Assembly (NCBI GenBank): GCA_031278815.1
Contig: JAITJS010000027.1
Location: forward strand, 1-35,787
DNA length: 35,787 nucleotides
Direction of reading: 5' to 3'
DNA from: Treponema sp.
GTDB lineage: Bacteria > Spirochaetota > Spirochaetia > Treponematales > Breznakiellaceae
Position 1 is the first letter of the stretch, and each line of letters starts with the position of its first letter. The position numbers and the translations under genes are program-made. The notes beneath the pieces are model-generated. The model worked only from the letters and a program-made list of their open reading frames with translations, was not told the origin of the DNA and made no database searches. Positions 1 through 35,787 of the stretch are shown piece by piece.

Positions 1-384
1 ATCGGCCTTATTGCCGGCGCTTTGGTCGTGTTTTCCGTGGAGTTTATCGACAAGGTTCTCAAGATTGACGACCCGGTGGGCGCCTCTTCGGTACACCTTA
101 CCTGCGGCATCTTCGGAACCCTTGCGGTTGGTATATGGGCAAACGCCCCGGAAGATGGGCTCCTCGGCCTCCTTCATGGCGGTGGCTTCTCTCTGCTTGG
201 CGTGCAGCTTGTCGGCATCTTGGCGGTCGGCGCCTGGGCGGCGTTTACAAGCCTGGTCCTCTTCCTGGCAATCAAGGCTATGGTGGGCTTGCGCGTATCC
301 CACAAGGACGAATTGATGGGTCTTGATCTGAGCGAGCATAAGTCTGAAGCCTATACGGGCTTCCAGATCTTCAGCAACATGTAA
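1..384 (+). CDS. amtB: Ammonium transporter AmtB, C-terminal part
   Basis: The frame is open from base 1 to a TAA at 382-384, giving the last 127 residues of an Amt/Rh-family ammonium channel in the inner membrane. The segment around codons 29-48 contains a His at codon 32 followed by [10 protein letters not shown], which matches the second pore histidine region of AmtB. Hydrophobic segments follow, and the tail carries the conserved VGLRVS...GLDLSEH motif that forms the cytoplasmic contact surface for GlnK. The next gene starts 11 bases downstream and encodes that partner, so the two are almost certainly cotranscribed. The N-terminal two thirds lie outside the window. Confidence 0.95.
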
Positions 385-395
385 GGAGGTATGCC

Positions 396-737
396 GTGAA
401 ACTTATTATTGCTTATATACAACCTCATATGTTGAATGAGGTTAAACAGGAACTGTACAAGGCTGAGGTCTACAAGATTTCAGTAACTAATGCTATGGGC
501 TGCGGTCAGCAGAAGGGCTATACTGAGCTGTACCGGGGGGTTGAGATAGAAGTGAACCTGCTCAAAAAGGTCCGCATTGAAATTGCGGTGAACGATAGCT
601 TCGTAAAACCCACGGTGGATGCCATCATCAAAGGATCCAGGAGTGGTGAGATTGGAGATGGGAAAATTTTTGTGCTTCCTATTGAAGAATGTATTCGCAT
701 ACGGACCGGCGAGAGCGGTTCCATAGCCATTGGCTAA
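396..737 (+). CDS. glnK: Nitrogen regulatory protein PII (GlnK)
   Basis: A 113-residue PII trimer subunit that senses 2-oxoglutarate and ATP/ADP and gates the AmtB channel. The start is GTG at 396, placed 5 bases after a strong AAGGAGGT that overlaps the amtB stop; the ATG at 391 is in another frame and meets a stop at once. The T-loop contains [10 protein letters not shown] with Tyr46 at the position uridylylated in enterobacterial PII. The C-terminal signature [13 protein letters not shown] is intact. The pairing with amtB makes GlnK the best name rather than GlnB. Whether Tyr46 is modified here cannot be told, because no GlnD is in the window. Confidence 0.94.
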
Positions 738-751
738 GCGCCATAGGCTCA

Positions 752-787
752 TACATACAGGGAGGGCCGTTGCCCTCCCTGTATGTA
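752..787 (+). terminator. Perfect 16-bp hairpin after glnK
   Basis: Bases 752-767 and 772-787 are perfect inverted repeats around a 4-base loop (CGTT), GC-rich in the inner half. The hairpin lies 15 bases after the glnK stop and before the glnN promoter, which suits a terminator or an mRNA 3'-end stabiliser. There is no T-tract after the stem, so intrinsic termination on this strand is not certain. Confidence 0.6.
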
Positions 788-819
788 GATCCAACCAGGA
801 GCAATATACAGGGCAGATC

Positions 820-848
820 TCGACAGGGGGCGTATACTGTTTTATAGT
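820..848 (+). promoter_or_regulatory. Candidate sigma-70 promoter of glnN
   Basis: TCGACA (820-825) and TATAGT (843-848) are separated by exactly 17 bases, a good vegetative promoter match. It would start transcription near 855 and leave a leader of about 115 nt before the glnN start. No convincing sigma-54 element (TGGCAC-N5-TTGC) was seen here, although glnN genes are often nitrogen-regulated. Confidence 0.5.
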
Positions 849-969
849 GGATATCATACAGCGAAGCAAGAGAAGGGCTTTGGTGAGTGTTTCTTGGGAA
901 GGGGCATAGCGTGCGTAACGAGTATCAGGGATTATTCTTTTGTTTTTTTGTTTTATAAGGGAGGATACA

Positions 970-3090
970 GTGAGTATTGTGGATTTTACCAAGACCCCGG
1001 TAGCCGCGTTGTACGGCTCTAATTGTTTTTCTAATGCAGTCATGCGGGAACGGCTGCCTAAAAATATCTATAAGGAAATCCTGGCGGTTCAGGCAGGGGA
1101 AAAAGAACTGACCTTGGAGGTGGCGGAAGTAGTGGCCGCGGCCATGCGGGATTGGGCTTTGGCCAAGGGTGCAAGTCACTACACCCACTGGTTCCACCCC
1201 CTTACCGGGCTTACCGCGGAGAAGCACGATTCCTTTATTGCCCCGACCATGGATGGTAGGGTCCTCATGGAGTTTTCGGGCAAAGAGCTTATCAAGGGTG
1301 AACCGGATGCGTCGAGTTTTCCTTCTGGAGGCCTTCGGGCCACCTTTGAGGCTCGAGGCTATACGGCCTGGGATGTAACGAGTCCCGCGTTTCTCAAGCA
1401 GGATCAGACCGGGACTACCTTGTGCATACCCACCGCGTTTATCAGCTACTATGGACAGGCTTTGGATAAGAAGGTTCCCCTCCTTAAGTCTATTGACGCC
1501 TTGAGCAAACAGGCGATTCGGGTGCTGAGAGCCTTGGGAAACGAGAGCGCTAAGCGGGTGTACACCACGGTGGGGCCGGAACAGGAATACTTTCTGGTGG
1601 ATAAAGCCCTCTATGACCAGCGGCCGGATCTCATCCTCACGGGGAGGACCATGTTTGGTTCTATGCCTGCCAAGGGCCAGGAGATGGAGGATCACTATTT
1701 CGGGGCTATCAAGGAACGGGTGGCAGGATTCATGCGGGAACTCAACACCGAGCTATGGAAAGTGGGGATCGCAGCCAAGACCCAGCATAATGAGGTGGCC
1801 CCTAACCAGTTCGAGATTGCCCCGGTGTTTACCAATACCACTGCGGCAGTGGACGCAAACCAGTTGCTTATGGAAACCATCAAGAGTGTGGCCCGAAGGC
1901 ACGGCATGGAAGGCTTACTCCACGAGAAGCCCTTTGCCGGGGTAAACGGTTCTGGGAAGCATAACAACTGGTCCATAGCCACGGATGACGGGATCAACCT
2001 CTTTGAACCTGGGGCGAACCCTGAGTCCAATGCCCGCTTTCTCCTGTTTGCCGCAGCAGTGGTGGAGGCAGTGGACCGGTATGCTCTGTTAATCAGGGCT
2101 TCTGCGGCCACCGCTGCCAATGATCATAGGCTGGGGGCCAATGAGGCGCCCCCTGCTATCGTCTCTATCTTCTTCGGCGGCCCGTTAACCGAAATCTTGG
2201 ACAACATTGCAGAAGGAAAAAGCAGCACTAAAACCGAAGGAGGGCAATTGATAAAGCTTGGGGTTACGAGCCTCCCCAACCTACCCAAAGACGTATCTGA
2301 CCGCAACCGGACCAGTCCTTTTGCCTTTACCGGGAACAAGTTTGAGTTCCGCATGGTGGGCTCTTCCCAGTCCATAGCCACGCCAAATACCTATCTCAAT
2401 GTGGCCGTGGCCCAGGTATTGTCTGAGTTTGCGGATAAACTGGAAAAAGAGGCAAATAAAAACGAGGCGATACAGAGTATCATCAAAGAATCCTATGCCA
2501 AACACCGGCGGGTGGTATTCAATGGTAATGGGTATGCTGAGGAATGGGTCCGGGAAGCGGAACGCCGGGGTCTGCCGAATGTGCGGAACGCCGTAGATGC
2601 TCTTTCAGTGCTTACCCGAAGCGAAACCATAGCCCTCTTTGAGGCTCACCAGGTCTTCTCCAAGGACGAGTTGGAGAGCCGCTATCATATTTATCTGGAA
2701 AAATACGCCAAACAGATCAATATCGAGGCAGGGGTTACCATAGACATGGCTCGGCGTTACCTATTCCCCGCAGCTACCACCTATGCCGGGACCCTGGCCC
2801 AAGATGCTGCGGCCTTGGCCGCGGTAGGGGCCACCAATATACCCCAGGCGAAACGGGTCAAGCGTATTGCCGAGCTTGCGGCAGAACTCTACGATGAGAC
2901 TGCCAAGTTGGAAACGGCTTTGGCAGAAGCCCAGGAAGTGGAGGATCCCTTTAGCAAGGCTAAGGCGTATTTTGAGAAGGTACGACCTGCTATGGACGCG
3001 GTCCGGGCCCGAGGGGATGGATTGGAGAAACTGGTCGCTAAGCACGCCTGGCCCTTCCCTGGCTACGAAGAACTCCTGTTTAAGCTCTAA
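970..3090 (+). CDS. glnN: Glutamine synthetase type III (GlnN)
   Basis: ATP-dependent condensation of glutamate and ammonia to glutamine, cytoplasmic. At 706 residues it has the large size of type III enzymes (about 700, against about 450 for GlnA). The GTG at 970 is chosen because AAGGGAGGA ends 5 bases before it; the upstream TTG at 940 lies before that ribosome site. Family motifs are present: GPEQEYFLVD near residue 201, NEVAPNQFEIAP near 273, GSGKHNNWS near 327, DHRLGANEAPPAI near 385, and KFEFRMVGSS near 457. The amtB-glnK-glnN order forms an ammonium uptake and assimilation block. Type III enzymes lack the adenylylation control of GlnA, so regulation is probably transcriptional or through PII-like contact; that last point is inference. 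Confidence 0.95.
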   Translation: MSIVDFTKTPVAALYGSNCFSNAVMRERLPKNIYKEILAVQAGEKELTLEVAEVVAAAMRDWALAKGASHYTHWFHPLTGLTAEKHDSFIAPTMDGRVLMEFSGKELIKGEPDASSFPSGGLRATFEARGYTAWDVTSPAFLKQDQTGTTLCIPTAFISYYGQALDKKVPLLKSIDALSKQAIRVLRALGNESAKRVYTTVGPEQEYFLVDKALYDQRPDLILTGRTMFGSMPAKGQEMEDHYFGAIKERVAGFMRELNTELWKVGIAAKTQHNEVAPNQFEIAPVFTNTTAAVDANQLLMETIKSVARRHGMEGLLHEKPFAGVNGSGKHNNWSIATDDGINLFEPGANPESNARFLLFAAAVVEAVDRYALLIRASAATAANDHRLGANEAPPAIVSIFFGGPLTEILDNIAEGKSSTKTEGGQLIKLGVTSLPNLPKDVSDRNRTSPFAFTGNKFEFRMVGSSQSIATPNTYLNVAVAQVLSEFADKLEKEANKNEAIQSIIKESYAKHRRVVFNGNGYAEEWVREAERRGLPNVRNAVDALSVLTRSETIALFEAHQVFSKDELESRYHIYLEKYAKQINIEAGVTIDMARRYLFPAATTYAGTLAQDAAALAAVGATNIPQAKRVKRIAELAAELYDETAKLETALAEAQEVEDPFSKAKAYFEKVRPAMDAVRARGDGLEKLVAKHAWPFPGYEELLFKL

Positions 3091-3115
3091 AAAACATCGG
3101 CTCATTTCCGAGGGT

Positions 3116-3154
3116 ATAAAAAAGCCAGACCCCGCGGGAATGGGCCTTTTTTAT
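3116..3154 (+). terminator. Rho-independent-like terminator of glnN
   Basis: ATAAAAAAGCC (3116-3126) pairs, with a one-base bulge, with GGCCTTTTTTAT (3143-3154). The GC-rich CCCGCGGG sits in the loop region and a T6 run closes the 3' arm. It lies 26 bases after the glnN stop, in the right orientation. Confidence 0.65.
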
Positions 3155-3156
3155 AT

Positions 3157-3500
3157 CCCCTTACTGGTTACAATCAGTTCTCCTATCTATTGTGAAGTGT
3201 ACCTGAAGGCGGACCCTGAACGCTCGGCTACTGCGGCAAGGACCGTTAGGGTGTGTGGGACGCACGCAACTAGTACCATGCTTAGGCTACAAGTAGGGAT
3301 AAGCATGACTACGAGCCACACGAGTGGTTACATGCCTTGTAGCTCTCTAACCCTTGCCTACCGTGATGTACTCAGGCGTTTTAGGGTACGCAAGGTATTA
3401 GGGCTATGTTCTTTTTCAGCCGGTCAACGGTATCAATACTTGGGTAGTTCTCAGAGGTATGAGTGTACGGAATTGGAGATGCAACGTTACCTATCGAAGG
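3157..3500. other. Non-coding stretch of unknown nature
   Basis: About 340 bases between glnN and the convergent barrel gene hold no credible gene on either strand. There are short inverted repeats, for example CTACAAG near 3288 against CTTGTAG near 3349, and partial dyads around the CGAGCCAC and CGAGTGGT words near 3313. A 39-codon open frame on the minus strand (3187-3306) lacks a ribosome site. The stretch could be a decayed mobile element or a structured RNA; neither is shown. Confidence 0.4.
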
Positions 3501-3504
3501 CCTA

Positions 3505-3533
3505 GGTGCCGGGCCTAGAAAAGGCCCGGCACC
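3505..3533. terminator. Bidirectional-type hairpin between convergent genes
   Basis: GGTGCCGGGCC (3505-3515) and GGCCCGGCACC (3523-3533) are a perfect 11-bp inverted repeat with a 7-base loop. It lies 7 bases beyond the stop of the minus-strand barrel gene, so it most likely ends that transcript. There is no T-run on the minus-strand 3' side. Confidence 0.6.
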
Positions 3534-3540
3534 ACACGGT

Positions 3541-4161
3541 TTAGAACATGAACCCTAGGCCGACTTTGGCAAGAAGGCCGTGGCCTATCTCAGGACTTAA
3601 GTCTTGGGTATCTCCTACCGGAATAGCCGCACCATAGATGAAATGGCCCCGCAAAAACATGGTATCGTTCAGGAAAAAATCAAGACCCACACCACCCCTG
3701 ACCCACAGATCGTTCCACCAGTAGTCTTCAAAGTTGAATTCAAAATCCACTCCCGCCGTGGGGAAGAACACAAAAGTGTCTGAAATGGGTATCGGGTATT
3801 TCCCATAGGCGCCAAGCCCAAGCGCGCTGGTAGGCTGAGGCCCTGCTGCCTGATCTCCTGAGTAGGTTAACCCATTCACGGTTACCTCGGCCTCACCGGC
3901 TTTATACATGAAGGCTACATTAAGCTCGAGGTATTGGCTGATGCTGAAAAAGCCGAAGCCTCCGAAGGATGTACGGTTAAAGGTCCAGTCATAGGTGGTG
4001 GTGGTGGAGCCGTAGTAGGAGTCCTCGTAGTATGAGTATGTTACGGATCCTCCCTGGAAGGTTCCCCCTACAAGCAATCCGCCCCCTGCGGCCTTATCCA
4101 ACGCAAATACCCCGCTCCCCAGGAGCAGCAGGCAAACCAATGAAACAAGTGTTTTCTTCAC
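3541..4161 (-). CDS. Small outer-membrane beta-barrel-like exported protein
   Basis: About 206 residues when started at the GTG at 4161, which has AGAGGT about 5 bases upstream and is followed at once by a classical signal peptide (KK, then LVSLVCLLLLGSGVFA). The ATG at 4197 adds 12 residues before the signal and has no ribosome site. The mature part alternates hydrophobic and polar residues, is rich in Gly, Tyr and Phe, and ends in GLGFMF, a terminal Phe typical of barrels inserted by BamA. Aromatic-rich strands such as EDSYYGSTTTTYDW fit an 8-stranded barrel. The specific family is not recognised. It is followed by a hairpin and is separated from the upstream minus-strand operon by hairpins, so it is probably transcribed alone. 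Confidence 0.75.
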   Translation of the reverse strand: MKKTLVSLVCLLLLGSGVFALDKAAGGGLLVGGTFQGGSVTYSYYEDSYYGSTTTTYDWTFNRTSFGGFGFFSISQYLELNVAFMYKAGEAEVTVNGLTYSGDQAAGPQPTSALGLGAYGKYPIPISDTFVFFPTAGVDFEFNFEDYWWNDLWVRGGVGLDFFLNDTMFLRGHFIYGAAIPVGDTQDLSPEIGHGLLAKVGLGFMF

Positions 4162-4219
4162 AAAATACCTCTTTACTATAGAACATTGTTTATCCATGGA
4201 AAACTTCCATGCCTGAACC

Positions 4220-4330
4220 AGCCCCCCCCTATGGGGGCTTTGATTCCAAACTACCCCGGGCCTGAAGCAAGGGGCGCCTCGCTCTCAAACCGCCGCTGCC
4301 AGTCAGGGGCCTTAAACCCGCTGGCGGGTT
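4220..4330 (-). terminator. Two hairpins after the CsgG/LPP20 operon
   Basis: AACCCG (4315-4320) pairs with CGGGTT (4325-4330) and overlaps the stop codon of the gene ending at 4329. Farther downstream on the minus strand, AGCCCCC (4220-4226) pairs with GGGGGCT (4233-4239). Together they probably end the five-gene operon; neither has a clear T-tract. Confidence 0.45.
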
Positions 4331-5267
4331 AGAAGTGTTCTGAGGCCATAGACATGATTTCCGCAGTCATCACGTCTAGGGCTTTCACCCGTAGCCGCCT
4401 CGTGTTTCCACTCCCGCTGATGCTTCCGGTCAACACTATAGAGGCCCCCAGCATCTTTCCTATGGACACCGCCGAATTATCATCCACCTCCCCTGAAAAC
4501 TGAAAATCCTGTTCCGCCCTTATGGCATCAAGACTCTTCCTATCCACCACCTTAAACTTCCGGGCGTCCACCAAAAGATAAGCCAGCTCATCTATGACAA
4601 ACTCCGACATATCCCGGTCCCGGGTCGCGATGCTGATGATGGCCAAGGTCGCCTTGTCCGGTAAGGTTACGATGAGTTCCTCTGCCGCGCGGTTCACCGC
4701 CCCCTCTATGGAATCATCGTTGACCGCAGGTCGAGAGGTCCGTACCGGTTCAGGCGTCCGTATTGGCTCAGGAGTTCGTATTGGTTCAGAAGCCCGTCTT
4801 GCCGGCTCAGGCACGGGAAGGTTCCGGGCATCAGCAAGGGAACCGGATTGGCTGTTTCCCTCTTGGGGGCGTATGGCAAGGGTTTGCTGTACCTGTCCGC
4901 TTATGAGCCTGCCGTAGCGCATGAGCAGCCCTATAGTTACCCGGTTTGAGTCAGAATCCACCACCACCTGTTTTTTCTCCCCGATATTCCACATACCGTT
5001 TCGCACGGTAGTTTCCGCTAATTGCACAATATTTCTTCCGTCTCGAACAATTATCTTTTCAGTGGTTTTGGGAAATACATGGGCGACGATTCGATCATTA
5101 ACCCACACCGCAATATCCTTCTCTACATTCGTCAAGTTAATGACGATTTCCGATTCTCCCTGGCGGGCCACGGCATTGGGAGCATTGGGCGGCGCTAGTC
5201 TTGACTGCGGATACAATCCCGCAATCAGGATCAGCCCTAATCCAATAGCTCCTATGTTTTGCTTCAT
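4329..5267 (-). CDS. Exported protein with C-terminal CsgG-like domain
   Basis: A 312-residue secreted protein and last gene of a five-gene minus-strand operon. Residues 1-21 form a signal peptide with no lipobox cysteine. Residues about 35-150 are beta-rich and contain NLTNVEKDIAVWVNDRIV. A proline linker with three near-repeats of PEPIRT (about 161-180) follows. The last 120 residues carry the CsgG/FlgO/LpoB-like pattern: FVIDELAYLLVDARKFKVVDRKSLDAIRAEQ, then GKMLGASIVLTGSI. In the family this fold is periplasmic or attached to the outer membrane; a role in pore assembly, in activating wall enzymes or in the flagellar outer collar cannot be decided here. The ATG is preceded by AAAGGAG. The operon's second gene has the same C-terminal module. 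Confidence 0.78.
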   Translation of the reverse strand: MKQNIGAIGLGLILIAGLYPQSRLAPPNAPNAVARQGESEIVINLTNVEKDIAVWVNDRIVAHVFPKTTEKIIVRDGRNIVQLAETTVRNGMWNIGEKKQVVVDSDSNRVTIGLLMRYGRLISGQVQQTLAIRPQEGNSQSGSLADARNLPVPEPARRASEPIRTPEPIRTPEPVRTSRPAVNDDSIEGAVNRAAEELIVTLPDKATLAIISIATRDRDMSEFVIDELAYLLVDARKFKVVDRKSLDAIRAEQDFQFSGEVDDNSAVSIGKMLGASIVLTGSISGSGNTRRLRVKALDVMTAEIMSMASEHF

Positions 5268-5350
5268 ACTTCGTTACTCCTTTCGTGGCGCATATACGGC
5301 GATAGACCGAGCGCGTGCCAGGGCGTCCCATCTATCGCCTTCTGCCGAGG

Positions 5351-5890
5351 CTACAAACCGAGCAGTTGGTTCAGCTCGGCATCGGTCTTCTCAAACACCG
5401 TGTCCACATACTCGTTGATGTCCTTCTTGAAACTGTTCTTGTCCAAGTAAACCACCACGTAGGTGTTGCCCCGTCCGTTCATGTACGGCCCGAAGGTCTT
5501 TACCTTACGCAAGGTTTGAGTAACGATTTGCTTGCTAGCGTTCTGGAATCGGGCCACCCGGTCGGTTTCCCCTTGGGCCTCAGCCCGGCGTACCGCATTC
5601 TCGCCGATGGCCGCTACTTCGGTCTCCAGGCTTCCCGCCAGATTCTCCCTGGCCAGTATGGTTGCCTGCTGTAAGGCATCGGATTCGTTCTGGAACTCCG
5701 AAATCCCCATCCCGTAATACACGTCATCCGCATTCTGATGTTGCTGTATCCACTGGGACACCTCCGCAGGCGGCCCGCCTTGGGGCTGACTGGGCGGCGC
5801 CTGCGGCGCTGAGGCAGGAGCGCCCGCGCAGCTTACCAATAAAGCCACGGCTGCCCCTACTGAAGCGAAAGAAAAAATCCGCTTGTTCAT
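5351..5890 (-). CDS. LPP20-family outer-membrane lipoprotein
   Basis: 179 residues starting at the ATG at 5890, seven bases after AAGGAGGA; the TTG at 5896 would sit on top of that site. The signal peptide ends in a lipobox LVSC with Cys21 as the lipidation site. A Pro/Ala/Gln-rich spacer follows (about 25-45). The folded part has DDVYYGMGISEFQNESDALQQA, then ARENLAGSLETEVAAI and a late VVVYLDKNSFKKDI strand-helix, the usual layout of LPP20/FlgP-like proteins. It lies between an LPP20-like gene and a CsgG-like gene, and these families occur together in flagellar outer-ring (FlgO-FlgP-FlgT) and similar envelope loci. The role in this spirochaete is unproven. Confidence 0.8.
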   Translation of the reverse strand: MNKRIFSFASVGAAVALLVSCAGAPASAPQAPPSQPQGGPPAEVSQWIQQHQNADDVYYGMGISEFQNESDALQQATILARENLAGSLETEVAAIGENAVRRAEAQGETDRVARFQNASKQIVTQTLRKVKTFGPYMNGRGNTYVVVYLDKNSFKKDINEYVDTVFEKTDAELNQLLGL

Positions 5891-5933
5891 TTTCAATCCT
5901 CCTTAAGATTGATACGAATTAAAAAAACGTAAT

Positions 5934-6926
5934 TTAATCGCCTAAAAAGGCGTTAAATTCCTTGATAAAGTTCGCTTCCAGGTCCTTTTCCATTTCCCTG
6001 AACGCGATATTATAGGCCATGTCTTGGTTCCGGGATCCCCACCGGGGGTAATTCTTGGTGTAGGAAAAAAGGAGCTTTCCCGCGCGGTTACTGAGCTGCA
6101 AGCTGATCCCTGAATGGATGAAGAACCCCGCAAGGAGCTTCTCCTCATCACAGAAGATCTCCCCGGTAATGATGTAGTCTCCCTGGCTGCGCACCGTCAC
6201 ATAGCTGTTTTTTTCCAGCACATCCAAGAGTTTTCGCTGAATCCGGCCTTGCCGATCCGCAGCAATCGCCGCGCTAAACCGCAACTGGGAACGAAACGCC
6301 TTGCTATTGGCCATAACGTTCCGGGTATACTCCAGGGTTTCCCGGTACGCTGCTCCGGCATCGGATAGTTCCGCCAAGCCCAGGATATCCGCTTCAATGA
6401 CCTGGGCAAGGGAAGCCGCTTGCTTAAAAGCCTGGTATTGCTGCAGCGGTTCTCCGCTTTGTTGCAGCGCGGTCTCCATCATAGTCAGGTTCGCGGCGAT
6501 TCGGTTTTGATAGAGTTCCGCGGCTTCCTGCTTGTTGATGTAGGCCAGGACATACCAGTTCCGGTTCTGATCGTTGTACCAGGGAGGGGTAAAATGGGCT
6601 CCTCGGAATTCCGCTTCAGAGTGGATAACCGAAGCCGTACTCATCCGGGTTTCCCGGTCAACCCCTTTCCGGTCGCCAGAAAGGACTTCCTTGTACTGAG
6701 AAAGCATTTGCTGCTCTACCGCTACAGTGCTTTTAAAATAAAGGGACAGTCCATTCAAGGCCGCGTTTTCTGCCTGCTCCTGATTTACCCCCATACCTAG
6801 GCTACTTATGAACCGGGAGTCCGGGTATTCTTGTTCCCGGAAACGGACCCACCGAGGCTCAGGCCCCGCGGCCAAGAACCTGGTTCCTGCCACAAGGGCC
6901 AGGATCACTATCATATCCTTACGCAT
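5934..6926 (-). CDS. LPP20-like exported protein
   Basis: 330 residues with an N-terminal signal (MIVILALVAGTRFLAAG) and no lipobox. Residues about 20-130 show the LPP20-like arrangement: WV near the mature start, SRFISSLGMG, NAALNGLSLYFKSTV and a closing WYVLAYINKQEA strand. The long second half is helical (about 135-220) followed by beta-rich GDYIITGEIFCDEEKLLAGFFI, which may be a second domain like the ones in FlgT. The ATG at 6926 has AAGGAGG seven bases upstream. The gene starts 11 bases after the CsgG-like gene upstream. The family call rests on pattern, not on a search. Confidence 0.68.
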   Translation of the reverse strand: MRKDMIVILALVAGTRFLAAGPEPRWVRFREQEYPDSRFISSLGMGVNQEQAENAALNGLSLYFKSTVAVEQQMLSQYKEVLSGDRKGVDRETRMSTASVIHSEAEFRGAHFTPPWYNDQNRNWYVLAYINKQEAAELYQNRIAANLTMMETALQQSGEPLQQYQAFKQAASLAQVIEADILGLAELSDAGAAYRETLEYTRNVMANSKAFRSQLRFSAAIAADRQGRIQRKLLDVLEKNSYVTVRSQGDYIITGEIFCDEEKLLAGFFIHSGISLQLSNRAGKLLFSYTKNYPRWGSRNQDMAYNIAFREMEKDLEANFIKEFNAFLGD

Positions 6927-6937
6927 CTGGAGCCTCC

Positions 6938-7468
6938 TTAGGGGTTCAAAAGCTGGTTATACATGGTGAGGTACTTGCCCCCGGATAGTTCCGTACTGCC
7001 GCTACTCAGAACCGCTCCCGTGCGGGTATCCACGGTTTTCATGTGCACCTCAATCTTGCGGCCCACTCGTATCAAGGTACCCAAGACCACTGCCGAGGCG
7101 CCCAGCATACCCCCCAGCTCTATTGCAGAGGCATCGCTCACGTACCCGGAAGCGCTGAAGTCCAGCTCTACCACCAGCCGGTCTATCTGAGTCCGTTCCA
7201 CTAAGGTGATCTGGGGCCGTTTGGCAAGATAATGGCCGGTCTGCTCCGCGAAATAGCGGCCCAGGACGCTCTGGCTTCCGTCCACGTTAAGGAAGTCCAG
7301 GATCGCCACGGTCATCTTTTCTTCGTGCGTACCGGACGAGGAATAGCCCAAGCTCGGTAAGAGGCCCCTCTTTTCCATGTCCCTGCTGAGGCTCAGGTCT
7401 TCCTGGGAAAACCCGGAGCTTATGCCCAGCAGCACGATTGCTGCTGCGGCACAAAGTATCCGTTTCAT
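6938..7468 (-). CDS. CsgG/FlgO-like exported protein
   Basis: 176 residues: a signal peptide (1-21) and one compact CsgG-like domain. The pattern is MTVAILDF, then YFAEQTGHYLAKRPQITLVERTQIDRLVVELDFSASG, then GGMLGASAVVLGTLIRVGRKIEVHMKTVDTRTG. This is the classic order of the family: a helix, the LVER strand, a glycine-rich turn and the GA-VVLGT strand. The start ATG is preceded by AAGGAGG. It lies 20 bases after the fibronectin lipoprotein gene and 11 bases before the LPP20-like gene, so all five genes are probably on one mRNA. FlgO of Vibrio has the same size and fold; that correspondence is inference. Confidence 0.8.
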   Translation of the reverse strand: MKRILCAAAAIVLLGISSGFSQEDLSLSRDMEKRGLLPSLGYSSSGTHEEKMTVAILDFLNVDGSQSVLGRYFAEQTGHYLAKRPQITLVERTQIDRLVVELDFSASGYVSDASAIELGGMLGASAVVLGTLIRVGRKIEVHMKTVDTRTGAVLSSGSTELSGGKYLTMYNQLLNP

Positions 7469-7488
7469 TCATTCCTCCTTAAGAAGGA

Positions 7489-8817
7489 TCAATTCGATGC
7501 TCGCAGGCTGTATCCGTTATAAACCAGCGTTACAACTTGATTCGCCGGTACGGACAAGTTAGAGACACTATACACGTCCCCAGCATTATCTTTTACCGTT
7601 ATATCGTATGATGCCCCTGCCGGTATGGTTGGATATGTATTGGTATATCCAGGAGTTAATCCATTCCAATCGTTAATAATAACGCTCCCTGTCATATAAT
7701 TTTCAATAGTTATGACTTCGAGAGTCCAGGAAGAGCTATCATTTTTTACCTTTATAGTTCCATATCCACTGCTGGCGCTCAAAGATGCTCCCATGAAAGC
7801 ATAAGCAGAATAATCACTCGGACCTGCTGCGTTGACCGCTTTTACTTTGAAATATCCCGCTTCCTCAGCATCCCAGTTGATACTGGTAAATGAATTGGTA
7901 CTAGCGATACCGTCTAAGTAATAGGGCCCTGATGCTTGAAATGCGTAATAAATTTCATAACTCGTTGCTCCGCTCACCGAATTCCACGTAACTAGTGCGG
8001 TACTTCCGCTTCGACTTACGGTTACCCCGATTGGTACAGCAGGGATCGAGGCGCTGCTTCCACTTGCGGCTTCGGTTTGTATGAAGATCCCTCTGCTATA
8101 ATTGCTAGAGCCGTAAGTATTTGACGCCCTAACCCAAAAGATATACAGGGTCGATGTTTTTAGATCGGTAATGGTGGTGCTCGTATCCATACCTTCTGTA
8201 TATGGCGTTGAGTCTGTGGGTGTTGATTCAGAAGAAACGCTGGTAGTAACCTCCTGGTAATAAGTAGTATAATGGGTAGCTCCTGATACGGAATTCCAGG
8301 ATACGGATACACTGGTTGATGAAAGAGCCATTGCCGTTACACCGGTTGGTGTAGCAGGGGCAGAACCGCCGCTGTTTCCGCCTGAAGAAGGTGGTCCAAC
8401 ATACGAAGAAGAAGTAGAAAAAGCGCTCCCACCCGTTTCGTTGAATGCTTTTACTTTGAAATACCCCCAACTATTGCTGCTCAATCTATTTTCAATAGTA
8501 GGATAACCGTCAAGCGCATAAGAGGAATCGGATCCGTCATAAGACTGATAAACTTCATAACTCCGAGCGCCGCTCACCCGATTCCACGTAACTGATACCT
8601 CAGTTGCTGATACTCGGGTTGCCGTTACGCCGGTTGGCGCAGTAGGGGCAGAACTGGTTATCGCTTCATTAGTCCCGCCGTCTGTGGGTTTTGTAACGTT
8701 GCCTAATATCCCGCCACCGCCTTTATCACCGCCACCGGTATCACAGCCGGTCAGGGCTAATCCGAATACCAGCATAAGGCTGCATATTCCCGCCATAATC
8801 ACCTGATACTTTTTCAT
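7489..8817 (-). CDS. Lipoprotein with three fibronectin type III domains
   Basis: 442 residues. The signal peptide ends in the lipobox ALTGC with Cys25. A glycine-rich tether (about 26-56) leads to three fibronectin type III modules near 57-145, 153-247 and 256-345. Each begins with P-GV-A/V and carries the conserved WNSVSGA and YE/YTTY words, and two end in YFKVKA-N--G. The last 90 residues are a separate beta-domain that contains GSVIINDW and ITVKDNAGDVYSV. It is the first gene of the operon and probably lies on the outer surface or in the periplasm as a binding scaffold. A good AAAAAGGAGG site precedes the ATG. Upstream TTGTCC and TATAAG on the minus strand (8886-8912) are spaced by only 15 bases, so the promoter is uncertain. 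Confidence 0.85.
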   Translation of the reverse strand: MKKYQVIMAGICSLMLVFGLALTGCDTGGGDKGGGGILGNVTKPTDGGTNEAITSSAPTAPTGVTATRVSATEVSVTWNRVSGARSYEVYQSYDGSDSSYALDGYPTIENRLSSNSWGYFKVKAFNETGGSAFSTSSSYVGPPSSGGNSGGSAPATPTGVTAMALSSTSVSVSWNSVSGATHYTTYYQEVTTSVSSESTPTDSTPYTEGMDTSTTITDLKTSTLYIFWVRASNTYGSSNYSRGIFIQTEAASGSSASIPAVPIGVTVSRSGSTALVTWNSVSGATSYEIYYAFQASGPYYLDGIASTNSFTSINWDAEEAGYFKVKAVNAAGPSDYSAYAFMGASLSASSGYGTIKVKNDSSSWTLEVITIENYMTGSVIINDWNGLTPGYTNTYPTIPAGASYDITVKDNAGDVYSVSNLSVPANQVVTLVYNGYSLRASN

Positions 8818-9072
8818 GTAAGTACCTCCTTTTTCCAGGAACGTACCGGAATAAGCCCCGGCAGGTCTTTCCTCTTCGTTCCTTCCTTATATAAACTGCC
8901 CCCTAGGGACAAGATTCCTGAACTTAACCAGTATTTGTTTCATATATTTTTCCTATATGTTCCTGAGATACTCCATGATTTTTCCATGAACTCCTAAACC
9001 CAGGCTCACGCCAGGTATACATAATATAGAGAAGGCGCTTTTGTGCATCTCAGCACCCGCTTTCAATGGGTA

Positions 9073-9106
9073 TTGGTAATACCGTATATTTCATTGCTAT
9101 TACCAA
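9073..9106. promoter_or_regulatory. Dyad of GGTAATA words upstream of the XRE genes
   Basis: TTGGTAATA (9073-9081) and TATTACCAA (9098-9106) are perfect inverted 9-mers spaced by 16 bases. A third TATTACC occurs at 9151-9157, just before the promoter of the first regulator. The 400-base gap between the divergent fibronectin operon and the XRE genes has no gene, so these words are plausible operator half-sites for one or both regulators. Binding is not shown. Confidence 0.45.
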
Positions 9107-9160
9107 GTAAATAGGTGCAAAAATCCGGTATTAGTTTAGTATATACTTGTTATTACCTAG

Positions 9161-9188
9161 TTGTCAATACCCCGTAAAGCCATATCAT
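9161..9188 (+). promoter_or_regulatory. Promoter of the first XRE regulator
   Basis: TTGTCA (9161-9166) and TATCAT (9183-9188) are 16 bases apart, and the predicted transcript would start near 9195, about 20 bases before the ATG. The -35 box lies inside the word AGTTGTCAATA, which recurs before the second regulator. Confidence 0.5.
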
Positions 9189-9216
9189 ACCAATTTATAA
9201 GGAATGTAAGAAAACT

Positions 9217-9576
9217 ATGAATTTAGGACCAGAACGATTACGCAAGCTGCTGTCCCTGAATATCAAGAGCCACAGGAGGCTCTTAGGTATATCCCAGGAG
9301 AAACTGGCAGAAGCTGCAGACCTTTCAGCCCAGACCATAAACGATATTGAAGGCTGCCGCATGTGGGTAAGCGACAAGACCATTGTGAAACTCGCCCAGG
9401 CCCTCCAGGTGGAGGCGTACCAGCTTTTGCTCCCCAACATTGACGAGAAAACCCAAGAAGACGCTCCGGAGTCCCTTCATTCACCGGCAGAAACCTTGCT
9501 CACGCTCCAGCATAATATTAAAAAACAAATCGACCAGCAATTTGATGAAGTCCTCAGAACCGGTCTCTGGCGTTAA
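9217..9576 (+). CDS. XRE/Cro-type helix-turn-helix regulator, copy 1
   Basis: 119 residues. An N-terminal helix-turn-helix domain covers about 13-68, with ISQEKLAEAADLSAQTINDIEGCRMWVSDKTIVKLAQALQVEAYQLL, the standard XRE layout with the recognition helix at SAQTINDIE. The C-terminal 45 residues (about 75-119) are a helical tail with an amphipathic HNIKKQIDQQFDEVL segment that probably dimerises. It is a close paralogue of the next gene: helix-turn-helix and tail align without gaps and both proteins are 119 residues long. AAGGA precedes the ATG. It is likely a repressor of its own promoter and perhaps of the divergent envelope operon; that is inference from position. Confidence 0.85.
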   Translation: MNLGPERLRKLLSLNIKSHRRLLGISQEKLAEAADLSAQTINDIEGCRMWVSDKTIVKLAQALQVEAYQLLLPNIDEKTQEDAPESLHSPAETLLTLQHNIKKQIDQQFDEVLRTGLWR

Positions 9577-9657
9577 AGTCCCCGGTGTGAACAGGGTAAG
9601 CCCTTGCGCATACCTAGGGAACCCTTGATAGTAACCACGTGGATATTGTTTTTAACA

Positions 9658-9668
9658 AGTTGTCAATA
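9658..9668 (+). promoter_or_regulatory. Repeat of AGTTGTCAATA before the second XRE gene
   Basis: This 11-base word is identical to 9159-9169 before the first XRE gene. In the first copy it includes the -35 box. In the second no -10 box at the right distance is clear, which suggests that the word itself is an operator or a relic of the duplication. Confidence 0.4.
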
Positions 9669-9729
9669 ATTATGATTCCTGAGTACCCTCATAAGAAAAC
9701 CACACCGTCTATAAGGGGTTGAAGAGCAC

Positions 9730-10089
9730 ATGAGCAGAGGACCAGCATCATTACGGAGCATCTTGTCCATGAACATCAAACACCAGCGAAAAATCCTGGC
9801 TATATCCCAGGAAAAGCTCGCCAAAACCGCGGAACTTTCGACTCAGACCATAAACGATATTGAGGGTTGCCGTATCTGGGTGAGTGACAAGACTATGGCG
9901 AAACTCGCCCAGGCCCTTCAGGTAGAGGCGTACCAACTTTTGGTCCCTGCCCTGGAAGGGGAAAAGCGCAGAGAAACGAGGGCTCCCGCCCCTTCATCAA
10001 TAGAAATCTTGCTCACCTTACAACAACAGATTAAAAACGAGATCGATTTGCAATTTTATAGGGTCTTGAAATCCGATATATTACCTTAA
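9730..10089 (+). CDS. XRE/Cro-type helix-turn-helix regulator, copy 2
   Basis: 119 residues, a tandem paralogue of the gene ending at 9576. The helix-turn-helix (about 13-68) keeps ISQEKLAKTAELSTQTINDIEGCRIWVSDKTMAKLAQALQVEAYQLL, so the recognition helix differs by a single conservative residue (Ser-Thr for Ser-Ala). The tail ILLTLQQQIKNEIDLQFYRVL matches that of copy 1 in pattern. The nearly identical recognition helices suggest that the two bind the same or very similar DNA, while the more varied linkers could give them different dimers or effectors. The 153-base gap between them includes its own upstream motif. AAGGGG lies about 12 bases before the ATG. Confidence 0.84.
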   Translation: MSRGPASLRSILSMNIKHQRKILAISQEKLAKTAELSTQTINDIEGCRIWVSDKTMAKLAQALQVEAYQLLVPALEGEKRRETRAPAPSSIEILLTLQQQIKNEIDLQFYRVLKSDILP

Positions 10090-10199
10090 CCTTGCCAGGG
10101 TATACCCCAGAAAAACCGGGGATTATCCTCACCCATTCAGGTTAAGGCGGATCTCATATCGGCGAGATCTGGCGCTAGACATACGCGCACCACGAAGCA

Positions 10200-10227
10200 G
10201 TCCCATCAGGTACTAGCCTGATGGGAC
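10200..10227 (-). terminator. Perfect 11-bp hairpin over the stop of the UPF0178 gene
   Basis: GTCCCATCAGG (10200-10210) and CCTGATGGGAC (10217-10227) pair perfectly around TACTAG. The stem contains the TGA stop of the minus-strand gene ending at 10206. No T-run follows. It is the probable 3' end of the infC-manA operon and may also stop the XRE transcript that converges on it. Confidence 0.55.
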
Positions 10228-10688
10228 GCTACGGGGTTTTCCCGGATACGTTGCGACAAGATCCTATCCAAACTATCCGCAAACGCCTTGAGCTCCCGTC
10301 TACCATAGGTGCGGATACGCTCTCCGATAAGGCCCTTTTCCGCTAGGCCAAACATAAAATTTCTTCTGGAATAGTGTTCCCGAATATTTTCCTGGGTATA
10401 CACCCGCCCTCGGTCGTCTATAACCCAGATCGACCCTTCCACCAAGCGGTAGGCCAAGGGGATGTCCCGGGTTATCGCCACGTCTCCGGGACAAGCTAAG
10501 GCAACCATACGGTCGTCCGCAGCCCCTGCTCTGATAGAACAAAGCTCCATCATCACCCCATCCCCGGTTATACCCGGAATAGGACGGTTTGCCACAAAAA
10601 ACGCTCCTACTCCAGTTCTCCTGACCGCCCGCAACACCACTTCTCGAGTCGACCGGGGGCAGGAATCAGCATCCACCAGTATTTTCAT
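10206..10688 (-). CDS. UPF0178 (YaiI/YqxD) family protein
   Basis: 160 residues when started at the ATG at 10688, because the family begins MKILVDADSCP. The family has a PIN/NYN-nuclease-like fold of unknown function. Seen here: the N-terminal acidic ILVDAD, the central AGAADDRMVALACPGDVAITRDIPLA motif with the conserved Thr-Arg-Asp, and the late YSRRNFMFGL. The catalytic-looking aspartates are all kept. The start overlaps the end of manA by 23 bases in a different frame, which implies translational coupling. It is the last gene of a seven-gene minus-strand run that begins with infC. The physiological substrate is unknown. Confidence 0.88.
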   Translation of the reverse strand: MKILVDADSCPRSTREVVLRAVRRTGVGAFFVANRPIPGITGDGVMMELCSIRAGAADDRMVALACPGDVAITRDIPLAYRLVEGSIWVIDDRGRVYTQENIREHYSRRNFMFGLAEKGLIGERIRTYGRRELKAFADSLDRILSQRIRENPVASHQAST

Positions 10689-11925
10689 CTTTGTCTTCCA
10701 TGACATATAAGGAACCGATTCCTGCCCCGTAGAGGGTGTAGGTTCCCCTGAAGTGAAGGTCTGCTGGCTTACCTGCGGGGATGAACGCCGATTCCCCTTG
10801 CATGAGGTTCCATTCCCCCTCCCCTGAGGAAAAGGTGATGTGCAGCTTTCCCTGGGTTACGATAAGTATCCCGGGAAGGAACTGGGGGTCTTGTATCTGG
10901 TCCCCCTGACCTTCCATTACCCATAGGGAGAATTCTTGTACCTGAGTCTGATACCGTCCTCCTTGCGATCGGAGGATCTGGGGATGAAACACGGAGAAAT
11001 CCAAAATGCGTACTAGTTCCTCCTTATCCACATGCTTGGAGCTTAATCCTCCCCGAAGTACATTGTCCGAGTTGGCCATAAGCTCCACCCCAAAACCACG
11101 CAGATAGCCGTGGAGGACCCCTGCAGGAAGATAGAGTCCTTCACCAGGGGCCAGATCGATCCGGTTGAGGTACAGGGGAGCCAGCACTGCCGGGTCCCCT
11201 GGGTAGCGTTCCGCACCATAGGCCATGAGTTCCCATGCCTGCTTATAAACAGGATACTCGTTGATAAGCCTTTCCTTCTGGTCTCTCCCATAGGCGCTCA
11301 ATGCCTGCCCTACTGCTACGGGAAGCCCGAACAGCCCCTGAAGAAATGCCCGGAGGCGTTGGGCTGTAGCGCCTGCTTCCAAGGTTTGAACGAGCCTATG
11401 CAGGGCGGTATACAAGGGCTCTGGTGCGGATTGCGCAAACACCGCCACGCCCTGGACAATCTGTTCCGGTTCTTGGAATCCGCACAGGGCCGTGAAAGGA
11501 CTCAGGGCACAGATAATTTCCGGTTTATGAGAAGGATCTTTGTAATTCCGGTAGGGCGCCTTAAGGGGTATACCGAGTTGATTTTCCCGTTCCCAGCCCC
11601 TTTGGGCTTGCTCCTTGTTTGGATGGGCTTGGAGGGAAAGAGGCTGCTCCACGGCTAAGAGTTTAAACAAGAAAGGCAGGGTCCCAAAAGCCTGCTGGAT
11701 CGCTGTTCCTACATACCCAGCCGGATCTTGGGCTATCAACGAAGCGAGAGGCAACGCAGTCCCCGCATACTCAGTGATAGACGGCCCCTCTGGATGAACC
11801 CCCATCCATAATTCCGCCCATGGAAGCCCTTCAGGATTTGCCACCCCCAATAACTGAGGAATCCATTGAGGCGATCCCCAGTCATAGTGCTTGATGGGAT
11901 TTTGAAGTCTAAACAGAGGGTTCAT
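10666..11925 (-). CDS. manA: Mannose-6-phosphate isomerase, class I
   Basis: Interconverts mannose 6-phosphate and fructose 6-phosphate in the cytoplasm and supplies GDP-mannose for envelope glycans or feeds mannose to glycolysis. The 419 residues match the class I length. Zinc ligands read off by alignment to the known enzymes are Gln99 and His101 (in QAHPNK), Glu136 (in KPEI) and His272 (in PAGVLHGY), and the catalytic Arg is 291 (in NVLRGGL). Only a distant AAGGAA lies before the ATG at 11925, and no better start exists. Its neighbours are zapA upstream and a UPF0178 gene downstream. It shares the operon with translation genes rather than with sugar genes. Confidence 0.95.
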   Translation of the reverse strand: MNPLFRLQNPIKHYDWGSPQWIPQLLGVANPEGLPWAELWMGVHPEGPSITEYAGTALPLASLIAQDPAGYVGTAIQQAFGTLPFLFKLLAVEQPLSLQAHPNKEQAQRGWERENQLGIPLKAPYRNYKDPSHKPEIICALSPFTALCGFQEPEQIVQGVAVFAQSAPEPLYTALHRLVQTLEAGATAQRLRAFLQGLFGLPVAVGQALSAYGRDQKERLINEYPVYKQAWELMAYGAERYPGDPAVLAPLYLNRIDLAPGEGLYLPAGVLHGYLRGFGVELMANSDNVLRGGLSSKHVDKEELVRILDFSVFHPQILRSQGGRYQTQVQEFSLWVMEGQGDQIQDPQFLPGILIVTQGKLHITFSSGEGEWNLMQGESAFIPAGKPADLHFRGTYTLYGAGIGSLYVMEDKDENTGGC

Positions 11926-11948
11926 ATCATGCCATAGGGTTCCTTACA

Positions 11949-12290
11949 TCAAGGTTCATACGATAACACTTCGTCAATGCGGGCGATCAAACTCAACGTA
12001 ATCTGCTCGGTTTCACGAGCTTCCGCCTCTTGCTCCGCAGCTTCCCGGGTGAATATTCTTTGGATTTCATCGCAAAGTAAAAATCCCGTGAGAATAGCAA
12101 TTTTAAGGGGATCCCGTAAACCCGTTGAATTTTGAGTGCTTTCCAGGGCTAAACGGTAATTGTTAAGGATACTTTCAAGGTACACGGGATTTTCTTCGGC
12201 AGCAATAGAAAAAGAGGTCCCCAATAGTTCGATCCGTAAATCATTTTTCATGAATCGAACGTTTTTTAAAGCTTGACCACTTTTTGACAT
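11949..12290 (-). CDS. zapA: ZapA-like cell division protein
   Basis: 113 residues. ZapA proteins are small cytoplasmic dimers or tetramers that bundle FtsZ filaments. The N-terminal globular part reads DLRIELLGTSFSIAAEENPVYLESILNNYRLALE, the ZapA pattern of a beta-strand with L-G-F-I followed by a long helix. The second half (about 60-110) is a helix ending in a coiled coil rich in Glu and Ala. The start at 12290 has AAGAGGT six bases before the ATG. A short coiled-coil gene lies 9 bases upstream, so the pair resembles the ZapA and ZapB partners. The name is a family assignment from sequence pattern. Confidence 0.8.
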   Translation of the reverse strand: MSKSGQALKNVRFMKNDLRIELLGTSFSIAAEENPVYLESILNNYRLALESTQNSTGLRDPLKIAILTGFLLCDEIQRIFTREAAEQEAEARETEQITLSLIARIDEVLSYEP

Positions 12291-12299
12291 GGATACCTC

Positions 12300-12599
12300 T
12301 TAAGACTGATTGGTAGGCTGATCCGTTTGTGTCGTATCATTATGCGGAGGAGGGGCTTCGTGGTCTCCCATGGCGTCTTCAAACTGATTGAGCCGATTGA
12401 GCGCCGAGAGGATTCCTTCTTCAATAAGAGCATGATCTTCTCTAAAACCCTGAATCACCTGTTCCAGTTCTTCGATCCGTTTTTTCTGGACTTGGGTCTG
12501 TTCTTTTAAGTCCTTGTTTTCTTCAGTTATCCGCTTTAGTAAGTCCAAGGTACTGACCACCTTGGTTTCCAGTAATTTGACGTGTTCCACAGTTCCCAT
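12300..12599 (-). CDS. Short coiled-coil protein, ZapB-like
   Basis: 99 residues. Residues 5-75 form one continuous heptad coiled coil (LLETKVVSTLDLLKRITEENKDLKEQ and following). The last 25 residues are a disordered Pro/Asp/Thr/Gln tail. The size, the soluble coiled coil and the gene order next to zapA suggest a ZapB-like division factor that binds ZapA. Such proteins evolve fast, so homology cannot be claimed from sequence alone. The gene starts 2 bases after the rplT stop, which implies the same mRNA and translation by ribosomes already loaded. The ribosome site (GGGGG) is weak. Confidence 0.72.
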   Translation of the reverse strand: MGTVEHVKLLETKVVSTLDLLKRITEENKDLKEQTQVQKKRIEELEQVIQGFREDHALIEEGILSALNRLNQFEDAMGDHEAPPPHNDTTQTDQPTNQS

Positions 12600-12601
12600 C
12601 G

Positions 12602-12961
12602 TTAAGCCCCCAATGCCGCTTTAGCCTGAGATACCACCACCTTAAAGGCCGGGGTGTCCTCCACCGCGAGGAAGGCCAGGGCTTTTCGGTTGATGGTTAC
12701 GCCCGCCTTATTGAGGCCGGCAATAAACCGTGAATAGGACAGTCCCTCTCCCCGGCAGGCCGCATTAATGCGGATGATCCACAACTGCCTAAAATCGCCT
12801 TTCCGGTCTCTCCGGTCTCGATAAGCATAAGAGAGCCCCTTAGCAACCGCATCCTTAGCGGTTTTGTAGTTTGAATGGCGACGTCCCCAATAGCCTTTGG
12901 CCTGTTTTAGAATCTTCTTTCGATGGTCCTTTCTTCTTGAACCGTCTACTGCTCTTGACAT
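12602..12961 (-). CDS. rplT: Ribosomal protein L20
   Basis: 119 residues, full length. Starts at the ATG at 12961 after AGGAGAGG. Characteristic segments are present: [27 protein letters not shown], a basic N-terminal tail that threads into 23S rRNA, then [23 protein letters not shown] and SRFIAGL. L20 is an early assembly protein of the large subunit. In other bacteria it also represses its own operon by binding an RNA copy of its rRNA site upstream of rpmI. The 150-nt spacer between infC and rpmI is a candidate place for such a site here. Confidence 0.97.
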
Positions 12962-12971
12962 AACACCTCTC

Positions 12972-13172
12972 CTATCCGTAGGGTAATAATCGTTTTTTGA
13001 TTGCCTGCACATTGTCGGTGGACAATATACCCGCATGCCGGAGCTTCCGCTTCCGCTTACTTGACTTCTTGGTAAGAATATGACGGAGGTTCTGTTTTTT
13101 ATACTTTACCTTTCCCGTCCCTGTGAAAGAATAACGCTTGGCAGCGCTTTTCTTGGTTTTCATTTTTGGCAT
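12972..13172 (-). CDS. rpmI: Ribosomal protein L35
   Basis: 66 residues, the normal length. Starts at the ATG at 13172 with GAGGATG just upstream. The sequence begins [20 protein letters not shown] and is highly basic, with the conserved LRHAGILS and IKKRLLPY near the end. It lies between infC and rplT, the order conserved in most bacteria. The 150-base gap to infC is long for an operon and has the short dyad CCTTA-A-GCTAAGG near 13288-13301. No intrinsic terminator is obvious in the gap. Confidence 0.97.
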
Positions 13173-13322
13173 CCTGTCATCCTCAATGTAAAAAATGTAC
13201 AATTCGTAAACTGCAAAATTTTATTTTCCATCATACTCGTGAAAAAACAACCGCAGGGATGGTACCATAGACTTGGTCCAGCTCTCCCTTAAAGCTAAGG
13301 TTATATATGTATACCTACATCC

Positions 13323-13841
13323 TTATTTCTTAGACTTGGGACTCACGACCATAGACATGAACCGGCCTTCCATAGCCGGCGCTTTATCCATCACATATTC
13401 CCCTTCAAGACGTTTCAGCACGTCTTTAAGGACGTCTAAGCCCAGTTCAGTATGGGCAAGTTCCCTGCCTCTGAAGCGGATGGTAACCTTGACCTTATTA
13501 CCTTCAGCAAGAAATTCCCGTACATGCTTTGACTTAAACTCAATATCATGTTCGTCAATCTTCGGCTGCATACGGATTTCCTTGAGTTTCAGCAGCTTCT
13601 GCTTCTTTTTTGAATCCCGGACCTTCTTTTCATTCTCGAATTTGAACTTACCATAATCCATGATTTTGACCACCGGTGGAACCGCCTGAGGCGCAACTTC
13701 CACTAGGTCAAGACCTCGTCCTCTAGCAATCGCCAGTGCTTCCAGAGTAGGAATAATTCCCTGTTGCTCACCTTCATTCCGAATGAGGCGAACTTCCCGC
13801 ACCCGAATCTGTTCATTAATCCGTAAATCCTTATCCGACAA
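13323..13841 (-). CDS. infC: Translation initiation factor IF-3
   Basis: 172 residues, both domains present. The N-terminal domain contains [15 protein letters not shown] and GLDLVEVAP, a lysine-rich linker helix sits near 70-95, and the C-terminal domain has [14 protein letters not shown] and the [10 protein letters not shown] strand. It binds the 30S subunit and proofreads start codons and initiator tRNA. The start codon is TTG at 13841, preceded by a strong GAGGAGGTCAG. IF-3 discriminates against weak start codons, and infC in other bacteria uses AUU or another rare start for self-control, so the TTG fits autoregulation. It is the first gene of the seven-gene run. Confidence 0.96.
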
Positions 13842-13855
13842 CTGACCTCCTCGTA

Positions 13856-13880
13856 CAGTTCCTTTAGGAACTGAAGTTCC
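13856..13880 (-). promoter_or_regulatory. infC leader with two mutually exclusive hairpins
   Basis: CAGTTCC (13856-13862) pairs with GGAACTG (13867-13873). The same GGAAC (13867-13871) can instead pair with GTTCC (13876-13880). The two hairpins share one arm, so only one can form. They lie just upstream of the infC ribosome site. A regulatory switch is possible but only inferred. Confidence 0.4.
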
Positions 13881-13916
13881 CAGCGTAAGGGGGTATGCAC
13901 CGAGAACTTAAATAGT

Positions 13917-13946
13917 ATTATAACGAATAAAAGGTTCTTCCGTCTA
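13917..13946 (-). promoter_or_regulatory. Promoter of the infC operon
   Basis: On the minus strand a perfect TATAAT (13922-13917) is preceded by TAGACG (13946-13941) with an 18-base spacer. It predicts a start near 13910 and a leader of about 70 nt that includes the paired hairpins. Confidence 0.55.
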
Positions 13947-14083
13947 GTAGGTACTCATTATTATGCAACGGCAATAAATATAACTAAACTACTTTCCAGA
14001 TGAGCAGGCAGTCACCGAGCGGATCGCCGCAGGACGTATTCCTCCCTTAAAAGGGGTCATTATCTGGAACGAGTTCGGTGATC

Positions 14084-14185
14084 ATGGCCTTGCTTATTCT
14101 TTCTTCCTTGCCTATTATGCTGTTGTATATCTTTGCACAGGACAAACTGGTTAAAGGTATGATGGTCGGTGCGGTGAAGGGTTAG
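14084..14185 (+). pseudogene. C-terminal relic of a MalG-type sugar ABC permease
   Basis: Thirty-three codons ending in TAG at 14183 read as one hydrophobic helix followed by FAQDKLVKGMMVGAVKG, which is the standard ending of carbohydrate ABC permeases of the MalG/CUT1 family. In the same frame a stop lies at 14048, so no full gene remains. Another frame just upstream contains IWNEF, which resembles the EAA-loop of these permeases, so a deletion or frameshift may have removed the part between. The relic stands 35 bases before a sugar-alcohol-type dehydrogenase. A transport gene probably once headed that operon. Confidence 0.65.
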
Positions 14186-14220
14186 ACTGGATCAGCCGAA
14201 ACGTAAGGAGACATAGTAGT

Positions 14221-15282
14221 ATGGAAGGAACTATGCAGGGAGCATACCTGCCTGGAAATAGTACAGCGGTTCTTAAAACCTACCCCATTCCAACCCCTGG
14301 TTGGGGACAGGTCTTGGTTAAAACCAAGGCATCCACTATCTGCGGTAGCGATATCCGTGCAATTTATCGGGAGCACCAAGGAAAAGGGCCTGAAGGGTAT
14401 CAGGGAGTCATCGCAGGTCATGAGCCCTGTGGGCAGGTCATTGAAGAAGGGCCGGGCATCAAACGGTTTAAGCAAGGGTCCCGGGTTATCGTATACCATA
14501 TCTCGGGATGTGGTGTCTGTCATGACTGCCGGATGGGGTATATGATTTCCTGTTCATCCCCCCACCGGGCAGCGTACGGCTGGCAGCGGGATGGCGGGAT
14601 GGCAGAATATATCCTCTGTGATGAAAAGGACCTGGTAGAACTACCCGAAGGGTTAAGCTATACCGATGGTGCGCAGGTTGCCTGCGGGTTCGGTACCGTA
14701 TACGAAGCCATACATAAGATAGGAGTCAGCGGCGCTGACTCGGTGCTGGTGGTGGGTCTGGGGCCGGTGGGACTGGCGGCGTTAATGCTCTGTAGAGCCA
14801 TGGGTGCCCGGTACGTAATCGGTATTGATGCTAATCCGGCCCGCATCAGCTTAGCGGAAAAACTGCATCTTGCGGACCAAGTCTTAGCCCCTGGGGAAAC
14901 CAATGAAGCAGCGGTAAAGGCCCTCACCGGTGGTCATGGGGTTGAACGGGCCTTTGACTGTTCCGCCAGTGATCAAGGTCGGGCAACTGCGGTTCGCGCT
15001 ACCCGGCAATGGGGAAAGATCGCCTTTGTGGGTGAAGGAGGGACCCTTACGTTCAATCCCAGTCCAGACATCATCCATCCGCAGAAAAGTATATACGGCA
15101 GTTGGGTTACCAGTATCTGGCTCATGGAAGACCTGGTGGAAGCGCTGGTCCGCTGGAAGTTGCATCCCGAAGACCTGGTAACCCACCGATTCCCCTTGGA
15201 AAAAGCCGATGATGCCTACAAGCTCATGGCTGCGGGCAACTGCGGCAAGGTTGCGGTCTGCTTTGACGAGGAACTCAAATAA
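14221..15282 (+). CDS. Zinc-dependent medium-chain alcohol/polyol dehydrogenase
   Basis: 353 residues, the usual length. The catalytic zinc ligands are Cys41 (in TICGSD) and the His67-Glu68 pair (in AGHEPCG). The structural zinc is held by Cys97, Cys100, Cys103 and Cys111. The Rossmann fold has GLGPVG (179-184), and Asp203 at the end of the second strand points to NAD rather than NADP. The family oxidises alcohols, polyols or threonine; the substrate cannot be read from sequence. A relic of a sugar ABC permease lies just upstream, which favours a sugar or polyol. AAGGAG lies about 12 bases before the ATG. A MATE exporter follows 69 bases later. Confidence 0.9.
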   Translation: MEGTMQGAYLPGNSTAVLKTYPIPTPGWGQVLVKTKASTICGSDIRAIYREHQGKGPEGYQGVIAGHEPCGQVIEEGPGIKRFKQGSRVIVYHISGCGVCHDCRMGYMISCSSPHRAAYGWQRDGGMAEYILCDEKDLVELPEGLSYTDGAQVACGFGTVYEAIHKIGVSGADSVLVVGLGPVGLAALMLCRAMGARYVIGIDANPARISLAEKLHLADQVLAPGETNEAAVKALTGGHGVERAFDCSASDQGRATAVRATRQWGKIAFVGEGGTLTFNPSPDIIHPQKSIYGSWVTSIWLMEDLVEALVRWKLHPEDLVTHRFPLEKADDAYKLMAAGNCGKVAVCFDEELK

Positions 15283-15351
15283 TGGGCCTGGGGGGTAGCC
15301 TCCCCAAAAAACAAAGGTGCTTCATATCACTCATAAAGGGAAACACACAAT

Positions 15352-16830
15352 TTGTCTAATCTGCAAATGCATACGCCCGTTTCCAGGGAAACAGCAACAG
15401 CTCATCATAATGCCGCCGACCGGCTTGGTACAGAGCCGGTGGGTAAGCTTCTGGTACAATTCTCAGTACCGGCGATTACCGGGATGCTGGTCAATGCCCT
15501 CTACAATGTGGTTGACCGTATCTTTGTAGGCCGTGGGGTAAATGAGACTGCCCTAGGTGGGCTTGCCTTGGTCATGCCCTTGATGACGATAAGTATGGCC
15601 TTTTCCATGCTTTTCGGGATGGGCGCGGCCAACATGATTTCCATGCGCCTTGGTCAGCAGCGGCAGGAAGAGGCGGAAAATGCCCTCAACCACTGTTTCT
15701 GGCTCTTAACCATCACGGGTCTTTTCATAATGAGTACGGGACTTATCTTGATCGAGCCGATACTCTCGCTCTTGGGGGCCCAAAAAGGAAGCGCTGCCCT
15801 GGACTATGCCCGCAGTTATTTCCAAATTATCCTCTTCGGGTCGGTATTCGGGATGCTGAGCTTCGGCTTTTCCCATTGTACCCGGGCCCAAGGTTTCCCG
15901 CAGGTAACCATGCTCGGTATGTTCATCGGCGCCGGGCTTAATATGCTCTTGGACCCCCTCTTTATTTTTCTCTTTCATTGGGGAGTGGAGGGAGCGGCTT
16001 GGGCGACGATCATATCCCAATGTGCCGCTACCCTGTGGTTCCTCTCCTTCAATATGAGCAAGAAAGCGGTGATCCGGCTTAGGCTAAAGCCCTTTAAGCT
16101 AAGGCTAGACATCATCGTGGCGATCCTCGCCTTTGGGTCATCCCAGTTTTTGCTGCAATTTGTCATGTCCGGGGTACAGTTGCTCTACAACGTCAGCATG
16201 GGTTGGTATGGTGCTGCTGCGCTTGGAGTTTCCAATGGGGGAGATATAGCCCTATCGGGGATGAATATCATTGCTTCCATTTCCCTGTTTATCCTCATGC
16301 CCATATTCGGCATTAACCAGGGGGCCCAGCCCATACTCGGGTACAATTACGGGGCAAAACGCTTTGATCGGGTGCGGAGCGCATACCTGAGGGCCATTGC
16401 CACGGCGAGTGGGATCTGTATTGCCGGCTTTCTCCTGGTCCAAATGGTTCCCCAGGCGCTGGTAAGGCTCTTTGCCCCAGCAGGCAGCCCTGAGTTGCTG
16501 TACTTTACCCCCAGGGCCATGCAGATCGCGCTGCTCCTGCTACCCCTAAACGGTTTCCAGATTGTGTCGGCTAATGTGTTTGTGGTTACCGGACGGCCAA
16601 AGATTGCCATCCTCCTTTCCCTGTTACGGCAGTGTATTGTGCTCATCCCCTGTATGCTGCTCTTTGGGGTCTTGTGGGGACTTTCCGGGGTGATTGCTGC
16701 TGCACCGGTGGCAGATGGATTTGCATTTGTATGTACCGGGGTGATGATTTACTTTGAGATGAGAAAACTGCGAGACCCCGCAGTGCATAAAGAGATACGG
16801 GTCAAGCAAAAGGCCGGAGCTGAAACCTAA
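15352..16830 (+). CDS. MATE-family multidrug/Na+ antiporter
   Basis: About 487-492 residues with about twelve membrane helices in two homologous halves. The first has LLVQFSVPAITGMLVNALYNVVDRIFVGRG and the second has GINQGAQPILGYNYGAKRFDRV, both hallmark segments of MATE exporters (MepA/NorM-like). The start is unclear. TTG at 15352 follows AAAGGGA by about 10 bases, while ATG at 15367 gives a protein five residues shorter. These exporters use Na+ or H+ gradients to expel cationic drugs or metabolites across the inner membrane. The next gene begins 15 bases after the stop, so the exonuclease is probably coexpressed. Confidence 0.92.
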   Translation: MSNLQMHTPVSRETATAHHNAADRLGTEPVGKLLVQFSVPAITGMLVNALYNVVDRIFVGRGVNETALGGLALVMPLMTISMAFSMLFGMGAANMISMRLGQQRQEEAENALNHCFWLLTITGLFIMSTGLILIEPILSLLGAQKGSAALDYARSYFQIILFGSVFGMLSFGFSHCTRAQGFPQVTMLGMFIGAGLNMLLDPLFIFLFHWGVEGAAWATIISQCAATLWFLSFNMSKKAVIRLRLKPFKLRLDIIVAILAFGSSQFLLQFVMSGVQLLYNVSMGWYGAAALGVSNGGDIALSGMNIIASISLFILMPIFGINQGAQPILGYNYGAKRFDRVRSAYLRAIATASGICIAGFLLVQMVPQALVRLFAPAGSPELLYFTPRAMQIALLLLPLNGFQIVSANVFVVTGRPKIAILLSLLRQCIVLIPCMLLFGVLWGLSGVIAAAPVADGFAFVCTGVMIYFEMRKLRDPAVHKEIRVKQKAGAET

Positions 16831-16845
16831 GGAGTTTTAAAAAAG

Positions 16846-17421
16846 ATGGATTTTGTTACTATTGATTTTGAAACCGGCCAGTACGCCCGAGAAAGCGCCT
16901 GTGCCGTGGGATTGGCAAAATATCAGCAGGGGAAGGTGGTGGATACCTTCTATTCCTTGATATGTCCTCCGGTTCTGTACATTCGACCGGATTTTACCGC
17001 TATTCATGGCCTCACCCTTGAGGACGTGCAAGATGCCCCACGTTTCGAGGAGCTTTGGGAATCCCAGATACAGCCCTTTATGGCGGGCTTTCCCGTGGCG
17101 GCCCATAATGCCCCCTTTGATATGGGAGTGCTCAGGGCAGTGCTTGCGTGGTATGATCTTGCTGCGCCGAGGTTCTCCTATTTTTGTACCCTTGCGCTGG
17201 CCCGGCATACCTGGCCGGATCTCGCTTCCCACAAACTTACCTTCTTGGGATCCACCTTTGGTATAGACTATGCAGCCCATAATGCCCTGGCAGATGCCCA
17301 AGTCTGCGGGGACGTGGTGTGCAGGGCGGCAAAACACCAGGGCAGCAAGAATCTGAAAGAACTCCTCCATGCCACGGGTATAGGGATGAGCACCTTTGTT
17401 TCCTCAGGTGCGGGTACCTAA
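16846..17421 (+). CDS. DnaQ-like DEDDh 3'-5' exonuclease
   Basis: 191 residues with all five acidic and histidine residues of a DEDDh exonuclease: Asp7 and Glu9 (in DFETG), Asp92 (in HNAPFD), His145 and Asp150 (in AHNALADA). The family includes the proofreading subunit of DNA polymerase III, RNase T and stand-alone single-strand exonucleases. At this size, and without a polymerase-binding C-terminal tail, it is probably a stand-alone enzyme. The ATG has AAGGAG about 10 bases upstream. It follows the MATE gene closely and is separated by more than 100 bases from the GntR promoter. The exact substrate is unknown. Confidence 0.92.
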   Translation: MDFVTIDFETGQYARESACAVGLAKYQQGKVVDTFYSLICPPVLYIRPDFTAIHGLTLEDVQDAPRFEELWESQIQPFMAGFPVAAHNAPFDMGVLRAVLAWYDLAAPRFSYFCTLALARHTWPDLASHKLTFLGSTFGIDYAAHNALADAQVCGDVVCRAAKHQGSKNLKELLHATGIGMSTFVSSGAGT

Positions 17422-17495
17422 AGCTCCTATAGAGGCTCAGCGCCTTCTTTTACCCGTATACATTCCCCACGAGGATAAACCCATAGAAAAAGTGA

Positions 17496-17545
17496 TTGAC
17501 ATATTGTACTAGTTTATTTACTATTGTACTAGATGAATAGTACAA
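17496..17545 (+). promoter_or_regulatory. Promoter and palindromic operator over the GntR start codon
   Basis: TTGACA (17496-17501) and TACTAT (17519-17524) are separated by exactly 17 bases. A perfect palindrome, TTGTACTA (17524-17531) and TAGTACAA (17538-17545) with a 6-base spacer, covers the end of the -10 box and the ATG at 17533. An extra direct copy of TTGTACTAG lies at 17504-17512, exactly 20 bases upstream of the second copy. Transcription is expected to begin near 17531, so the mRNA would have almost no leader. No ribosome site is visible before the ATG. Confidence 0.7.
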
Positions 17546-17940
17546 ATACCGAGACCACACTACGTTTTTCTCTGGACACAGCTAATGGCGTACCGGTATA
17601 TCGGCAAATCATCCAGCAAATAGAATATGCCCTCTTATCCGGTCGAGTACAGGCAGGGGACAAGCTGCCGACGATCCGTTCCCTTGCGGTGGGCCTCAAA
17701 GTCAACCCTAATACCATCGCCAAGGCATACGGTGAACTGGAGATCCGAGGTATCTTGCATACACAAGTAGGAAGCGGCACCTATATATCAGGTAAAAAAC
17801 CTATAGGGGAGGAGGATGCCCTGGAACGGAAGATTCAGGAAGTACTGGGACGGTTTATTGAGGAGATGCGCGCGCTAGGAGTTGCAAAAAAAGAACTGGT
17901 AGATCTTATCGAGGCTTACGATGAAAGGAGGATGCAATGA
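17533..17940 (+). CDS. GntR-family regulator, YtrA subfamily
   Basis: 135 residues, the short length of YtrA regulators (a GntR winged helix plus only two C-terminal helices). The winged helix covers about 20-88: PVYRQIIQQIEYALLSGRVQAGDKLPTIRSLAVGLKVNPNTIAKAYGELE, ending in the wing GSGTYIS. The tail (about 96-133) is helical and would dimerise. The ATG at 17533 lies inside a palindrome and lacks a ribosome site, so leaderless translation is likely. The last four bases overlap the next gene (ATGA). YtrA repressors typically control adjacent ABC transporters, and an ABC system follows here. Confidence 0.92.
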   Translation: MNSTNTETTLRFSLDTANGVPVYRQIIQQIEYALLSGRVQAGDKLPTIRSLAVGLKVNPNTIAKAYGELEIRGILHTQVGSGTYISGKKPIGEEDALERKIQEVLGRFIEEMRALGVAKKELVDLIEAYDERRMQ

Positions 17941-18920
17941 GCCTTACACAAAGCGGTTTAGTTAAGCACGGTGAGCAGCCGAGTAGAAAAAAAATGAAAC
18001 CCCATCCCGCGGCGTATCAGCTACGGGATTTTACCCGTATGAAGCTGTTCGCGGTGCTCCTGTGTGTTGCGGGAATCATCCTGGGACTCACGGGGAAAAG
18101 GGAAATGCTCGGAACCCTGGGTGGGGATATCTTGACCGGAGTCTCGGTGCTCACTGCCTTGTATATCCTCATCGTCCCGGCGGTGCGGAAAATTGAGGAA
18201 TGGGATCGGGCGGTAGTGCTCAGGCTGGGACGTTTCCAGGGGGTACGGGGGCCGGGGCTTATCTTCCTCGTACCGTTATTCGATAGAATCTCCCAGATCA
18301 TCGACATCCGCATCCGGGTTACCGACTTTGCCGCCCAGGAAACCCTTACCCGGGACTCGGTAATGGTCAATGTGGATGCCTTCGCGTTTTGGCTGGTTTG
18401 GGACCCCCAGAAGGCGGTTCTGGAAGTGGAAGACTATACCCAAGCGGTGATGTTGGCTTCTCAGGCAGCGTTGCGGAACGCGGTTTCCAGTAATGATCTT
18501 TCCACCTTTCTTGAACGGGGAGACCTCATTGAAAAGCAGATCCAGGCCGAGGTAGATCGGCAGACCACCGAGTGGGGCATTACGGTGCAGTACATCGAGC
18601 TCACCGATGTGCAGATCCCTGAGGCTCTCCAGGATTCCCTATCGCGCATCGCCCAGGCGGAACGGGAAAAAAAGGGCCGGATCCTCCTGGCAGATGCGGA
18701 GATCGAGATCGCCCGGAAGCTGGAGGAAGCAGTAGCAATCTACGCCAAAAATGAACCGGCTATGAAACTGAAGATTCTTTCCATATTAAACGAAGGATTA
18801 AAAGCGGGAAATTCCATGATGCTGGTCCCCAATTCCATTACAGAAGCGCTCAAAGCCAAGGATGTGTTCGGTTTAGAGGCGCTGACAGAACTACGGCATC
18901 AAAAGAAAGTGGCAGAATAG
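17937..18920 (+). CDS. SPFH/band-7 membrane protein, slipin type
   Basis: 327 residues. A basic 35-residue N-terminus is followed by two hydrophobic segments (about 36-52 and 62-82) and then the band-7/SPFH domain (about 84-255). Diagnostic words are EEWDRAVVLRLGRFQGVRGPGLIFLVPLFDRI, ITVQYIELTDVQIPEALQDSL and the following AQAEREKKGRILLADAEIEIARKLEEA coiled coil. Slipins form large oligomeric rings on membranes and help assemble or protect membrane proteins. The gene overlaps the regulator by four bases (ATGA), so its synthesis is coupled to it. An 80-base gap with a dyad precedes the ABC genes. A link with ABC export is inferred from order. Confidence 0.92.
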   Translation: MSLTQSGLVKHGEQPSRKKMKPHPAAYQLRDFTRMKLFAVLLCVAGIILGLTGKREMLGTLGGDILTGVSVLTALYILIVPAVRKIEEWDRAVVLRLGRFQGVRGPGLIFLVPLFDRISQIIDIRIRVTDFAAQETLTRDSVMVNVDAFAFWLVWDPQKAVLEVEDYTQAVMLASQAALRNAVSSNDLSTFLERGDLIEKQIQAEVDRQTTEWGITVQYIELTDVQIPEALQDSLSRIAQAEREKKGRILLADAEIEIARKLEEAVAIYAKNEPAMKLKILSILNEGLKAGNSMMLVPNSITEALKAKDVFGLEALTELRHQKKVAE

Positions 18921-18965
18921 GAAGGGGTTTCTCCCCGGTCCATGCAGAGGGATCGCATAGGCGGT

Positions 18966-18987
18966 AATTAGTTAGTAAGTACTAATT
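18966..18987 (+). promoter_or_regulatory. Dyad before the ABC ATPase gene
   Basis: AATTAGT (18966-18972) and ACTAATT (18981-18987) are perfect inverted 7-mers with 8 bases between. The core GTACTA (18979-18984) is also in the GntR palindrome, so this may be a second, weaker operator. It ends just before the strong AAGGAGG of the next gene. Confidence 0.4.
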
Positions 18988-19001
18988 TTAAGGAGGTATA
19001 C

Positions 19002-19685
19002 ATGACGGTAATACAAGCGGTAAATGCGGTGAAAAATTACGGACTGAACGGCCAGCAGGTCCATGCCCTGCGGGGGATAAACCTGGAGTTCCAAAGCGGT
19101 GAGTTTGCAGCAGTGGCCGGTCCTTCAGGGAGCGGTAAGTCTACCTTTCTGCACCTAGCAGGATGTCTGGACACCCTGTCAGGGGGCAGCATGATCGTGG
19201 AAGGGCAGGATGTGGCAGGGCTTTCCCAAAAACAGTTGGCGTTGCTGCGGCGATACCGTATCGGGTTTATCTTCCAGGCATATAACCTCATCCCGGTCCT
19301 GTCGGTGGAGGAAAATATTGGTTTCCCCCTCACCCTCTTGGGGGTGGACAAACAGGAGATCCGCGATAGGGTCAGGCAGGTGCTCACCGAGGTGGGGCTT
19401 ACCGGTATGGAAAGACGCCGCCCCAAGGAGATGTCAGGCGGTCAGCAGCAACGGGTGGCTATTGCCCGGGCCCTGGTAAAAAAGCCTGCCATCATCCTCG
19501 CGGATGAGCCCACCGCAAACCTGGATTCTACCATTAGCCGGGAGATCCTGGAACTTATGGTCCGGCTCAACAAAAGTGAAGGGACTACCTTCATCTTTTC
19601 CACCCATGATCCCATGGTCATGGACTATGCCCGCAGGATCGTCCGTATCCGAGACGGCCAAATCGAAAGCAACGAGGTAACGTGA
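19002..19685 (+). CDS. ABC transporter ATPase, LolD/MacB type
   Basis: 227 residues. Walker A is GPSGSGKST (40-48), the Q-loop is in FIFQAYNLIP (89-98), the ABC signature is SGGQQQR (145-151), Walker B is IILADEP with Glu169, and the H-loop histidine is 202. The family powers type VII (MacB-fold) mechanotransmission transporters such as LolCDE and MacB. It is followed by two FtsX-type permeases, which fits this class. TAAGGAGGTATAC gives an excellent ribosome site. The stop overlaps the start of the first permease (TGATG), showing tight coupling. Confidence 0.96.
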   Translation: MTVIQAVNAVKNYGLNGQQVHALRGINLEFQSGEFAAVAGPSGSGKSTFLHLAGCLDTLSGGSMIVEGQDVAGLSQKQLALLRRYRIGFIFQAYNLIPVLSVEENIGFPLTLLGVDKQEIRDRVRQVLTEVGLTGMERRRPKEMSGGQQQRVAIARALVKKPAIILADEPTANLDSTISREILELMVRLNKSEGTTFIFSTHDPMVMDYARRIVRIRDGQIESNEVT

Positions 19686-21367
19686 TGACGATGACAAGCA
19701 TAATCGAGTTGGAGCGGCTGGCCTTCCGCAATCTGGCCCGGCATAAGGTGAAGACCATCCTCACCATTACCGCGGTAAGCGTCAGCGTGGGGCTTTATAT
19801 TTTTATGGACGGCTGGCTCACGGGGATGAACATTGATTCCCTGCGGAACATCGCCAGTTTTGAGATCGGCGCAGCAAAGCTCCAGACCAGGGCCTATTAC
19901 GACAAAAAAGAGGACCTTCCCATGTACGAGAACTTTCAGGGGTGGGAGCCAAGCGCTACGGCCCTGGATCGAGCGGGTTATGACAGTACGCCACGGTTCG
20001 TGTTTACCGGGACCCTCTATTCAAAAACCGCTTCTGCGCCCATACAGTTTAGCGGCTGCGACCCGGCAGGGGAGGCGCGGGTCCTCCGCTACCCGGAGTA
20101 TATCGAATCCGGTCGTTTTATCAGGAACGGCGCTTTTGAAATAGTCCTGGGGGCGGTTACCGCAGACAAGCTCCAGGTGGGAATCCCCCAGCGGCCCAGG
20201 GCGGATGAACTGGAGCAGGATATTCTTCCCAGTCTCCCTACGAGGGAACAGGACTTTGTGCGAGGCCTCTATGAAAAGGCTCCTTCCCGGTCCGGAGAGG
20301 AACGTCAGACCCTGAAAAAAAACATTCCCCCTGCGGATATGGAGCGCTACTGGAAAGTCCTGGCCGAGATGGGGCGGATGGACGTGCAAATCTCCACGGT
20401 GATCGATATCAAGGCCGCCCCTGAATCGGTGCGGAAGGAGAAGTTTGAGGTGGACCTGGCCCCGGTTTTCAGCGCCGAAGAACAGGAGCTGTTCCGCCGG
20501 GCCTACGAGTTTGATGAACTTACCCAGGCTTGGCATCTGGTTTCCGAAGACGAGGCCCTTCCGTCCTGGGTTTTGGACGCTATGGTCGGGGTGGATTACG
20601 CCGGGGCCATACGGCATGTGAACCAGCTCATTTCCGCAGTGGTGGTAGGAGTGGTCAATTCCCCCAATCCCAAGACCAACAACAACACCGCCTGGATTCC
20701 CCTGGAGGCGCTCCAGGACGAGACCGGGCTTATGCTGGAGGGCCGGGTGACGGAACTCCTGATCCGGATAAAGAACGCCGACGACGGGAAGGTTTCTGGA
20801 AAAGCCGAGCGTCCCGGGGCCATCAAAGCGGCCCTGGCGGGAACGGCCTATACCCTGCCGCAGGAACTGGATATTTATCCCTGGGAGGCCTATGTCCAGG
20901 ACTACCTCGGGGCCTCAGGGGGGGACAATATTACCAACAGCGTCATGATCGTCATCCTCTTCATCCTTTCCTTCATGGGGATCGCCAATACCATGCTCCT
21001 TGCCATCCTGGAACGGACCCGGGAAACCGGCATGATGCGGGCTATGGGCATGAGCAACGGCCAGTTGATCGGCGTCTATATGCTGGAGGCCGGGATGATG
21101 GGCTGTTTCGGTTCCCTTATCGGCATCCTGCTGGGCTGCCTTATCAATATCCCCATGGTCGAATACGGCCTTGACTTTACCGCCATGACCGAATCTATGG
21201 GGGGAGACATCGGTTACCGGGTTACCGGCGTCTTCCGGTCCGCGTGGCATATCCCGGCGATCATCGGTTCCGGGATCATCGCCACGATCCTGGCTTCCTG
21301 CATGGCCTTCTTCCCCATCCGGCGGGCCCTCAAGACGCCAATCACCGAAAGCCTGCGGTTTGAGTAA
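19685..21367 (+). CDS. FtsX/MacB-type ABC permease with a large periplasmic domain
   Basis: 560 residues if started at the ATG at 19685, which overlaps the ATPase stop as TGATG. One membrane helix lies near residues 20-40, then a periplasmic part of about 370 residues, then three helices in the last 150 residues. The FtsX core near the C-terminus has NTMLLAILERTRETGMMRAMGMSNGQLIGVYMLEAGMMG, the segment that contacts the ATPase. The periplasmic part is about 140 residues longer than in its partner, with an acidic, charged insert near 170-260 (for example DILPSLPTREQDFVRGLYEKAP). With the partner it should form an asymmetric pair like LolC and LolE. Confidence 0.92.
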   Translation: MTMTSIIELERLAFRNLARHKVKTILTITAVSVSVGLYIFMDGWLTGMNIDSLRNIASFEIGAAKLQTRAYYDKKEDLPMYENFQGWEPSATALDRAGYDSTPRFVFTGTLYSKTASAPIQFSGCDPAGEARVLRYPEYIESGRFIRNGAFEIVLGAVTADKLQVGIPQRPRADELEQDILPSLPTREQDFVRGLYEKAPSRSGEERQTLKKNIPPADMERYWKVLAEMGRMDVQISTVIDIKAAPESVRKEKFEVDLAPVFSAEEQELFRRAYEFDELTQAWHLVSEDEALPSWVLDAMVGVDYAGAIRHVNQLISAVVVGVVNSPNPKTNNNTAWIPLEALQDETGLMLEGRVTELLIRIKNADDGKVSGKAERPGAIKAALAGTAYTLPQELDIYPWEAYVQDYLGASGGDNITNSVMIVILFILSFMGIANTMLLAILERTRETGMMRAMGMSNGQLIGVYMLEAGMMGCFGSLIGILLGCLINIPMVEYGLDFTAMTESMGGDIGYRVTGVFRSAWHIPAIIGSGIIATILASCMAFFPIRRALKTPITESLRFE

Positions 21368-21406
21368 ACGGTGCCTGGCACCAGTTGGGGAGTGAAGAAT
21401 GGTAAC

Positions 21407-21472
21407 CACGAACGACGCGGGCAAACACGAACCTGTTGTTCGGTATATTTCCTTACGGGTGTTTGTTCGTGA
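21407..21472. repeat. Imperfect inverted repeat between the two permease genes
   Basis: CACGAAC (21407-21413) recurs inverted as GTTCGTG (21466-21472), and CAAACAC and GTGTTTG lie inside the pair. The two permease genes are separated by 144 bases, while the other junctions in this part of the operon are much tighter. A small insertion of repetitive DNA is likely. The word CCACGAA is also found in the element at 29165-29353. Confidence 0.4.
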
Positions 21473-21511
21473 GATGGTTATTATTGGCGGCTTGTGATGA
21501 AAGGAGGAATC

Positions 21512-22780
21512 ATGGATACCATCAGAATCGGGGGCGCGGGAGCCCTCATCAAGATCGCGTACCGGAACATTTTACGAAACCGGCGGCGGACCCTTTTCTG
21601 CGTCAGCGCGGCGGCCGTCGCGGTGTTCTTTACGGTTTTTATGCAGGCGTGGATTGCGGGGATGACGAACAACATGGAGGAGGTGGTCCGGGTTTTTGAC
21701 TCAGGCCACCTGAGCGCGGTGTCTTCCCAATACGAGGCGGAAAAGGAATATTACCCCGTCTGGTTTCCCCTGGCCGATGGCCTTCCCGTGGCAGAACTGG
21801 AAGACCGTGTCCTGGGCCTTGAAGGGGTAAAGACGGCGCTCCCCCGGATTACGGCCTTTGCCACCCTCCAGGACAGTACGGTGAAACACGCCTTCCTCTG
21901 GGGCATAAAAGTCAGGGAGGAACTGGCCCTGCATAACTTTAACCTTACCCGCCGGGATGACGGCCTCCTGGAAGGCCGCTATCCCGAACCGGACAGCAAC
22001 GAATGCGCCATCGGGATCAGGATGGCCGAAAAGGCGGGGCTTAGGGTGGGGGACCGCCTTCCCCTGAAAACCATGTCGGCCCAATTTTCCGACAAGCTGT
22101 GGAGCCCGGTCATTACCGGTGTCTTCCAATTCGATTATATAAAATATGACGAAGACGCCATCATCGTTGACTTTACCCGGCTCCAGCGGCTCCTGGTTTT
22201 AGCCGAAGGGACCCAGCAGCTTTTTATCTACGCGGAGAAGGCCGCCCAAAGCAGGGGCATCAGCGGACAGCTCAAAGCCCTGCTGGGGGAGGACACCGTG
22301 GTCCGGGACTGGGGGGATAATTATTTTGTGATCATCATGCAGCAGAGCAGGATGATCTTTATAGTGGTCTATCTGGTGTTCCTCATCGTGGCGAGCTTCC
22401 TCATCGTCAATACCGTGGTGATGATCATCCACGAGCGGATCAAAGAGATCGGCATGATGGGAAGCTTGGGAATGACCCGCGCCGAAATCGTCCGGGTCTT
22501 CTTCTTCGAGGCGGTGTTTCTCAGCGTCCTAGGATCCCTTGCGGGCTGCCTGGTAGGGGGCCTGGCAACGGCGGTGTTTTCCTTCTTCCCCTTTGACTAC
22601 AACGCCTTCACCGGCGGCGGCTTCAAGGAATTCCCCATGGCGGGAACCATCGTCCTGTCCTTCGATCCCGCCATCCTGCTCCAGGGCTTTGTCTTCGGGG
22701 TGCTCATCACCTCAAGCTGTACGCTCTTCCCCAGCCTTAAAAGCGCCTTCGTGGAGCCCGTTGAGGCGTTACGGAGATAA
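21512..22780 (+). CDS. FtsX/MacB-type ABC permease, second subunit
   Basis: 422 residues starting at the ATG at 21512, placed four to five bases after AAAGGAGGA; the GTG at 21494 lies before that site. One N-terminal helix near 25-50 contains VFFTVFMQAWIAGM. A periplasmic domain of about 225 residues follows, then three C-terminal helices. The core motif VMIIHERIKEIGMMGSLGMTRAEIVRVFFFEAVFL matches the FtsX coupling region, as in the first permease. The compact periplasmic domain makes it the likely LolC- or LolE-like partner. The hairpin that follows overlaps its stop codon. Confidence 0.92.
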   Translation: MDTIRIGGAGALIKIAYRNILRNRRRTLFCVSAAAVAVFFTVFMQAWIAGMTNNMEEVVRVFDSGHLSAVSSQYEAEKEYYPVWFPLADGLPVAELEDRVLGLEGVKTALPRITAFATLQDSTVKHAFLWGIKVREELALHNFNLTRRDDGLLEGRYPEPDSNECAIGIRMAEKAGLRVGDRLPLKTMSAQFSDKLWSPVITGVFQFDYIKYDEDAIIVDFTRLQRLLVLAEGTQQLFIYAEKAAQSRGISGQLKALLGEDTVVRDWGDNYFVIIMQQSRMIFIVVYLVFLIVASFLIVNTVVMIIHERIKEIGMMGSLGMTRAEIVRVFFFEAVFLSVLGSLAGCLVGGLATAVFSFFPFDYNAFTGGGFKEFPMAGTIVLSFDPAILLQGFVFGVLITSSCTLFPSLKSAFVEPVEALRR

Positions 22781-22805
22781 TGAACAAGTATTCACTGTTC
22801 ATTAT
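22777..22805 (+). repeat. Perfect 10-bp AT-rich hairpin at the permease stop codon
   Basis: ATAATGAACA (22777-22786) and TGTTCATTAT (22796-22805) pair perfectly around a 9-base loop and include the TAA stop at 22778. Because the LolA-like gene follows in the same operon, it may be a processing or attenuation site, or an inserted short dyad repeat. Confidence 0.5.
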
Positions 22806-22835
22806 TAATTATTACGTGATATGTGGAGGTTTATG

Positions 22836-23576
22836 ATGAAAATAAGGGTATGTGCGTCTCTGGTTGTTTTATTGGCGGTCTCCTCTGTTTACGGGCAGAC
22901 GCCTCAGGCGGCGGAGTTATTGCGGCGGGTGGATGATAACGAGATCTATACCACGATTGAGTACGAGGGGGAGTTGATCATTGAGTATCAGAACAAGCGC
23001 TTTGTAAAGGTGATGAAAGCCTGGGCACGGGAAAACTCCGATAGTTTTATCGAATTTACCAATCCCGAAGACCGGGGTACCAAGTACCTCAAAAAGGGGG
23101 GCCGGCTTTATGTGTATTCCCCGGACATCGAGGAGGTGATGCTCATTTCGGGACACATGCTGAAAGAAAGCATGATGGGGTCGGATATGTCCTACGAAGA
23201 TACCATTGAGAACGAGAAGCTCTCTGCCCGCTACGATCCGGCCCTGGGTGGTTCTGAGTGGTGGAACGGGCGGGACTGCTGGATTCTGGACCTGAGCGCA
23301 AAGAAAAAAACCGAAAGTTACCCCAAGCAAAAGCTTTGGATCGATAAGGAGACCGGAGACTGCCTCCACTATGAGCTTTTTGCCCTTTCCGGGGCAAAGC
23401 TCAAGGAATACACCCTTCACCGAGTCGAGGTTTTTGGCGGTCGCCGCTTTCCCGTGGAAATCGAAATCCGGGACCTCTTGCGCAAGGGCAGCAAGACCAC
23501 CATGATCATGCGGAACGTGCTTATGGACAAGCCCGTCGCTGATTCAGTGTTCAGTCAACGGAATCTATCCCGCTGA
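22836..23576 (+). CDS. LolA-like periplasmic lipoprotein-sorting protein
   Basis: About 246 residues, started at the ATG at 22836, six bases after GGAGG; the ATG at 22833 is nearly as good and adds one residue, while the one at 22821 lies before the ribosome site. The signal peptide ends in VYGQTP. The mature protein matches the outer-membrane lipoprotein-sorting family: an early YEGELIIEYQNKRFVKVMKAWARENSDSFIEFTNPEDRGTKYLKKGGRLYVYSPD, then GREC-like NGRDCWILDL and the late KLWIDKETGDCLHYEL. In LolA this half-barrel carries lipid or lipoprotein through the periplasm. It is coded between an ABC permease and an outer-membrane barrel, which completes a trans-envelope set. Confidence 0.88.
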   Translation: MKIRVCASLVVLLAVSSVYGQTPQAAELLRRVDDNEIYTTIEYEGELIIEYQNKRFVKVMKAWARENSDSFIEFTNPEDRGTKYLKKGGRLYVYSPDIEEVMLISGHMLKESMMGSDMSYEDTIENEKLSARYDPALGGSEWWNGRDCWILDLSAKKKTESYPKQKLWIDKETGDCLHYELFALSGAKLKEYTLHRVEVFGGRRFPVEIEIRDLLRKGSKTTMIMRNVLMDKPVADSVFSQRNLSR

Positions 23577-23603
23577 AAATAGGAACGTAAGGAGAAGTGC
23601 AGT

Positions 23604-24773
23604 ATGAAGGTCATGGGAATACGCAGATTGGTTGAGGTCATGGTTTTGCTCGGTATTACCAGGGGAATGGCCGCTGCCGAAGGGCTTACGGTTTCAGGGG
23701 TCCTGGACAGCAGCATTACCGCGGGGGCAGGGACGGGAGAAGTGCCGGATTTTTTCTATGGAGTCGAGGAGTACGCCAATCTGCGGGTCCAGGGAAAGCT
23801 GCGGGAGGGCCTTTCCTTTTACAGCGCCTTTAACCTGATCGCCGCAGCAGGGATCTCCGCGCTGGGGCTTGAGCGCCTATCGGCCCCCGGGCTAAACGCA
23901 GCCTCCCAAAACTATGCAGCGACCATAGAACTGGAACGACTCTTCTTCCGGCTCAATCGAGAGTATCTGGACATTGACGGAGGACTTCTTAGGATTGCCG
24001 CAGGGTACGGTCAGGTCTTTGGGCCTTCGGATTTTCTCAATCCCAAGAATCCTTTGCAACCGGATGCCCGGCCCCGGGCAGTTCTGGGGGGAACTCTCGC
24101 TGCCTATCCTGCAGATTCCTTTAAGGTTCAGGTCTTTGCTGCTGCCCCGAAGAACCCCTTCGTCCTTGACGGAGGCGGATTCCTGGGAGGTATCCTTGGA
24201 GAGAAGCATGGGGACCGGGCGAGCCTTCAAGCGCTCTATACCTACGAGGCACCAGAGGAAGCTTCGCTATGGGGCATCCACCGCGGGGGATTTTCCCTCA
24301 AAGCGGATCTCCACGTCGGCTTTGTGGCGGATGTCCTTTATACCTACAAACCCCAAGAGGATTTTGGCTTCTCCGGGCTTTCTGCCAGCGCGGGTTTGGA
24401 CTATTCCTTTCTGGAGGGCCAATGGTATGTGCTCGCCGAGTACCTCTACAATGGTTCCGCCTCTGCCACCTCGGTGCAAAGCGGCAATGCGACCGGGTTT
24501 TCCGGGGAACAGTTCCTGTATGGGGCCATACAATACCGGGTGAATGACTATACCAGCCTTACCCTGGCCTGCCTTTCGGCTTTGAGTGACGGTTCCTTTG
24601 CCCCGCTCCTCAGTGGGGAGCATGAACTGATCCAGGGCTTCACCCTGAGCATGTCCGCCCAGGTGCCTTTGGACCGGGACGTCTTCTTCAAGGATGGCAA
24701 CCTGGGAGAACTGGGGCCTAACAACGCGCAAGAGCGCTTTTTGTTCCGCTTCAAGACACGACTGCGTTTCTAA
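23604..24773 (+). CDS. Outer-membrane beta-barrel protein
   Basis: 389 residues. A signal peptide precedes a long run of amphipathic strands rich in Gly, Tyr, Phe and Leu. The protein ends TRLRF, with the final Phe expected of a BamA substrate. Strand pairs such as GFVADVLYTYKPQEDFGFSGLSASAGLDYSF and YGAIQYRVNDYTSLTLACLS are typical of barrels of about 14-16 strands. AAGGAG precedes the ATG. It is the last gene of the set that begins with GntR and SPFH. The specific family is not recognised; it could be an acceptor, porin or assembly factor for material handed over by the LolA-like protein. Confidence 0.8.
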   Translation: MKVMGIRRLVEVMVLLGITRGMAAAEGLTVSGVLDSSITAGAGTGEVPDFFYGVEEYANLRVQGKLREGLSFYSAFNLIAAAGISALGLERLSAPGLNAASQNYAATIELERLFFRLNREYLDIDGGLLRIAAGYGQVFGPSDFLNPKNPLQPDARPRAVLGGTLAAYPADSFKVQVFAAAPKNPFVLDGGGFLGGILGEKHGDRASLQALYTYEAPEEASLWGIHRGGFSLKADLHVGFVADVLYTYKPQEDFGFSGLSASAGLDYSFLEGQWYVLAEYLYNGSASATSVQSGNATGFSGEQFLYGAIQYRVNDYTSLTLACLSALSDGSFAPLLSGEHELIQGFTLSMSAQVPLDRDVFFKDGNLGELGPNNAQERFLFRFKTRLRF

Positions 24774-24787
24774 GCAGACCCTTAACG

Positions 24788-25092
24788 AACCGCAGCGGTT
24801 GATTTTGGTCCGCACATCTGCCGTAGTGAAGTGCCGGTCCATACCTTTTTGGTTCTGCTTCCTCCGGGTATGCCATGCCCATAATTCGGTATTCAGCGTG
24901 TCAATACCACCAATATGTCGCTCCCCCCGACCCTGCGCCGCAGTTCTTTTTTACCATCTGAACGGTCTTGCGGCTCACCCCGATACAGTTTGCTTTTGTC
25001 CGTTGAGCGGCAATTGGACTATAGTTAGGATAACCGGAATGATAGAGAGGCATTTCATGGCAAAGATACCATCTCCAAAAATTAAAGACCAA
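24788..25092 (-). pseudogene. IS630-type transposase remnant with an internal deletion
   Basis: In one minus-strand frame, codons from about 24931 to 24790 read ERHIGGIDTLNTELWAWHTRR, then KQNQKGMDRHFTTADVRTKI. This matches the C-terminal tail of IS630-family transposases, whose catalytic core is followed by a WQ-FTT-DAR-KL ending. In another frame farther upstream (about 25040-24950) a short helix-turn-helix-like IGVSRKTVQMVKK is readable. The roughly 250-residue catalytic core between them is missing, so this is not a functional transposase. No terminal inverted repeats or TA duplications are clear. Confidence 0.55.
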
Positions 25093-25341
25093 GCTTTTTC
25101 GAGCAGGAAAAAGAGGAGAAGATGTACATCAGCCTGTTCATATATCAGTATTTCTTTTAAGGAATGTTTGAGAGGAGCCAGGGAATATGCAGCAGTATAT
25201 TTCACCGGATGGTACAGTTCTAATAGGGCATTATGCGGTTATTGATACAATGAAGGATTTAATCGTTGATGCTCTTGGTGCATTAGTTATCAGTATAGTT
25301 GGGTATATAGTATAGTATCGAAAAAGCGTAATAATATTTTC

Positions 25342-25620
25342 TCAAATAAAACGACTGCTTTCAGGTCTGTCCCTTTTGTGCTCAATCACCTGGTAGCTCT
25401 TGACCATTTTGAGCAGCAGTACACCAAACTCCCCAATAGAGGGCTTATCCCATCCTGTGAAACCATAGTGGCGAATCAACAAAACCCAGCATGGACCTAG
25501 TTTAACGTGAGTTCGACGGAGTTCCTAACACCGGGAAGGCTGCTTTCCAGCGAAACTGCACGTGGGTGATCCCCTCAGCTACGGGTTAGAGCAGCTCTAA
25601 GCCTTCCCTATTCTATGCTC
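25342..25620. other. Non-coding stretch with a 9-bp dyad
   Basis: GGGAAGGCT (25533-25541) and AGCCTTCCC (25600-25608) are perfect inverted repeats spaced by 58 bases, and GC-rich words inside suggest a folded RNA. On the minus strand a 61-codon frame after a stop (down to the stop at 25342) reads like protein, for example HYGFTGWDKPSIGEFG, but lacks a start and a ribosome site. It may be another mobile-element relic. Its nature is undecided. Confidence 0.35.
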
Positions 25621-25675
25621 TACGGTCGAATTCATGTAGTTTATTTTGTTGATACAATGTGTTAAAATTATATAT

Positions 25676-26791
25676 ATGAGAGCTACCCGAGCATTGATAT
25701 ATATGGACCGTCTGAAAAAGAACCTGGAAACAATCCGAAACCGTATAGGTCCAAAGCCGCTGATCTGTATGCCCGTTAAGGCCGACGGGTATGGTCATGG
25801 GGCAATACCCATTGCCCAAGCAGGCCTTCGCTTAGGGGCCGGGCTGCTTGCAGTCGCTACGGTCCAGGAAGGAGCGGAGTTGCGGAAGGCCGGGATAGAT
25901 GCCCCTATTCTGCTCTTTTCCATTCCCCTTCCCGAAGAACTGGACGAACTAACGGCATGTCGGCTCAGTCCCTTTATTGCGGATAAGGAATGCGCTCAGG
26001 CCCTTGCGGCAGCAGCTCACCGGGCAGGGGTACGCCTCCAGGTGCACCTCAAGATCGATACGGGTATGGGCCGGGTAGGTTGCCCTCCCGAAGCCGCGGC
26101 AGAACTGGCGGCGTACATCGCCTCCTTCCCCTCGTTACACTACGCGGGTACTGCCACCCATCTGGCCCGGGCGGATGCTCTTGCTCCAGATGCCCGATCC
26201 TGTACTCGCCAACAGCTTGCCCGATTTACTGAAGCTCTCGGCGCTATCCGAAAGGCCGGTTTTGATACGGGTATCGTACATGCCGCAAATTCCGGGGCGG
26301 TCCTGCTGCATGAGGATGCCTACTTCGATATGGTACGGCCCGGAATTCTCCTTTACGGGTATCCTCCTGCTGCTGAACTAGCCTCCTTGGTGCAGGTGGA
26401 GCCGGTGATGGACCTGGTTACCCAGGTGGTGTTTATCAAAAAAGTTACCAAAGGAGCAGCCCTTTCCTATGGAGGAACCTGGATCGCCCCGGAGGATCGG
26501 CTGATTGCCACCCTGCCGATCGGGTACGGTGATGGTCTGCCTCGGGGATTAAGCGGTAATCTGCAGGTACTTATCCGGGGAACCCAATACCCCGTGGTGG
26601 GAAGGATCTGCATGGATCAATGTATGGTGGACCTGGGGCAGGATAGGGATGTACGCCGCTGGGATCCGGTAACCATCTTTGGAGCTGCCCAGGGATCCCT
26701 CAGCGCAGGGGATCTCGCGGCAAAACTGCATACCATTCCGTATGAGATTACCGGTAATATCAATAAACGGGTTCCCCGGCTGTATTGCTAA
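25676..26791 (+). CDS. alr: Alanine racemase
   Basis: 371 residues. The pyridoxal phosphate lysine is Lys35 (in PVKADGYGHGA) and the second catalytic base is Tyr265 (in LSYGGTW), the same number as in the Geobacillus enzyme. Other family words are HLKIDTGMGR, VHAANSGA and VRPGILLYG. It makes D-alanine for peptidoglycan in the cytoplasm. The ATG at 25676 is chosen because the protein then starts MRATRALIYMDRL like other Alr; the TTG at 25646 is in promoter-like AT-rich DNA. No clear ribosome site is visible, so the mRNA may be very short-leadered. Its stop overlaps the stop of the convergent gene. Confidence 0.95.
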   Translation: MRATRALIYMDRLKKNLETIRNRIGPKPLICMPVKADGYGHGAIPIAQAGLRLGAGLLAVATVQEGAELRKAGIDAPILLFSIPLPEELDELTACRLSPFIADKECAQALAAAAHRAGVRLQVHLKIDTGMGRVGCPPEAAAELAAYIASFPSLHYAGTATHLARADALAPDARSCTRQQLARFTEALGAIRKAGFDTGIVHAANSGAVLLHEDAYFDMVRPGILLYGYPPAAELASLVQVEPVMDLVTQVVFIKKVTKGAALSYGGTWIAPEDRLIATLPIGYGDGLPRGLSGNLQVLIRGTQYPVVGRICMDQCMVDLGQDRDVRRWDPVTIFGAAQGSLSAGDLAAKLHTIPYEITGNINKRVPRLYC

Positions 26792-27579
26792 GGGGCGGTG
26801 ATGCCTTCAGTCGCCCATTGAATGATGACATCCAGCCGTTTCCTTATGGCCGAAGGGATATCAACCTGGGAGGCGATAAAGTCCGATACATCCGTACCTG
26901 CCAGGCTGTACACCAACACCCCTTCAACAATGGGTTCAAAATACAGTTGGGCAATAAATTTATCTTCTTTAATCACCGGGATAAAAAGATAGGTGAGGCT
27001 CTTAAAATTGGATAAGGTGTACAATAAGCCCTGGCCATTGGCGGTAATATCCGCCCGATAATAGGAATTCCCGAAATTAACATCCTTGAGGCGAATATAG
27101 ATGGTTTCCGATGCCGGTACTGAGGCTGCCAGAGGCGGATCCGGAATAGGTGAGAGCTTCTTGGAACTGGCAATCCGGGTGGCGTCTTCAAATAGGGGGG
27201 TCTCCTCCTTCCGGGTAAAGGAATGGTATAAACGGCCTTTCAAACCCCGGATATTTCCAACGGCATTATAGATACGAGTAAAGGAAACCGGTTTACTCGT
27301 AGGAATAACCAAAAGGGATTCCGTGAGGTAGGCAGGATGCTGCTTGAATACGGAATCGGAAATAGCCGCATCCAATGCGGAGGCAGCTAATAAGGTCAAG
27401 CCTGCAGCGGTTTTGGTAGATACCACAAAGCCTTCCGGAGAAAAAATCCGCCCTTTGGTAGCTGCATCAAGCCGGGGAAAGAGCAGGTCAAAAGAACGAC
27501 TCTCACCCATGAGCGGTACCCCACCCACCAGGAGGGTACACAGGAGGGTACAAACGTGGAAACCTCTTATATTCATCAT
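26788..27579 (-). CDS. Exported protein of unknown function
   Basis: 263 residues with a signal peptide (about 1-25, ending PLMGES) and no lipobox. The mature part begins with a helical stretch, then a mixed region with FEDATRIASSKKLSPIPDP and IYIRLKDVNFGNSYYRADITANGQGLLYTLSNFKSLTYLFIPVIKEDKFIAQLYFEPIVEGVLVYSLAG. I do not recognise it beyond its being a single-domain periplasmic or surface protein of a type common in spirochaetes. The stop overlaps the alr stop by convergent transcription. AAGGAAG lies before the ATG pair at 27579. Confidence 0.75.
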   Translation of the reverse strand: MMNIRGFHVCTLLCTLLVGGVPLMGESRSFDLLFPRLDAATKGRIFSPEGFVVSTKTAAGLTLLAASALDAAISDSVFKQHPAYLTESLLVIPTSKPVSFTRIYNAVGNIRGLKGRLYHSFTRKEETPLFEDATRIASSKKLSPIPDPPLAASVPASETIYIRLKDVNFGNSYYRADITANGQGLLYTLSNFKSLTYLFIPVIKEDKFIAQLYFEPIVEGVLVYSLAGTDVSDFIASQVDIPSAIRKRLDVIIQWATEGITAP

Positions 27580-27666
27580 GTTCTTCCTTATTATTTTTAT
27601 CCTAGAACCTTTATCCCTAAGGTTGTTTTTCCAAATCTGACCATTTGAAAAAGCCGCATAGCATCA

Positions 27667-29109
27667 TTAATACGCCCCTTTACCTCTGATAACCGCTCCC
27701 AGGGTTTTGTATAATACCCACAAATCAAGCCATACAGACCAACTTTGCAGGTAATAGGTATCAAAGGCCACCCGCTCGGCATAGTCCGTATCAGAGCGGC
27801 CTGAGACTTGCCACAACCCGCTCAAGCCCGGTTTGACCGAAAATATGCGGTCAAAATCTTCACCGTATTTTTTAACCTCATCCTGCACAACAGGCCGAGG
27901 TCCCACCAGGCTCATCTCCCCTTTAAGGATATTGATCAATTGAGGGAATTCGTCCAGGCTGGTTCTCCGCAGGAATTTCCCGATCCCCGTTACCCGGGGG
28001 TCATGTTTCAGCTTATGACTTGCTTCCCATTCCTCCTGCATCTTGACATTCGAGGCCAAAAGGGCCTGTAAACGCTGATCCGCATCCATGACCATGGACC
28101 TGAATTTATAGGCCTTAAAGGGGACGCCCTGTAAGCCCAGTCGGGTATGGCCATATAAAACCGGCCCGGGGGAATTGATTTTAATCAGTAAGGCGATTAC
28201 CAAGAACAAAGGCAAGAGCAGCATGCCTCCGATGATAACGATACCGATATCCATAAACCGTTTAATCGCCCAATTCCAGGGCATTTTGAGTCTATTGCTG
28301 GTTACAAAGCCCAGAATACCATCAAAATCCCGAATGGACATCCAGATATTGGTAATATTAAAAAAATCAGGGATCAGCACGTTATAGCGAAAGGCTGCTA
28401 CCGAGTAATTCAGCAGCTTCCTGAGGGCTTTTTGGTCCAGTTCAGACATCGCTACAATGGCCATTTTGATGTTAAAGCGCCTGACAATTTCAGGTCCGAT
28501 CCGGGTATCATGGATTATGGGAATGTGCCGATAGCAGTTTTCTTCCTCATGCCCATCATCCAGTATAAGCACCGGCACGTATCCTAAGCGCTTGCTTTGG
28601 AGTAAACGGTCCACAATACTGCGGCCCAGGCTTCCTCCTCCATAGATCACCGCGGGAATACCTCCCAACGTGGTTTTACGGAGCATGGTATGCATCATAC
28701 TACGGCAAAAGAGCAAAATAAACGTCGAAAAGACGAAACTGATGATAAAAGCCACCGAAATCGCATCGAATTCCTGGTCTTCAATGTACCGGGAAAGAAT
28801 GATCCCTCCGTGGGCCATCAAGGAAGCGATAAAAATATGCCGAAGCTCCTCTGCCGGGGCCAAGGAAACCCCGGGATAGAGATTGCTCAGTTGGAAAATC
28901 AGAATAAACACCGGTAAATAGGGCCAATAGGTAACAAAGGACTTAAAATTGATGATCCCCATATCATAGAGGTTCACCCAGAAAAAACCCGCGCCAAAGG
29001 AAAGCATGACTCCCAATAAATCAGATAGAATTAAGGCCCCTCTAATAAAGGCGGAGCTCGTCCTGTGGTATCGAAGCTGGTACCACCTCTGAAAATCGGC
29101 TAAGGTCAT
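27667..29109 (-). CDS. Undecaprenyl-phosphate sugar-1-phosphate transferase
   Basis: 480 residues, the WbaP/RfbP-type length. The N-terminal half has about four membrane helices and a CoA-binding/nucleoside-diphosphate-sugar-like middle part (YGGGSLGRSIVDRLL near 155). The C-terminal PglC-type domain (about 280-480) contains one more helix and the catalytic YKFRSMVMDADQRL, TSLDEFPQLINILKGEMSLVGPRPVV and PGLSGLWQVSGRS motifs. It starts synthesis of an exopolysaccharide or O-antigen-like chain by moving a hexose phosphate to undecaprenyl phosphate. The exact sugar is unknown. No other glycan genes are in the window. The ATG at 29109 lacks a strong ribosome site. Confidence 0.93.
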   Translation of the reverse strand: MTLADFQRWYQLRYHRTSSAFIRGALILSDLLGVMLSFGAGFFWVNLYDMGIINFKSFVTYWPYLPVFILIFQLSNLYPGVSLAPAEELRHIFIASLMAHGGIILSRYIEDQEFDAISVAFIISFVFSTFILLFCRSMMHTMLRKTTLGGIPAVIYGGGSLGRSIVDRLLQSKRLGYVPVLILDDGHEEENCYRHIPIIHDTRIGPEIVRRFNIKMAIVAMSELDQKALRKLLNYSVAAFRYNVLIPDFFNITNIWMSIRDFDGILGFVTSNRLKMPWNWAIKRFMDIGIVIIGGMLLLPLFLVIALLIKINSPGPVLYGHTRLGLQGVPFKAYKFRSMVMDADQRLQALLASNVKMQEEWEASHKLKHDPRVTGIGKFLRRTSLDEFPQLINILKGEMSLVGPRPVVQDEVKKYGEDFDRIFSVKPGLSGLWQVSGRSDTDYAERVAFDTYYLQSWSVWLDLWVLYKTLGAVIRGKGAY

Positions 29110-29164
29110 ACGTATACCATGATAGAAAAAAAGGGTTTTGACAATAGTAAGGGTTCATCAATGA

Positions 29165-29353
29165 GGGCATCGGCGTTTATTTTCAAATCCCCAAGAAATA
29201 GCAGGATCGAAGAGATTTTTACCCACGAAGGCGAAGAAGGCGCATAAGGTTTAACTCAGCAATCCCTCTTTCGCCTTTGTGGTAAATACTATTCTTCAAA
29301 AACATTCGAATTTCGGTACGATTTGGTGGTTAAAAAAGTAAACGCCGATGCCC
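29165..29353. mobile_element. MITE-like element with 15-bp terminal inverted repeats
   Basis: GGGCATCGGCGTTTA (29165-29179) is perfectly inverted at 29339-29353. TGA flanks both ends (29162-29164 and 29354-29356), a possible 3-bp target duplication. The interior is 159 bases, has no gene, and contains a second imperfect stem (CCACGAAGGCGAA near 29223 against TTCGCCTTTGTGG near 29269). Small size, no coding and nested dyads fit a miniature inverted-repeat element. The parent transposase is not in the window. Confidence 0.55.
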
Positions 29354-29451
29354 TGACGTAGAGCGGTCTCCTATGGGACACCCCTGGTCGGGGCTCCGGG
29401 GCCGCCGTCCTCTACAACGGCGCCGATGCTGCGCTGGTCCACTGAATTGAG

Positions 29452-29561
29452 TGGAAAAACCTGGCTTTTGACTGGTTTTTCCAGGAGCTTGTTCAAAATG
29501 GAACAAGCTCCTGGGATAACTGTGACCGGCACACAGGGCATATCACTGTGTGCCGGTCACA
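29452..29561. repeat. Cluster of three perfect hairpins
   Basis: Three perfect stems follow one another: 10 bp (29452-29461 with 29474-29483), 14 bp (29481-29494 with 29501-29514) and 16 bp (29521-29536 with 29546-29561). The last is only 10 bases from the stop of the minus-strand lipoprotein gene at 29571. They probably end that operon, but three strong stems are more than a terminator needs. The 14-bp stem is similar in layout to the one at 33283-33317. Confidence 0.6.
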
Positions 29562-29570
29562 GGAACAGCA

Positions 29571-30131
29571 TCATTCCCCGGCCGGGGGGTAACGCTGCTG
29601 GGGCACGGTAACCCCTGCGATAAACCTGTCCCGCGCCTGCTCGGTGAATTTTCCGATGGCTTCCTCAAGCGTTTCAGTTTCTGGGGGAGCGTAGGGAGGC
29701 TTCGAATCAAGGGTCGTGGCATTTGACAGGGCGACCGAGTCCTCCGTGAGATCAGAATAATAGATTCCAAAGAACGGACCGGGAATGGGGGTTCCTACCC
29801 AGGCGCTCACCGTATGCCCCGCTTCGGTGTATTTCGGCCAGCCGTCTTTGGTGTATTCGATGATGATAACACCTTCGCTGTCATTGAAGCGTTTGGTGTA
29901 CCGGATGGCTCCCTCGTAATCAAAGTCCCATCCCAGGTCCTCATCCCCGTCGGTATAGGCGAGGGTGGTCCCGGTGATGTCATACCCTTCCGCATCCGGC
30001 CTGGGCAGAGAGCGCCAGGCACCGATGAGCCTTGTGTCCAGCGGATCCCCCGAAAGCGGCTCTACAGGATCGCCGGGATTGGAACAGCCCCACAGCAGTA
30101 CCAGGGCGAAAAGCCCCCACAGGTATTTCAT
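29571..30131 (-). CDS. Small exported lipoprotein
   Basis: 186 residues, started at the ATG at 30131 because GGAGGG is at the right distance and a signal peptide begins there. The lipobox is LLWGC with Cys16. After a short acidic spacer come LIGAWRSLPRPDAEGYDITGTTLAYTDGDEDLGWDFDYEGAIRYTKRF, a beta-rich sequence that recalls lipocalin-like or avidin-like folds in treponemal lipoproteins (G-W at the first strand, then repeated Y/T strands). It begins 4 bases after the stop of the 602-residue lipoprotein, so the two are cotranscribed. The ligand is unknown. Confidence 0.78.
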   Translation of the reverse strand: MKYLWGLFALVLLWGCSNPGDPVEPLSGDPLDTRLIGAWRSLPRPDAEGYDITGTTLAYTDGDEDLGWDFDYEGAIRYTKRFNDSEGVIIIEYTKDGWPKYTEAGHTVSAWVGTPIPGPFFGIYYSDLTEDSVALSNATTLDSKPPYAPPETETLEEAIGKFTEQARDRFIAGVTVPQQRYPPAGE

Positions 30132-30135
30132 GGCG

Positions 30136-31944
30136 TCACCCTCCAAAGTGCAAGTCTCGGGGTATGCCGGCTTCAGTGGAGTACTCTCCCAGGCTTCCCC
30201 CGGCTTTGTCAAGGCCCGTTTGCACCTTTACAAAGTCGATATGCCCCAGGTTGACCCCCTTGCCCGCCGCGTCCACCGCGTCGCTGAGGTCAAAGTGGGT
30301 GGTCCCCGCGTCCACATAGCCGCCCAAACTGTGATCCTGCAGGTACGAGCCGGCAAACATGACGTAGGTTCCGGCGCTTCCCGTTATATGATAGGGATAA
30401 CCGTCGTTTCCGTTTGCATACCAGTCGAAGTTCCCGGCGTCTTCCCTGTTGTCCAGCCATAAACCGGGGTGTTCCCGGGCTTTGAAGTAGATTCTGGCGT
30501 AGCCTTTTGTCGGAGAAGCCTGGGAACCTTTCAGTTGATACCAGAGTTCATTGGGTTTTCCATCGCCGTTGAGGTCCTGGCTCACCCAGACCGTTCCGGC
30601 TTCGGCCATGTGGACTACATGGTAGTTGCCGGCAATTTCGAGGTCCGCTCCTGACTCATTGGGCACGGAGTGATCAAAGCCAAGGATGTAGTAGCCCCCC
30701 CAGCCTCCCAGGGAAAAGACCTTGCCGTCCATTGCTGCGTTGTTAAAGGATTCTTCGCCGTCCAAATAACGCTGTATCAGTACCCGAACGTCTTCTTCCG
30801 TGAGGCTTGCGAGGTTGGCAATTGCGGGGTTGGAATAGCCGTTCCCCTTGCCTACAAACTGACCGGGGGCGGGGCTGAACTCGATGCAGATGGCGGCGCC
30901 GGCCCTGGTTCCTCCTGTGCGGGGACCGGCGGACGCAGTCTTCACCAGGACGCTGGCAGTGGCATGGCTTACCGCATCCACTGTGGCGGCCACTTTAACC
31001 AGGGAGGAGGAAGCGGTGAAGGTCCAGGACAATAGCTCGCCGGTATGGACTGGCTGATTGTCTATGGTCCATACATACGCCGCTTCCTGGGGGATGTTCC
31101 CGGAAAGGGGGGCCAAAACCACGGACTGTCCCGAAGGAACATAGTAGGTGTTTTGAGCTTCCCAAGCTTCCTGGGTTTGCGGGACATCCGCATCGGTGAC
31201 GCGCCTGCCGTGATCAAAGCCCAGCCATGCTTTCGGAACGTATGCCCAGGCCACGGCATTGGCAGCTTCCGCTGAAAGGGTGAAAGCCGTCTCTCTGCCG
31301 TCGTAAATATGGACCACCTCAGACAGGGATGCTTCCTGCCCTGTGAAGGGAGCCGCCTCCCGGTTCATGCGGAGGTTTACCCGGTAATAGCCCGCGACGC
31401 GGCCTGTGATCGCGCCGGTCCCCCCGTAAGTCAAGAGGTTCCTTGTTACCGGGGGGGAGTCCGAATCCTCAAGGACGCTAAGGGTGAGGCTTGCGGAACT
31501 CAGTCCTGCAGGAAGGCTTATGGAATAGCGCAAGGTTCCCACCCCTTCTACGGGGCCCAGGGGAAGGGTGACGGTTTCTTTGGCCCCGGACTTGATCTTT
31601 ACTTCGAGGCTTCCCCGGGCAATGGGGCTCGTATCCTCCGCCCCGGCAAAACCCTGGGCGGTGATGGTCCAGAGGATCGGGGCAAGCTCCAGGGTGAGGG
31701 TCTCCCCGTCGGCAATGGACCGGGCAATTGTTTCCTGGCCTTCGGCGCTCAGGGTGAAATCATACCGGGCAAAGGCGATATCCGGCGTCAAGGTGCGCGT
31801 CTCCCCTGCGGAGGGGCGTATCCGAAGCAGGCCGGGACCTTCCGGCATATCCGGGGCTTGCAGGCTGCCGGAACAGCCTGTGAAAAGGATCCCCATGGCA
31901 AGGCTCAGAGCCAGGAGGATCCGGCATAGGGTTTTTCGTTGCAT
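30136..31944 (-). CDS. Large surface lipoprotein with shared N-terminal domain
   Basis: 602 residues with lipobox FTGC and Cys24. The N-terminal domain (about 25-235) is homologous to that of the 660-residue LRR lipoprotein upstream: GLLRIRPSAGETRTLTPD, TWTITAQGF-like, GYYRVNLRMNR and EVVHIYD recur in both. A middle beta-domain (about 255-340) contains the PKD-like YVWTIDNQPV. The C-terminal 250 residues hold FSPAPGQFVGKGNGYSN, LGGWGGYYILGFDHSVPN and VWVSQDLNGDGKPNELWYQLKGS, a pattern I associate with large surface proteins of Bacteroidetes that bind small ligands; that comparison is from memory. A good AAGGAGCAAG site precedes the ATG. Confidence 0.8.
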   Translation of the reverse strand: MQRKTLCRILLALSLAMGILFTGCSGSLQAPDMPEGPGLLRIRPSAGETRTLTPDIAFARYDFTLSAEGQETIARSIADGETLTLELAPILWTITAQGFAGAEDTSPIARGSLEVKIKSGAKETVTLPLGPVEGVGTLRYSISLPAGLSSASLTLSVLEDSDSPPVTRNLLTYGGTGAITGRVAGYYRVNLRMNREAAPFTGQEASLSEVVHIYDGRETAFTLSAEAANAVAWAYVPKAWLGFDHGRRVTDADVPQTQEAWEAQNTYYVPSGQSVVLAPLSGNIPQEAAYVWTIDNQPVHTGELLSWTFTASSSLVKVAATVDAVSHATASVLVKTASAGPRTGGTRAGAAICIEFSPAPGQFVGKGNGYSNPAIANLASLTEEDVRVLIQRYLDGEESFNNAAMDGKVFSLGGWGGYYILGFDHSVPNESGADLEIAGNYHVVHMAEAGTVWVSQDLNGDGKPNELWYQLKGSQASPTKGYARIYFKAREHPGLWLDNREDAGNFDWYANGNDGYPYHITGSAGTYVMFAGSYLQDHSLGGYVDAGTTHFDLSDAVDAAGKGVNLGHIDFVKVQTGLDKAGGSLGEYSTEAGIPRDLHFGG

Positions 31945-31959
31945 TGGTCTTGCTCCTTG

Positions 31960-33237
31960 TCAGGGTGTTATGGTAAAAACCAGTTCCGCATAGAAGGGAA
32001 TTCCCTGCTGCCAGGCTGTTACTCCCAGATAATGGGAGCCAATGAAATAGTCCCCTCCGCTGAGGGTGATGATTCTGCTATCGGTTCCCGCGGCGTTTCC
32101 GTCTACAGACCATTGATACTGGTCATAGCCCGCGGTGGCGCTCACCGAGGTGGTTTCATTCCGGGAAAAGCTCGCCGCGGCGGGGGAGAAGCTGATTTCT
32201 TTATCCACTGTGAGGGTCACGCTGTAGTGGGACGCGGTCTGCACCGTCACCTTATACTCCGCCTGCATCCCGTTTTCCGCGGTTACCGTGTATTTTTTGG
32301 CTATAAGGATGGAATTCGCAAAGTTCTGGGCTTCCCCGGACGCGGGCTGTACCACGGCCCCTTCGGAGAGGTTTATCTCCGGTGTCAAGGCATTGAGGCC
32401 GGTTCCAAAGGGCAGGGTGAGGGTAATGGTTTTTGCGTCCCCGTCGATGACACCGTCAACCCCGTTGACTCTAAAGCCGGTTATGGCCCGGGCGTCACTG
32501 GCGTCAGAAGCCGCAACAGTCACGGTCACCTGATACCTGGTCTCGACTCCTTCCGAATTCAGGGCATACAACAGGGGCTCCCTGAAGTCACGCGTTTCCC
32601 CGGAAGCAGGTTCGACGGCAGCCGCGGGATCAGACAGGGTAATCACCGGGGAAAGGGAACCCACGTCTGTTCCTGCCGGCATGGTCAGGGTGATGGTCTT
32701 GGGATCGGCGTCTTCATTAATAATGCCCGCGGTTTCTCCGATCCTGAATCCGGTTATGGCCACCCTGTTTTTTACGATAACCTGGTAGATAGTCTGAACG
32801 CCGTCCAGGCTGAGGGTATACTCCACAGGCTTGGTAAAGTCCCGCTCTTCCCCGGAAGCAGGTTCTACGTCGGCCGCAGGATCCGACAGGCTGATCTCCG
32901 GGGCCAGGATTTCCCGTGAAATTGCCGCAGGGAGGATGAGGGTGATGGTTTTGGGATGTGCCTCCTCATCAATGAGCCCCTCAATCTCTGCGATGATAAA
33001 CTTTGTGATAGCCGGGGGATTGGTCCCTTCTCCAGGCGGGTCCGCAGGATCATTGTTATCCGGGGGATCGGTTTCCTCTCCGGGCTGTTCCCCTGCATTT
33101 TCCCCGGTGGCATCGGACGGGTTCTCCACAGTATCTGCAGCCTGGGGACAGCCGGCGAAGATGAAAAGGGCAAGGACAAGCAGGATACCCCGCCACCTTG
33201 TCAGACAGGGGCAGGACTCCTTGTGAAGTTGCTTCAT
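31960..33237 (-). CDS. Lipoprotein with DUF5018-like repeats
   Basis: 425 residues with lipobox IFAGC and Cys30, then an acidic Pro-rich tether (about 31-75). Three tandem domains of about 85-90 residues follow. Each begins ITGF- or ITKF-, carries DPKTITL-LP, and ends PASGE-RDF---Y-L---G--T-YQV-V. This is the DUF5018-like (immunoglobulin-type) pattern. A last domain of about 90 residues ends YLGVTAWQQGIPFYAELVFTITP. The gene is the first after the hairpin cluster at 33259-33366 and lies 15 bases upstream of the 602-residue lipoprotein gene. It is paralogous at its C-terminus to the partial gene at 35385-35787. It probably forms a surface stalk. Confidence 0.8.
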   Translation of the reverse strand: MKQLHKESCPCLTRWRGILLVLALFIFAGCPQAADTVENPSDATGENAGEQPGEETDPPDNNDPADPPGEGTNPPAITKFIIAEIEGLIDEEAHPKTITLILPAAISREILAPEISLSDPAADVEPASGEERDFTKPVEYTLSLDGVQTIYQVIVKNRVAITGFRIGETAGIINEDADPKTITLTMPAGTDVGSLSPVITLSDPAAAVEPASGETRDFREPLLYALNSEGVETRYQVTVTVAASDASDARAITGFRVNGVDGVIDGDAKTITLTLPFGTGLNALTPEINLSEGAVVQPASGEAQNFANSILIAKKYTVTAENGMQAEYKVTVQTASHYSVTLTVDKEISFSPAAASFSRNETTSVSATAGYDQYQWSVDGNAAGTDSRIITLSGGDYFIGSHYLGVTAWQQGIPFYAELVFTITP

Positions 33238-33258
33238 TGTTCTTCCTTATTAAAAACC

Positions 33259-33366
33259 GCACAATGCGGAGCATTGTGCAAAGCCTGTTCGACAAGCAAC
33301 AAACTTGTCGAACAGGCCCGGTCGCTTTATACGCCAAGGACGTAGAACCGGCAAACCGGCTCTACG
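33259..33366. repeat. Second cluster of three hairpins
   Basis: Three stems lie between the two lipoprotein cassettes: 9 bp (33259-33267 with 33271-33279), 14 bp (33283-33296 with 33304-33317) and 11 bp (33341-33351 with 33356-33366, perfect on the minus strand if one G-U pair is allowed). They would separate the LRR gene from the next gene on the minus-strand transcript. The same three-stem layout occurs at 29452-29561, at the end of the second cassette. Confidence 0.6.
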
Positions 33367-33395
33367 CCTCCGAAAGGGAGCATTGATCCCCCTGT

Positions 33396-35378
33396 CTATT
33401 CTTCCATGGGGACGATCCTGTCCGCCCAGGCGCTCCATACCGCTGCCGTTTTGTAGGCTTCCACCGAATCGGCGGGCGCCCGAATCTGAAGCTCCGCGTT
33501 CGCGGTGGAAAATACGTCTGCACTTGCTATTGGCGGCTCCGTTGCATATACCACGCACTCGACAAGCTCCGGACAGTTGTTGAAGGTCCCGCTCGTAATA
33601 GTATCGAGAATTGCAGGCAATTTTACCGAAGCAAGTTTTTCGTTGTCCGCAAAGGCGTTGAGGCCGGTATTAAGCAAACGGATACACCCGGACAAATCCA
33701 CCGTGGTAATTGCACAATTCCTGAATGCGTTCTCCCCGATGGTGATCAGAGAACGGCACCGGGAGAAGTCCACATCAAGGTTCTGACAGGCATTGCCAGC
33801 GGTACTATTACCGAAGGCATTACTCCCTATGCTTCTCAGGGAAGCAGGCAGTTCTATGAAAGTAAGAGCCTTGCAGCCCTGGAAGGCGTTATTTCCTATG
33901 CTTCTCAGAGAGGCAGACAGTGTTAATGAAGCAAGAGTCTGGCAATTGTAAAAGGCGGAATTCCCTATGGTTTCCAGGGAAGCGGGGAGTTTTGCCGAAA
34001 CAAGACTCTGGCACTCGTAGAAAGCGAAATTCCCTATTGCTTTCAGAGAAACGGGTATATTCACCGACTTCAAATTCGTACAACCCCGAAAGGCGTAGTC
34101 CCCAAGGGTTCCCAGAGACTCGGGGAGTTTCGCCTCCTCCAGGGCGGTACAACCGTAGAAGGTCCATTCATTGCTTTGCAAGGCGACACAGTTGGACAGG
34201 TCCGCAGACACCAGGCCGGTGCACTGATAAAAAGTGTACCGGTTCAAGGTTTCCAGGGCGGAAGCCGGAGGAAAGGCTACTGCTTTGAGCTGTGTCCAGT
34301 TCCGGAATGTCTGGCTGGAAAGACTTGAACCGCCGAGGGTTTTCAGGCTTTTGGGCAGTATGAAGGACACCACATACGCGGGATTGGTCAGGGAGGTGGT
34401 AATGGATTCAATCTCGCAATCCGCAAGGTCCAGGGTGATATACGTGGCTTTACTCTGGATATCCGAAAAAAGGGTGTTGAGATCTGCTGCCGTATACGCT
34501 CCCCGCAAGGCCACGTAGTAGGGATTTGTTGCGCTTGTAGTGGCCGGAGCTTCATCAATATCGTTGAGGAGGTCGGCAGCATTCGCAAAATCAGGCAGGG
34601 TGTAAAAAGAATAATAGCCGTCCACCGCATCCTCCCACCGGGTGGTCAGGGAGTCATAGATATGGACCACTTCGGTTTTCCCTGCCCGCATACTGCGGTT
34701 CACATCAGCGCTGTATTTGGACAGGGAAACAGACAGCCGGTAATACCCGGCGTTGAGGGAAATATCCCCCGATGCCTCTTGCAGAAGGGAGATCAACCGG
34801 GACGGCGAGGCTCCATCGCTCAGGCCCTGGATAAGCAGATACGCGGTGTCTGTGTCCGCATCCAGCCCCAGTTCTTCGATAGCGCTGGCCTCATAGCGCA
34901 GGATTCCGGTTCCGCTTTGAGTTTTCTGCAGGCTCAAAGGTATCTGCAGGGATTCGGTGGCTCCCGCGGTGACCGTCACGGAAGCGGTCCCCTGGACCAG
35001 CGCCCTGGATGGATCTTCGGCGTCCGCCTGGGAGACAAAGCCCCTGGCCCTTATGGTCCAGGTTGCCGGAACAAGTTCCACAGCGACATCGGTATTGCCT
35101 GCGGGGATGAACGCTGAGACATCCTGCTGATTTTCGGCGCTCAAGACCAGGGTGTAGCACAGGGACTCCAGATCCGGCAGGTCCGGCAGCAGGGTGCGCT
35201 GGTTCCCGCCCACAACGATACGGACCAGTCCCGTTCCTTCCCCAGGCCTGGGGGTTTCAAGGCCGGTAAAACAGCCTGCCAGGAGGAACAGGCATGAAAT
35301 TAACCCGGACAGCGCCGTGATTCCGAATGTTATGCCTTTGGAATCAGATGATTTGCAATGGGAAATGGTGGTTTTCAT
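33396..35378 (-). CDS. BspA/TpLRR-type leucine-rich repeat surface lipoprotein
   Basis: 660 residues with lipobox LAGC and Cys36. The N-terminal domain (about 40-245) is shared with the 602-residue lipoprotein (TGLVRIVVGGNQRTLLPD, TWTIRARGF, GYYRLSVSLSK, EVVHIYD). From about 290 to 630 there are more than ten LRR_5 repeats of 23 residues with the pattern LPxSLxxIGxxAFxxCxxL. In oral and intestinal spirochaetes and Bacteroidetes such repeats bind host fibronectin or fibrinogen and other bacteria; in this organism the target is unknown. The end has PPIASADVF and AYKTAAVWSAWADRIVPMEE, the usual cap. The start codon is close to the previous stop, so it is cotranscribed with the gene upstream. Confidence 0.88.
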   Translation of the reverse strand: MKTTISHCKSSDSKGITFGITALSGLISCLFLLAGCFTGLETPRPGEGTGLVRIVVGGNQRTLLPDLPDLESLCYTLVLSAENQQDVSAFIPAGNTDVAVELVPATWTIRARGFVSQADAEDPSRALVQGTASVTVTAGATESLQIPLSLQKTQSGTGILRYEASAIEELGLDADTDTAYLLIQGLSDGASPSRLISLLQEASGDISLNAGYYRLSVSLSKYSADVNRSMRAGKTEVVHIYDSLTTRWEDAVDGYYSFYTLPDFANAADLLNDIDEAPATTSATNPYYVALRGAYTAADLNTLFSDIQSKATYITLDLADCEIESITTSLTNPAYVVSFILPKSLKTLGGSSLSSQTFRNWTQLKAVAFPPASALETLNRYTFYQCTGLVSADLSNCVALQSNEWTFYGCTALEEAKLPESLGTLGDYAFRGCTNLKSVNIPVSLKAIGNFAFYECQSLVSAKLPASLETIGNSAFYNCQTLASLTLSASLRSIGNNAFQGCKALTFIELPASLRSIGSNAFGNSTAGNACQNLDVDFSRCRSLITIGENAFRNCAITTVDLSGCIRLLNTGLNAFADNEKLASVKLPAILDTITSGTFNNCPELVECVVYATEPPIASADVFSTANAELQIRAPADSVEAYKTAAVWSAWADRIVPMEE

Positions 35379-35384
35379 GGCTTC

Positions 35385-35787
35385 CTATTCCTCCACTTCA
35401 AAGGACAATCCCTTTGCATAGGGGATCCCTTCCGCATCATAAACAATAATGTCCAGTTGATGGGAACCGGTAAGATAGTTTTGCGCATCGAGGCGGACCG
35501 TCGTGCCGACGGCTCCCTGTCCTTTCAAACTGCTGTCCACATACCATTCACAGGCGGCGAAGGAACCTGTAATTTCGATGTCCGCTGTGCTGTTCGGGCC
35601 GCTTTTGCTCAGGACCGGATTCTCCGCGGTAAACGCCTCTTCGCCGAGATCGGCAAACCCTTCGCCGGGAGTCCAGGCCAGGGTAAAGGAATACCAGGCG
35701 TTCTTCGCTACCGTAACGCGGTAAACCTGGGTCGTGCCGTTTTGCGCGGTTACGGTGAAATCCTGCGGGCCGGCGGAGAAGTCTACC
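35385..35787 (-). CDS. DUF5018-like lipoprotein, C-terminal part
   Basis: The frame is open from the window edge at 35787 down to a TAG at 35385-35387 and gives the last 133 residues. It starts within a DUF5018-like repeat (DFSAGPQDFTVTAQNGTTQVYRVTV). A last domain follows that contains WYVDSSLKGQGAVGTTVRLDAQNYLTGSHQLDIIVYDAEGIPY. The final domain is homologous to that of the 425-residue lipoprotein (GSHYLGVTAWQQGIPFY). The stop lies 6 bases before the LRR gene. The rest of the gene is outside the window. Confidence 0.75.
   Translation of the reverse strand, partial: VDFSAGPQDFTVTAQNGTTQVYRVTVAKNAWYSFTLAWTPGEGFADLGEEAFTAENPVLSKSGPNSTADIEITGSFAACEWYVDSSLKGQGAVGTTVRLDAQNYLTGSHQLDIIVYDAEGIPYAKGLSFEVEE

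Follow-up and report, generated by a model that had tools for sequence, protein, structure and literature searches.

A conserved SPFH-linked ABC–LolA_like–barrel operon with a candidate repressor operator in termite-gut-type treponemes

Introduction

The Borrelia cluster BBJ23-29 encodes an ABC transporter, a LolA-like protein and an outer-membrane barrel, and has been proposed to transport a non-polar ligand (PMC13078400). Borrelia has a lipoprotein-rich outer membrane, and no LolB is known from it (PMC13078400). AmeABCD, which confers monoterpene tolerance, consists of an RND protein, a DUF1329 protein of the LolA superfamily and a DUF1302 barrel (PMC6394551). On the regulatory side, lipid II-binding antibiotics switch on the YtrA operon of B. 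subtilis (PMC8060467); the text of the 2015 survey of the YtrA subfamily mentions neither Treponema nor Spirochaete. Our literature search returned no relevant paper joining SPFH, LolA and ABC. Here, we analyse a gene cluster of Treponema sp. (assembly GCA_031278815.1) in a 35,787-nucleotide window, that is, the whole stretch of DNA studied (contig JAITJS010000027.1), in which a sequence-only reading had proposed a self-contained export system.

Results

A conserved seven-gene operon

An ORF check of the window confirmed the seven genes in one direction that had been proposed, at 17533-24773 on the plus strand, with families assigned by Pfam searches and, for the barrel, by AlphaFold2. Their order is GntR, SPFH, ATPase, FtsX permease 1 (PERM1), FtsX permease 2 (PERM2), LolA_like and barrel. 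The genes look operon-like because they overlap or are separated by short gaps (-4, +81, -4, +126, +40 and +27 bp, in order).

Conservation of this gene run is far above chance: it recurs in dozens of loci, while any given flanking gene is common to at most seven. Strict-order runs were found at 18 loci in one genome set and 21 in another, the sets partly overlapping, so the predicted seven-gene neighbourhood does keep its order in relatives. It ranges over many genera of termite-gut-type treponemes, including the named isolate Breznakiella homolactica (L166), and one Fibrobacterota contig, and the five-gene ABC core occurs in further phyla too. The commonest flanks were MATE and a receiver protein (7 loci each), Hpt (5) and DUF2147 (4). 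No conserved cargo gene was present among the flanks of the compared loci; as no further gene is consistently retained there, the operon comes with no dedicated protein cargo.

A candidate operator on the GntR start codon

The first gene (17533-17940, plus strand) encodes a YtrA-type GntR repressor of 135 aa, with a winged helix-turn-helix at residues 23-85 (PF00392, 2e-16). This length leaves no space for a large ligand domain, which places the protein in the YtrA size class (120-140 aa, the wHTH being followed by a short dimerisation tail); Rv1152/PmtR-like regulators are among its nearest in NCBIfam. A sigma70-type promoter can be read upstream (17496-17524, plus strand), with TTGACA at 17496-17501, a spacer of 17 bp and TACTAT at 17519-17524. 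Position 17496, where the sequence-only reading began the system, is thus the first base of the -35 box. The GntR mRNA is probably leaderless, because no Shine-Dalgarno sequence precedes its ATG.

A predicted operator, TTGTACTA-GATGAA-TAGTACAA (17524-17545, no strand assigned), new here, overlaps the GntR start codon, and an extra half-site, TTGTACTAG (17504-17512, plus strand), lies inside the -35/-10 spacer. Such a long palindrome is consistent with the autoregulatory operators of the YtrA subfamily, and provides a candidate site for the proposed control of the system by its own repressor. The pattern TTGTACTA-N6-TAGTACAA was found with 0-2 mismatches 5' of 56 out of 69 GntR genes, whereas the reversed control always had at least 4. 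The promoter layout also recurs 5' of GntR or the ATPase in relatives.

Within the window's genome, the site at 17524-17545 is the sole one with fewer than 3 mismatches; seven further matches, with 3 mismatches each, did not exceed the reversed control. Allowing at most 1 mismatch, a family-wide scan retrieved about 76 sites in 62 out of 150 genomes, compared with 8 for the reversed pattern. Nearly all placed sites either preceded one of two genes, those for GntR and the ATPase, or lay at the end of a contig; outside the system, the exceptions were a 1-mismatch site 5' of a lipoprotein-like ORF (G106:C24) and, in two genomes, a patatin gene. We, thus, rejected a wider regulon. The correspondence between operator and GntR is not strict, as one genome (G031) keeps a perfect operator and another (G103) a 2-mismatch operator without a detectable GntR, and the joint loss of both across genomes is a loose trend at most.

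The SPFH protein and its coupling to the transporter

The second gene (17937-18920, plus strand) encodes a slipin-type SPFH protein of 327 aa (Band_7, PF01145, 8e-35), with two N-terminal hydrophobic segments at about residues 31-55 and 61-84 that hydropathy indicates to be transmembrane. Its nearest solved relatives are stomatin, PH stomatin and QmcA (E 1e-32 to 3e-35), and the proximity of its domain to stomatin/PH1511 is that of a slipin (SPFH1). NfeD (PF01957), the usual slipin partner, was not found in the 90%-complete draft genome.

GntR and SPFH form a tight pair, present at 47 loci. In at least ten genomes the pair and the ABC genes stand at different places, and several draft genomes with the ABC genes yielded no GntR-SPFH. 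The description of the system as self-contained must be qualified: GntR-SPFH is detachable as a unit of two genes and is undetectable in some relatives carrying the ABC operon. In seven out of ten genomes with unlinked modules, an operator with at most 2 mismatches precedes the ATPase; in the other three, the corresponding promoter region persists there in decayed form. This shared promoter-operator, usually also found before the ATPase when the modules are unlinked, is the best evidence that SPFH and the transporter are one system. Co-occurrence of SPFH and PERM1 in 73 family genomes (39/7/7/20) gave a Fisher p of 7e-7, a value that ignores descent, and a tree-based sign test of operator against uncoupling had too few independent pairs for significance.

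SPFH might instead be a mere passenger, GntR-SPFH being an independent membrane-stress unit that shares its repressor, and often its locus, with the ABC genes. The tightness of the pair, its detachment in about 10 genomes and its pairing with a distant ABC subfamily as well (L102 and L192) lend this some weight. We nevertheless consider it unlikely, given that the operator usually also precedes the ABC genes when these are unlinked and that the ABC-LolA_like-barrel systems paired with SPFH fall into two subfamilies and extend to another phylum (L204). The coupling of SPFH with the ABC genes, singled out as unusual from the sequence, is real and is backed by operators common to both modules when they are unlinked.

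ABC engine, carrier and barrel

The engine comprises a LolD/MacB-type ABC ATPase of 227 aa (19002-19685, plus strand; ABC_tran, 4e-31) and two FtsX-type permeases, likewise on the plus strand. PERM1 (19682-21367, 561 aa; PF02687, 3e-17) has an additional periplasmic insert at about residues 168-300. Its AlphaFold2 model (pLDDT 90.2) predicts a type VII FtsX permease fold as in LolC/LolE, the top Foldseek match being LolE in lipoprotein-bound LolCDE-Lpp (E 3e-16). PERM2 (21494-22780, 428 aa; PF02687, 7e-20), whose nearest solved structures are LolF/LolC, probably starts at 21512, since AGGAGG precedes that ATG.

These genes are distinct from the housekeeping Lol system, as the sequence-only reading had supposed. 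The same genome encodes separate LolC/E proteins (210 and 194 bits in TIGR02212) together with LolD, adjoining ftsY, and a PF03548 LolA on another contig; the operon is, thus, not its sole LolCDE-like set. PERM2 and PERM1 scored 97 and 40 bits, below the cut-off of 362; the cut-off alone is weak because the housekeeping LolC/E miss it too, and it is the ranking that is informative. Higher-scoring LolC/E were encoded outside the operon in all 18 genomes tested.

The LolA_like periplasmic carrier (22821-23576, plus strand), which has a signal peptide and likely starts at 22833 or 22836, belongs to PF17131 (6e-48), not to the PF03548 LolA family. It has a GSDxSYED motif with invariant columns, and its solved relatives are 4z48, 3buu, 9tp6 and 3bk5.

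The last gene (23604-24773, plus strand) encodes an outer-membrane beta-barrel of 389 aa ending in ...RLRF, with the terminal F kept in most relatives. Neither Pfam nor NCBIfam matched it, and a profile search of solved structures with the barrel family returned nothing. Its AlphaFold2 model (pLDDT 92.9), with 18 long strands, is a porin/AlgE-like barrel, AlgE, OprD/Occ and porins being among the 50 best fold matches. An Omp85/LptD-like barrel was rejected on the basis of this model and fold search, and the model is likewise not of the Omp85 type found in BBJ23-29. The barrel profile matched RND-partner barrels over a short region of 72 columns (E 4.9e-6; reversed control 0.047), and one family member matched DUF1302 weakly (E 0.0024). 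The window's genome contains two RND-LolA_like-barrel loci, both with a carrier of PF17131, as in the operon. Because its barrel is probably a distant relative of theirs, the operon looks like an ABC-driven counterpart of these loci, with an ABC/FtsX engine and not an RND/MMPL one. The suggestion that the barrel replaces LolB was not upheld, since the barrel is porin/AlgE-like in its model and seems to go with the RND-LolA_like-barrel type of system.

Discussion

Proposed function

On balance, and with some caution, we favour a dedicated system for transport across the envelope that stems from LolCDE/LolA yet is distinct from it, is repressor-controlled and slipin-assisted, and runs from ABC engine to LolA_like to barrel. 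Gene content, gene order, separateness from Lol, operator sharing and the barrel and LolE-like folds were established by computation; repressor binding, cargo, direction, SPFH action and the inducing signal are what we infer. The YtrA-type repressor would cover the transcription start and keep the operon off until released, probably by a membrane or envelope signal. The slipin would organise a patch of inner membrane, from which the LolD/LolE-like machine, with one ATPase and two different permeases, would extract a lipid or lipophilic molecule. This would pass to the LolA_like carrier and on to the co-encoded barrel in the outer membrane, as in RND-LolA_like-barrel systems, with ATP hydrolysis replacing the proton motive force. 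A lipophilic cargo moving from the inner to the outer membrane is most likely, a lipid being argued from family resemblance alone.

The operon could also be an inducible efflux pump that rids the cell of toxic hydrophobic compounds or of peptides that act on membranes; the LolA_like protein would then be the shuttle in the periplasm and the barrel the exit. The monoterpene tolerance given by AmeABCD (PMC6394551), the induction of the B. subtilis YtrA operon by lipid II-binding antibiotics (PMC8060467) and a narrow, self-repressed regulon, suited to a stress pump, are in keeping with this. It seems rather improbable to us, however, as the PERM1 fold is closer to LolE than to MacB, an adaptor or TolC-type partner is absent and no member has been linked to resistance.

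Slightly more doubtful is a second Lol pathway, one in which the barrel stands in for LolB and only certain lipoproteins are delivered to the outer membrane or the cell surface. Its appeal lies in the LolCDE-like engine, the LolA_like carrier and the case of Borrelia, which has no known LolB and a lipoprotein-rich outer membrane, and whose BBJ23-29 has been interpreted similarly (PMC13078400). However, no conserved lipoprotein gene adjoins the operon, PF17131 proteins also occur in RND systems not known for lipoprotein transport and the kin of the barrel are DUF1302-like.

Despite identical protein superfamilies, we reject the operon as simply the housekeeping LolCDE/LolA set, a reading with almost no probability left given the better-scoring LolCDE by ftsY and separate LolA in this genome, the separate LolC/E in relatives and the operon's absence from many of them.

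The favoured transport system bears on the delivery of lipids and lipoproteins to the outer membrane of diderms that lack LPS and LolB. It is a compact and conserved candidate for this task, equipped with a switch of its own and, on paper, with a complete path. As a genomic case, it links an SPFH protein to one specific transporter through operators common to both, beyond neighbourhood, and it suggests that either type of engine, RND or ABC, can power the same pair of carrier and barrel.

Comparison with known systems

Like YtrA-subfamily regulators (B. subtilis YtrA and S. acidocaldarius YtrASa), the GntR protein is short, with a predicted long palindrome bearing distant GT/AC that overlies the start site, a tiny regulon and ABC or membrane-protein targets. 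The B. subtilis operator is AGTGTA-13-TACACT, whereas the sequence here is another one, and the targets here, unlike those of known YtrA regulators, include SPFH and an outer-membrane path. The SPFH domain is nearest to the solved structures of slipins/stomatins and QmcA, yet its partners are GntR and an ABC exporter instead of NfeD.

With LolCDE-LolA (of E. coli and this genome's own copy), the operon shares one ATPase, two type VII FtsX permeases and a LolA-fold carrier. It differs in its PF17131 carrier in place of PF03548, in the added barrel, SPFH and GntR, in not being universal and in permeases that score far lower than the genome's own LolC/E. The RND (HAE3/MMPL)-LolA_like/DUF1329-DUF1302 systems (AmeABCD; P. 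putida PP_0765/0766/2018/2019) likewise have a LolA-fold protein that is encoded with, or phenotypically tied to, an inner-membrane engine and a putatively related barrel; here, the engine is an ABC transporter, and SPFH and GntR are added.

The closest published analogue is Borrelia BBJ23-29, also a spirochaete cluster with an ABC transporter, a LolA-like protein and an outer-membrane barrel. That cluster has a single permease, which acts as a homodimer, together with two TPR proteins and a barrel of the Omp85 type, whereas the operon described here has two permeases, a predicted porin/AlgE-like barrel, an SPFH protein and its own repressor.

Operon composition and separation from the housekeeping Lol system

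The window is a complete 35.8-kb contig from a draft genome of 2.72 Mb (90% complete). Seven ORFs lie on one strand (17533-24773), which bears out the sequence-only reading of seven same-direction genes. Pfam and NCBIfam assigned the first six to GntR, Band_7 (SPFH), ABC_tran, FtsX (twice) and LolA_like, while the last, without a family match in either database, was modelled with AlphaFold2 from an alignment of 49 sequences of relatives as an 18-strand barrel (pLDDT 92.9). Its top fold matches were AlgE, OprD-type and general porins at ~8-13% identity, and the protein is thus predicted to share their fold class, which is not a family assignment. The permease 1 model (pLDDT 90.2) best matched LolE from lipoprotein-bound LolCDE. 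Residues about 168-300 of this permease (20183-20581) form an extra periplasmic insert, missing from the short relatives at loci L087, L090, L155 and L182 and from distant members.

Identity of the operon with the housekeeping LolCDE was rejected. A second LolC-LolD-LolE set adjoins ftsY in the same genome and scores 210 and 194 bits with the lolCE model, versus 97 and 40 for the operon's permeases; a better lolCE match outside the operon was found in all 18 genomes tested, including this one. The operon is, therefore, separate from lolCDE, a distinction that had been left for checking. Close permease 1 homologues are absent from many members of the order (197 genomes scanned), albeit absence in draft genomes is weak evidence. 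The window's genome also encodes one PF03548 LolA and two more LolA_like proteins, each within an RND/MMPL-LolA_like-barrel locus (L018:5965-11302 and L020:8173-13117). One of these loci carries a DUF2147 gene, and DUF2147-like genes also occur near the ABC operon in L066, L071, L078 and L104.

Conservation and modularity

Close relatives of permease 1 (43-79% identity) were found in the 197 genomes chiefly within the window's own family and one other. The proposed search of spirochaete genomes recovered the neighbourhood: the strict order GntR-SPFH-ATPase-permease 1-permease 2-LolA_like-barrel recurs at 18 loci of the order set (window counted) and at 21 of 80 loci in a named-genome scan, and the last five genes are in order at 32 and 37, respectively; the two sets partly overlap. 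The 80 loci belong mostly to Treponema and Spirochaetaceae/Spirochaetia genomes or MAGs, plus the complete Breznakiella homolactica genome; from isolate names, we read the loci as largely of termite-gut origin. Contigs labelled Cloacimonadota, Coatesbacteria, Fibrobacterota, Aminicenantes and Bacillota likewise encode the ABC core together with LolA_like, and all seven genes are present on a single contig from Fibrobacterota (L204, Chitinivibrionales). Treponeme-like copies on L148 (labelled Fibrimonadaceae) and L184 (Chitinispirillales), with LolA_like identities of 73% and 66%, reflect either mis-binning or lateral transfer.

GntR and SPFH form a module. They are neighbours in 47 loci, lie away from the ABC genes in about ten genomes, and also precede a distant ABC subfamily (L102, L192, L197 and L209). 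The permease 1 tree requires at least three changes between the linked and unlinked states, most simply five. Across family genomes, hand tallies from two presence surveys gave SPFH and permease 1 together in 39, either one singly in 7 and 7, and neither in 20 (Fisher p 7e-7, uncorrected for descent). Elsewhere in the window's genome, L025:5509-8060 encodes another pair of SPFH proteins (436 and 414 aa).

A shared operator

Comparison of GntR upstream regions yielded a single palindrome, TTGTACTA-N6-TAGTACAA. In the window, this predicted operator (17524-17545) overlies the GntR start codon directly behind a TTGACA-17-TACTAT promoter, whose spacer holds an extra half-site. At 17519-17540, the -10 box ends 9 bases ahead of the GntR ATG and, unlike the downstream genes, GntR has no Shine-Dalgarno sequence; its transcript is therefore probably leaderless. 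The operator occurs with at most two mismatches at 56 of 69 GntR genes (between-set duplicates counted), whereas the reversed pattern never had fewer than four, and it is the sole site with fewer than three in the window's genome. In unlinked modules, the same promoter and operator precede the ATPase (≤2 mismatches, 7 of 10 genomes), and a decayed form remains there in three related genomes. At L159 and L150, the operator stands before a LolA_like-barrel pair without ABC genes in front.

A family-wide scan allowing one mismatch found sites in 62 of 150 genomes (~76 sites versus 8 for the reversed pattern). Nearly all placed sites lie before GntR, before the ATPase or at contig ends; the others are a site before one ORF in genome G106 and those at the gene for a patatin-like phospholipase in two genomes. 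Genomes G031 and G103 keep the site, though no GntR turned up in either draft. Published YtrA-type regulators likewise have a long palindrome with GT/AC far from its centre, a start-site operator and a tiny regulon (PMC4494728, PMC6746942, PMC8060467).

The phospholipase (PF01734, 770 aa; L110:1753-4065 and L271, one genus) is encoded directly upstream of GntR-SPFH-ABC, and a perfect operator copy covers the start codon of its gene. If the regulon includes a lipid enzyme, this would hint at the cargo.

Proposed mechanism and cargo

From parts, folds and a shared operator established by computation, we infer that GntR would repress the operon, the ABC engine would extract a cargo from the inner membrane as LolCDE does, LolA_like would ferry it for delivery to the barrel, and SPFH may organise the membrane patch. 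We prefer a lipid or lipophilic molecule over a dedicated lipoprotein, since no cargo gene is conserved beside the operon and the barrel is probably a distant relative of the barrels that partner RND engines. Indeed, no conserved flanking genes were found among the loci compared; a DUF6675 gene lying end-to-end with alanine racemase (26788-27579, minus strand) is not conserved there. The barrel profile matched RND-partner barrels with E 4.9e-6 over 72 columns (reversed control, 0.047), centred on a common GLxR...G...F.P.D..NP stretch, and one family member gave a weak DUF1302 match.

Relation to known systems

In E. coli, the SPFH gene qmcA is located close to the FetAB ABC genes, so an SPFH-ABC transporter neighbourhood as such is not unheard of. 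No paper linking SPFH with an ABC-LolA_like-barrel system was found in the open-access literature searched. Studied representatives of the RND sister type include AmeABCD and the P. putida DUF1302/DUF1329 pair (PMC6394551, PMC10866462). Among published systems, Borrelia BBJ23-29 comes closest: it has been put forward as a possible ABC-LolA-like-barrel export system (PMC13078400) and shares these three parts but differs in its permease arrangement and its Omp85 barrel. Given the closeness of BBJ23-29 and the lack of an SPFH-joined counterpart in that literature, we regard the operon, a Lol-related engine with an RND-type carrier-barrel partner, an SPFH protein and its own repressor, as a new version of an already described type of system.
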